In this document: piece after piece, positions 1 through 42,184 of the stretch | Numbering within the stretch: the stretch's first letter is position 1 | How the letters are laid out: every line of letters begins with the position of its first letter | From: Candidatus Levilactobacillus faecigallinarum | GTDB taxonomy: Bacteria > Bacillota > Bacilli > Lactobacillales > Lactobacillaceae | NCBI GenBank assembly: GCA_019113985.1 | Contig: DXGJ01000036.1 | Span: 1-42,184 of the forward strand | DNA length: 42,184 nucleotides | Reading direction: 5' to 3' | The notes under the pieces: model-generated | What the model was told of the DNA's origin: nothing | Databases searched by the model: none | Seen by the model: only the letters and a program-made list of their open reading frames with translations | Program-made: the position numbers and the translations under genes

Positions 1-80
1 AGCTCGGCCTTGGTCTAAGCCGAAAAGCCCCCTCGGCTAAGACCAACGACACCACGGGGCCAAAGTCGGCTCCGCTACGC
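1..80 (-). repeat. Structured three-way-junction repeat, copy 0 (cut by window edge)
   Basis: Read on the minus strand, this stretch begins with the same left flank (GCGTAGCGGAGCCG) as the copies at 182 and 391. It then shows a hairpin with arms TTGGTCTTAGCCGA and CGGCTTAGACCAA, followed by AGGCCGAG, the junction motif of the family. The hairpin carries the same internal T-T mismatch (TTAG opposite CTTA) as every other copy. The right half lies outside the window. It is in inverted orientation relative to the next copies. Confidence 0.7.
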
Positions 81-181
81 GTACATTCTAACGAATTGTA
101 ACGTTGGAGCGAAAGACCGCCGAAACTGGCATCACGCCAAACATCGACTACTACCGAAGCTAATTGGTAAGTTTAACGGTT

Positions 182-390
182 GACATCACAAGTAGCCAAC
201 AATCACTACATTTAGCGTAGCGGAGCCGGTTTGAGCGCCTGTAGTGTCGTTATTGTTAGCTGGCGTTCTTTGCCGGCTTACAATAAGGCCGAGTTCTCGA
301 GACAAGGTGGACTCCCTTGGCTTGAGAATCGTGCCCACTACAGGCGCTCGGTGCCGGCGCAACGGAGCGGACGCCTCACATAACGCTGCC
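182..390 (+). repeat. Structured three-way-junction repeat, copy 1
   Basis: A perfect 14-bp outer stem pairs 233-246 (GAGCGCCTGTAGTG) with 336-349. Inside it are two hairpins. Arm 1 (250-285) has TTATTGTTAGC paired to GCTTACAATAA with one T-T mismatch. Arm 2 (293-328) has TTCTCGAG paired to CTTGAGAA, with an inner CAAGG/CCTTG stem. The unit is repeated directly 209 bp downstream. No convincing ORF lies in it; the open frames here are by-products of the repeat. Confidence 0.8.
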
Positions 391-599
391 AACATCACAA
401 GTAGCCGACAACCACCACACTTAGCGCAGTGGAGCCGGTTTGAGCGCCTGTGGTGTCGTTATTGTTAGCTGGCGTCCTTTGCCGGCTTACAATAAGGCCG
501 AGTTCTCGAGACAAGTGGGCTTTCTCGGCTTGAGAATCGTGCCCACTACAGGCGCTCGGTGCCGGCGTAACGAAGCGAACTTCACCGCACACGTTGCCC
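391..599 (+). repeat. Structured three-way-junction repeat, copy 2 (direct tandem of copy 1)
   Basis: This is a direct repeat of 182-390 at a period of 209 bp. The outer stem is 442-455 with 544-557, keeping pairing through one G-T wobble. Arm 1 is almost unchanged. The loop part of arm 2 and the right flank after about 567 have diverged. The right flank (GAACTTCACCGCACA) is shared with partial copy 3. Confidence 0.8.
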
Positions 600-709
600 G
601 ATCCACAAAGTCTTCGCGTAGCTTCGGAGTCGTGCCCACTACGGTAGCTCGGTACCGGCGCAACGGAGCGAACTTCACCGCACATGTTGCTCGACCCACA
701 AAGGTATTT
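600..709 (+). repeat. Structured repeat, partial copy 3 (right half only)
   Basis: This stretch contains only the right half of the element: a short arm 2 (GCTTCGGAGTC), the constant GTGCCCACTAC motif at 632, and the right flank with CACCGCACATGTTGC, which duplicates 581-600 about 92 bp away. The left outer-stem strand and arm 1 are missing, so it cannot form the full fold alone. Confidence 0.65.
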
Positions 710-756
710 AGCCAATAGTATACCATGCTCGGCGGGAAGAAAACGGAAAAAGAGGG

Positions 757-785
757 TTGACGGTCAAACGGCGTTGCCGTACACT
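757..785 (+). promoter_or_regulatory. Sigma-A promoter for the trp leader and trpXYZ
   Basis: TTGACG at 757-762 and TACACT at 780-785 are separated by exactly 17 bp. Transcription would begin near 792 and run through the leader peptide and both leader terminators before trpX. Confidence 0.75.
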
Positions 786-822
786 GAATTTATTCAAATC
801 CACGAGAGAAAGGAAAGTTCAT

Positions 823-870
823 ATGCAAATGTCTAACTTACAACTTAATGGACGTTGGCAAAGCCGGTAA
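823..870 (+). CDS. Putative Trp leader peptide, 15 aa
   Basis: A 15-codon ORF, M-Q-M-S-N-L-Q-L-N-G-R-W-Q-S-R, is preceded by AAAGGAAAG at 5-6 nt spacing. It sits between a good promoter and tandem terminators. Its single tryptophan codon (856-858) lies four codons before the stop, where a stalled ribosome would mask the base of the downstream hairpins. I infer a transcription attenuation leader controlling the adjoining trpXYZ-like transporter. A T-box was considered and not seen, since there is no GGTGGNACCGCG-type antiterminator motif. One Trp codon is few for an attenuator. Confidence 0.55.
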   Translation: MQMSNLQLNGRWQSR

Positions 871-933
871 TCAAGTCGTTATCAAGTAGATGCGACTTGA
901 GCTCACAGAGTGCTCTTCGCATCTGCGCCGGCT
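862..933 (+). promoter_or_regulatory. Alternative hairpins of the trp attenuator
   Basis: Two perfect 8-bp hairpins compete: 871-878 with 893-900 (TCAAGTCG/CGACTTGA), and 888-895 with 917-924 (AGATGCGA/TCGCATCT). They share 893-895, so only one can form. In addition AGCCGG at 862-867, just before the leader stop codon, can pair with CCGGCT at 928-933. Mutually exclusive pairing next to a leader peptide is the hallmark of attenuation. The exact antiterminator could not be identified by eye. Confidence 0.5.
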
Positions 934-948
934 AACTTTCTGATGGAG

Positions 949-990
949 AGGCCCGCACGGATGTTTTATCCGCCAGCGGGCCTTTTGTTT
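949..990 (+). terminator. Leader terminator 1 upstream of trpX
   Basis: AGGCCCGC (949-956) pairs with GCGGGCCT (976-983), with a second inner stem CGGAT/ATCCG, followed by TTTTGTTTT. It lies between the leader promoter and trpX and no gene ends here, so it is a regulatory terminator. Confidence 0.85.
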
Positions 991-991
991 T

Positions 992-1021
992 GGGCACCCG
1001 CCTGGCGTGGGTGCCCTTTTT
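992..1021 (+). terminator. Leader terminator 2 in tandem
   Basis: GGGCACCC (992-999) pairs perfectly with GGGTGCCC (1009-1016), followed by TTTTT. It directly follows terminator 1. CCCGC at 997-1001 can also pair with GCGGG at 976-980, so the two terminators may be structurally coupled. Confidence 0.8.
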
Positions 1022-1103
1022 GTCAGGTCTGCATCACTGGATTACATACAGGTTCAACGGACACACTAATCAGATTTACATCACGAAATGAGGATGATTT
1101 TAC

Positions 1104-2099
1104 ATGAAACGCTTATATGGACTCATCGCGATTCTGGTCCTGTTCCTAGGCTTCGCCTTCGTCCAGGAAAGTCACCAGAAAAACACTCAAACCACCGGGA
1201 CGCCAACCGTCGGCATCCTGCAACTGCTCTCCCACCCCGCCCTGGATGCCATCCACAAGGGGATCATCCACGGGTTGGCCGAGGAGGGCTATCATGTGGG
1301 CAAGAACGTCAAAATCGACTTTCAAAACGCCCAGAACGACCAAAGCAACCTCAAAACCATGAGTTCGCGCTTTGTTAACGAGAAAGCCAACGTCATGATT
1401 GGCATCGCCACCCCGGCTGCCCAGGCTTTAGCCAACGCCTCCAGCACCACGCCGGTCGTTCTAGGCGCCATCACCGACCCCAAGGGTGCCGACCTGGTCA
1501 AGAGTAATACCCGGCCCGGCACCAACGTCACCGGGGTCTCCGACCAGGCACCTCTAAAGTCCCAGCTAAAGCTGATTCAGAAAATCATGCCGAACATGAA
1601 AACGCTGGGCATCATCTACACCTCGTCCGACGACTCAGCCACGGCCCAATATCACCAGTTTGCGGCCCTGTGCAAGCAAGAAAACGTTAAGCTCAAGGCC
1701 TACTCCATCGCCAACACCAATGATTTGAACCAGGTCGCCCAACAGATGGTCTCCCAGGTCGACGCGGTTTACGTGCCGACCGACAACACCGTCGCCAGCG
1801 CCATGCAGACACTGGTCGCCACGGCCAACGCTAAGAAGGTTCCCGTTTTCCCCGCCGTTGACACCATGGTCAAGGCCGGTGGGCTCGCCACGTTAAGCAT
1901 CAACCAGTACAAGCTAGGCGTTGAGACCGGGAAGATGACTGCCGCCATCCTACGGGGTAAGAATCCAGCTACCACGCCAATTCACTTCGAACGTCGCGGT
2001 GAGATGACCATTAACTTATCCGCTGCCAAGAAGCTGGGCATTACGCTACCTAAAGATGTCGTTCAAGAAGCACAACAACACGGGGAGGTCTTCAAATGA
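1104..2099 (+). CDS. trpX: ABC transporter substrate-binding protein, tryptophan type (TrpX family)
   Basis: The 331-residue protein belongs to the ABC_sub_bind (DUF534) family of periplasmic-type binding proteins. It has an N-terminal hydrophobic segment at residues 4-20, then the two-lobed fold starting at PTVGILQLLSHPALD. Family members called TrpX bind tryptophan, which agrees with the Trp-codon leader upstream. The N-terminal segment has no cysteine, so the usual lipobox is absent; the protein may be held by an uncleaved membrane anchor. The ribosome site GAGGATG precedes the ATG. The stop overlaps the permease start by 4 bp (ATGA), so translation is coupled. The substrate assignment is inference from context. 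Confidence 0.8.
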   Translation: MKRLYGLIAILVLFLGFAFVQESHQKNTQTTGTPTVGILQLLSHPALDAIHKGIIHGLAEEGYHVGKNVKIDFQNAQNDQSNLKTMSSRFVNEKANVMIGIATPAAQALANASSTTPVVLGAITDPKGADLVKSNTRPGTNVTGVSDQAPLKSQLKLIQKIMPNMKTLGIIYTSSDDSATAQYHQFAALCKQENVKLKAYSIANTNDLNQVAQQMVSQVDAVYVPTDNTVASAMQTLVATANAKKVPVFPAVDTMVKAGGLATLSINQYKLGVETGKMTAAILRGKNPATTPIHFERRGEMTINLSAAKKLGITLPKDVVQEAQQHGEVFK

Positions 2100-2995
2100 G
2101 TTTAATCGTATCTACCATCGGGCAAGGCCTCTTATGGGCCGTTTTAGGAGTCGGGCTGTTCCTGACCTTCCGGATTCTGGACTTCGCCGACATGACCGTC
2201 GAGGGCACGTTCCCCCTGGGGGCCGCAACCTGCGTCGCCGCCATCAGTAACGGCATGTCGCCCATCGTTGCAACGCTCCTGGCCTTTATCGTTGGGAGCC
2301 TGGCCGGCTTGATTACCGGTCTCCTATACACCAAGGGGCACATCCCCATCCTGCTCGCCGGTATCCTGGTGATGACCGCCTGCTACTCCGTCAATCTCCG
2401 GATCATGGGCCGGGCCAACGTGTCACTGATGGGTAAGACCACCCTGTTCAAGAATTCTTTTCTGGAAGGCCTGCCCCAGTACTTCGACAGCGTCTTTCTT
2501 GGCATCCTGGTGATGGTCGTCGTCACCGGTATCGTCATCTACTTCTTACAAACGGAGCTGGGCCAAGGCTTCATCGCGACCGGCGATAACCAGACCATGG
2601 CCCGTTCATTGGGTATCAACACCGATAACATGAAAATCATGGGCCTGATGGTCTCCAACGGCCTGATTGCCTTCGGTGGCGCCCTGGTCGCCCAAAACAA
2701 CGGGTACGCCGACGTCAACATGGGAATCGGCATCATCGTCATCGCTCTAGCCTCAATCATCATCGGGGAAGTCGCGTTTGGCGACCTGACGTTGAACCAA
2801 CGGTTGGTCGCGGTCACCCTGGGGAGTATCCTCTACCGCTTCGTCCTGTTGATTGTTCTGAAGTTGGGTTTCAACGCCAACGACCTGAACCTGTTGTCGG
2901 CCATCGTCCTAGCACTGTGCATGATGCTGCCAGTCTTCAAGAACGCCTTCAACTTCAAGCACATCCTGAAACGGGGGTTAGATACCAATGACTGA
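2096..2995 (+). CDS. trpY: ABC transporter permease (TrpY family)
   Basis: The 299-residue, strongly hydrophobic protein has about eight or nine membrane segments. It resembles the branched-chain/sugar-type permease superfamily (BPD_transp_2), for example FRILDFADMTVEGTFPLGAA near the N terminus and ASIIIGEVAFG in the middle. It would form the membrane channel of the tryptophan-type importer. It overlaps trpX by 4 bp and trpZ by 8 bp, so all three genes form one translationally coupled operon. Confidence 0.85.
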   Translation: MSLIVSTIGQGLLWAVLGVGLFLTFRILDFADMTVEGTFPLGAATCVAAISNGMSPIVATLLAFIVGSLAGLITGLLYTKGHIPILLAGILVMTACYSVNLRIMGRANVSLMGKTTLFKNSFLEGLPQYFDSVFLGILVMVVVTGIVIYFLQTELGQGFIATGDNQTMARSLGINTDNMKIMGLMVSNGLIAFGGALVAQNNGYADVNMGIGIIVIALASIIIGEVAFGDLTLNQRLVAVTLGSILYRFVLLIVLKLGFNANDLNLLSAIVLALCMMLPVFKNAFNFKHILKRGLDTND

Positions 2996-3758
2996 ACCTT
3001 TACTCGAACTCAAAAACGTGGTCCTCAAGGTCAACCGTAACACGCCTGAGGAAATCACCATTCTGAACCATCTCGACCTGACCATCAACGCCGGGGACTT
3101 CATCACGGTCCTGGGGTCTAACGGGGCTGGTAAATCGACTCTGTTCAACGCTATCGGCGGCGACTTAACCATTGATAGTGGCCAGATTCTTCTGCACGGC
3201 AAGGACATCGCCCATGAGTCCGTCGAGAAACGCACCCGGTTCCTCAGCCGGGTCTTCCAAGACCCCAAGTTGGGGACGGCGCCGCGGATGACGGTTGCCG
3301 AAAACCTCCTATTGGCCGAGCGCCGGGGGCAGCGTCGTAGTTTGATGCCCCGCCGGCTTAACCGCAATCTGGCCCACTACCGCGAATTAACGGCCACCAT
3401 GCACAACGGTCTCGACCAACGCCTGACCACGGCGACCGGGAACCTCTCCGGCGGGCAACGCCAGGCCCTGAGTTTCCTGATGGCGACCCTCAAACGTCCT
3501 GAAATTCTCCTCCTGGATGAACACACGGCCGCCCTAGACCCCCAGACCAGTCAGGACCTGATGCACCTGACCAACCAGCGGGTCCAACAGGAACAGCTAA
3601 CCTGCCTAATGATCACCCACCACCTCGAAGACGCCCTGACCTACGGCAACCGACTGATTGTCCTGCACCACGGCCAGGTAACCTACGACGTGGCCGGCGA
3701 CGAGAAGGCCGCTTTAACCACCGAGAAACTCTACAGTTTCTTCGCCGAAATCGAATAG
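2988..3758 (+). CDS. trpZ: ABC transporter ATP-binding protein (TrpZ family)
   Basis: The 256-residue ATPase drives the trpXYZ importer. Walker A is GSNGAGKST (residues 43-51), the Q loop is in VFQDPKLG, the ABC signature is LSGGQRQ, Walker B is ILLLDEHTAALD, and the switch histidine is in MITHH. The start lies inside the end of trpY. A strong bidirectional terminator follows the stop. Length and motifs are normal for the family. Confidence 0.9.
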   Translation: MTEPLLELKNVVLKVNRNTPEEITILNHLDLTINAGDFITVLGSNGAGKSTLFNAIGGDLTIDSGQILLHGKDIAHESVEKRTRFLSRVFQDPKLGTAPRMTVAENLLLAERRGQRRSLMPRRLNRNLAHYRELTATMHNGLDQRLTTATGNLSGGQRQALSFLMATLKRPEILLLDEHTAALDPQTSQDLMHLTNQRVQQEQLTCLMITHHLEDALTYGNRLIVLHHGQVTYDVAGDEKAALTTEKLYSFFAEIE

Positions 3759-3765
3759 ATACGAC

Positions 3766-3805
3766 AAAACGGACGACTCGCTGAAATGCCAAGTCGTCCG
3801 TTTTT
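3766..3805. terminator. Bidirectional terminator between trpZ and the dehydrogenase gene
   Basis: ACGGACGACT at 3769-3778 pairs with AGTCGTCCGT at 3792-3801. Runs of T follow on the plus strand and runs of A precede it, serving the minus strand. It separates two convergent genes. Confidence 0.85.
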
Positions 3806-3817
3806 GTTTGCGAATTT

Positions 3818-4687
3818 TCAATTTTTATCTTGATAAAGTTTAATCAACCCTTGCGTTCCCAAGTCCCCCAGACCACAGTCATCGACCATGGTCTCATAGA
3901 GCTGTTTGGCCTGCGCCGTCGCCGGTAAATCTAGGTGCATCCGGTCAGCTTCGCGTAAGGCAATCCGGAGGTCCTTCAAGAAGTGCTTGGCAAAGAAGCC
4001 GGGTGTGTAGTCGTTCTTTAAGATGCGTGGCACGTAGTTGTCCATACTCCAATTATCGGCCCCGCCGCTACTTAACGTAGCCAAGACCTGCGGCAGGTCC
4101 AACCCCGCCGCCTTGGCATAGACCAGCATCTCGGTCAGCCCCGTCATGGTCCCGGCAATCATAATCTGGTTTGCCATCTTGACATGCTGACCATTTCCCG
4201 CAGCACCAAAGTAATTGACCCGTTGCCCAATTTGTTCAAAAACTGGGAGCAACTGGTCGTAGGCTTGCTTATCGCCGCCAACCATCACAGTCAGGGTCGC
4301 ATTTTTGGCGCCAACGTCCCCGCCGGAGACCGGTGCATCCAATGCCAGTAACTGCTTATCGTGGGCCAACTGCGTCAGTTCGAAGGCCAGGGATGGGGTA
4401 CTCGTGGTCATGTCGACCACGACACTGTCCGGCTGGGCCCCAGCGAAGATACCATCTTCACGCGTGTATACATCCTGAACGTCCTGGGGGTATCCCACCA
4501 TTGTGATAATGACCGTGGCTGCTTCAGCCACCGCCTGGGGCGTTTCCGCCCAGGTGGCACCGGCATCCAGCACGGTCTGTGCGTGTGCCTTTGTCCGATT
4601 GTAAACGGTGACCTGGTGACCCGCCTTGAGTAGATTCAAAACGATACCGGTCCCCATGACCCCCGTGCCAATAAACCCAATTTGCAT
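3818..4687 (-). CDS. NAD(P)-dependent beta-hydroxyacid dehydrogenase
   Basis: The 289-residue enzyme belongs to the 3-hydroxyisobutyrate/tartronate-semialdehyde reductase family. The Rossmann motif GTGVMG occupies residues 7-12. The substrate-binding motif DAPVSGGDVGA follows, and the catalytic lysine lies in NGQHVKMANQ. Family members interconvert small 3-hydroxy acids and semialdehydes; the substrate here cannot be told from sequence. A GGGAGG ribosome site precedes the ATG. Its promoter overlaps a perfect palindrome. Confidence 0.85.
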   Translation of the reverse strand: MQIGFIGTGVMGTGIVLNLLKAGHQVTVYNRTKAHAQTVLDAGATWAETPQAVAEAATVIITMVGYPQDVQDVYTREDGIFAGAQPDSVVVDMTTSTPSLAFELTQLAHDKQLLALDAPVSGGDVGAKNATLTVMVGGDKQAYDQLLPVFEQIGQRVNYFGAAGNGQHVKMANQIMIAGTMTGLTEMLVYAKAAGLDLPQVLATLSSGGADNWSMDNYVPRILKNDYTPGFFAKHFLKDLRIALREADRMHLDLPATAQAKQLYETMVDDCGLGDLGTQGLIKLYQDKN

Positions 4688-4705
4688 GATGTAGCCTCCC
4701 TAAAT

Positions 4706-4736
4706 CTGCTAGACCGGGTTGACGGCCCCGTCAACC
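4706..4736 (-). promoter_or_regulatory. Promoter of the dehydrogenase gene with palindromic operator
   Basis: On the minus strand TTGACG (4729-4734) is followed after 17 bp by TAGCAG (4706-4711). The -35 box is embedded in the perfect palindrome GGTTGACGG-CC-CCGTCAACC (4717-4736). No T run follows the palindrome, so an operator is more likely than a terminator. The regulator is unknown. Confidence 0.5.
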
Positions 4737-4807
4737 GATCTTAGCCCCATGGTACCACGATTTTTTCCAACCGGATGGTTCGCCCGACGTCATGGAAAGC
4801 CAGCGGC

Positions 4808-5599
4808 CTAACCGTTGACATCCGAATGGTCGGAGGACTTCACTTCGGTCTTGTCTGCCGGCTTGATGTGCCGGTTGCGAATCACGTGAATCACCAGGGT
4901 CAAGGCAATCGCCCCCACCACGATCAGACCGAACAGGGTCGCTGGAATCTCAATATCGATGGCTGGAATCGATAGGAACAGTTTCACGGCAATCAGGCCA
5001 ATCAGGCAATATGCCATGGGTTCCAGCTCAGGAATCCGTCGCATCAGCTTCATGATGACCTCGGCAACGCCCCGCATGGCTAGAATCCCAATCATCCCCC
5101 CAATCAGGACGATGACCGGGTTACTAGAGATGGCCAAGGACGCCAACACGGAGTCAATCGAGAACACGATGTCCATCATTTCAATCTGAATCACGACCGA
5201 CCAGAAGAGCGGGAAAATCCGTTTCTTGCGGTCGCTGACAAGCTTGCGCGTATGCTTGACCCGGGTCCGAGTGAAGAATTGAAACACCAAGAAGGCCAGG
5301 TACAATGACCCCACGACCTTGATTTCCCAGAAATTGATCAGGTAAGTTCCCAAACCGATAATGATAAACCGGAAAATATAGGCCCCCCAAATCCCATAAA
5401 ACAACGACTTTTCCCGCAACGCTTGCGTCGGGAGTGATTGCGTTTGAGCAGCCAGAACCACCGCGTTATCCACGGAAAGTAGGCATTCGATTAAGACCAG
5501 CGAGAAGATAATCAACCAATCATCCCCCGTAGAGATGACCGTTGCCCAATTATGAAGATCAAAAAATGGCCCATAGAGTTGGCCTAGAAAGTGTAACAA
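4808..5599 (-). CDS. TerC/YjbE-family integral membrane protein
   Basis: The 263-residue protein has about seven membrane segments and the TerC-family acidic motifs: SLVLIECLLSVDNAVVLA near the N terminus and MMDIVFSIDSVLA in the middle, with conserved Glu and Asp in membrane helices. Family members are linked to manganese or other metal efflux and to loading of exported enzymes. The start is TTG at 5599, twelve bases from an AAAGGAG site. An ATG at ideal spacing from that site opens only a six-codon frame (see the next entry). The C-terminal tail is charged. Confidence 0.85.
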   Translation of the reverse strand: MLHFLGQLYGPFFDLHNWATVISTGDDWLIIFSLVLIECLLSVDNAVVLAAQTQSLPTQALREKSLFYGIWGAYIFRFIIIGLGTYLINFWEIKVVGSLYLAFLVFQFFTRTRVKHTRKLVSDRKKRIFPLFWSVVIQIEMMDIVFSIDSVLASLAISSNPVIVLIGGMIGILAMRGVAEVIMKLMRRIPELEPMAYCLIGLIAVKLFLSIPAIDIEIPATLFGLIVVGAIALTLVIHVIRNRHIKPADKTEVKSSDHSDVNG

Positions 5600-5604
5600 T
5601 GCAT
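5584..5604 (-). CDS. Possible six-codon minicistron overlapping the TerC-family start
   Basis: The ribosome site AAAGGAG (5612-5618) sits seven bases before an ATG at 5604. That frame reads M-H-C-Y-T-F then stops, overlapping the TTG start of the TerC-family gene at 5599. It may be a translational coupling device, or the ribosome may simply use the TTG directly. It could also be chance. Confidence 0.25.
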   Translation of the reverse strand: MHCYTF

Positions 5605-5632
5605 GTCTCAGCTCCTTTGTCTATTCGCAAGT

Positions 5633-5643
5633 ATTCTACCATA
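5633..5643 (-). promoter_or_regulatory. Extended -10 promoter of the TerC-family gene
   Basis: The minus strand reads TATGGTAGAAT, an extended -10 (TGG before TAGAAT). The nearest TTGACG (5651-5656) is only 12 bases away, too close for a normal -35, so the TG extension probably carries recognition. The identical 11-mer recurs at 16722 and 40191. Confidence 0.6.
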
Positions 5644-5885
5644 ATTACCCCGTCAATCGTTAGTTGTGTGTGTTTATTTCACGTTAAATTCTTCAAGAAG
5701 CCAAGCTGCCCCTAGTTAGCCGGGCCTTTCACGTTTAACCCCACAAAATAATTTGATACCTAAAGGTTGCAGGTGAAACATACCCTGAATTGTTAAAATT
5801 GTTACGAAAACGCCACCGTTCTGTTAACAATTCGCAACCCAGACGCGGTAGAATGACTTTGAGTACCATAGACTAAGGGGAAAGA

Positions 5886-7208
5886 ATGGTTATTGTGAAA
5901 AAATTGATGTTAGTCATCGCCGCAGCCGTCACCGTCGGGGGTTTGATTCCCACGGTACCTGCCAGCGCGAAGAGTTACTTAACGATTACCAGTAGTAAAA
6001 ATACCAGCTACAACGCCCGCTTCGTCAACCAGTCGAAACGCAACGACGGCATCTACTACTATGCCCCTTACTACACCCAGCGTTCCGCCAAGACCCGCGA
6101 TGCTAGTGGGAAGAATTGGCAACACCGGTTCGTGCGTATCAGTCAGACGGCCACGTTATCGAACGGAACCACCTACGTGAAGTTCTCCTGGTATGGCAAG
6201 ACCATCGGCTGGGTCAACCAATCGGCTCTCCAAAAGTTCAGTCGGACCAGCAACGCGCAAGCGCTCCTAACCAACGCCCACTTCAAGGGCCGCGCAATGC
6301 TCTTTAACCACTACGCGACCGGCGCTAGTCACGTCAGTGTAGGCTACGCGGATGCCGCGAGTCAGTCCAACAACGATAGCAACACGCTCTTCCCAATCGC
6401 CTCGCTCCAAAAGGTCATGACCGGGGCCATCATCGAGCAATTAGCCAGCAGCAATAAGCTCTCGATGAACGATAAGCTCAGCAAGTACTATCCCAGCGTC
6501 AATAACAGCCAGAACATCACGATTCGGCAACTCCTCAATCATCGCTCCGGCGTCTCAATGGACGAGACAACCCCCAGCACGGTGTTGACCACCCAAGCTG
6601 CCGAGCTGAACTACACGCTCCAGCAGCTCAAAACCTCAACCAATCAGAACTTCAACTACACCAACGCCAATTACACGCTGTTGGCCGCGGTCGCTTCCAA
6701 GGTTACGGGACAATCCTACGATACCCTGGTCACCAACCGAATCATCAAGCCGTTGAAGTTGACCAACACCTATGCCTGGGATAACCTCCCGACCGACCAA
6801 CTGGCCGCGACCGGTTACGCTTTCGCCAACGGCCAGGATTACAGTAACGACACGGTCTCTCAGAAACTGATGTCCTCCTTACTGGGTGCCGGCAACTACT
6901 ACTCGACGCCGGAAGACTACTACACCTTCCAGAAGGGCCTCCGCAACGGGAAGGTCCTGACCAAGAGCCAATACACTGATCTGGCCAACAACGGGGCCTA
7001 CACCTACGCCGGGGGGCTTTACCACTACAGCGGCGGCATCAAGCGTGTCCGTGGCGCCCTCTCCGGCGCTGGCTACAACACCGTGTATTACGGAACCGAA
7101 GGCAACAAGTACGGCGTGATTCTTTTCGCTAACCAGAGTCCCACCAAATCAATCGACACGCTCGCCCAGACCCTCTACGACCTGGCGAGCTACTATAACG
7201 AGAACTAG
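5886..7208 (+). CDS. Secreted serine hydrolase, beta-lactamase/FmtA-like
   Basis: The 440-residue protein has a signal peptide (residues 1-28, ending PASA-K). An SH3/GW-like wall-binding region follows (about 30-115, ending KTIGWVNQSAL), then a class C beta-lactamase-type domain. The catalytic SxxK is S173-L-Q-K176 in PIASLQKVM, the YxN motif is Y-T-N in YTNANY, and a third-motif region lies near SGAGYNT. Relatives modify D-alanylated teichoic acid or peptidoglycan stems; the real substrate is unknown. The start follows AAGGGGA. It has its own terminator. Confidence 0.85.
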   Translation: MVIVKKLMLVIAAAVTVGGLIPTVPASAKSYLTITSSKNTSYNARFVNQSKRNDGIYYYAPYYTQRSAKTRDASGKNWQHRFVRISQTATLSNGTTYVKFSWYGKTIGWVNQSALQKFSRTSNAQALLTNAHFKGRAMLFNHYATGASHVSVGYADAASQSNNDSNTLFPIASLQKVMTGAIIEQLASSNKLSMNDKLSKYYPSVNNSQNITIRQLLNHRSGVSMDETTPSTVLTTQAAELNYTLQQLKTSTNQNFNYTNANYTLLAAVASKVTGQSYDTLVTNRIIKPLKLTNTYAWDNLPTDQLAATGYAFANGQDYSNDTVSQKLMSSLLGAGNYYSTPEDYYTFQKGLRNGKVLTKSQYTDLANNGAYTYAGGLYHYSGGIKRVRGALSGAGYNTVYYGTEGNKYGVILFANQSPTKSIDTLAQTLYDLASYYNEN

Positions 7209-7216
7209 TTTGCTTC

Positions 7217-7268
7217 AAAGCGTGATGGTCCGCCGCTTTTCCTGCGACGCGTGTTCACGCTTTTTATT
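7217..7268 (+). terminator. Terminator after the serine hydrolase gene
   Basis: AAAGCGTGA (7217-7225) pairs with TCACGCTTT (7255-7263), followed by a T-rich run. The loop is long, with an inner GC-rich segment. Confidence 0.7.
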
Positions 7269-7328
7269 TACTTTTTGCTTGTTCCAGGCACGTGAAACGG
7301 GTAAACTAGGCCTTCACTAACGCCCGAC

Positions 7329-7354
7329 AAAAAAAAGCCGCCAGTGACCTGGCG
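7329..7354 (-). terminator. Terminator of the glucosaminidase gene
   Basis: On the minus strand CGCCAG pairs with CTGGCG (7339-7344 with 7349-7354), followed by GGC and eight T. It begins six bases past the stop codon of the gene it ends. Confidence 0.8.
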
Positions 7355-7360
7355 ACCCGT

Positions 7361-7981
7361 TTAGGTATCGTATTCATTTAGGTTATAGGTGGCGATCAAG
7401 TTGGTCAGCTTCCGGGCATAATGTGGATCGGTCGCGTAACCGTTCTGTTGCAGGAGCTTAGCTGCCGTCTGGTAGTCCGTAACGGTCTGCTTGAAGTAGC
7501 TTTGCTTCAGCAGGGTATCGTGATCCAGAATAGCCGCCGTGAGCGTCGGGTAATCCCGAAAGTACGCATTAACCGTAATCTTCTTGTTGTTCACGTACTC
7601 CGTGGTCGGGAACCGCTTGGTGCTTCCCTGATAACTCCCCTTGACACCAAAGGGATTGTTGGCTTGGAGGAACAGCGCCGAAGTTCCCCAGCTGGATTCC
7701 AGGATGGCCTGGGCAATCACGATGCTGGGCAAGACCTGGCCGTTTTCGCGATAGACACGGACCGCTGGCTTGGCCATCTTCTTGATGAAGGCCTGTTGGG
7801 CCGCCGTCTCACCTGATGCGTCGCTACTACTAGTCTGGGTCACCTGACCCGTCTGCATCTCCGTTTTGATTTTTCCGCGGATCAACATCCCCCCACCCAG
7901 GACCAACAGGATCATCACAAAGATCCAGGTCGCGGCGACGGGATGGCTGTTCCGGCGACTTCTTCGACGTCGTTTTGGCAC
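7361..7981 (-). CDS. Membrane-anchored beta-N-acetylglucosaminidase (GH73)
   Basis: The 206-residue protein has a basic N terminus, one membrane segment (WIFVMILLVLGGGMLI), then a GH73/LytG-like catalytic domain. The catalytic glutamate is in AILESSWGTS; ANNPFGVKG and YFRDYPTLTAAILDHD are family signatures. It cleaves peptidoglycan glycan strands at the cell surface. I chose the GTG at 7981, six bases after GGGGGG; the TTG one codon upstream is too close to that site. No separate wall-binding repeats are present. Confidence 0.85.
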   Translation of the reverse strand: MPKRRRRSRRNSHPVAATWIFVMILLVLGGGMLIRGKIKTEMQTGQVTQTSSSDASGETAAQQAFIKKMAKPAVRVYRENGQVLPSIVIAQAILESSWGTSALFLQANNPFGVKGSYQGSTKRFPTTEYVNNKKITVNAYFRDYPTLTAAILDHDTLLKQSYFKQTVTDYQTAAKLLQQNGYATDPHYARKLTNLIATYNLNEYDT

Positions 7982-8017
7982 CAATGTCCCCCCAATTCGG
8001 TTATAATTGTTTTATCT

Positions 8018-8046
8018 ATTATACCGACCTTTCGGGGAACCACCAA
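8018..8046 (-). promoter_or_regulatory. Promoter of the glucosaminidase gene
   Basis: On the minus strand TTGGTG (8041-8046) and TATAAT (8018-8023) are separated by 17 bp. The neighbouring YdcF-type gene diverges from here. Confidence 0.7.
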
Positions 8047-8099
8047 CGAATTTTAACAGGCCTCAAAAAAACTTAACCTTTACGAAAGGAGGTCATCGC

Positions 8100-9083
8100 G
8101 TGCTTCTCAGCGCAATCGTCTTTTTCCTGTGTTTGACAATTCTAGTCACTTTCTGGCAGCCCCATGGCCTCTTTAGCGCCCTGGTCACCTGCCTCTCCGG
8201 TGGGATTGTCACCCTCATCGCCAGCTTCTCCCACCACGCCTGGGCGCACGGTCTCGCGTTGATTGGCTGGGCCGCCATCACCATTATCGCTCTGAGTGGT
8301 CTCCTGACCCTCGCCCTGATTCTCCTGGTCCCCCACCGTGTCGTCCGCAAATCCGAACGTCTGACCCGGGGCCTCCTACTAGGCATCTGGCTGTGGCTCC
8401 TGGGCGGAATCGCGTGGACCTGGGCCTTCACCAGTGGGAACTTCACCGGGTCTCTTTGGTCCTGGTTCACGTTCATCCCCGCCTTCAGTCTATACCTGGG
8501 CGTCCTCTACGCCGCCAGCTTCGTGGGCTTTTTACGGGTCAGCACCTGGCGGGTCCGCCACGCCGATACCTTAGTGGTTCTTGGGGCCGGCCTGCTGAAC
8601 GGTCATCAGATTGGTCGGGTTCTGGGGTCACGGCTCGATACCGCGCTCGCCCTGGCCAACCAACAGAAGCATCCGGTCACCATCATCGTCTCCGGTGGTC
8701 AGGGCCCCGATGAGACCATCAGTGAGGCCACGGCCATGGCTCACTACTTGCAGCAACGCGGCTTTCAGGGCCGACTGATTCAGGAAAACCAAGCCACGAA
8801 TACGTTAAGCAACTTAATGTACAGTCAACGGCTCTGGATGGCCCTGCCGAACCAGGGCGGCCGGGTGGTCGTGGTAACCAGCGACTACCACTTGTTCCGA
8901 GCCCGTATCTTGGCTCACCAACTGGGACTTCGGCTCCCCGGCCAGGCGGCCCCGACCCTGTGGTCCTACCTGCCGATTGCCTGGGCCCGCGAATTTTTGG
9001 CCATCATCATGTTGCACCCCCGGCTCCACCGGGGCGTGCTGATCACCCTAGTCGGTATCAACGTGCTGTGGTTCCTGATTTAA
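8100..9083 (+). CDS. YdcF/ElyC-type DUF218 membrane protein
   Basis: The 327-residue protein has four or five membrane segments in its first half. A DUF218 domain then begins at DTLVVLGAGLLNGHQIG and continues through IIVSGGQGPDE and VVVTSDYHLFRA. Relatives (YdcF, SanA, ElyC) act at the envelope, some in lipid-carrier metabolism; the chemistry is unproven. I chose the GTG at 8100 because AAAGGAGG lies seven bases upstream. An in-frame ATG 93 bases earlier lacks such a site and would overlap the divergent promoter. Confidence 0.85.
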   Translation: MLLSAIVFFLCLTILVTFWQPHGLFSALVTCLSGGIVTLIASFSHHAWAHGLALIGWAAITIIALSGLLTLALILLVPHRVVRKSERLTRGLLLGIWLWLLGGIAWTWAFTSGNFTGSLWSWFTFIPAFSLYLGVLYAASFVGFLRVSTWRVRHADTLVVLGAGLLNGHQIGRVLGSRLDTALALANQQKHPVTIIVSGGQGPDETISEATAMAHYLQQRGFQGRLIQENQATNTLSNLMYSQRLWMALPNQGGRVVVVTSDYHLFRARILAHQLGLRLPGQAAPTLWSYLPIAWAREFLAIIMLHPRLHRGVLITLVGINVLWFLI

Positions 9084-9092
9084 TGACAAAAT

Positions 9093-9141
9093 GCCCCAGC
9101 ACGGATAGCCGATTGTTGGCACCGTTCTGGGGCTTTCTTCT
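9093..9141. terminator. Bidirectional terminator
   Basis: GCCCCAG (9093-9099) pairs with CTGGGGC (9127-9133). T-rich tails occur on both sides, serving the convergent YdcF-type and choloylglycine hydrolase-family genes. Confidence 0.7.
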
Positions 9142-9154
9142 TAGGGTCATTAAT

Positions 9155-10132
9155 TTAGTTTAAGGCCGTTACGGTCAGTTCATTTTTAATCGGGTAAAAT
9201 TTTGGTTCCGTCCAGTCCAGCATTTCCGGTTTCAATTGAAGCCGCACCACATCCAGCCGGTTGTAGGGCTGGAAATAATAGGTCAATGATTCGCTACAGG
9301 TCGCCGCACGGTAGACCGAATAGGTTGGCCGGTAATTGTGGCTCTTGGGCACTGTCACGCTATCGAGTAGGTGCCAGGCACTAATGACGCCCTCGGTCTC
9401 GTTCGCCGGTCGGTCCGCCCGCTCCTTGTAGTAAGCGGCGCGCACGAACCGACCGCCGGGGGTAAACGACCCGCTAGGCACCGGTTTCCCGGAGAACCGC
9501 CCGGTGGTCACGTGTGGCGTGTTCAGGGGGACCGTGCCCGCCGTGAAATCGTCGGTGTAGTTCACGTACTGTCCCAACCGCTCGAGTTGGCGCTCAAAGT
9601 CCTTGCTGTTGGTCACCACGCCCAGGGGATTCTCCCGGACCCGCATGGGAAAATGCGTCGGCTCGATGACCACGGTGCGGCCGGTACGGTCGACCACCGC
9701 GAAGTGCAACTCGCTGTCACCAATCTGGTTAGCCGCCAACCGGCCGCTCATTAATTGGATCTCCGCCAAGTGCTCTTCGATCTCCGCAATGGAGCCGAAA
9801 TTACCCAACAAATAGTAGGAGAATTCGAAGGGTGCCAGGTGGACCAAACCGGGGGTCGGCGTATCCACCAACTGCGACCCATTGGCGAAGGTTAGCTTCT
9901 GGACGCTCAGGCCCTTCTCATTGACCCCATCGGAAACGTCGATTTCGTTATCGTGGGCGCCCCCGCCACCAATCAAGGCGTAACGGTTGGTGTGCACCCG
10001 GTTATCGAACAGACTCTGCCACTGGTAGTTTCGTGGCGAGAAAAGGGGCATACTGCGCATCACGTGCCAATCCATGGTACGGGCGAGGATGTGACTCCCG
10101 TCCTTAGCAATTTGCAAAATACTGGTACACAC
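9155..10132 (-). CDS. Choloylglycine hydrolase family (bile salt hydrolase / penicillin V acylase)
   Basis: The 325-residue N-terminal nucleophile hydrolase starts M-C-T, so the catalytic Cys2 is exposed after methionine removal. Arg18 and Asp21 (ARTMDW) match family active-site residues. The conserved Asn is in VVTNSKDFE and the late Arg in GRFVRAAYY. It has no signal peptide and would act in the cytoplasm on amide bonds of conjugated bile salts, penicillin V or acyl-homoserine-like compounds; which one cannot be told from sequence. The start is GTG behind AAAGGAG. It is the second gene after a small protein, 18 bases away. Confidence 0.85.
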   Translation of the reverse strand: MCTSILQIAKDGSHILARTMDWHVMRSMPLFSPRNYQWQSLFDNRVHTNRYALIGGGGAHDNEIDVSDGVNEKGLSVQKLTFANGSQLVDTPTPGLVHLAPFEFSYYLLGNFGSIAEIEEHLAEIQLMSGRLAANQIGDSELHFAVVDRTGRTVVIEPTHFPMRVRENPLGVVTNSKDFERQLERLGQYVNYTDDFTAGTVPLNTPHVTTGRFSGKPVPSGSFTPGGRFVRAAYYKERADRPANETEGVISAWHLLDSVTVPKSHNYRPTYSVYRAATCSESLTYYFQPYNRLDVVRLQLKPEMLDWTEPKFYPIKNELTVTALN

Positions 10133-10150
10133 GGTTAAGGCTCCTTTCGC

Positions 10151-10402
10151 TTAAATCGTTGTCTGGGCATCGTTTAAAAATTGTTGGAACCATCGGTCAA
10201 TCTCGCGCTGTTGCGTGGGCGTGGCCGCCTGACCGGCAGCCGCCACGTTAGCGGTAATCTGCAGGTAGGCAAACAAGACCTGACTGGTATCCATTCGGTA
10301 ATGCGTCGCCAACTGAGTCGCAAACGTGAACCGATCCGCGGTCAGTAAGGCGGCAAATGGACTCTGATAGGGATGATGACGTTTGACCATAATGATGCCC
10401 AC
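10151..10402 (-). CDS. Small hypothetical protein
   Basis: I do not recognise this family. The frame from a GTG gives 83 residues; an in-frame ATG at 10390 would give 79. The ribosome site is weak (AAAGAAAG), so the start is uncertain. The product is soluble, probably helical, with HHPYQSPFAALL near the N terminus and TPTQQREIDRWFQQFL near the C terminus. It is first in a two-gene unit with the choloylglycine hydrolase-family enzyme. Confidence 0.6.
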   Translation of the reverse strand: MGIIMVKRHHPYQSPFAALLTADRFTFATQLATHYRMDTSQVLFAYLQITANVAAAGQAATPTQQREIDRWFQQFLNDAQTTI

Positions 10403-10427
10403 TTTCTTTAGTTTAGTAAGTAACCCT

Positions 10428-10455
10428 ACTTTACCGACTTTTGCGTCGATGTCAA
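10428..10455 (-). promoter_or_regulatory. Promoter of the two-gene hydrolase operon
   Basis: On the minus strand TTGACA (10450-10455) is followed after 16 bp by TAAAGT (10428-10433). It lies 26 bases upstream of the first possible start. Confidence 0.65.
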
Positions 10456-10514
10456 ACGATAGACTTTCTTAACTTTTTTTAAATCGCCGCGAATCCCAAC
10501 GGAATTGGGGCGGA

Positions 10515-10525
10515 TATGGTAAAAT
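10515..10525 (+). promoter_or_regulatory. Extended -10 promoter of the MMPL gene
   Basis: TATGGTAAAAT is an extended -10 with no good -35 at 17 bp. A short inverted repeat, CCTAC-N7-GTAGG, follows near 10541-10557 in the leader. Confidence 0.5.
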
Positions 10526-10589
10526 TAAGCATGAATTGTACCTACTTGCACGGTAGGAATTGATTACGGAGAGAGGACTCAGATTACAT

Positions 10590-13388
10590 ATGCAAGAACG
10601 GATTAGAAAACTTCATCATAACCGCATTTTTGCACTCGTATTCTGGCTAGTAGTGGTCTTTGCAGCCATTGTAACCTTACCAAACGTGAATACCATTATT
10701 CAGTATGATGGCCAACCACAACTGGCAAATACGAGTCAACCCGTCAAAGCGACACAGATTCAAAACAATTGGGGACGGAACATCGACGGGACCTATACGG
10801 TGAACGCCGTGTTTAATAATCCCGCGGGGAAACTGACCAATAAGCAGCAGGCGGCCATCAACAAGACCACCTCAGCGCTGCAGAAAAAGGCCAGCTACTA
10901 CGGCATCCAAAAGATCACGACGCTGACGAATACCCCAACCAGCAAACCCCAGTTACTTTCCAAGGACAAGTCTACGGAAATCGTCCAACTGGCCGTTAGC
11001 CATAACCAGGGCCCCGTCCGCGCAATTGCCAAGCAATTAGAGACTCAGATCAGTACGATTGGCCTGGAGACCTACGTCACGAGTCCGGAGATTATTAGCG
11101 ATGCCGCTAACGAACACATCTCCTCGTTCACACTGATCGTGATTCTGATGACCCTGTTAGTCGCACTGATTGCCATGGGCATCTTGTTCGCGTCGATTAT
11201 CGCGCCCATCATCACGTTCTTGGCCATCCTGATCAGCTACATCACCACCCTCAGCCTGGCCACCAATCTGGCCTACCGCTGGAACTTCGCGTACTCGGAA
11301 TATACGCCGATTTTCCTGTTATTGGGGATTACGCTCTTCACCCTGCTAACTAGCTTCTGGTTCTTCCGGGAGTTGCGCGACCTGGTCGATGACGGCGTCG
11401 AAAGTCAGGAAGCCACCTCAACGGTCGTTCGCAGTTTGGGTTACCGCGTCCTGATCAGTACCCTTAGCCTGACCTTAGCTTTCGGTAGTCTGGTCCTGTT
11501 CAACTTTTCCAGTATCCGGGCCTATGCTTTACTGGGTGTTGGCTTTGCAATCACTGGTGTGGCCAGCATCACCCTGATTCCCGTCTTTACGGGGATGTTG
11601 GGCAGTAGCCTCTTCTGGCCCAAGAAGACGCGGCCCCAGTTAACGGACCACAAGTTATGGTTCCACCTCGCCCGCTTCGGTCTGTGGCAACCTTGGATTG
11701 CCATCATTGTTGTCCTCTACTTTGCCGGTGCCTTTGCCTTCGGTGGCAACCACCAGCAATTAGCCTACAGTAACGCCCAAGATATTCCGAACAACCAAGC
11801 CGTGCAGGGGGCGCGAATTTTGAGTGCACACTTCGGTCAAGGCAAGTCCACGCCAGTTACCCTGTACATTCAAAACAACCAGCGTCTCGATAATCAAGAC
11901 CAACTCTATCAATTGGATAACCTAACCAAGAAGCTCCGGGCCCAACCAGGCGTTGCGGCGGTCACCTCCGTGACCCAACCGGGTGGCCAACCCGTCACGC
12001 AGTACTACGTGGCGAACCAATTGGACGGTCTCAATACCAGTCTTTCTGGTGCCATTAATCAGTTGACCACCGTGCGCAACGACTTAAAGACTGACCAGAG
12101 TGACTTAAAACAGAAAACCCTCAACGCTGAGGTCAAGCGGCTCAACAAGCTGACGACCAAGACCAACAAGCTCATGAGTAACAGTAGTACGTTGGAATCG
12201 GCTATCCAGTCAGCACAAAGTACCGCCACGACTTCCGGGACGGCTTCCAAGAAGGCCCGGCAATACGTCAAGCGACTCAACCAGGTCAACAGTGAGCTGA
12301 ACGATGCGTTAAGCACGTTGAATACCCTCTCCAGTAACATCAGCACGACTTCGGGTGATACCAGTACCGCCTACTCAAACTTGAGTAGCTACAAGGAAAA
12401 CATCAAGACGGTTAACGCCAGCTTGAAGCGATCCCAGAAACAGGTCAAGCAACTCAGTAAGTCGCTGAACCAGATGTACACCTACCTCGGTGGGTTACAG
12501 ACCTCGGAGGCTGCCAAGTCCCTGTACCTGACACCGACTCAGTTAGCCAGTGGTGAGTTCCAACAAGCCCTAGTCAACTTTACGGACAAGCAGGTCAAGG
12601 CGACAACGCTAACGATTACCCTGAAACAGGAACCGAACGCAAAGACCACGGCTAAGACACTGGCCGACCTCAAGCAGGTCGCTACCAGCCAACTACGCGG
12701 CACATCCCTGAAGAACGCTAAGCTGACCTTCTCGGGTCAACCCGTGGTTACCGCAACGATTCAGCGCCAATACCAACACGACATCGTGCGGGTCTTGTTA
12801 CTGGTCTTCGGCATCACGTTGGTCCTGTTGATCGTCTTCAGCCGTTCCGTTCTGCAACCCATTTACTGGTTCCTGACCTTCCTGGCATCGGCCGCGGCCA
12901 GTTACCAACTGACCCGGGTTATCATGCAATGGCTCAATGGTAGTGGCGAGTTCAATTGGCAGGTCCCAATGCTGGCCTTTGTACCGGTCACGGTCCTGGC
13001 AGTGGTCGAGTTGACCCAGCTCGCGCTCAGCTACCGGCTGAACGACGCTCCGCTGATTGATTGGCTTTTGCCGGGTATTAAAGACGCTGGTCAAACCATG
13101 CGCCACTCGCTCTTCATCATCATTGCAGGCGCCCTGGGGCTGTTAGCCGCCTCCTCACAGGTGCTCTCAGCGGTAACGCTGATTACCGTGTTAACTGCGG
13201 TGATCTTTAACCTAGCGCTGCCAATGATGGCCGCCTCCTTCGGGAAGTTGTCCGTCATCATTCCCGCCCAGAAACCGTTCCACTTCACGGGTCGGCGTCG
13301 TAAATCCCGGCGCCAGACTCGGCGCAATCGCCGTTCCCACAAACGGTCCAAATCATCGGACGACGATCACGATTCTTCAACCGATTAA
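10590..13388 (+). CDS. MMPL/RND-family membrane exporter
   Basis: The protein is 932 residues from the ATG at 10590, chosen because GGAGAGAGGA precedes it; a TTG 30 bases upstream has no usable site. The layout is one N-terminal membrane helix, an extracellular domain, five or six helices (from SSFTLIVILMTLLVALIAMG), a second long extracellular region, and a second helix bundle near VRVLLLVFGITLVLLIVFS. The second extracellular region contains a long coiled coil rich in Lys, Ser and Thr (roughly residues 485-640). The C-terminal tail is very basic and then acidic (DDDHDSSTD). Family members export lipids or antimicrobial compounds; the cargo is unknown. Confidence 0.8.
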   Translation: MQERIRKLHHNRIFALVFWLVVVFAAIVTLPNVNTIIQYDGQPQLANTSQPVKATQIQNNWGRNIDGTYTVNAVFNNPAGKLTNKQQAAINKTTSALQKKASYYGIQKITTLTNTPTSKPQLLSKDKSTEIVQLAVSHNQGPVRAIAKQLETQISTIGLETYVTSPEIISDAANEHISSFTLIVILMTLLVALIAMGILFASIIAPIITFLAILISYITTLSLATNLAYRWNFAYSEYTPIFLLLGITLFTLLTSFWFFRELRDLVDDGVESQEATSTVVRSLGYRVLISTLSLTLAFGSLVLFNFSSIRAYALLGVGFAITGVASITLIPVFTGMLGSSLFWPKKTRPQLTDHKLWFHLARFGLWQPWIAIIVVLYFAGAFAFGGNHQQLAYSNAQDIPNNQAVQGARILSAHFGQGKSTPVTLYIQNNQRLDNQDQLYQLDNLTKKLRAQPGVAAVTSVTQPGGQPVTQYYVANQLDGLNTSLSGAINQLTTVRNDLKTDQSDLKQKTLNAEVKRLNKLTTKTNKLMSNSSTLESAIQSAQSTATTSGTASKKARQYVKRLNQVNSELNDALSTLNTLSSNISTTSGDTSTAYSNLSSYKENIKTVNASLKRSQKQVKQLSKSLNQMYTYLGGLQTSEAAKSLYLTPTQLASGEFQQALVNFTDKQVKATTLTITLKQEPNAKTTAKTLADLKQVATSQLRGTSLKNAKLTFSGQPVVTATIQRQYQHDIVRVLLLVFGITLVLLIVFSRSVLQPIYWFLTFLASAAASYQLTRVIMQWLNGSGEFNWQVPMLAFVPVTVLAVVELTQLALSYRLNDAPLIDWLLPGIKDAGQTMRHSLFIIIAGALGLLAASSQVLSAVTLITVLTAVIFNLALPMMAASFGKLSVIIPAQKPFHFTGRRRKSRRQTRRNRRSHKRSKSSDDDHDSSTD

Positions 13389-13408
13389 CGTCATGACTTT
13401 GTCATAAA

Positions 13409-13452
13409 CCAAGAGCGCCTCGCAGGAAATTTCCGCGAGGCGCTCTTTTGGT
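13409..13452. terminator. Strong bidirectional terminator
   Basis: CCAAGAGCGCCTCGC pairs with GCGAGGCGCTCTTTTGG across a short loop. It ends the MMPL gene and abuts the decayed gene on the other strand. Confidence 0.85.
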
Positions 13453-13456
13453 TCGC

Positions 13457-13820
13457 TCACTTATCCAACTGCGACATCAGCAAAAAGTCGGATTTCGGAT
13501 TAGTGAACAATTCGTTTATGTAGATGTGGTCGTTAATCCTGCTCTGCTCCGCCGACACCAATCGTAATGGCCTCGTTCCCGACATATGTTAGGGTCGTCA
13601 AAACATACGCTAAAAAACTAGGAACCGTTATGTAATAGAACTCGGCATAGAATTGCTTCACACTCGTAAAACCAGTCGTGTCAAATAACCCCGTACGAAA
13701 ACGCTAACGGGTTCCTAACAATGCTAATCTTACAAACTGAGTTAAAGCCCAAAAATCGTCGGTCGCCAAGATCAACTTTGTTGTGATTAATGATGAGCTA
13801 ATCACCAGTATTACCCTTGT
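13457..13820 (-). pseudogene. Decayed, N-terminally truncated membrane-protein gene
   Basis: One minus-strand frame reads sensible hydrophobic protein for about 95 codons, interrupted by a TAG at 13704-13706 and ended by a TAA at 13533-13535. Segments include LILATDDFWALTQFVRLALL, FYAEFYYITVPSFLAYVLTT and VGNEAITIGVGG. After a frameshift near 13540 a second frame continues with NDHIYINELFTNPKSDFLL and stops at 13457-13459, beside the terminator. The upstream end runs into the structured repeat at about 13820, so the N terminus is lost. The family is not recognised. Confidence 0.6.
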
Positions 13821-13836
13821 TAGCGGCGCGGCGTTG

Positions 13837-13936
13837 GCATAGCGGTACCGTGGGGAAATGATACTTAGTCGGCGTTTTTTGCCGGCTTAGTATCAGGTCG
13901 AGCTTCGGAGTCGTGCCCACTACAGTACCGCTGAGC
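13837..13936 (+). repeat. Structured three-way-junction repeat, copy 4
   Basis: The outer stem pairs AGCGGTAC (13841-13848) with GTACCGCT (13925-13932). Arm 1 pairs GATACTTAGTCGGC with GCCGGCTTAGTATC, again with the T-T mismatch in the TTAG/CTTA context. Arm 2 is very short, around CGAGCTTCGGAGTCG. The constant motif GTGCCCACTAC follows. Stem sequences differ from copies 1 and 2 on both sides, so pairing is kept by paired changes. Confidence 0.75.
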
Positions 13937-13973
13937 CAGCGGAGCAGAGCGGCAACAGCGACACGTTATGCTA

Positions 13974-14444
13974 TTACGCCGGTAGATCTCGGGTGACCTT
14001 GATGGCTTCGGCGTTCGGTAATAGGCGGTACGTGACGGGACCATCGTCGGGTAATAAAGCCATCAGAGTCTGGTCGGCATCGAAGGCGCCCAGATTAATG
14101 GCAAGCTGGCCGTCAACTTCGGCGAAGCCACGCATCCCCTGGTCGATGAACCGGTGGAGCAACTTAACGTTACTTTGGCGTAAACTAGCCTGCTTGGCCG
14201 CGGCGGCTAAGGTGTAGCCGCTGTCCATAAAGTATTTCATCATGGAGACTAGTACGAACGTCTTGAAGGTATAGACCCGCGCCTGCTGCCCATCTTCGCG
14301 CTCCCGCGAGCTGATGAGCCCCTTCTTCTCCCAGTAGCGTAATTGACGCGCCGAAACCCCCGTCATCGACGAAATTTCACCAATTCGAAACACCAACCGA
14401 TGCACATCAAAGACGTGACGCATCTCGTCAGTAAATTGTGCCAT
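13974..14444 (-). CDS. MerR-family transcriptional regulator
   Basis: The 156-residue protein has a MerR-type winged helix starting at FRIGEISSMTGVSARQLRYW (about residues 19-38), then GLISSRERE, and a dimerising helix region. The C-terminal domain (about 100-156) is not a recognised effector domain and lacks a metal-binding cysteine cluster. The ribosome site GGAGGAGGAG is strong. Its own promoter has a 19-bp spacer, the usual feature of MerR-controlled promoters, so self-regulation is likely. The effector and other targets are unknown. Confidence 0.85.
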   Translation of the reverse strand: MAQFTDEMRHVFDVHRLVFRIGEISSMTGVSARQLRYWEKKGLISSREREDGQQARVYTFKTFVLVSMMKYFMDSGYTLAAAAKQASLRQSNVKLLHRFIDQGMRGFAEVDGQLAINLGAFDADQTLMALLPDDGPVTYRLLPNAEAIKVTRDLPA

Positions 14445-14493
14445 GTTAATCTCCTCCTCCGAAAATTGTTAAATAAGTTATCATCTTTGTTAG

Positions 14494-14524
14494 ATTCTAC
14501 CCCAAAATACCAGTTATGAGTCAA
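14494..14524 (-). promoter_or_regulatory. Long-spacer promoter of the MerR-family gene
   Basis: On the minus strand TTGACT (14519-14524) and TAGAAT (14494-14499) are 19 bp apart. MerR proteins characteristically untwist promoters with 19-20-bp spacers. No clean dyad was seen in the spacer by eye. Confidence 0.55.
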
Positions 14525-14629
14525 AAGTAACGTTTTGTTTAAGACATTTAACGGCATTGCAATTAGCTTGTTACATAGTTGTCATATTGCAGGGGTACTC
14601 TAGTAATTGTAAATTCATGAGGAGTTGTG

Positions 14630-14641
14630 ATGATTAAATGA
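14630..14641 (+). CDS. Possible three-codon minicistron before the P60 gene
   Basis: GAGGAG (14619-14624) lies five bases from an ATG whose frame reads M-I-K-stop. The stop overlaps the P60 start as ATGA, while the P60 ATG is 13 bases from the same site. Translation coupling is possible. It may also be accidental. Confidence 0.2.
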   Translation: MIK

Positions 14642-15138
14642 AAAAAGTTGTAAAAAGAATTGCTGCGATTGCGTTAACCCTTGCCGGTGTCTTCACATTT
14701 GCGACGACCAATGCGTCTGCTGCCACTGCTGATAACACCAACGATGCATCATTTAGCGATATCTACAAGGTCGCTAAGTCCAAGCTAGGTGCTAGTTACG
14801 TTTACGGTGCCGTTGGTCCTAACGTCTTTGACTGCTCCGGCTTTACCAGCTACGTTTACAAGAAGGGTGCTTCCGTGACCCTTCCCCGGACCGCCCAGGC
14901 GCAATACAACACCTTCAAGCATGTTTCCTACAAGAACATCAAGAAGGGTGACCTGGTCTTCTTCGGCGGTAGCAAGTACTCTATCTCCCACGTGGGGATG
15001 TACATTGGTAACGGCAAGATGATTGACGCGCAAAACCGCGGCGTCGTTCGCGAAGCCGTTCACGCTCCTTGGTGGCACGCCGTTGGTTACGCCCGTGTAA
15101 CCACGTTAGCTTCAAATTCAGCGAACAACGCTGACTAA
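14638..15138 (+). CDS. Secreted NlpC/P60 endopeptidase
   Basis: The 166-residue enzyme cuts peptidoglycan stem peptides between D-Glu and a diamino acid. It has a signal peptide (1-28, ending ASA), then a bare NlpC/P60 domain. The catalytic Cys66 is in VFDCSGF and His118 is in ISHVGMYIG; a third polar residue may be the His in APWWHAVGY. It has no LysM or SH3 wall-binding module, which makes it small for the family. It stands alone between its promoter region and a strong terminator. Confidence 0.9.
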   Translation: MKKVVKRIAAIALTLAGVFTFATTNASAATADNTNDASFSDIYKVAKSKLGASYVYGAVGPNVFDCSGFTSYVYKKGASVTLPRTAQAQYNTFKHVSYKNIKKGDLVFFGGSKYSISHVGMYIGNGKMIDAQNRGVVREAVHAPWWHAVGYARVTTLASNSANNAD

Positions 15139-15183
15139 TCACCAGATCAACTCATGAATAATTTGATCGTTTAAAAGCTCTAG

Positions 15184-15224
15184 AACCTGACGCATCAGCA
15201 TTTGGCTGGTCGTCAGGTTTTTTT
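15184..15224 (+). terminator. Terminator after the P60 gene
   Basis: AACCTGACG (15184-15192) pairs with CGTCAGGTT (15211-15219), followed by TTTTT. The next 140 bases hold nothing I can identify. Confidence 0.85.
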
Positions 15225-15368
15225 GTGGCCGGAAAGGCCTGTGCAACCCCGCACAACACTTTCTGAAAGTTCTGCCGGAATTACTGCTCACCTTCCCCCG
15301 TTTGCGTCCCTCGGTCAACAAATTCCCCTTAGTTTAGCGAAAAACCAACTTATCTTTCTGAAAATGAT

Positions 15369-15409
15369 AAAAGGCCCACCAATCAGCGTTCGCTGGTCGT
15401 GGGCCTTTT
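15369..15409. terminator. Terminator of the GNAT gene (symmetric)
   Basis: AAAAGGCCCAC (15369-15379) pairs with GTGGGCCTTTT (15399-15409), with more pairing inside. T runs occur on both strands. Confidence 0.8.
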
Positions 15410-15415
15410 GTTTGG

Positions 15416-15850
15416 TTATTTGCCTTGGTACGCCATGGTGCGGTGCTGAATCCCCGCTTCAGTGAATGGCTCACTGATGACCTCAAATCCCAGTTGCCGA
15501 TAGAAGTCCAACGCCGTGACTTGCGCATCCAGTTCGATGTGCGCCACGTCAGACCGCTGGGCATCCCCAATAATTTGCTTCAGCAACTCGCCGGCGTAAC
15601 CGTGTTGCCGTTCATCGGCGACCGTGGCCACCCGGCCAATCTTGACCCGATTGCCCCCCAGCATATCGATGCGGGCCGTCGTGACGGGTTTGTCGTCCAC
15701 GTACCCCACGTAGTGCATTTTATCCTCGTCGGTGCCATCAAGTTCATCCTTGGGGTCAATCCCCTGTTCGTTGATGAAGACGTCCTTGCGAATCGCTAGT
15801 GCGTCTTGGTAACAGGGATTCAGCTTCCCCCATGCCATTCTACATTCCAT
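15416..15850 (-). CDS. GNAT-family N-acetyltransferase (ElaA-like)
   Basis: The 144-residue enzyme has the acetyl-CoA-binding motif region RVATVADERQHGYAGELLKQ and the C-terminal motif ALDFYRQLGFEV typical of GNAT. The N-terminal AIRKDVFINEQGI segment matches ElaA-type proteins. The acceptor is unknown. It is 17 bases after the histidine phosphatase gene, so both are probably cotranscribed. Confidence 0.85.
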   Translation of the reverse strand: MECRMAWGKLNPCYQDALAIRKDVFINEQGIDPKDELDGTDEDKMHYVGYVDDKPVTTARIDMLGGNRVKIGRVATVADERQHGYAGELLKQIIGDAQRSDVAHIELDAQVTALDFYRQLGFEVISEPFTEAGIQHRTMAYQGK

Positions 15851-15867
15851 TAAACAAGCCTCATTTC

Positions 15868-16533
15868 CTAGTCTTTTTGGTTATAGCTCAAAACTTGAAT
15901 ATCGTCCTTAGTCAGGGCCAACTTGGTCAGACTTCCATTGGCGGGCCGCACGCTCAGGTCGTACTTCCCATGGCCATACCGCTCCATCAGACTCAGCAAC
16001 GTGTTCCCGTGGCTGATCATCAAAACGTTATCGCCATCCCGTAACGCTGGATTATGACGAATCAGCTCAAAGCCCTGATCGACCCGAGCCCAGTACTCCT
16101 GATTGTTTTCCGCCTGGCGGAACGGATCGGCCGCCTTCAAGAAGTCCTTGGCCTTACCAATCGAATACTTGGATTCGATGTCCTTAAACGTCGGTACACC
16201 GTGAGGAGCGCCCGCAACGTACCAGGCCTGCGCCATGTCGGTACCCTCGTAGTAGCCGTAAAACTCTTCTCTAAAGAACGGTGACGTGGTCAGTTGCGCT
16301 GCCGGGGCTGACTGGTTAGCCGCCAAGATTGTCCGGGCAGTCTGCTCGGCCCGGGTGGTATCACTGCAATAGGCGGCGGCAAACTGCACACTACTTAACC
16401 GGTCCCCCGCTTGCTGTGCGTCCGCAATCCCCGCTTCGGTCAGTGGTGAGTTACTCCATCCCTGTAATTTGTTATAAATGTTGAAGTAGGTTTGGCCGTG
16501 CCGCACCACGTACAGCGTAATCTGTTTATCCAT
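15868..16533 (-). CDS. Histidine phosphatase family protein (phosphoglycerate mutase-like)
   Basis: The 221-residue enzyme has the catalytic motif VVRHGQT with His12, then LQGWSNSPLTEAG. The second histidine is in LMISHGNTLLSL and an acidic partner in FFREEFYGYYEG. The family contains phosphatases and mutases; cofactor-independent phosphatase activity is more likely than true mutase, but the substrate is unknown. It is first in a two-gene unit with the GNAT enzyme. An extended -10 (TGGTACACT) lies upstream on the minus strand. Confidence 0.85.
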   Translation of the reverse strand: MDKQITLYVVRHGQTYFNIYNKLQGWSNSPLTEAGIADAQQAGDRLSSVQFAAAYCSDTTRAEQTARTILAANQSAPAAQLTTSPFFREEFYGYYEGTDMAQAWYVAGAPHGVPTFKDIESKYSIGKAKDFLKAADPFRQAENNQEYWARVDQGFELIRHNPALRDGDNVLMISHGNTLLSLMERYGHGKYDLSVRPANGSLTKLALTKDDIQVLSYNQKD

Positions 16534-16721
16534 AACGTCTCCACACCTTTCGTTTTATGAGCTACCTCTAGTGTACCAAATAACCCTTGCAAAGCGGTTA
16601 CATTTTGGCGCTTGCCTTAAAGTTTTTCTAAACTTGCCGCGCAGATGTACCACCCCTCTGATTATTTGCTAGGATGGGGGAAATGTGGCTGTTACCGTTT
16701 TCCGGTTTTACCGGATGGCTT

Positions 16722-16732
16722 TATGGTAGAAT
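16722..16732 (+). promoter_or_regulatory. Extended -10 promoter of ltaS
   Basis: TATGGTAGAAT is identical to the 11-mer before the TerC-family gene and the Sm-like gene. An inverted repeat TCCGG-TTTTA-CCGGA precedes it at about 16701-16715. Confidence 0.6.
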
Positions 16733-16767
16733 AAGGCTACTTATTCTGTACGAAGGAGCAATTTATC

Positions 16768-18900
16768 GTGGAACGTTTCAAACGCATCTGGTCTCGAACT
16801 GGTACCCGGATGGGCTTCGTGGCCCTACTGGTGATCCTATTCTGGCTAAAAACCCTGGTCGCCTACTTTGTCGACTTCAACTTAAATCTGAGCGATCCGT
16901 TTCAATTCCTGATTCTTTTATTGAACCCCATCGCAACGACGCTCCTCCTCTTCGGGTTGGCCCTGTACTTCAAGCGGGCCCGCTTCTTCTACCCGTTCCT
17001 GTTTATCATCGACATTCTCAACACGTTGTTGCTCTACATCAACGTCATCTACTTCCGAGAATTCACCGACTTCATGACCGTTAGTACCATGCTGGGATAT
17101 TCCAAGGTTGACCAGGGGCTCTCCGGGAGCTCGCTGGCCCTGACCTCCCCCCACGACATCCTCTACTGGCTGGACCTAGTCATCGTTTTGGTCTTGCTTG
17201 CGACCCGGCGAATCTACGTCGATCCCCGTCCGGTCAACAAACGCGTGGGCCTGGCCGTGACCTCCGCATCGCTCCTACTCCTGACGTTTAACCTGACGCT
17301 GGGAGAGATGGACCGGCCGCAACTCCTGACCCGGACCTTCGACCGGACCTACGTGGTCAAATACTTGGGGCTAGACGCCTTTACCGTGTACGATGGTATC
17401 AAGACCCAGCACACCAGTGAAGTCCGCTCACACGCCAAAAAATCGGAATTAGACGGCATCCTTAAGTTCGTTCATAAGAACTACGCGTCGCCCGATAAAA
17501 AGCTCTACGGCGTCGCCAAGAAGAAGAACGTTATCGTGATTCACTTGGAAAGCTTCCAGCAATTCCTGATCAACAAGAAGATCAACGGTCAAGAGGTCAC
17601 GCCGTTCCTGAACAAGCTCTACAAGAGCAAGGCGACCTACAGCTTTGACAACTTCTTCCATGAGGTCGGCCAAGGGAAAACGTCCGACGCCGAGACCATG
17701 CTGGAGACCGGGACGTTTGGCCTATCGCAAGGGTCGCTGTTCACCCAGTTGGGGAACGACAACACCTTCCAGGCCGCTCCGGCCATCTTCGACAAGGCTG
17801 GCTACACCACCGCGGTCTTCCACGGGAACGTCGCCAGCTTCTGGAATCGGAGTAACACTTACAAGAACCTAGGTTACCAGTACTTCTTCGATGCCAGTTA
17901 TTACGACACCTCAGGCGATAAGTCCCTGGGGTACGGGTTGAAGGACAAGTTGCTCTTCAACGACTCAGTCAAGTACCTACAGCACCTGCAACAGCCGTTT
18001 TACGTGAAGTATCTGACGGTCACCAACCACTTCCCGTTCACCCTGGACAAGGAAGATTCGACCTTCAAGACGCCGAACACTGGGGATAAGACCGTCGATA
18101 ATTACTTCAAGACGGCCCATTACCTGGATCAATCGATCAAGGAATTCTACCACTACCTGAATAAATCAGGATTGGCCAAGAACTCGCTAGTCATGATTTA
18201 CGGGGACCATTACGGGATTTCAAACTCCTCAAATAAGAGTCTCGCCAAGTTGCTCGGGGTCGATCCAGATGACTGGAACGATTACGACAACGCCCAGCTC
18301 CAACGGGTTCCCCTGATGTTCAACATGCCCGGTTACACGCACGGGAAGGTCGAGCACCAATACGGTGGTGAGATTGACGTGCTGCCGACCCTGATGCACC
18401 TGATGGGTCTGAGCACCAAGAAGTACTTGCAGTTTGGGACCGACCTGTTCTCCAAAGAACATAACCAAGTGGTCGCCTTCCGAAACCGTGATTGGGAGAG
18501 TCCCGACTACACCTCGATTGACGGGACGATTTATAGCAACAAGACCAAGCAGGAGATTCATCCGGATAAGAAGTTGCAGGCCCAGATCGACAAGATGCAG
18601 AAGCACGTCAATCAGGCCTTGAACTACTCGGATTCATTGAACCAGAAAAATCTGCTGCGCTTCTACCACCCTAAGGGCTTCACGGCCGTTGACCCTAACG
18701 ACTACAACTATGCCGACGGACTGGAGAAGGCCGAAAAGATTGAAACCAAGCTGGGGCTGAAGTCAACTAGCCTGTTCTCACGCAACGGCGACAAATCCAC
18801 GCAGTCGTGGTACTCGACCGACGCACCGGAACTGAACCACAAGGAAACGGATTCGAACCGAATCAAGATTACCAACCAAGACGACACCAGTGGCAAATAA
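16768..18900 (+). CDS. ltaS: Lipoteichoic acid synthase family protein
   Basis: The 710-residue protein polymerises glycerol phosphate from phosphatidylglycerol onto a lipid anchor at the outer membrane face. It has five N-terminal membrane segments (to about residue 180) and then an extracellular sulfatase-fold domain. The metal-binding Glu261 is in HLESFQQ, the nucleophile Thr305 is in GQGKTSDAE, and later metal ligands lie in YGDHYGIS. The start is GTG behind GAAGGAG. The C-terminal tail is long and charged. It is monocistronic with a strong terminator. A primase-type paralogue (LtaP) cannot be excluded. Confidence 0.88.
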   Translation: MERFKRIWSRTGTRMGFVALLVILFWLKTLVAYFVDFNLNLSDPFQFLILLLNPIATTLLLFGLALYFKRARFFYPFLFIIDILNTLLLYINVIYFREFTDFMTVSTMLGYSKVDQGLSGSSLALTSPHDILYWLDLVIVLVLLATRRIYVDPRPVNKRVGLAVTSASLLLLTFNLTLGEMDRPQLLTRTFDRTYVVKYLGLDAFTVYDGIKTQHTSEVRSHAKKSELDGILKFVHKNYASPDKKLYGVAKKKNVIVIHLESFQQFLINKKINGQEVTPFLNKLYKSKATYSFDNFFHEVGQGKTSDAETMLETGTFGLSQGSLFTQLGNDNTFQAAPAIFDKAGYTTAVFHGNVASFWNRSNTYKNLGYQYFFDASYYDTSGDKSLGYGLKDKLLFNDSVKYLQHLQQPFYVKYLTVTNHFPFTLDKEDSTFKTPNTGDKTVDNYFKTAHYLDQSIKEFYHYLNKSGLAKNSLVMIYGDHYGISNSSNKSLAKLLGVDPDDWNDYDNAQLQRVPLMFNMPGYTHGKVEHQYGGEIDVLPTLMHLMGLSTKKYLQFGTDLFSKEHNQVVAFRNRDWESPDYTSIDGTIYSNKTKQEIHPDKKLQAQIDKMQKHVNQALNYSDSLNQKNLLRFYHPKGFTAVDPNDYNYADGLEKAEKIETKLGLKSTSLFSRNGDKSTQSWYSTDAPELNHKETDSNRIKITNQDDTSGK

Positions 18901-18902
18901 GC

Positions 18903-18960
18903 CGCAAAAAAACCGCGAGACACCCTTCCGAATGGAAAAAGGTGTCCCGCGGTTTTTTGC
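18903..18960. terminator. Terminator after ltaS
   Basis: A long stem pairs AAAAAACCGCG and GACACC with GGTGTC and CGCGGTTTTTT. Poly-A and poly-T tails make it bidirectional. Confidence 0.85.
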
Positions 18961-18973
18961 TTATATCTTTAAT

Positions 18974-19189
18974 TTATATCGTCCCAGCGTATGCCCCTAC
19001 CTTGATGACGATCCAATGAACATGAGCAAGCGCATCAACGCCATTTAAAATCATAAATAAATCGTTGATTCAGGCTTTGATATCGTATCCTGCTTATCGG
19101 AGTATTTCAATCAACAATCACCGTACATTTACATCGGTTGCCATTCTCAATTTTTCAGGTGACATGTCGACTCTTCCATCGTCCACTTT
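18974..19189 (-). pseudogene. Possible decayed gene remnant
   Basis: One minus-strand frame reads plausible protein broken by three stops: DMSPEKLRMATDVNVR, then LLIEILR, AGYDIKA, and INDLFMILNGVDALAHVHW. The interruptions are TGA, TAA and TGA, which could derive from CGA and CAA codons. No family is recognised and chance is not excluded. It lies between the ltaS terminator and a structured repeat. Confidence 0.3.
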
Positions 19190-19233
19190 ATCAACTCAAC
19201 GAACGGTAATGGTCACAGACAAGCTTAGCTGGA

Positions 19234-19380
19234 GGGACGGTTCTGGGGGGCCAGAGTGGTGAAATTTGTGTTAGTCGGGCGAGTTTTCCCGGCTTACACA
19301 AAGGCCGAGCTTGAAGACTCACGGGTTGGGTGAGGCTTCAAGTCGCGCCCACCACGGACACGGCCCCCCAGAACCGTCCC
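19234..19380 (+). repeat. Structured three-way-junction repeat, copy 5
   Basis: The outer stem is a perfect 19 bp, 19234-19252 with 19362-19380. Arm 1 pairs TTTGTGTTAGTCGGG with CCCGGCTTACACAAA, with the same T-T mismatch. Arm 2 pairs CTTGAAG with CTTCAAG and CTCAC with GTGAG. The constant motifs AGGCCGAG and GCGCCCACCAC flank the arms. The fold is the most complete in the window. Confidence 0.8.
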
Positions 19381-19438
19381 GGAAGCGGCAATCCCCCACC
19401 AGTACTACACACTAGTTCTCAGGCTCAATATTACCTGC

Positions 19439-20428
19439 TTAATGGCCGATTGAGGTACTATGAATGGGGCTGCGACGGTCGGGGAAGTAGGTGTCCATGA
19501 TACTGTGGACGGCCAACGGCGCCTCACCATAGCCAGTCGCAATCAGCGGCTGCTTGCCCGGGTAGGTCACGCCGTCACCAATCGCATAGACGCCAGGCTC
19601 GCTAGTTGCCATGGTCGGCTCGACGGCGATCAGCCGCCGCTCCCGGGCAACATTAAGGTCCCAGCCCTCGATGACGTGGTAATCAGACGTAAAACCATAA
19701 CTAACCAACACGTCGTCAACAATTAGGTGGTCCTCTTCCTGCTCCCCGACCCGCTTGACCGTCACATCAACGGCGCCATCCGGCGTGGTAGCAAGTCCGC
19801 GAATCAAGTACGGCGTCTGCACCCGAACACTGGACGCGTGCAACAGATCGACCATGTGTTCCAACCCACGGAACTGATCCCGGCGGTGTAACAAGGTGAC
19901 CGACTGGGCCACGGGTTCCAGCATCAAGGCTTGGTCGATGGCCGAATCACCGCCCCCGGCGACCAGGACCCGTTTACCGCGGAGTTGCGCCTTGTCTGGC
20001 ACGCTATACCGCAAGTGACCGGCTTGCTGCAACACATCGGCGCCCGCAACGTTTAGTGGCCGCGGGGTAAATGCCCCGTTGCCCACCGCGATGATGACGG
20101 TCTTACTCCGAGTCGTCCCGGCTGGCGTGGTGATTTCAAAACCAGCGGCCACGCGCTTCAAGTTGGTGACCGGCTGATTGGTCTTGATGGTCAACGGGAA
20201 TTGCGCCAACTGTTGCCGTTGGGCAGCCACCAAGTCGCGGCCCAGTACCGCCGGGAAGCCAGCCACATCAAGGATTGTTTTCTCCGGATACAGTGCGTTG
20301 ACCTGACCACCCAAATCTTCGAGGCTCTCAAGTAACTGGGTCTTGGCCTTACGCATTCCCGCGTAAAAAGCCGCAAACATCCCGGTTGGACCACCGCCAA
20401 TAATTGAAATATCGTAAGTTTCCGTCAT
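19439..20428 (-). CDS. Ferredoxin/flavodoxin--NADP+ reductase, thioredoxin-reductase-like type
   Basis: The 329-residue flavoprotein moves electrons between NADPH and ferredoxin or flavodoxin. The FAD motif GGGPTG is at 11-16, followed by the type-2 FNR signature LGGQVNALYPEK. The NADPH motif is VAGGGDSAID, and the C-terminal FAD motif is YAIGDGVTYPGK. There is no CxxC redox pair, which rules out thioredoxin reductase. GGAGGAAAAGC precedes the ATG. Only 41 bases separate it from the divergent hydrolase gene. Confidence 0.88.
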   Translation of the reverse strand: MTETYDISIIGGGPTGMFAAFYAGMRKAKTQLLESLEDLGGQVNALYPEKTILDVAGFPAVLGRDLVAAQRQQLAQFPLTIKTNQPVTNLKRVAAGFEITTPAGTTRSKTVIIAVGNGAFTPRPLNVAGADVLQQAGHLRYSVPDKAQLRGKRVLVAGGGDSAIDQALMLEPVAQSVTLLHRRDQFRGLEHMVDLLHASSVRVQTPYLIRGLATTPDGAVDVTVKRVGEQEEDHLIVDDVLVSYGFTSDYHVIEGWDLNVARERRLIAVEPTMATSEPGVYAIGDGVTYPGKQPLIATGYGEAPLAVHSIMDTYFPDRRSPIHSTSIGH

Positions 20429-20469
20429 AGCTTTTCCTCCATAAATTTGTGAATTGAAAGGTGACTTGT

Positions 20470-21228
20470 ATGCGCCACACCCGTCTCTTAATTAGTTTCA
20501 TTGTAACAGGCCTGCTGTTCGCTGGCCTCCTAGGGGCTTGGTCGACCCACCATCAAGTGCTCCACGACGCCCACTATCCCCAGACGCGCACAGCGACCCT
20601 CTTATTACCAGGGGATGGTGGTAACTGGCTCTCCCTGCGTAGCATGACGCTTACGCTGAGTCAGCCCCACGTCGCGACCCACAGCTTGACGGCCCACGTG
20701 GCGACTAACGGGACCGTGACCTGGGACCAGCTGGCCCCCGTTCGGGACAACAATCCCATAATTCCGGTCCTCTTCGCCGACAACACCCATCCTCAACGCG
20801 AATCCGACCAACTAGTCACGGTTCTGAGCCAATTACGGACCCGCTACCATATTTCCCGGGTTAACCTGGTCGGGCATTCTTCCGGTGGCATGATTGCCCT
20901 GGACTACCTGAATCAGGCAACGCTCGCCCCCGTAACCGTCGACCACCTGGTCTGCATCGGCGCGGACTTTCCCGGCCAATCGCCACTCAGACGGGATTAT
21001 CCGCAGTTACGTGTCTTGAATCTCGCTGGCGTTATCGACAACGTTCCCAACGACGGCGAAGTCCCGGTCAGTGACGCGCAACAGTTGCGCCCCTTAGTCA
21101 CGGGGCATGTCGCCAGCTACCGGCTTCGCCTGGTTCGTGGCCACCTATGGCAAACGGAGCATTCGCTGCTTCACGAGAACGGTCAGGTCGATCGGCAAAT
21201 CGCCGACTTTATCTATCCCCCCAGCTGA
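20470..21228 (+). CDS. Secreted DUF915-type alpha/beta hydrolase
   Basis: The 252-residue protein has an N-terminal membrane/signal segment (LLISFIVTGLLFAGLLGAW). The nucleophile elbow is VGHSSGGM, acidic candidates lie in NDGEVPVSD and the histidine in LVRGHLWQTEH. I chose the ATG at 20470, six bases after AAAGGTG, over an in-frame GTG nine bases upstream. The substrate is unknown. A paralogue lies at 25093-25941. The 3' end overlaps the convergent PrsW-type gene by 16 bp. Confidence 0.8.
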   Translation: MRHTRLLISFIVTGLLFAGLLGAWSTHHQVLHDAHYPQTRTATLLLPGDGGNWLSLRSMTLTLSQPHVATHSLTAHVATNGTVTWDQLAPVRDNNPIIPVLFADNTHPQRESDQLVTVLSQLRTRYHISRVNLVGHSSGGMIALDYLNQATLAPVTVDHLVCIGADFPGQSPLRRDYPQLRVLNLAGVIDNVPNDGEVPVSDAQQLRPLVTGHVASYRLRLVRGHLWQTEHSLLHENGQVDRQIADFIYPPS

Positions 21229-22256
21229 GTCCGTCGGAGAATCCGTTGCCCCTGAAGGGTCCGGGCCTCCCGCAGGCCGGCATTGATGAGGACAAAGATG
21301 GCCAGCCAGCCAACGGCGATTAGCACCCACTGTTGCAGGTATAGAATGTTCAGGACGGCAAACGGGGCGTTCCAGTCCCAGGCCGCATGCAACGCGATGG
21401 CGAGCAGGTAAAAGCGCAGGAACTTCGGTGCCACCATGTTGCTCCCGGTGACCGGCTGGTGCCGGTCCTTAGCCAGGATGATGGCTGCGCCCATAATGGC
21501 CGACCAGATGGTATGGGTCCCGATAGCTTGCCAGCTACGCATCAGCAGGGTCACGATGCCGTACTGCCCGGTATAGCCGGCGGTCTCGAAGACTGCGAAC
21601 CCGGCACCGATGGCCGCACCAATCAACAGGCCGTTAAAGATATAGTTCAGGTGAAATTGATTAATAAAGTAGGCAATAATCAGCATTTTGGCGGTCTCTT
21701 CGATAAAGCCAATGATCACCGCTGACTCCCACGACACCCCGTTCCCCGACGGAATCAGGGAATACAGAATCATGGTCGCGACCAGGGAGAGAATCCCCCC
21801 CACCAGGAAAACGGTCAAAAGCTGATAGACCGAGATATTCTGAAAAACGTTGATTTCAAAGAACATAATCAGCAACGCGAATGGTACCGTCAGTGACCCA
21901 ATAAAAATCATGCCCGGCACCGCGTTGCTACTCCGGAAAACCAGGAACAGCATGGCCAATAACACGAAGCTCGTCCCCAAGAGTGCAAAGACCCGGGAGA
22001 AGAGCCAGGGCTTGACCGGCATCACGGAGACCGCCTCCAGTGATGGCGTGGTATCCCGGGTGCCGACGATGAACAACGACTCCGCGTCATCGCGGGTGTG
22101 CGGTTTAAAGACCTCGGAGAACATGGCGAACAGGTGAATCTCAACCACCTTATTCTCACCCGTCCATTCGTTAATTTCCTTGGTGGTTTCATCGAGCAGG
22201 TGGTTGTGGTAATGGAACCGACCTTTAAACGGTTTTACTGAATCCTTATTGGTCAT
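21213..22256 (-). CDS. PrsW-family intramembrane metalloprotease
   Basis: The 347-residue protein has a soluble N-terminal region (about 1-85) and eight or so membrane segments. The PrsW catalytic motifs are present in order: EETAK in a membrane helix, FAVFE, HTIWS and HAAWD. In relatives this protease cuts anti-sigma factors; no such partner is visible here. I chose the ATG at 22256, nine bases after GAGGGGG; in-frame starts further upstream have no such site. The hydrolase gene converges on it, with overlapping ends. Confidence 0.82.
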   Translation of the reverse strand: MTNKDSVKPFKGRFHYHNHLLDETTKEINEWTGENKVVEIHLFAMFSEVFKPHTRDDAESLFIVGTRDTTPSLEAVSVMPVKPWLFSRVFALLGTSFVLLAMLFLVFRSSNAVPGMIFIGSLTVPFALLIMFFEINVFQNISVYQLLTVFLVGGILSLVATMILYSLIPSGNGVSWESAVIIGFIEETAKMLIIAYFINQFHLNYIFNGLLIGAAIGAGFAVFETAGYTGQYGIVTLLMRSWQAIGTHTIWSAIMGAAIILAKDRHQPVTGSNMVAPKFLRFYLLAIALHAAWDWNAPFAVLNILYLQQWVLIAVGWLAIFVLINAGLREARTLQGQRILRRTQLGG

Positions 22257-22335
22257 TCGAAAAATCCCCCTCATTCCGGTCCGTTTGTGTATGTGTCCTA
22301 TCTTACCTTGATGTGAAGAGCGCTTCAACATGGGG

Positions 22336-22364
22336 TTGCGAAATGAAACCCGTTACATTATAGT
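22336..22364 (+). promoter_or_regulatory. Promoter of the nucleoside hydrolase gene
   Basis: TTGCGA (22336-22341) and TATAGT (22359-22364) are 17 bp apart. Just upstream an imperfect inverted repeat, TGTGAAG with CTTCAACA (22312-22330), could be an operator. It does not fit the cre consensus. Confidence 0.6.
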
Positions 22365-22412
22365 TAAGTTGGGCTTTGTGCCCAATTACGACTCAAAGGG
22401 GATTAGTTTACT

Positions 22413-23372
22413 ATGGCAAAACGTAAAATGATTTTGGATCTGGATACCGGTATCGATGACTCCTTAGCAATCGCTTACGCTTTAGGTGCACCGGATGTTG
22501 ACTTAATTGGTATCATGGGTTCTTACGGGAACGTTTATGTTGACGATGGCGCCAAGAACGCCTTAAAGATTTTGGAACTGTTGGGTCACACTGACATTCC
22601 TGTCTACGTTGGCGAGAGCCACTCATCAACCACTGACCACTTCGACCGGATGCAAGTTAGTTCCGACATCCACGGGGAAAATGGGATTGGCCAAGTTGAC
22701 TTACCAGAACCAACGCGGGCCGTTGAAACGGGCTCCGCTGAAGACTTCCTGATTGATTCCGTACATAAATACGGTAAGGACTTGACCTTAGTGCCAACCG
22801 GCCCAATGACCAACCTGGCAGCCGCTTTAAAGAAGGCACCAGAAATCGCAACCGAAATTGGTAACATGACCTTCATGGGTGGTGCCTTGACCCTTCCTGG
22901 TAACGTGACCTTCGTTGCTGAAGCCAACATCAACCAAGACCCAGAAGCTGCCGATGCCGTTCTGACCAGCCCAATGCATTCAACCATGGTTGGTTTGGAC
23001 GTTACCCTGCGGACGCTCTTGACCCGCAAGGAAACCCAACAATGGCGTGACTTAGGCACCGAAGCCGGTGAAAAGTTCGCCGACATCGTGGACTACTACA
23101 TCGACGCTTACCGTCAATTCAACGACAACCTGGGTGGTTGTGCTTTGCACGACCCACTGGCCGTTGGGGTTGCCCTGGACCCAAGCTTCGTCACCACGAT
23201 TGACCTGAACATGCGGGTCAAGTACGGTAAGGAAGACTACGCCCGGACTATCGGTGACGAGAACCGCTTGAACGAACCAACCAACGTCAAGGTTGCCGTT
23301 CAAGTTGAAAAGGACCGTTACCTGAAGACCTTCATGGAATACTTGACGGCTTTGTTCAAAGCTAACAAGTAA
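22413..23372 (+). CDS. Nucleoside hydrolase (IunH-like)
   Basis: The 319-residue enzyme cleaves the N-glycosidic bond of nucleosides to free base and ribose. The calcium-binding motif DLDTGIDD is at residues 9-16. The family motif PTGPMTNLAAAL and a late active-site region HDPLAVGVALDP are present. There is no signal peptide, so it acts in the cytoplasm as part of nucleoside salvage. It uses TTC, GGT, CCA and GAA codons more uniformly than its neighbours, which suggests strong expression. It has its own promoter and terminator. Confidence 0.9.
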   Translation: MAKRKMILDLDTGIDDSLAIAYALGAPDVDLIGIMGSYGNVYVDDGAKNALKILELLGHTDIPVYVGESHSSTTDHFDRMQVSSDIHGENGIGQVDLPEPTRAVETGSAEDFLIDSVHKYGKDLTLVPTGPMTNLAAALKKAPEIATEIGNMTFMGGALTLPGNVTFVAEANINQDPEAADAVLTSPMHSTMVGLDVTLRTLLTRKETQQWRDLGTEAGEKFADIVDYYIDAYRQFNDNLGGCALHDPLAVGVALDPSFVTTIDLNMRVKYGKEDYARTIGDENRLNEPTNVKVAVQVEKDRYLKTFMEYLTALFKANK

Positions 23373-23398
23373 GCTTTATTTCTAAACTGACCCAACCA

Positions 23399-23439
23399 AA
23401 CCAGCTCGTGAGCTTGCTCATGGGCTGGTTTTTTTATGG
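23399..23439 (+). terminator. Terminator after the nucleoside hydrolase gene
   Basis: AACCAGCTC pairs with GGGCTGGTT and TGAGC with GCTCA in one long stem, followed by TTTTTTT. Confidence 0.85.
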
Positions 23440-23460
23440 GATTAATTGACACCCAACTAG

Positions 23461-23495
23461 AAAAAGCGCCACCGTTCCCTATCAGAACGGCGACG
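23461..23495 (-). terminator. Terminator of the secreted basic protein gene
   Basis: On the minus strand GTCGCCGTTC pairs with GAACGGTGGC (G-T wobbles), followed by GCTTTTT. Confidence 0.75.
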
Positions 23496-23514
23496 CCCGT
23501 TAGTCCATTGATTT

Positions 23515-24168
23515 CTAGTAGAACATCTTGACCAAAGTACTGCTGAGTTGGTCGGAGATTTGGGTGGCCACTTGAGCTTCCTGAGCGGTCGTCCAGTTAT
23601 TTTGCTTTGCATTCTGCGCGGCAACGGTCTTGCTGTACGCATCGATCCGCGACTTGCCGTACTTGTTCATGTAACTCTGTGCGGGACTGGTCTTGGTCTG
23701 CGTGTAGGTAACCTTGGTCCCCTTGGTTGCCAGCCGACGGTTCGTGCCCTTAGTCAAGTAAGCGGTAAACTTGGTGGCTGATTTCTTGGTCAACTTGAAC
23801 GTGTAGACCTTTTTTGACAAAGATTGCACGGTCTTCTGGTTGGCCGTCTTATAGGTCACCAGCTTGTACTTAAACGTCAAGGTCCGACCATTCTTGCTGA
23901 CCTTCCCCTTACCCTGGAGAATACCATGCTGCACGTTAATGGCTTTATCAAAGTCTCCCAGGATAACGTATGGCTGCGTCTTCTTCCCATCCGTTAAAGA
24001 TGCGATGTGAAACGCCGTCTTGGTCTTGGCACTCTTGTAATAGCGGGTTAAATCCGCCGTCTTAAATCGTGGCTTGGCCTTAGCACTCGCAACACTCGGC
24101 GTCGCCAGACCCCCAAATGTTCCCAGTGTTAACGCTACGACTCCTAACTTCATCCATAAACGTCGCAT
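23515..24168 (-). CDS. Secreted lysine- and threonine-rich protein of unknown function
   Basis: The 217-residue product has a clear signal peptide (residues 1-29, ending SVASA-K). The mature protein is strongly basic and rich in beta-forming segments such as YVILGDFDKAINVQHGILQG and TLTFKYKLVTYKT. A helical C terminus (TAQEAQVATQISDQLSSTL) follows. I do not recognise the family. A strong AAGGAGGAGAT site precedes the ATG. It could be wall-associated through its charge. Confidence 0.75.
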   Translation of the reverse strand: MRRLWMKLGVVALTLGTFGGLATPSVASAKAKPRFKTADLTRYYKSAKTKTAFHIASLTDGKKTQPYVILGDFDKAINVQHGILQGKGKVSKNGRTLTFKYKLVTYKTANQKTVQSLSKKVYTFKLTKKSATKFTAYLTKGTNRRLATKGTKVTYTQTKTSPAQSYMNKYGKSRIDAYSKTVAAQNAKQNNWTTAQEAQVATQISDQLSSTLVKMFY

Positions 24169-24250
24169 GACCCAATCTCCTCCTTAAAGTTACGTCACTT
24201 CACCTTTCATGGTGCCACTTAACCGCTGAAACCACAAGCGAATCACCCGT

Positions 24251-25066
24251 TTATTTTAACAATTCGGCAAAAGTCTGGTGTAGGTAAGCAGCGACCCCGG
24301 CGGCATTGTTATCCTTAGGCGTCATGTGGTTCGCGGCAGCCTTAACACCGTCCTGTCCATTCAACATGGCGACCCCATCGCCGGCCGCTTTGATCATGCC
24401 CAAGTCGTTCTCGGCATCCCCGAAGGCCATCAGGTTGGTGAAATCCCAGCCGTAGTGCGTCAGCAGTTGGCCCAGGCCGACTGCCTTGTCCATGCCCGCC
24501 GCCAAAAACTCCAGAATCTTGGGTTGTGAGCGGACGATGTGGTATTCCTGTTGCAGGTCAGGCGTTAACTGAGCGACCGCCTGGTCCAACGTTGACGCGT
24601 CGGTCGCCATGACTGCCTTGCTGTACAGGTTTTCCGGTAGGTCTGAAAAAGCTGTGGGCGTAAAGGTCATCGGTGCCTTCAGCATCTGCTGGTAGATGGA
24701 CGGTGTTAGATCCGCAATCGGGTAGACCTGGTCAAAGTCCAGGATGTCCAGTGGGTAGCCATTAGTCTGCGCAAACGCGTGTAAGGCCTTAAAGTCACTG
24801 CGACTCAGCCCGCTCTGAGATAACGTTTCTTTGGTTGCATTGTTGACCACCAGTGCCCCGTTAAAGGTAATCGTGAAGTCTTCGGCACCGGTCAGGCCCA
24901 ACTGTTCGATGTAGCCCCAGATGGCGTTGATTGGCCGTCCGGTGCACAAAACGATCTTGATGCCCGCTTCGTGGAGCTGCCGTAAAGCCGTGACGTTTTC
25001 TGGGTTAATTGTTTTATCCGTATTTAACAGCGTCTCATCTAAATCGAGCGCAATCATTTTTATCAT
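24251..25066 (-). CDS. Cof-type HAD-IIB sugar phosphatase
   Basis: The 271-residue enzyme has the HAD motif I DLDETL (nucleophile Asp8, acid Asp10) and motif IV FGDAENDLGM, with a C2 cap between. Family members dephosphorylate sugar phosphates. It is the last gene of a probable operon, 26 bases after the DUF915-type hydrolase gene and downstream of a PTS permease, so it may remove phosphate from a PTS-imported sugar. That role is inference. Confidence 0.88.
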   Translation of the reverse strand: MIKMIALDLDETLLNTDKTINPENVTALRQLHEAGIKIVLCTGRPINAIWGYIEQLGLTGAEDFTITFNGALVVNNATKETLSQSGLSRSDFKALHAFAQTNGYPLDILDFDQVYPIADLTPSIYQQMLKAPMTFTPTAFSDLPENLYSKAVMATDASTLDQAVAQLTPDLQQEYHIVRSQPKILEFLAAGMDKAVGLGQLLTHYGWDFTNLMAFGDAENDLGMIKAAGDGVAMLNGQDGVKAAANHMTPKDNNAAGVAAYLHQTFAELLK

Positions 25067-25092
25067 GTGAAAAAACCTCCAATGACCTTAGT

Positions 25093-25941
25093 TTACCCGT
25101 TCGGCTCCCGAAAAGAAACTGTCTTCAGGAGATCCTGGCGAATCAGCTTCACAATTTGGCGATTTTCTGGCAGATCTCCGTGTTTTGCGTTAGCTCCGGT
25201 CACCGTAATCTGGGTGAAACTCCGGACCTGCTTCTGGAAGATGTACTTACCACGATTGACACTGTCAAACGGCACGATGCCGTCATCACTATACGTCTCG
25301 CTCCCCGCAATCGAATACACGGCCAGCTGCCGGGGCAGTGCCGAACGGCCGGCAACTAAGGTCTTGAACAGCGGCGTATCCACGGTGGGATTCCACTCCT
25401 CAAGATTAAACGGTGAGGCAATCGTCATCAAGCGTTCGGCGTGGGCCCCGGTCGCCGCGAGGTCGTGTTCCATGAATAGGGTCAAGACCAGACCACCGTT
25501 CGAATGGCCCATCGCGGAGAAATGGTTAAAATGATAGGCCTTCTGCAACGCCCGAAAGGCAATGGTAAACCACTTAGCCTGGCGCAAAATATTGGCCGCA
25601 CCATCGTGTCGGTCCTGAAACCCCACCACGATAAAGGGTCGCCGGTCGCCCGGACGAATGGTCCCGCTAGACTTCAACCGTCCATCGGTGCAGACTTCGA
25701 CCCGTAGCAGACTATGCTTGGTCTCTGTTTGCGTGTTCAGCTCCTTGACCAACTGGTTAAAGCGGTTCTGGGTCGCACTCGACCCTGGCACAAGAATCAC
25801 CGGCGCCATGGGACTACGATAGGTGGCCTGGACACTAGCTAGTTGTTGGTGTCGCCACAGGATACCCGGTACGGACAACAAGACCAACAGGCCCAAAATC
25901 AAGAACACTGCGTGAAACTCTGGTTCGTGTGCGTGTCTCAT
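25093..25941 (-). CDS. DUF915-type alpha/beta hydrolase, membrane-anchored
   Basis: The 282-residue product starts at the ATG at 25941, seven bases after AAAGGTGG; the frame extends upstream without a better site. It has an N-terminal membrane segment (AVFLILGLLVLLSVPGI), an oxyanion region VPGSSATQNRF, the nucleophile in MGHSNGGLV, the acid in YSDDGIVPFDS, and the histidine in NAKHGDLPEN. Its start overlaps the PTS gene stop as ATGA, so the two are coupled. It is a paralogue of the gene at 20470. It may trim an extracellular ligand of the sugar system, but this is a guess. Confidence 0.8.
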   Translation of the reverse strand: MRHAHEPEFHAVFLILGLLVLLSVPGILWRHQQLASVQATYRSPMAPVILVPGSSATQNRFNQLVKELNTQTETKHSLLRVEVCTDGRLKSSGTIRPGDRRPFIVVGFQDRHDGAANILRQAKWFTIAFRALQKAYHFNHFSAMGHSNGGLVLTLFMEHDLAATGAHAERLMTIASPFNLEEWNPTVDTPLFKTLVAGRSALPRQLAVYSIAGSETYSDDGIVPFDSVNRGKYIFQKQVRSFTQITVTGANAKHGDLPENRQIVKLIRQDLLKTVSFREPNG

Positions 25942-27230
25942 GGTTCCGCCACCTTTCCGGCGACCTGCCGCTGGGCAATCTGTGCCCATTTGACGAACGG
26001 ATAATAGATTGCCGTGCTCATCGCCAGATTTACCCCCGCCAAAAGTAACGGAGCCACCGCCCCGCTGGTGCCTAGAAAACCAATCAGCGGACCTGGCGCC
26101 CCCACCGCCAACGGGTAAGCTGCGGCCGGGACCCAGTGTAACGCCAGAAAAAAACTGCTCAAAAGAATCGAGGCCAGTGGTGCTAGAATCAACGGAATGC
26201 AGAGTAATGGGCTGAGAATGACTGGTAGCCCGGCCAAGAGTGGCGCATTAAAATTACTCAGGACCGGCACCAGACTCAGCCAGCCAATCCGTCGTTGGTC
26301 CGCGTTATCGCGGACCAAAAAGATGGCGACCAACAGGCCCAGTGTCATGCCAGGGCCCCCCATGCTAGCGTAACTCTGAATCACAGTCTGCACCGTCAAG
26401 GGGTGGGGTAACGCGCCACCAGAATGGCCCAGGATGGTTGCCAGGTTCTCGGCCGCCGCCATGGTCTCCCCGTTGCTGGCTGGTAGCGGTCCCAGGACGC
26501 CCAGGGCCGTGAAACAGCCGTTGAGGGCGCTGAAGTCCAGTAGTCGCCAGACCGTATTACTCATCTGTAAGGGGCCGCGCACCAAGGTGGTAAACCAGGT
26601 ATTCAGACTAAAGGGCTTCGTCATCAGCCAGATGGTCCCCCAAACCGCTAACACGCCCATCCCGCCGGCACCGAAGATCAGTGGCCGCACCAGACTGTTC
26701 TCGGGCTGTGTCCAACGACCGACGCCCCACGCGTACAGGTCACCCACGATTAAGCCCATTACAATGCCCAGTACCAAGCCGTTAAGCCCCAGGTTCATGG
26801 CGAGCCACTGGGTGGGCTTGCTGGCCGCCAACGTCATGGGATTAACGTTAACGATTTCCAAACCCAAGATAGCGGTGAACCCCGCCGTTAATCGATCATT
26901 GGCGGTCGCCTTGGTCATTGCCACCAGATGGTAGCTGATGGCAAACGCGAGGCCCAGGACGGCCATCCCTAGTGCGCCGTTTTGTAAAAGTAAAACGGCC
27001 TCTTGCAACCGAACCCGTCGCAGGAGCCACTTGGCTACGTGAAGTGTCTGAAAATAGTAGCCGTTCGGTTGAAGCCACGCCTGATTCACCAAGTCTGCCA
27101 ACGTTCCTAGAAAAATCAACGGTAGCACCGTGCGTAATCCCCGGTAGACCGCCGCGACTTGCGCGTTGCGCCGCCACCGCACCTCGCCAACAATCAACCA
27201 TTGCCCCAGACCACTTACTCTTTGCACCAT
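25938..27230 (-). CDS. PTS EIIC permease, cellobiose/lichenan-like
   Basis: The 430-residue protein has about ten membrane segments and EIIC features such as GSVGG-like ASMGGPGMTLGLLVAIFL, LSNFNAPLLAGLPVILSP and a late IGFLGTSGAVAP. The start is the ATG at 27230, six bases after GGGGGG. No EIIA or EIIB gene or domain is in the neighbourhood, so it must borrow them or work without them. The operon has HAD phosphatases at both ends. The sugar is unknown. Confidence 0.8.
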   Translation of the reverse strand: MVQRVSGLGQWLIVGEVRWRRNAQVAAVYRGLRTVLPLIFLGTLADLVNQAWLQPNGYYFQTLHVAKWLLRRVRLQEAVLLLQNGALGMAVLGLAFAISYHLVAMTKATANDRLTAGFTAILGLEIVNVNPMTLAASKPTQWLAMNLGLNGLVLGIVMGLIVGDLYAWGVGRWTQPENSLVRPLIFGAGGMGVLAVWGTIWLMTKPFSLNTWFTTLVRGPLQMSNTVWRLLDFSALNGCFTALGVLGPLPASNGETMAAAENLATILGHSGGALPHPLTVQTVIQSYASMGGPGMTLGLLVAIFLVRDNADQRRIGWLSLVPVLSNFNAPLLAGLPVILSPLLCIPLILAPLASILLSSFFLALHWVPAAAYPLAVGAPGPLIGFLGTSGAVAPLLLAGVNLAMSTAIYYPFVKWAQIAQRQVAGKVAEP

Positions 27231-27255
27231 GGTCATCCCCCCAATTACCGTGATT

Positions 27256-27291
27256 GTAAAGCGTTCACCCCACAATGGATGAACGCTTTAC
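27256..27291. promoter_or_regulatory. 12-bp perfect inverted repeat upstream of the PTS gene
   Basis: GTAAAGCGTTCA (27256-27267) and TGAACGCTTTAC (27280-27291) are perfect inverted arms with a 12-bp spacer. No T run follows on the minus strand, so an operator or an intercistronic RNA hairpin is more likely than a terminator. A TACAAT that could be a -10 overlaps the proximal arm. Confidence 0.6.
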
Positions 27292-27330
27292 CCGGTTTGG
27301 GCGGTAGCCCCTCAAACTAGCAAGCTCCTG

Positions 27331-28152
27331 CTAGTCGCGGTGCAGCCAGTCCGCTATCTGATCCATCACGGCCGGATGAACGTTGGTTCGTTGGGTGTGC
27401 CGTGGAATCGCCGTCAGGACTTCCGGTGCAGCGTTCGCGATGGCGATGCCTTGCCCCACCAATTGCAGCATAGACAGATCATTGCCCGAATCTCCGAAGG
27501 CCGCCAGTTGATCCGTGGTCAACTGCCATCGCTGCTGAAGAAACGCCAAGGCAGCCCCCTTGCTGACGGTAGGCAACGTTACGTTCATCCCCCCCAAGCC
27601 ACTACTGGTCCCCACCAACTGACCAGCAAAGGTGTGATTAAAGGCCGCCACCTGCGCCGAAACGTCGTTGCGTAGCCAGGTGACGTCGAGCTTTAGAACG
27701 GGGGCCGTCACGGCCAGTAGGTCGGCCACACTGGTCAGACTAGGGTAATAGACCTGTGAAGCAGCAAATCGGTCACTCGTCGCCGCCAATTCGGTATAGG
27801 CTGTCTGGGGCGCACAGGCGATCAAAAAGTTTTCGGCCAACAAAGGCGCTGTTTGAATCCACGCAATCGCCTGGCGACTCAGTGTCGCGGGCATTGCGTT
27901 CTGTTGTAAAACCGTTCCCGTCCCACTGACGATCATCGCGCCATCCTCGACCACGTAGGTCAATAAGTCAGCGTGCTTTAGGTCGCCAAACAGCTGATAA
28001 ACGTGGTCCAAAGGGTCGCCCGTTGCCAAGACCAGCCGGCTCCCCCGCCGGTCCAGGTCCACCAATAAAGCATCCAGCCGTGCATGGTCGTAATCCCCGT
28101 GAACATCTAAAAAAGTCCCGTCTAAATCCGTCGCAATCAATCGCGGTAACAT
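27331..28152 (-). CDS. Cof-type HAD-IIB hydrolase
   Basis: The 273-residue enzyme has motif I DLDGTF and motif IV FGDSGNDLSM, with a cap domain of ordinary size. I chose the ATG at 28152, eight bases after GGAAGGG, over a GTG three codons upstream. It is the first gene of the probable HAD-EIIC-hydrolase-HAD operon and only distantly like the HAD at 24251. Phosphatase activity on a sugar phosphate is expected. Confidence 0.85.
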   Translation of the reverse strand: MLPRLIATDLDGTFLDVHGDYDHARLDALLVDLDRRGSRLVLATGDPLDHVYQLFGDLKHADLLTYVVEDGAMIVSGTGTVLQQNAMPATLSRQAIAWIQTAPLLAENFLIACAPQTAYTELAATSDRFAASQVYYPSLTSVADLLAVTAPVLKLDVTWLRNDVSAQVAAFNHTFAGQLVGTSSGLGGMNVTLPTVSKGAALAFLQQRWQLTTDQLAAFGDSGNDLSMLQLVGQGIAIANAAPEVLTAIPRHTQRTNVHPAVMDQIADWLHRD

Positions 28153-28223
28153 GGCGTTCACCCTTCCCTGATTCTGTTTCTCAAAGATGCCTCCATCATA
28201 CCCGACGCCCTACCACACACCAA

Positions 28224-28251
28224 ACAAAAAGCCCCCGCAAAATGCGAGGGC
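28224..28251 (-). terminator. Terminator of the proximal S11 peptidase gene
   Basis: On the minus strand GCCCTCGCA (28243-28251) pairs with TGCGGGGGC (28231-28239), followed by TTTTTGTTT. Confidence 0.8.
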
Positions 28252-28265
28252 CACCGTTCCGGTAA

Positions 28266-29429
28266 CTAGTCCGCCAAGTTGGCGTTAGCGTAATTCATGA
28301 GCGAACGGGTTTCAGTAAATTCATTTTCATCGTGCAGGACGACCGTGATGATCCGGTGCTTCCCACTAGCCTGGCCGGTCCCTACAAAACAGTAACCCGC
28401 CAGCGGCGTGTAACCGGTCTTCAGACCATCGACCTTCAGGGACGCCTGGTAATACTTACGGCCCTTCAAGAGGTTGTTGTAGTTGTAGCAGAGCTGGCCA
28501 TCAATGGTCTTGGAACCAATCGCCCCATCGGTCAGAATCCGGGGGTAATCCGTGATTAAATGCTTGGCGATCAAGGCCACATCCTTCGGTGATACCTTGT
28601 TCGCGTTTGCTGACCCGTAGCTGTAGCTAAAGGCGGCTAAATCGCTGTTCTCCAGACCCGAGGCAGACACGAAGTGGGCCTTGGTCAAGCCCCAGGCTTT
28701 GGCTTGGGCGTTCATCTGTTGGATGAACTTGCCATTGCTTCCAGCGACCCACTGGCCTAATGCAATAGCGGCGTTATTAGAGGAGTCCAACAGGGCGGCG
28801 TAGTAGAGATCCTTGACCGTGTACTTGTGACCACTCTTGAACTTGAAGCCCCCACATGATGCGCTATTCCCCATCATGATCAAGCCCTTACTGCTGGTAT
28901 CGACCACGTCGTTCCAGCTTCCTGAACCATCATTGACCTTTTGGAGGGTCAAGTACAGTGTCATAATCTTGGAAACGGACGCAATTGGCCGGGCGGTGTT
29001 GGCCGCTTTAGACCAAATGACCTTCCCCGTGACCGCATCCATGGCAACGGCGCCCTTGGCGTAGGTCAGGTGAAAGGCCGCCTTTCCCTTTGTCAGGTAG
29101 CCGTGCCAGACCCACCCCTTGAGGGAGCCGCTCTGGTTCGAGACGTACAGGTAGATGCCCTTCGAGTTGCCGTGCTTCAGCGTCGCCTGCTGCGTTGCGT
29201 ACCAGGTGGTATTCGGGTGCGCCTTTAACGTGGTGAGCTTGGTGGTATGCGTCTGGTTATACAGCGCCCCGGCGGACGACTTCTTGTGGTAAGCCGTCTT
29301 GGTGACTGCCTTCGACGAAACGGTGGTGTAGGTGGCCGCGTGGGCCGGTGTGCTTACCATGAGTCCCAGACCAACCGTAAGTGTTGCCAGTAAGGCCACC
29401 CCGGCCCACTTTAGCTTTGATATGATCAT
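28266..29429 (-). CDS. D-alanyl-D-alanine carboxypeptidase (peptidase S11), copy A
   Basis: The 387-residue secreted enzyme trims D-alanine from peptidoglycan stems. It has a signal peptide (1-31, ending AHA), an SH3/GW-like region of about 90 residues, then the S11 domain. SxxK is in PIASVSKIMTL, SxN is in LDSSNNAAIAL, and KTG is in VDGLKTGYTPL. The usual C-terminal anchoring domain of PBP5 is absent. The start is the ATG after GAAGGAATC. It is about three-quarters identical to copy B by eye. Confidence 0.88.
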   Translation of the reverse strand: MIISKLKWAGVALLATLTVGLGLMVSTPAHAATYTTVSSKAVTKTAYHKKSSAGALYNQTHTTKLTTLKAHPNTTWYATQQATLKHGNSKGIYLYVSNQSGSLKGWVWHGYLTKGKAAFHLTYAKGAVAMDAVTGKVIWSKAANTARPIASVSKIMTLYLTLQKVNDGSGSWNDVVDTSSKGLIMMGNSASCGGFKFKSGHKYTVKDLYYAALLDSSNNAAIALGQWVAGSNGKFIQQMNAQAKAWGLTKAHFVSASGLENSDLAAFSYSYGSANANKVSPKDVALIAKHLITDYPRILTDGAIGSKTIDGQLCYNYNNLLKGRKYYQASLKVDGLKTGYTPLAGYCFVGTGQASGKHRIITVVLHDENEFTETRSLMNYANANLAD

Positions 29430-29624
29430 TTTAAAAGATTCCTTCCCCTTATGTATCACTATTCGTTAATCATAACGGTAACATGGAACGCCACGAAACA
29501 ACAGAGCGTCGGCCGGTTTGTAACTCGCTTGTTGTCCCCGTAACTTACCTGTAATCTAGCGGTTAGCGGGGTTTAGCGGTAACTCGTCACGTATTCTTAA
29601 CATAGGTTACAGCTTAAAGACAAT

Positions 29625-29657
29625 CAAAAAACGTTGAGCATTTCTCCCAACGTTTTC
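29625..29657 (-). terminator. Terminator between the two S11 genes
   Basis: On the minus strand AAAACGTTG pairs with CAACGTTTT, followed by a T run. The two paralogues are therefore separate transcripts. Confidence 0.8.
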
Positions 29658-29663
29658 CGAGTC

Positions 29664-30833
29664 TTATTCGGCCATGCTAGCCTGCTTGAAAGCGTGATTC
29701 ATCAACGAACGCGTCTCGGTAAACTCGTTCTCATCGTGCAGCACCACCGTGATCAGCTGGTGCTTGCCACTCTTCTGGGCCGTTCCAACGAAGCAGTACC
29801 CGGCCAGCGGCGTGTAGCCGGTCTTTAACCCGTTAACGTTCAACGAAGCCTGGTAGTACTTCCGCCCCTTCAAGAGGTTATTGTAGTTGTAACAGAGCTG
29901 CCCATCAACCGTCTTCGAGCCAATCTTGCCATCGGTCAACACCCGCGGGTAATCCGTAATCAGGTGACGGGTTATCAGGGCCAAGTCCTTAGGCGAGACT
30001 TGGTTGGCATTGGCGGAACCATAGCTGTACCCATAACTGCGCAAGTCGCTATTTTCCAGCCCCGAAGCGGAAACGAAACTGGTATGCTGTAGGTTCCAGG
30101 CCTTCGCCTGGGCGTTCATCTTCTGAATGAACTTAGCGTTGCTCCCGGCGACCCATTTCCCCAGCGCAATCGCCGCGTTGTTCGAGGAGTCCAGGTAAGC
30201 TGCGTAGTAGAGGTCCTTGACCGTATACTTGTGACCGCTCTTGAACCGGAACCCACCGACCGAGGAATTATTTCCCATGGCCACCAAGCCCTTACTGCTA
30301 GTGTCGACCACGTCATTCCAGCTGCCGGACTTGCTGTTGACCTTTTGGAGGGTCAAGTATAGGGTCATGATTTTCGAAGTCGACGCGATAGGCCGGGCCG
30401 TATTGGCTTTCCGGGACCAGACGACCTTTCCCGTCTTGGCATCCATCGCCACGGCGCCTTTGGCGTACTTCAAGCCAAACGGGGCCTTTCCCTTCTTCAG
30501 GTAACCGTGCCAAATCCAGCCCTTGACGGACTTTCCCTGGTTGGCAACGTAGTAGTAAATGCCTTTAGAGTTCCCGTGCTTCAGAACCGCCTGCTTGGTC
30601 ACGTACCAGGTGGTGTTCGGGTAGGTCTTCAGGTTAGCGACCTTCTTAGAGTGTGCCTGATTATAAATGGCGCCGGCTTTACTCTTCTTGTGATAGGCCG
30701 TTTTTTTCAGGCTCTTGGTCGAAACCGTGTGATAAGTTGCAGCGTGGGCCGTAACCATCTGAGTCGCACCCGTTCCCAGGGTTACGGTAACCAGTAGCGT
30801 TGCGACGCCCCATTTCAGTTGTTTCTTGAACAT
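29664..30833 (-). CDS. D-alanyl-D-alanine carboxypeptidase (peptidase S11), copy B
   Basis: The 389-residue paralogue of copy A has the same layout: signal peptide (ending AHA), SH3/GW-like region and S11 domain. SxxK is in PIASTSKIMTL, SxN in LDSSNNAAIAL and KTG in VNGLKTGYTPL. Differences cluster in the signal peptide and in the wall-binding region, which is more lysine-rich here. The C terminus has four or so extra residues. GGAAGGGAT precedes the ATG. Confidence 0.88.
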   Translation of the reverse strand: MFKKQLKWGVATLLVTVTLGTGATQMVTAHAATYHTVSTKSLKKTAYHKKSKAGAIYNQAHSKKVANLKTYPNTTWYVTKQAVLKHGNSKGIYYYVANQGKSVKGWIWHGYLKKGKAPFGLKYAKGAVAMDAKTGKVVWSRKANTARPIASTSKIMTLYLTLQKVNSKSGSWNDVVDTSSKGLVAMGNNSSVGGFRFKSGHKYTVKDLYYAAYLDSSNNAAIALGKWVAGSNAKFIQKMNAQAKAWNLQHTSFVSASGLENSDLRSYGYSYGSANANQVSPKDLALITRHLITDYPRVLTDGKIGSKTVDGQLCYNYNNLLKGRKYYQASLNVNGLKTGYTPLAGYCFVGTAQKSGKHQLITVVLHDENEFTETRSLMNHAFKQASMAE

Positions 30834-30851
30834 GCAATAAATCCCTTCCTT

Positions 30852-30892
30852 CCACGCCTCACGCGTGGTTATTTTCGCTTTTAGTCTACCAC
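30852..30892 (-). promoter_or_regulatory. Extended -10 and leader hairpin of S11 copy B
   Basis: The minus strand reads GTGGTAGACT (30883-30892), an extended -10. Downstream, CCACGC pairs with GCGTGG (30852-30868) just before the ribosome site, so the leader starts with a small hairpin that may affect translation or stability. Confidence 0.4.
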
Positions 30893-31043
30893 GCCCCCCG
30901 CCGAAACGATAGGACTAGTCCAGTTTGAAATATTTAGGGGATGTACCATGTCTTCTACCACTCAGTGGGACTTTTAACCTCTAATCCCCCCAAAACGATA
31001 GCGGTTGCATTTTCACGATGAATTGGTTACGCTAGAGATAATT

Positions 31044-31125
31044 TCAAATCCGACGGGGTGCCATTACGGCTGAGATCAAACCCATTGAACCTGCTCTGGT
31101 TAGGACCAGCGAAGGGACGGTGTTT
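31044..31125 (+). ncRNA. TPP riboswitch (THI element)
   Basis: The conserved TPP-binding segments are present in order: GGGGTGCC, CTGAGA at about 31070, and ACCCATTGAACCTG followed by CTGGTTAGGACCAG and CGAAGGGA. It precedes a terminator and the ykoE gene, so thiamine pyrophosphate would shut off the operon. A possible promoter is TTGCAT (31005) with TACGCT (31028). Confidence 0.95.
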
Positions 31126-31144
31126 ATTATCACAGTAAGTCACA

Positions 31145-31178
31145 CCCCACTGGCACGCGCCAAGTGGGGACTTTTTTT
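31145..31178 (+). terminator. Riboswitch-controlled terminator
   Basis: CCCCACT (31145-31151) pairs with AGTGGGG (31163-31169), followed by seven T. It is the expression platform of the TPP riboswitch. Confidence 0.88.
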
Positions 31179-31221
31179 GGCTTAAATCTCGTCAACTTAC
31201 TTACATAGGGGGAATTGTATC

Positions 31222-31788
31222 ATGCAACGTTGGCATATTCGCGACATCATCTTAGTCACCATTATTGCTATTTTTATGGGGGTTATCTTCTGGGTCATCG
31301 GACCGCTCTACGCCATCTTATCCGCCGCTTTGGCACCTTGGGGACTCCAGCCACTGGCTAATGAAATTTTGATTGGTGTCTGGGTCATGGCTGGGCCGTT
31401 AGCCGGCTTCGTCATCCGCATCCCCGGCGCGGCAACGCTCGGGGAATTTCTCGGGGCTGCCGTTGAGATGTTCTTGGGCGGTACCTGGGGCGCCAGTACC
31501 CTGATTTCCGGCGCCGTTCAAGGGATTGGGTCCGAATTAGGATTCGCCTTCATGGGCTACAAACGGTACAACTGGTTGACCTTAGTTCTCAGTGCCTTTA
31601 CCACGACCCTAGTGACCTTCACCTGGAGCTTCTTCCGTGAAGGGTACAGTGCCTACCACGTCGGGTTCCTCTTGTTCTTCTTCGTGGTTCGCTTTATCTC
31701 GGTCTTCGTTTTCGGGGGCATTCTGACCCAACTGATCACCAATCTGCTATCCCGAGCACACGTTTTGCCCAACTTGTCGAAGAATTAA
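31222..31788 (+). CDS. ykoE: Thiamine-precursor ECF transporter S component
   Basis: The 188-residue integral membrane protein has five or six helices and the YkoE signatures MAGPLAGFVIRIPGAAT and EFLGAAVEMFLGGTWGAS. It binds the thiamine-pyrimidine or thiamine-related substrate for the YkoEDC energy-coupling transporter. It lies directly behind the TPP riboswitch and is followed after 15 bases by ykoD. The ribosome site is AGGGGGAA. Confidence 0.9.
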   Translation: MQRWHIRDIILVTIIAIFMGVIFWVIGPLYAILSAALAPWGLQPLANEILIGVWVMAGPLAGFVIRIPGAATLGEFLGAAVEMFLGGTWGASTLISGAVQGIGSELGFAFMGYKRYNWLTLVLSAFTTTLVTFTWSFFREGYSAYHVGFLLFFFVVRFISVFVFGGILTQLITNLLSRAHVLPNLSKN

Positions 31789-31803
31789 CTGGAGGGATCA
31801 TCG

Positions 31804-33222
31804 TTGGCAACTCTTTCTATTGAAAATCTCACGTACGCGCCAGCGGGACGGGATAAACCGGTTCTCCGGAATCTAACGGCCACCTTTTCAGGCGGCCGTT
31901 TTTCCCTTTTGACTGGACCATCCGGAAGCGGCAAGACGACCCTATTACGCCTACTGGCCGGGCTCACCCCACTTCCCGCCGGAGCCACCGTTACGTTCGA
32001 CGGCCAGGCGCTTAGCGCGGTGCCCCCAACGCAGCGGTCGGCTACCGTCGCCTTAATGTTTCAGGAACCCAGCACCCAATTCACCATGGATACGGTCACC
32101 AACGAGTTGCGTTTCGTGTTGGAAAACCAAAACGTTGCACCGGCGGCCATGCCCGCTAAAATTACCGCGGCGTTGGACTTTGTCGGCATCGCCGCCCTCA
32201 AGGACCGGCGCCTAATGGAACTCTCTGGCGGTGAGCAACAGAAGGTCGCCCTGGCCATCATCGTCGCGATGAATAGCGACGTGATTCTCCTCGACGAACC
32301 CTTTGCCAGTATCGACCCACCGACCCGCCAGGTGCTGCTCGAGAAGTTAGTTCACCTCTGCACCCACGCCGGTAAGACCATTATTTTGGCCGACCACGAC
32401 CTGAGTGGCTATAGCCACCTGATCGACCACTTGAGTCTCCTGACCAACGGCCAGATGACTCAGTTGTCGGCCGCAGCCACCCAAGAACGGCTGGCCGCCT
32501 TCACACCGGCACGGTTACGACTCGCACACGTCACACTACCGCCCACCGACCAACCAGTGAGCCTGCAAGGAACCGCGCTAGGCCTGCAACAAGGTGACCG
32601 ACAACTGGTCACGCCCCAGGACCTGCGCTTCTTGAGCCACCACACCACCCTCATCACCGGCCCCAACGGTAGTGGTAAATCAACGCTGCTCCGGGCACTG
32701 GTTCGCTTGGGTAAGTATCAAGGGAAGCTGACCTTTCAGAATCACGACATCCAACGCATTCGCCGCAAGGTTTACGCCCGCAACGTGGGGCTAATGTTTC
32801 AGACCGCCCGTGCACAATTTCTAAACGTCACGCTGGCCGAGGAGCTGGCCCTGTCCCAACAACACGGAAATCGGGACTACTTTACGCCGGAACGGGTGCA
32901 CGCAGCCATGGAACAGCTCCAATTGGCTGGACGTGAGAACCAGGTTATTTATTCGCTGAGTAGCGGCCAACAGAAAAAATTCCAGTTGTTATGCATGCTG
33001 ATGATGGCACCAGACGTCCTGTTGCTAGACGAACCGTTAAAGGGCCTGGACCTGGCCTCCATCCATGCAGCGCTAGACTTACTGGCGACCACCCAGGCCG
33101 CCCTCCATCTGACCATAATCTTAATCAGTCATCAGTTGAGCGGCCTGGACGACTTCGTGGACTACCACCTAGCTCTGGCCGACCAGCATCTCACCTATCG
33201 TGATCAGGAGGTGGCGCCATGA
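31804..33222 (+). CDS. ykoD: ECF transporter tandem ATPase
   Basis: The 472-residue protein fuses two ABC ATPase domains. The first has GPSGSGKTT, LSGGEQQK and VILLDEPFASID; the second has GPNGSGKST, LSSGQQKK and VLLLDEPLKGLD. It powers uptake through YkoE and YkoC. The start is TTG at 31804, nine bases after GGAGGG. Its end overlaps ykoC by 4 bp. Note SSG rather than SGG in the second signature. Confidence 0.9.
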   Translation: MATLSIENLTYAPAGRDKPVLRNLTATFSGGRFSLLTGPSGSGKTTLLRLLAGLTPLPAGATVTFDGQALSAVPPTQRSATVALMFQEPSTQFTMDTVTNELRFVLENQNVAPAAMPAKITAALDFVGIAALKDRRLMELSGGEQQKVALAIIVAMNSDVILLDEPFASIDPPTRQVLLEKLVHLCTHAGKTIILADHDLSGYSHLIDHLSLLTNGQMTQLSAAATQERLAAFTPARLRLAHVTLPPTDQPVSLQGTALGLQQGDRQLVTPQDLRFLSHHTTLITGPNGSGKSTLLRALVRLGKYQGKLTFQNHDIQRIRRKVYARNVGLMFQTARAQFLNVTLAEELALSQQHGNRDYFTPERVHAAMEQLQLAGRENQVIYSLSSGQQKKFQLLCMLMMAPDVLLLDEPLKGLDLASIHAALDLLATTQAALHLTIILISHQLSGLDDFVDYHLALADQHLTYRDQEVAP

Positions 33223-33872
33223 ATCCCACGTTAAAATTGGCAACCGTTGTCTTGATTGCCTTCGAAGTTTCCTTTGCCCAGGTCTTGTCCGTTAACCTGG
33301 CGTTGATTGCCATTAGTTTAGTCCTCTTATTGGTTCATCGTATTCACTGGAAGACCCTCTTATGGCTCACCGGCGTTCCCCTCTTTTTCGCTAGTGCCCT
33401 AGTCTGGTCACTGGCCTTGCGGGGAAGTGCCTCCCCCCACTTTCTGTGGGTCATCTTCACCCGGATGTTCGTCTACGTCTATTTAGGCGCGACCTTCACC
33501 CAGACCACGGTGCCCCTCGACTTGGCACGTTCCCTGGAGCAAAACGCCAAGTTACCGTCAAAGTTCGCCTATGGTTTCCTGGCGGCGTTTAACCTCCTGC
33601 CCAAGATTCGGGCCGAGGTCGACACGGTCCGGGCGGCCGCCATGATGCGCGGACAGGTTCTCCACTTCTGGTCACCCCAGCTGTACTTTAAGGTCATCCT
33701 GGCGGCGATGAACTGGTCGGATCAGTTGGCCGACGCCATGGTCTCCCACGGTTTTGTCGAGGACGCCCCCCGGACCTACGCCGTCAGCATTCCGTTGCAT
33801 CGCCGGGACTGGCTTTACTTCGGGATCAGTCTCCTATTGGTTCAAATCGGCCTCTTCACTGGCCTTCCCTAG
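33219..33872 (+). CDS. ykoC: ECF transporter T component
   Basis: The 217-residue membrane protein has five or so helices and the coupling-helix motif region VRAAAMMRG, typical of EcfT-type proteins. It joins the S component to the tandem ATPase. It overlaps ykoD by 4 bp (ATGA) and is followed after 14 bases by tenA. Confidence 0.88.
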   Translation: MNPTLKLATVVLIAFEVSFAQVLSVNLALIAISLVLLLVHRIHWKTLLWLTGVPLFFASALVWSLALRGSASPHFLWVIFTRMFVYVYLGATFTQTTVPLDLARSLEQNAKLPSKFAYGFLAAFNLLPKIRAEVDTVRAAAMMRGQVLHFWSPQLYFKVILAAMNWSDQLADAMVSHGFVEDAPRTYAVSIPLHRRDWLYFGISLLLVQIGLFTGLP

Positions 33873-33886
33873 AAAGGAGTTTTTTC

Positions 33887-34531
33887 ATGTTTACCGATCA
33901 AGCACACGCCGCGACCCAGACTAGCTGGGCAGCCTCCAAGAAACATCCCTTCATCCAGCAACTGCAAGCCGGGACCCTTCCGGCGGCGACTTTCCGCTAT
34001 TACCTGATTCAGGACCACTACTATCTCCAGGAATTCGCGAAAGTTCACGACCTAGCGGCGGATCAGACCACGGATGACCAGGTTGCTCGGCAACTTCGCG
34101 CCGGCGCGCAAAGCCTACGTGATGGTGAAATGGCCATTCGCCAGACCTTCTTCAAAGACCTCAACGTCACTACCGACGAAATTGTCGCGACCGCTATGGC
34201 GCCCACCGGCTACGCCTACACCAGCCACCTTTACCGGGCGCTTACCACCAACGGGACGGCCGGGGCTGTAGCAGCCCTCCTCCCCTGTTACTGGCTCTAC
34301 GCCGAGATTGGGACGGAACTGGCGCAGCAAGGCTCCCCCGTTCCCATCTACCAGGCCTGGATTGACACCTACAACGCCGACGATTACACCGGTGAGATGA
34401 GCGATCAATTGGCACTCGCGAACCGGGTCGCCACCCCCAGCAACACCGACGCGCTCCTCAATATTTTCGAGAAGAGTAGCTGGTACGAATTACACTTCTG
34501 GCAGATGGCACTCGACCACGAAACTTGGTAA
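33887..34531 (+). CDS. tenA: Thiaminase II / aminopyrimidine aminohydrolase
   Basis: The 214-residue TenA-family enzyme hydrolyses aminopyrimidine breakdown products of thiamine to HMP for salvage. The catalytic Cys lies in LLPCYWLYAEIG. Acidic residues are present in YLIQDHYYLQEF and near the C terminus (FEKSSWYELHFW). It ends the TPP-controlled operon, which fits import of a thiamine precursor followed by its salvage. The ribosome site is GAAAGGAG. Confidence 0.92.
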   Translation: MFTDQAHAATQTSWAASKKHPFIQQLQAGTLPAATFRYYLIQDHYYLQEFAKVHDLAADQTTDDQVARQLRAGAQSLRDGEMAIRQTFFKDLNVTTDEIVATAMAPTGYAYTSHLYRALTTNGTAGAVAALLPCYWLYAEIGTELAQQGSPVPIYQAWIDTYNADDYTGEMSDQLALANRVATPSNTDALLNIFEKSSWYELHFWQMALDHETW

Positions 34532-34546
34532 ACCGAGCCATCTGGA

Positions 34547-34575
34547 TTTTCAAGTGATCCCGATTGCCTTATAAT
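34547..34575 (+). promoter_or_regulatory. Promoter of the small membrane protein gene
   Basis: TTTTCA (34547-34552) and a perfect TATAAT (34570-34575) are 17 bp apart. This separates the next gene from the tenA operon. Confidence 0.6.
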
Positions 34576-34608
34576 GGAGACACCATTTAAGTGAAAGCGG
34601 GTGTCGAT

Positions 34609-34971
34609 ATGCAAAAAATCCGGCAATTAACGTTTCTCCAGTTATTCGGGTACCTCGCCCTGGTCTTAGGGCTGGTCATCGAGGGCTATGCCCTGTTTGA
34701 CCAACTCGGGAGTGTCGGAAGTGGCGATGACATGTTCGGTGGCGCCATCGTGCTGGCCCTCGCCGTTGCCTTTCTCCATGACCGGTCGTTAGTGATGAAG
34801 TTACTTGTGATTACCCTGAGCACCCTGGGATTCGCCTACTTCACCTTCGTACACACGCACGGGTGGCTCTGGACGATTCTCCTGGGCATCGCCGTCGCAG
34901 CCTTTCTAATTTACTTCTTCGGAATCCGTAGCGATATTCGGCGCGACCACAGTGAGTGGCTGCACTTTTAG
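34609..34971 (+). CDS. Small integral membrane protein of unknown function
   Basis: The 120-residue product has four predicted membrane segments: FLQLFGYLALVLGLVIEGYA, GGAIVLALAVAFL, VMKLLVITLSTLGFAYF and LWTILLGIAVAAFLIYFF. The start could be this ATG (weak AGCGGGTG site) or a GTG 18 bases upstream, 11 bases after GGAG. The family is not recognised. It is monocistronic. Confidence 0.7.
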   Translation: MQKIRQLTFLQLFGYLALVLGLVIEGYALFDQLGSVGSGDDMFGGAIVLALAVAFLHDRSLVMKLLVITLSTLGFAYFTFVHTHGWLWTILLGIAVAAFLIYFFGIRSDIRRDHSEWLHF

Positions 34972-34996
34972 GTTCTACTAGAATGTTAACCCAGTT

Positions 34997-35039
34997 AAAA
35001 AAGCGCCTAACGTATTTAATTCTGCGTTAGGCGTTTTGC
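34997..35039. terminator. Bidirectional terminator
   Basis: AAGCGCCTAACG pairs with CGTTAGGCGTT, with A and T runs on either side. It separates convergent genes. Confidence 0.8.
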
Positions 35040-35115
35040 GTTTATTTAATGATTGCTGAGTCGTTGTCGACCAGCGCTATTTGTGGCTGTGACCCACGTT
35101 TGGCCCCCCAATCAC

Positions 35116-35898
35116 TTATCGCAAGAGATACCCACCATCAACTGGAATTGTCACGCCCGTAACGTAGTTAGAGGCAGCGCTGGCCAGAAATACGACCGCT
35201 CCCATGAGTTCCGATGGGTCGGCCCAGTGACCAGCGGGAATGTGGGCGAGAATTTCCGTGTTCCGACTGGGGTCGTCTTGCAAAGCTTTGGTCATCGGCG
35301 TATCAATGTACCCCGGCGCAATGGCGTTGACCTGGATGTTCTTGGGGGCCAGGGCGTCTGCGTAAGCCCGCGTTAAGCCGACCACCCCGTGCTTGCTGGC
35401 CGTGTACGGAAAAATAAACTTTCCAGCCCGGTAAGATTGCATCGAGCCGATGTTGATAATTTTTCCGCCGCCGTGTTGGGCCATGTTTTCCGCCACCGCG
35501 TGTGAGAGGTAATAAACGGCGTTCAAGTTGAGGTCGATCACCCGCCGCCAGTCGGCGTCCTTAAAGTCCTGCCACTCATTGCGAATCTGAATACCCGCGT
35601 TGTTGATTAAAATGTCGATTTGGCCAAACTTTGCAACGGCCGCCGCCACGATTTTTTCCGGGGCATCTTCCGCCGTAATGTCCAACTGAAGGAAACCTAA
35701 GTCGCCAGCATTAGCTTGGGCAAAGTCCTGGATGTCCGACCACCCCGCTTGTTTGCGACTCACAATAAACACTTTAGCCCCCGACTTAATCATCGCTTGT
35801 GTATAGTAGGCGCCTAACCCAGACGCACCACCCGTAATCAAGGCCACCTTGCCGTTTAAACGAAAGCTTTGTGTTGAAAAATTCGTCGTTTTAGTCAT
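35116..35898 (-). CDS. SDR-family oxidoreductase (gluconate 5-dehydrogenase/KduD-like)
   Basis: The 260-residue enzyme has the cofactor motif GGASGLGAYY, the NNAGIQ motif, the catalytic Ser in IGSMQS and YTASK for Tyr and Lys. KduD-like members oxidise or reduce keto-gluconates and deoxy-gluconates. The predicted promoter is followed by a cre site, so it is likely repressed by CcpA in glucose. It is divergent from another SDR gene. The substrate is not certain. Confidence 0.85.
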   Translation of the reverse strand: MTKTTNFSTQSFRLNGKVALITGGASGLGAYYTQAMIKSGAKVFIVSRKQAGWSDIQDFAQANAGDLGFLQLDITAEDAPEKIVAAAVAKFGQIDILINNAGIQIRNEWQDFKDADWRRVIDLNLNAVYYLSHAVAENMAQHGGGKIINIGSMQSYRAGKFIFPYTASKHGVVGLTRAYADALAPKNIQVNAIAPGYIDTPMTKALQDDPSRNTEILAHIPAGHWADPSELMGAVVFLASAASNYVTGVTIPVDGGYLLR

Positions 35899-35919
35899 AT
35901 CGCTGCTCCTTTTTCTGCT

Positions 35920-35934
35920 ATGTAACCGTTTTCT
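35920..35934. promoter_or_regulatory. Candidate cre site downstream of the first SDR promoter
   Basis: ATGTAACCGTTTTCT fits the cre pattern WTGNAANCGNWNNCW. It lies between the promoter at 35947-35975 and the start codon at 35898, so CcpA would block elongation. Confidence 0.55.
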
Positions 35935-35946
35935 TAGCTTAGGTTT

Positions 35947-35975
35947 ATCCTACGGCGCCATCTAAGCGCTGTCAA
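35947..35975 (-). promoter_or_regulatory. Promoter of the first SDR gene
   Basis: On the minus strand TTGACA (35970-35975) and TAGGAT (35947-35952) are 17 bp apart. The cre site begins about 13 bases downstream of the -10. Confidence 0.65.
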
Positions 35976-36057
35976 TAAGACCGGTAACGTTCAATCAAGC
36001 CGCCGTCCTTACCCAGACAACTTACCAGGCTTAGTGGTTCCCTTCACGACGCTTTAA

Positions 36058-36087
36058 TTGAAATCGTTTACATTTTCGTGGTATACT
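36058..36087 (+). promoter_or_regulatory. Promoter of the second SDR gene with overlapping cre site
   Basis: TTGAAA (36058-36063) and TATACT (36082-36087) are 18 bp apart. The same bases form TTGAAATCGTTTACA (36058-36072), a textbook cre match. CcpA binding would cover the -35. Confidence 0.65.
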
Positions 36088-36130
36088 CCTCGCTGCTTTA
36101 GAACCCAATACATTTAAGGAGGAAATCATC

Positions 36131-36898
36131 ATGCAAATTACATACGACTTTTCGGATAAGCGGGTCATTATCACCGGTGGTGCCGGTGGCATCGGTTTTG
36201 GGATGGCCACGGCCTTTGTCAAGGCGGGCGCTAGTGTCCTGATTGTCGACATCAACGACCAGGCCCTGGCCCAAGCCGAGACCGAGCTCAAAGCCCTAGG
36301 AACCGGGCGCATCCTGACGTTAAAGACCGACATTGCCACTAAGGCCAACGACCAACGCATCATCGACACGGCCGTGACCCAGTTCGGCGGCCTCGACGTG
36401 CTGATCAACAACGCCCACGCCTCGCACCAGAAGCCATTCGCCGACTTAACCGACGACGACCTGGCCCTCTCCTTCAACACGGGGTTCTACCCGACCTGGT
36501 ACCTAATGCAACTGGCCTACCCGCATCTCAAGGCCTCTAAGGGGAGCGTCATCAACTTCGCCTCCGGAGCCGGCATCAACGGCCAACCAACGCAAGCAGC
36601 CTATGCAGCGGCTAAGGAAGCCATCCGGGGCCTCTCGCGGGTCGCGGCCAACGAATGGGCGGCCGACCAGATTCGAGTCAACCTGATTTCCCCAATCGCC
36701 GAGACCGCTGGGGTCAAGCAGTGGAAGAAGATGGCCCCCGACCAGTACGCAGCCATGGTCCAGCAGATTCCGCTACACCGACTGGGCGATCCCGAAAAAG
36801 ATATTGGGGCCGTGGCCCTCTTCTTAGCCAGCGACGCCAGCAGTTACATCACCGGTCAGACCTTCATGGTCGATGGTGGGGACATCAAATTACGCTAA
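36131..36898 (+). CDS. SDR-family oxidoreductase
   Basis: The 255-residue enzyme has the cofactor motif GGAGGIGFGM, NNAHAS in place of NNAG, a Ser in INFASGAG, and YAAAKEA for the catalytic Tyr and Lys. It diverges from the first SDR gene and both carry cre sites, which suggests one catabolic purpose. The two are only moderately alike, so this is not a recent duplication. GGAGGAAATC precedes the ATG. The substrate is unknown. Confidence 0.85.
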   Translation: MQITYDFSDKRVIITGGAGGIGFGMATAFVKAGASVLIVDINDQALAQAETELKALGTGRILTLKTDIATKANDQRIIDTAVTQFGGLDVLINNAHASHQKPFADLTDDDLALSFNTGFYPTWYLMQLAYPHLKASKGSVINFASGAGINGQPTQAAYAAAKEAIRGLSRVAANEWAADQIRVNLISPIAETAGVKQWKKMAPDQYAAMVQQIPLHRLGDPEKDIGAVALFLASDASSYITGQTFMVDGGDIKLR

Positions 36899-36910
36899 AT
36901 TGATCAAACG

Positions 36911-36942
36911 GGTGTCTGGGAAGCGTTCCCGGACGCCTTTTT
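36911..36942 (+). terminator. Terminator after the second SDR gene
   Basis: GGTGTCTGGGA pairs with TTCCCGGACGCC (G-T wobbles), followed by TTTTT. Confidence 0.8.
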
Positions 36943-36965
36943 GGATACCCGCCACTTTTTCTCGG

Positions 36966-37001
36966 ACAAAAGAAAACAGACCAACCGAAGTTGATCTGTT
37001 T
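36966..37001 (-). terminator. Terminator for the small membrane protein gene
   Basis: On the minus strand AAACAGATCAAC (36990-37001) pairs with GTTGGTCTGTTT (36974-36985), followed by TCTTTTG. A second small hairpin, GACTACA with TGTAGTC, lies upstream near 37014-37036. Confidence 0.65.
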
Positions 37002-37099
37002 CCCCGCTTGATAGACTACAAAAAGACTGTAGTCAATGTAATCAATATGATTACCAAAGTTTGATGGATGGTACGACCGGGATAGCTCCCGGTTTCAGA

Positions 37100-37264
37100 T
37101 TAGTCCGCGCTAAACGGGACCACCCGCGCGACTGGCGGGTTACGCGTTACAAGTTGAGTGGACGTTGTGGACCTACGACTCGTCAGCACCCAGGAGATGC
37201 CTCCCGCCGCAGCGAGCAAGACGATAGCGGCACTCAGGCCAATAATCACGCGTTTTAAGTTCAT
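37100..37264 (-). CDS. Small single-membrane-segment protein, 54 aa
   Basis: The frame starts at an ATG five bases after GAGGTG, a good site. The product has one N-terminal membrane helix (VIIGLSAAIVLLAAAGGISW) and a short basic tail ending VVPFSAD. It could be a small membrane protein or an exported peptide precursor; there is no clear cleavage site. The family is not recognised. The 200 bases upstream of it hold only promoter-like A/T-rich sequence. Confidence 0.55.
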   Translation of the reverse strand: MNLKRVIIGLSAAIVLLAAAGGISWVLTSRRSTTSTQLVTRNPPVARVVPFSAD

Positions 37265-37465
37265 CTGGTCACCTCATTCGATCGGTCCGTTACGAAATTT
37301 ATAGACTAGCTTAACGGACCAACGTCACAAAATCGTGACAATTCGGCAAAAATGCGGTAACAATTTCTTAACACGCGCTGAATTTTATCGGCTTGTTTTT
37401 TAGTTTACGCAATTTTCCCGCAATCATCAAGCCCCAATCAAATTATTTCGAGATACGAGGAGTTA

Positions 37466-37496
37466 TTGTCCTGCTTTTCCAAAACTTTAGTATAAT
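37466..37496 (+). promoter_or_regulatory. Promoter of the 66-aa protein gene
   Basis: A perfect TATAAT (37491-37496) follows TTGTCC (37466-37471) with a long 19-bp spacer. Confidence 0.5.
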
Positions 37497-37541
37497 AAAA
37501 GGTGAGCAGCAAGTAGGATTATCAATTTGGAGGGATTATGA

Positions 37542-37742
37542 ATGAGTCAAGAACAAGAATTAAGTAGTCTGGCTGAAGCAATCATCGCCTACCAAAAGAA
37601 ATACGATAAGACCGATGGTGAGATGGCCTTTGGTTCCCGCCTTACGGTTGAGAAGTTTCACGCCATCAAAACCGGTGAACTGCAGCCCACGACCGACGAA
37701 CAGAGCTCCCTCAAGAGTCTGATTGCCAAGAAACCACAATGA
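37542..37742 (+). CDS. Small helical protein, 66 aa
   Basis: GGAGGG lies seven bases before this ATG; another ATG four bases upstream opens only a nine-codon frame. The product is charged and helical (EQELSSLAEAIIAYQKKYDK, then MAFGSRLTVEKFHAIKTGEL), with a helix-turn-helix-like spacing, but I cannot confirm DNA binding. It is well expressed to judge by promoter and terminator. Confidence 0.7.
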   Translation: MSQEQELSSLAEAIIAYQKKYDKTDGEMAFGSRLTVEKFHAIKTGELQPTTDEQSSLKSLIAKKPQ

Positions 37743-37753
37743 GCGACGACAAG

Positions 37754-37796
37754 CAGGCCGAAACTCCGCATAAGCGGGGTTCCGGCCTGTTTTTTA
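37754..37796 (+). terminator. Terminator after the 66-aa protein gene
   Basis: CAGGCCG and CCGC pair with GCGG and CGGCCTG around ATAA, followed by TTTTTT. The macro-domain gene ends inside its T run on the other strand. Confidence 0.85.
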
Positions 37797-38306
37797 CGTC
37801 AAATTTTGTTGCGCTTCCCGGTAGGCCGCAGCCGTCTGGGAATCAAACGCCACCAACCGGACCCGCACTGTAACATCCACCGCTGTCAACCAGTCGGTAA
37901 TGGTCCGTACGGCAATGTTGGCAGCCTGATCTAGCGGATAGCCATACACCCCGGTACTCAGTGAGGGGAAGTCGATCGTCCGGCAGCCGTGTTCGACCGC
38001 CAATTGAAGGCTATACCGGTAACACGCTGCCAGCAAGGCCGCCTCACCGTGCTGCCCACCCCGCCAGACCGGTCCCGGTGTGTGGATGACCCACTTGGCC
38101 GGCAGTTCAAAGCCGGGCGTGATGCGGGCTTCCCCCGTTGGACAGCCGTTAAACGGCACGCAGGCCGCAAAGAGGTCGGGGCCAGCTGCCCGGTGAATCG
38201 CCCCGTCGACCCCGCCACCACCCAATAATGTGGTGTTGGCCGCGTTCACGATGGCGTCCACCCGGCTGATGGTAATGTCGCCCTGAATCACATCAAAGGT
38301 GCCCAT
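37794..38306 (-). CDS. Macro-domain protein (ADP-ribose/O-acetyl-ADP-ribose hydrolase type)
   Basis: The 170-residue single macro domain has the family motifs [30 protein letters not shown] and [10 protein letters not shown]. Bacterial members of this type (YmdB-like) deacetylate O-acetyl-ADP-ribose or remove ADP-ribose from targets. It is the last gene of a three-gene operon, four bases after the zinc-ribbon gene. Confidence 0.9.
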
Positions 38307-38310
38307 TCGC

Positions 38311-38580
38311 TCACCCCTTCGACCAGGGCCAATGCCACCGGTGTTTAGGTGTCGCTGGCTGGTCGCCCCGTTGCTGTTCCTTGAGTCGTTTCATCCCCTC
38401 GCGGTAAGGGTTCGCCGAAAGTGCGTTAAGGCTAAGCTTCGGCTTCTTGGGCTGCGCTACCGCCTGGCCCTGGTCGGCCGTCCGAAACGGTCGCAGGTCC
38501 GTTTGACACTGAGGACAGGTCTGGTCATCGGCCGTTACCGCCGCCCCACAGTGGGGACAAAATTGTAAGTCCGTTGCCAT
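38311..38580 (-). CDS. Zinc-ribbon protein
   Basis: The 89-residue product has one N-terminal zinc ribbon, with paired CPHC and CPQC motifs in its first 32 residues. A charged, proline-containing linker and a basic Trp-rich tail ([11 protein letters not shown]) follow. AGGAGG, which overlaps the end of the previous gene, lies eight bases before the ATG. Its role is unknown; the tail could contact nucleic acid or membrane. Confidence 0.75.
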
Positions 38581-38592
38581 CACGCATTCCTC

Positions 38593-38940
38593 CTAATCCT
38601 CATCGTGGCGCCGTTGCTGGTGCTGCTGATTCCGGGAAACGTTCCGTTCCCGCGTAATCGCCGCTTGCTTGGCCCCAGCGGCCTGTCGCTCTTCGCGTTC
38701 GCGTTTGCGGCGAGCCGCCTTTTCGGCCTTCTTCTGATCCGCAATCTTGCGTTTCTCCTGGCTACGGTAGCTGAAATAACTCCAAGCTCCCACCGCAAGC
38801 AGTGCAAGAATGATCTGTAACGGAACCAACGGCCAGTTCGGTTTCTGGGTCATAAACAACTCGTAAGCAATCAACAAAACGGACATCGCGCCCACCACTG
38901 AAAGGGTGTCGCGTATCCAACGCGGTAATTTATTCCACAT
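38593..38940 (-). CDS. Small membrane protein with basic coiled-coil tail
   Basis: The 115-residue product has two membrane segments (TLSVVGAMSVLLIAYELFM and LVPLQIILALLAVGAWSYF). A long, very basic helical tail rich in Lys, Arg and Glu (about 60-115) follows. AAGGAG precedes the ATG. The family is not recognised. It heads the operon with the zinc-ribbon and macro-domain genes, possibly with the Sm-like gene upstream too (56-base gap). Confidence 0.7.
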   Translation of the reverse strand: MWNKLPRWIRDTLSVVGAMSVLLIAYELFMTQKPNWPLVPLQIILALLAVGAWSYFSYRSQEKRKIADQKKAEKAARRKREREERQAAGAKQAAITRERNVSRNQQHQQRRHDED

Positions 38941-38996
38941 CACAAAAACTCCTTATGTACGCCGCCACTTCTGACGGCACAATCTCGTTTCTAACG

Positions 38997-40160
38997 TTAC
39001 AGGTCGCCCTCGACCTTCAGCTGACGCTCGGTCAGGTACGCATCCAGGTACCCGAAAGACACTTCGTCCACGTCACTGATACGGTACACCTTGCCCACCT
39101 GGTCAAGCTGATTATCCTCGACCTCGTGGAAGATGAAGCGCATATTCCCAATCTGACCAGGGTACCCCAGCAGACTGGTACCATCATGCAACTTAATCCG
39201 GATAATCGTGTGAAAGGCCGCTGCCTGGGTTAACCGGGCGCTAAACTGGTCGACCGTCGCGTCGAATAACCGTTCATCATTGAGAACGGGCTGAATCGGC
39301 TGCTGTTGTGACCGGTTCAACAGGGTAAATAGGCGCATGGTCTGCAGGTAGTCGGACTTCAACATAACCGCGTGCAGTTCACGCAGCCGAATCAGGGTGT
39401 AGCCCCCGAACTGGCCGGTCATGTCGACCAGGCTCAGAATCACAGCGTCGGCGGTTACCGTGTTCACCCGTCCCACGAAAAAGAGGTCCCGGTCATTCTC
39501 GGGCACTAGGGCCACGAGTAAGTCGCGCCCCACCAGTTCCTTCAAGGTACCCGCAATCAGATCCGGCGACGTCACCGTCACGGATTCCACGTGTTGCAGT
39601 TGCTTCAAACGCGTGGCTGCCTGGGTCTGTAGGGACAACTCCTGGCCCTGAAATTCAATAACTTCGATGGTGTCGGGATTAATTTCCCGCACCGGTTGGT
39701 CGGTATAATCAAATTTGTTTAACAGCTGAACCGTCACCTTATCGGCGGCAACGCCCGTAATCAGCCCCTCATAAAAGTGCTCATCGTTGGCCAATACCAG
39801 CATTACAGCCAGATGATCGACCCACGCGTGACTCAGGACCTGGCGGCGTAAATCGCGCTGGTTATCGAAGTGCATGGTTAATCCCTCCGCCTGCACGAAC
39901 TGCTCATCCTCGGCGGTTTGAATCCGAAAAGCCATGTTATCCAGGTCATCACTGGAGAATTCAACTTCGTCAACCACGTTGAGGTCAAGAAAAACGGCCC
40001 CATCCGGTAAGCCGTAGTCGTCGTAGGTGGCGAGAATGATCCCCGTCCGGCCGACTGCGGTCACGTACCCGGTATACACCACGTCCTGGTTGGTCTGATA
40101 GACGTTGACCAGAAGGTTCTGTGCCAGGGCCCGATTCAAATCATTAACAATGGAATTCAT
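38997..40160 (-). CDS. Protein with four Sm-like beta-barrel repeats
   Basis: I do not recognise this 387-residue protein. By eye it contains four similar segments about 100 residues apart: around LLVNVYQTNQDVVYTGYVTA (16-80), LAVMLVLANDEHFYEGLITG (117-185), LLVALVPENDRDLFFVGRVN (215-280) and IIRIKLHDGTSLLGYPGQIG (318-380). Each has a strand, a short turn, a Gly-rich strand, then hydrophobic strands ending in an acidic EVEF or VIEF motif. This is the pattern of an Sm/SH3-like barrel. It has no membrane segment or signal. RNA or protein binding is a guess. Confidence 0.7.
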   Translation of the reverse strand: MNSIVNDLNRALAQNLLVNVYQTNQDVVYTGYVTAVGRTGIILATYDDYGLPDGAVFLDLNVVDEVEFSSDDLDNMAFRIQTAEDEQFVQAEGLTMHFDNQRDLRRQVLSHAWVDHLAVMLVLANDEHFYEGLITGVAADKVTVQLLNKFDYTDQPVREINPDTIEVIEFQGQELSLQTQAATRLKQLQHVESVTVTSPDLIAGTLKELVGRDLLVALVPENDRDLFFVGRVNTVTADAVILSLVDMTGQFGGYTLIRLRELHAVMLKSDYLQTMRLFTLLNRSQQQPIQPVLNDERLFDATVDQFSARLTQAAAFHTIIRIKLHDGTSLLGYPGQIGNMRFIFHEVEDNQLDQVGKVYRISDVDEVSFGYLDAYLTERQLKVEGDL

Positions 40161-40190
40161 AGTGCGGCCCCCTTTTTTGCTATTTTGAAA

Positions 40191-40201
40191 ATTCTACCAT
40201 A
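40191..40201 (-). promoter_or_regulatory. Extended -10 promoter of the Sm-like gene
   Basis: The minus strand reads TATGGTAGAAT, identical to the elements at 5633 and 16722. Confidence 0.6.
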
Positions 40202-40240
40202 TAACACCTAAAATAGCTCGTGAGGTCCGCTAGCTTTTCC

Positions 40241-41215
40241 CTAAGAAACCGCGGTCCGTAAGAACTGGGCCAAGTCATGACCCGATAACCCCGCGCTTAG
40301 CCCCACCAGCAACTTAATGCGGGCCTTTTGGCCGTTCAGACCCTGACACAGCATCAGGCCCATCTTCCGCAACCCGATACCACCACCCTGATAGTCGTAG
40401 ATGTCCTCGGCGACGCCGTTATAACAGCGAGAGACCAAAACAATCGGAATTTGCCGGTCTAGGAGTCGCTGGACGGCGGGTAAGGTCGCCGGTGGCAAGT
40501 TCCCCGCGCCCAGACCTTCGATCACCAAACCAGCCGTCTGGTCGGTATTCAGGGCATCAAACAACGTTGCATCCATCCCCGCATACGCCTTTAACAGGTA
40601 CACGCCATCGACCACGTGATCGATGTCACAGGTGGTCTGGCGAATCAGTTGTTGGAAATAGGTCGGTTGGCCCTTGGCGACCAGACCAATGGGACCAAAG
40701 GTCGGCGTCCGAAACGTCGCAACGTTGGTGGTGTGGGTCTTGGTCACGTAGCGCGCCGTGTGGATCTCGTCGTTCATGACCACCATCACGCCGTTGCCTC
40801 GCGAGGCGTCGGCGGCCGCAACCTCGATGGCCGATTGGAAGTTATAGAGGCCATCAGACCCCACCTCGTTCGAGGAGCGCATGGCGCCCGTTACCACGAT
40901 GGGCAGCGTATCCGGGAGTGTCAGGTCCAAAAAGTAGGCCGTTTCCTCCAGCGTATCGGTCCCGTGGGTAATCACTACGCCGTCGATACCGTCCGCTTCG
41001 GCCGCCACGATGCGTTGCTTGATTTGTAGCATCTGCACCGGTGTCATGTGTGGCGACGGCAAGTTAAAGAGCTCATCGGTGATCAGCTGAACGCGCCCCG
41101 CCAAGATGGTGGCCTCCTGCGCAATCGGATTCTGCGTGTTCGGGACAACCTCCCCCTTGTCGTTTTGCGACATCGAAATCGTGCCCCCGGTATGAATGGC
41201 TAAAATTTTCTTCAC
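40241..41215 (-). CDS. L-asparaginase, type I
   Basis: The 324-residue cytoplasmic enzyme hydrolyses asparagine to aspartate and ammonia. The first catalytic Thr is in IHTGGTISM, and the second motif VITHGTDTLEETAYF carries Thr, Asp and Glu. There is no signal peptide. The start is GTG after AAGGAAGGG. A glutaminase side activity or a related amidase cannot be ruled out. Confidence 0.9.
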   Translation of the reverse strand: MKKILAIHTGGTISMSQNDKGEVVPNTQNPIAQEATILAGRVQLITDELFNLPSPHMTPVQMLQIKQRIVAAEADGIDGVVITHGTDTLEETAYFLDLTLPDTLPIVVTGAMRSSNEVGSDGLYNFQSAIEVAAADASRGNGVMVVMNDEIHTARYVTKTHTTNVATFRTPTFGPIGLVAKGQPTYFQQLIRQTTCDIDHVVDGVYLLKAYAGMDATLFDALNTDQTAGLVIEGLGAGNLPPATLPAVQRLLDRQIPIVLVSRCYNGVAEDIYDYQGGGIGLRKMGLMLCQGLNGQKARIKLLVGLSAGLSGHDLAQFLRTAVS

Positions 41216-41306
41216 GACGTTCCCTTCCTTCCCTAAAAATACACTCCATATTGTACCCTAATTGCGGTAAAATTTTAGTGAGAGTTTGGAAAGGAGCGAC
41301 ACACGT

Positions 41307-41462
41307 ATGCCAGAAAAATCATCGAAGTCAACGACCAATAAGCCCGGCGTCAAGATTCATCCCAAGGTCGAGCCCTCATCGGGTGGCCTGGCGGACTGGG
41401 GACCCCTACTTGCCTGGGCAACCGGTGGCATCAAGCGTCTCTGGAAGAAGCTGAAAAAATAG
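41307..41462 (+). CDS. Small cationic amphipathic peptide, 51 aa
   Basis: AAAGGAG lies about ten bases before the ATG. The product has a polar, lysine- and serine-rich first half and then a Gly/Trp-rich amphipathic segment (GGLADWGPLLAWATGGIKRL) ending in WKKLKK. It has no signal peptide or double-glycine leader. It resembles leaderless bacteriocin or membrane-surface peptides in composition only; no immunity or export gene is adjacent. The family is not recognised. Confidence 0.5.
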   Translation: MPEKSSKSTTNKPGVKIHPKVEPSSGGLADWGPLLAWATGGIKRLWKKLKK

Positions 41463-41519
41463 TCTTTTGAGAGGGCTTACACGCAAACCCGTTAATTTAT
41501 TTCACCGATAACAATCTCA

Positions 41520-41548
41520 CCGCGGGTTAAGGAGTGAAACCCCCGCGG
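41520..41548. other. GC-rich hairpin in the intergenic region
   Basis: CCGCGGG (41520-41526) pairs with CCCGCGG (41542-41548). No T run follows. It may be a weak terminator for the small peptide gene. The rest of 41463-41609 shows nothing I can identify. Confidence 0.35.
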
Positions 41549-41609
41549 CACCCCTTTCCCACCGATATGCGCGTGACTCGGCCCGCCATTCCGGGGGTGA
41601 AAACGTCGG

Positions 41610-41638
41610 TTGTGTTTTTCAAACGACCGTGGTACAGT
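41610..41638 (+). promoter_or_regulatory. Promoter of the xanthine permease gene
   Basis: TTGTGT (41610-41615) and TACAGT (41633-41638) are 17 bp apart, 30 bases before the riboswitch. Confidence 0.65.
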
Positions 41639-41668
41639 AAGTGTCATTCAAAAATACTAAATATGTAA

Positions 41669-41738
41669 TTGCCTATATAATGCCAAGATAGGGTTGGCGA
41701 GTTTCTACCTGGGACCGTAAATCTCAGACTATAAGCAA
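41669..41738 (+). ncRNA. Purine riboswitch, guanine type
   Basis: P1 pairs TTGCCTATA (41669) with TATAAGCAA (41730-41738). P2 pairs GCCAA with TTGGC around the loop GATAGGG. The core is GAGTTTCTACC, and P3 has the loop CCGTAAA. The specificity base in GACTAT is C, as in guanine/hypoxanthine-sensing members; adenine sensors have T there. Confidence 0.93.
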
Positions 41739-41793
41739 ATTGAGGACCCAAACTCTTTTTGCCGATGAAAAGAGTCATCGGTCGAGTTTTCAG

Positions 41794-41830
41794 GAACCCC
41801 CTTTTTGCAAAGTGGGGTTCTTTTTGTTTT
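41794..41830 (+). terminator. Riboswitch-controlled terminator
   Basis: GAACCCC (41794-41800) pairs with GGGGTTC (41814-41820), followed by TTTTTGTTTT. It is the expression platform of the guanine riboswitch. Confidence 0.88.
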
Positions 41831-41879
41831 CATTTTCCCTACGGCATTATATCGGCGTTACCGTCAGGAGGAAATTTTC

Positions 41880-42184
41880 TTGCAGTCCACGAAGTCCGCA
41901 ACGCCAGTCTCAACACCGAACAAGGGGCAGTCACTTTCCACGTGGCAAGCCGCCATTCTGGGTTTTCAGCATTTATTAGCGATGTATTCCGGTGATGTTC
42001 TGGTTCCCCTCCTAATCGGGGGCGCGTTACATTTTAACGCCATTCAGATGGCCTATCTGATTAGCGCGGACATCTTCATGTGTGGGGTCGCAACCCTCCT
42101 CCAACTCAAACGAACCCGGCTGACCGGGATTGCCCTACCCGTAGTTCTTGGCTGCGCGGTGCAAGCCGTGACGCCGTTGTCCGC
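41880..42184 (+). CDS. pbuX: Xanthine permease (NCS2 family), partial at window end
   Basis: The frame opens at TTG, eight bases after AGGAGG, and runs off the window after 101 codons. The N terminus has NCS2 signatures: GFQHLLAMYSGDVLVPLLIG, then MCGVATLLQL and GIALPVVLGCAVQ, which match xanthine permeases better than uracil permeases. It imports xanthine or related purines and is controlled by the guanine riboswitch. Confidence 0.88.
   Translation, partial: MQSTKSATPVSTPNKGQSLSTWQAAILGFQHLLAMYSGDVLVPLLIGGALHFNAIQMAYLISADIFMCGVATLLQLKRTRLTGIALPVVLGCAVQAVTPLS

Follow-up and report, generated by a model that had tools for sequence, protein, structure and literature searches.

Integron attC sites are folded recombination sites in which constant unpaired bases stand among variable stems; integrase binds their R and L boxes, and they lie in cassette arrays. 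Compared by description, the repeat family that we report here shares the constant unpaired bases and the variable stems with attC, but its copies are dispersed. BIMEs are inverted doublets of palindromic units, and we liken the divergent pairs of the present repeat to them. REPINs, according to PMC3116915, are intergenic palindromic units of high copy number that form inverted doublets with a spacer and are predicted to fold as single-stranded DNA or as mRNA. The present repeat resembles REP, BIME and REPIN sequences in being intergenic and high-copy and in forming inverted doublets with a spacer between genes, although many of its halves are nonetheless single. It is unlike them in that its unit is a covarying three-way junction of 128 nt, does not correlate with Y1/RAYT genes and displays compensatory change in orthologues.

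The repeat also has properties that PMC10969869 gives for bacterial MITEs: it is short, structured, intergenic and present in many copies, has no long ORF, and carries terminal inverted repeats in one genome (G018). It differs from MITEs in its conserved internal fold, which is present twice and kept across subfamilies with differing ends, in the lack of a consistent target duplication in 31 G018 spans, and in that no parent IS was found in those spans and the three end-motif sites of genome G082 that were inspected. BOX, RUP and SPRITE of Streptococcus pneumoniae are regarded in PMC3049150 as parasites confined for the most part to S. pneumoniae and S. mitis. Like them, the present repeat is a high-copy, structured and slowly mobile repeat of a Lactobacillales genus; unlike them, it occurs in 13 of the 40 genera sampled and is under selection in place, a distinction drawn by description only. 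Covarying structures of Lactobacillales have been described as Rfam motifs (Lacto-rpoB, Lacto-usp, lactis-plasmid and others; PMC2864571), and a further survey names Lactobacillus once, as L. johnsonii (PMC2267715). The initial annotation of this DNA knew of no described element of this form, and among the matches listed in our search of the open-access literature we likewise found no description of the family. It had also raised membership of a MITE family: no described one was found in the same literature, but the ends are MITE-like in one species, so that “a MITE” may hold as a kind.

The window, by which we mean the whole stretch of 42,184 nucleotides that was analysed, is contig C5 of a draft genome of Candidatus Levilactobacillus faecigallinarum (1.76 Mb, 65 contigs, 72% complete). 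Below, a half is one copy of the folded repeat, and R1 and the broader R2 are covariance models of it. The window contains the following features:

1-68, minus strand: half truncated at the contig end, forming the left side of a divergent unit (R1 match 53.8 bits, 3' end missing)
69-227, no strand: inner spacer, placed between the divergent halves (minus half to plus halves)
228-355, plus strand: complete half (R1 131.6 bits; fold z -8.4)
437-563, plus strand: second, tandem complete half (R1 129.8 bits; fold z -7.1; linker TCG 456-458, arm 1 459-495, arm 2 496-543)
621-666, plus strand: remnant with just the 3' portions of arm 2 and the outer stem (85% to query 109-154 in blastn)
13837-13937, plus strand: single half (R1 82.2 bits, R2 80.4 bits; fold z -6.3)
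19239-19369, plus strand: single half (R1 84.2 bits, R2 98.8 bits; fold z -10.6)

Each copy is a three-way junction: an outer stem encloses two arms. As read from the predicted fold of half 228-355, the outer stem P1 is followed by a three-base linker (TCG, 247-249), by arm 1 (250-286) with a T.T mismatch at 257/279, and by arm 2 (287-335) with a bulged T at 332. Half 13837-13937 has the linker AAA (13856-13858), arm 1 at 13859-13895 (GATACT/AGTATC) and, from 13896, a short arm 2. Half 19239-19369 has AAA (19262-19264), arm 1 at 19265-19301, arm 2 at 19302-19349 and an outer stem in which an internal loop separates 19 bp from a further 6 bp. None of 200 shuffles folds as well as the real sequence for any of the four complete copies (z -6.3 to -10.6), which bears out the claim of an outer stem and two arms whose sequences vary and stay complementary. 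The copy at 1-68 taken alone does not fold significantly (z -1.5, with 18 of 200 shuffles equally good). Six copies or part-copies had been counted initially; five are structured copies, and the sixth, placed at 600, is the 3' remnant 621-666, which has no fold signal (z +0.6). For two copies the folded parts begin about 45 bases after the proposed starts of 182 and 391, which include flank common to the two tandem copies. For the halves at 13837 and 19239, the model search (filters off for 13837) found no convincing divergent partner within the window. The sequence of the 1-68 copy also ends contig C60 of the draft genome (32144-32267, minus strand), and the repeat seems to break the assembly: the window begins inside one copy and contig C60 ends in the same copy.

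The window holds other structured sequences as well. TPP and purine riboswitch aptamers at 31044-31134 and 41653-41751 score above the Rfam thresholds and are ordinary. By eye, a short frame containing one Trp codon, and after it a hairpin-like sequence, can be made out at about 823-991, upstream of an ABC transporter operon (1104-3758); the Rfam trpB motif reaches E 2.9 there, below threshold, and this is perhaps a Trp attenuator.

The pairing was assessed in a MAFFT alignment of 45 copies from the window's genome (A1), which was not fitted to a model; a filter dropped 7 of 54 candidate copies, and the window copy at 13837 was put back. Of its 46 base pairs, 32 have changed on both sides. The paired fraction of A1 cells is 96.2%, as against 34-44% with the partners slid by 1-3 columns and 80.5% with the 3' letters shuffled; 296 cells have changed on both sides, as against 82.6 in the shuffles; and the covariation score is 0.432, as against 0.150 in the shuffles and 0.039-0.085 in the slid controls. 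On none of five measures did any of 500 shuffles match the observed value, so the covariation proposed from a handful of copies holds over many.

Certain unpaired features vary less than the stems do. The T.T mismatch, initially ascribed to every arm 1, is nearly invariant and not literally universal: it is found in 44 of the 45 genomic copies and in 141 of 145 in A4, a set of 147 rows from many species (A4, like a further alignment, A5, was fitted to the model and is biased towards it). The T-A pair beside the mismatch is present in 141 of 141 in A4. The bulged T of arm 2 is kept in 44 of the 45 genomic copies, and the A4 column reads 129 T, 8 C, 3 other and 7 gaps (129 of the 140 with a letter). 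GGYCGAG between the arms, and GTGCCCACTAC or GCGCCCACCAC after arm 2, are present as claimed. GTCG before arm 1 proved not to be constant: it occurs in copies 1-68, 228 and 437, but the copies at 13837 and 19239 have GAAA. In the 45 genomic copies the linker is TCG in 29, AAA in 13, AGA in 2 and TAA in 1, which is to say TCG or AAA in most.

Mismatches distinguish the two strands. G.T outnumbers A.C by 131 to 23 in the genome set (57 to 23 omitting columns with a G.T majority) and by 273 to 56 in A4, and because of this excess the fold of the strand read initially seems to be the one that is kept. Folding with DNA parameters is equally significant (z -9.2 and -11.9), and good folding is seen for the antisense DNA strand too (z -8.1 and -10.0).

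R1 matches 71 places in the window's draft genome, where blastn of one copy finds 48. Within Levilactobacillus, 33 of 35 genomes have R1 matches, from at least 10 to at least 99 each; the other two, G011 and G024, have no match with R1 or R2. Such copy numbers are lower bounds, since no more than 99 or 150 candidates were scored per genome, and no more than 8 or 11, with stricter filters, in the searches over 40 genomes. In a sample of Lactobacillaceae, R1 matches 87 of 301 genomes and 13 of 40 genera, and in an order-wide sample searched with strict filters R2 matches 24 of 395 genomes, all of them Lactobacillaceae. Among the samples searched, the repeat is thus found only in this family. Named records of Companilactobacillus, Pediococcus, Lapidilactobacillus, Lacticaseibacillus and Schleiferilactobacillus and a Limosilactobacillus MAG also gave R1 or R2 matches. 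A motif pattern scan of genome contigs, from which names only were taken, returned Lactobacillaceae mixed with chance-like matches in unrelated phyla among the matches listed. The comparison with Rfam called for at the outset found no family over the element, be it in the window at the gathering threshold, in window positions 1-1000 up to E 5, or in 20 loci of many species up to E 0.5; the repeat differs in this from Lacto-rpoB, Lacto-usp and lactis-plasmid, as no Rfam model matched it in the sequences scanned.

Blastn of a window copy gave no match in 72,556 plasmid or 50,697 phage records, and blastn of a G018 unit gave none in the plasmid records. A longer query with a copy from genome G005 matched 11 plasmid records: two L. 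brevis plasmids hold a true copy, and several of the other matches are to the ileS gene in the flank of the query. Of 12 viral contigs with the motif pattern, none has a model match at the locus. In the two L. brevis plasmids (L309, L310) the element directly follows an S8 protease gene, and where one plasmid has a partial second half, the other carries a peptidylprolyl isomerase gene.

The usual unit is a divergent pair: two outward-facing three-way-junction halves and a spacer. Among close neighbours in four genomes we counted 116 in -/+ order, 7 +/+, 4 -/- and 1 +/-, that is 116 of 128 divergent (48/50 in G018, 20/22 in 400 kb of G023, 29/36 in G032 and 19/20 in G030, the last two among the matches listed). 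Neighbours were taken at a start-to-start distance below 900 bp in G018, G032 and G030 and at a gap below 1500 bp in G023, and one G032 match on another contig is omitted. At this sensitivity 35 of the 84 units in G018 are single halves. The divergent pairing and the nearly invariant bulged T were missed in the initial annotation, from which the spread over many genera could not be seen.

The terminal inverted repeats CGCCTTACCGG...CCGGTAAGGCG enclose 31 spans of 226-591 bp in G018, in which the longest ORF is 82 aa and there is no transposase; the 15 or so bases outside these spans are weakly conserved, and other subfamilies have different ends around the same core fold. Five other spans between end-like motifs, of 44, 45, 1929, 2009 and 3935 bp, were excluded: by inspection, the two near 2 kb hold transporter-like ORFs and the longest a glutamyl-tRNA-synthetase-like ORF. 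One such stretch (L117 14458-16466) is an AT-rich MFS-type transporter gene between element-end-like sequences, either captured cargo or chance. No target-site duplication recurs consistently among the 31 spans; the best candidates are a single 7-bp repeat at equal distances and a single 8-bp repeat.

The ten top matches in G082 are all single halves, at unrelated sites, and four that were compared are 83-98% identical over 198-335 bp; very similar copies occur at unrelated sites in G158 also. By eye, the ends of the G082 copies resemble inverted repeats, and one of the ten copies is flanked at both presumed ends by a 9-bp direct repeat. The end motif occurs at 22 sites in this genome at up to 3 mismatches, against 6 in a reversed control. 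Three of these sites with ORFs were inspected: two (L437, L442) have no transposase, and the third (L445) encodes an HTH_38 + rve transposase of 338 aa. The latter IS (L419/L445, 2.781-2.782 Mb) stands in the right end of one of the ten copies, its ends differ from those of the element, and about 15 element bases beside it are repeated on both sides; it reads as an insertion into the element, not as the parent of it. We infer that the units spread by transposition as non-autonomous elements. At L032 1580-1800 and in G000:C27 near 4069 and 4159, a complete half is followed by two tandem repeats of the 3' part only, about 90 bp apart, as in partial amplification. A copy near 1506 of L437 (G082, 763.5 kb) is without both arms and lies between two GTG triplets, as expected for a hairpin-mediated deletion.

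The units are mainly intergenic, usually on the downstream side of genes. Across 800 kb of G018 and G023 there are 52 unit clusters: four share more than 60 bp with an ORF, and four lie between divergent genes, a setting found for 42 of the 168 gaps longer than 300 bp (P 0.006, with unit-bearing gaps counted among the 168). The 84 units of G018, whose contig begins with a DnaA-like frame, fall into five bins from origin to terminus as 26, 29, 17, 12 and 0 (P 2.5e-8). G030, whose contig begins by inspection with a DnaN-like frame, has no such enrichment (P 0.14), and origin proximity as a general property was dropped.

We then compared resident copies between the sister species G021 and G026, whose main aligned stretches are 83-94% identical and which have many insertions in common. 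Of 43 model matches in the fetched G021 stretches, 38 were mapped, with 35 distinct partners, 34 of them far enough from the locus ends. With G021 as the reference, these 34 halves have changed at 126 of 2443 paired sites (5.2%) and 215 of 1639 unpaired sites (13.1%), and their flanks at 702 of 3472 inner (20.2%) and 500 of 3460 outer sites (14.5%). One-sided changes keep the pair in 56 of 88 cases, where placing the same substitutions randomly gives 35.5 +- 2.1 (0 of 2000 simulations), and 17 pairs have changed on both sides where 3.2 are expected, 14 of them still paired. With G026 as the reference the compensatory excess is smaller, yet present: paired sites have changed at 145 of 2466 (5.9%), unpaired at 12.3%, inner flank at 20.0% and outer flank at 14.3%; 56 of 114 one-sided changes keep the pair against 41.1 +- 2.6 (0 of 2000), and there are 15 doubles against 4.2, 11 of them paired. 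A set of 37 halves that includes shared partners agrees (5.4% paired-site change; 66 of 101 kept against 42.5; 20 doubles against 3.9), as does a filtered set of 16 halves with three low-identity ones dropped. Changes away from Watson-Crick pairs give G.T in 30 cases and A.C in 13 (P 0.014). Pairs taken straight from the fitted alignment A5 give 106 broken against 60 kept one-sided changes, no better than chance, which we put down to misplaced columns in A5; the other counts use direct pairwise alignment.

These comparisons show that the fold is kept in resident orthologous copies by purifying and compensatory change, with the sense strand preferred, in one sister-species pair, on which the result rests; halves too decayed to be detected in both species are omitted, which favours conservation. 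Separately diverging resident copies with compensatory change mean that the stems are not kept merely through recent identical copies, and together with the strong covariation they support the initial view of selection on a folded RNA or single-stranded DNA over simple duplication. The evidence counts against the simplest view of resident copies, that they are neutral. Because the shape is kept by matched mutations at old individual sites, the repeat probably does something at the sites where it is inserted. None of six candidate empty-site loci aligned between the sister species is a clean empty site: four read as a deletion of the folded part with the outer sequence remaining, one is unclear and one is a longer difference. 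As the folded part is missing in one species at four of the six, no single copy is shown to be essential.

What that role may be is a matter of weighing several readings. The halves may act as RNA: a three-way junction in the 3' untranslated part of a read-through transcript would protect, process or terminate the message, and the pair would serve both directions. The covariation, the sense-strand preference for G.T over A.C and the scarcity of units between divergent genes (4/52 against 42/168 gaps), which places them mostly downstream of genes, favour such a role, but a transcript from either direction would meet the antisense half first, and no Rfam family matched. Conservation is also independent of the direction of the upstream gene: paired sites have changed at 64 of 1163 (5.5%, 16 halves) where the half is sense to it and at 61 of 1198 (5.1%, 17 halves) where it is not (P 0.71), in a comparison with few halves and with ORFs as a proxy for transcription. 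Promoters within the spacer itself were rejected, as there is no excess of promoter-like sites: with a simple consensus, 1 of 61 spacers in four genomes other than the window's has one, against 2.85 +- 1.8 in mononucleotide shuffles. We regard an RNA role as a real possibility, if a doubtful one.

Alternatively, the repeat could be a purely selfish, MITE-like element that needs its fold only during transposase action, with neutral resident copies in which template switching between the arms makes the paired changes. The inverted-repeat ends of the 31 ORF-poor G018 spans would suit such an element, as would the near-alike copies at unrelated sites of G082 and G158, the single 9-bp direct repeat and the loss of the folded part in some copies. 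Against this, paired sites in orthologues have changed roughly 2.5- to 4-fold less than the sites around them, a difference expected neither under neutrality nor under template correction; template correction would moreover remove the T.T mismatch and give no preference for G.T over A.C. The same fold is kept across subfamilies with different ends, and the G018 elements lack a consistent target-site duplication, so we consider this account unlikely. Far less probable is a REP/REPIN family moved by RAYT or another Y1 transposase. Intergenic inverted doublets, more than 100 matches in some genomes and an imperfect, mismatched hairpin next to a short linker all recall REPINs, but the unit of about 128 nt has three stems in place of a single short hairpin. 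Mobilisation by RAYT/IS200 was rejected on distribution: Y1_Tnp (PF01797) is present in 23 of the 35 genus genomes without tracking the element, is absent from 12, 10 of which have at least 60 element matches, and occurs five times in G011, a genome without the element.

Because conservation ignores the direction of the upstream gene and promoter-like sites are not in excess, we lean to a role at the level of DNA over one in read-through RNA. Each half would act as a single-stranded or cruciform-extruded three-way junction in DNA, in which a putative host protein would recognise the linker, the T.T mismatch next to the invariant T-A pair, and the bulged T. The stems would serve just to hold linker, mismatch and bulge in place, and the divergent pair would, by analogy with BIME/REPIN doublets, be two such sites in mirror orientation. 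The strand preference suits single-stranded DNA or RNA better than it suits a symmetric cruciform: the antisense strand can fold as well, so a plain cruciform does not predict the preference, and a functional RNA equally predicts G.T over A.C. We hold to each half being a DNA recognition site tentatively, with somewhat less than even confidence. It is possible, though less likely than not, that the family represents a new class of genome element. A Lactobacillaceae protein would then read the three-way junction, folded in single-stranded or extruded chromosomal DNA, at dozens to hundreds of sites, often mirror-paired, and selection at each resident site would maintain the fold and not the sequence.

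The description of the family itself, as short non-coding repeats of many Lactobacillaceae with this fold and this pairing, is nearly certain, and the covariance model can annotate it across the Lactobacillaceae. Bacterial intergenic repeats of high copy number are often taken for parasites, since it is difficult to demonstrate selection on single copies. For the present repeat the sequence itself gives such evidence, in that the paired sites of old orthologous copies are protected and compensated, and in harmless food bacteria the question of whether such repeats serve the host, as RNA or as DNA, becomes testable.
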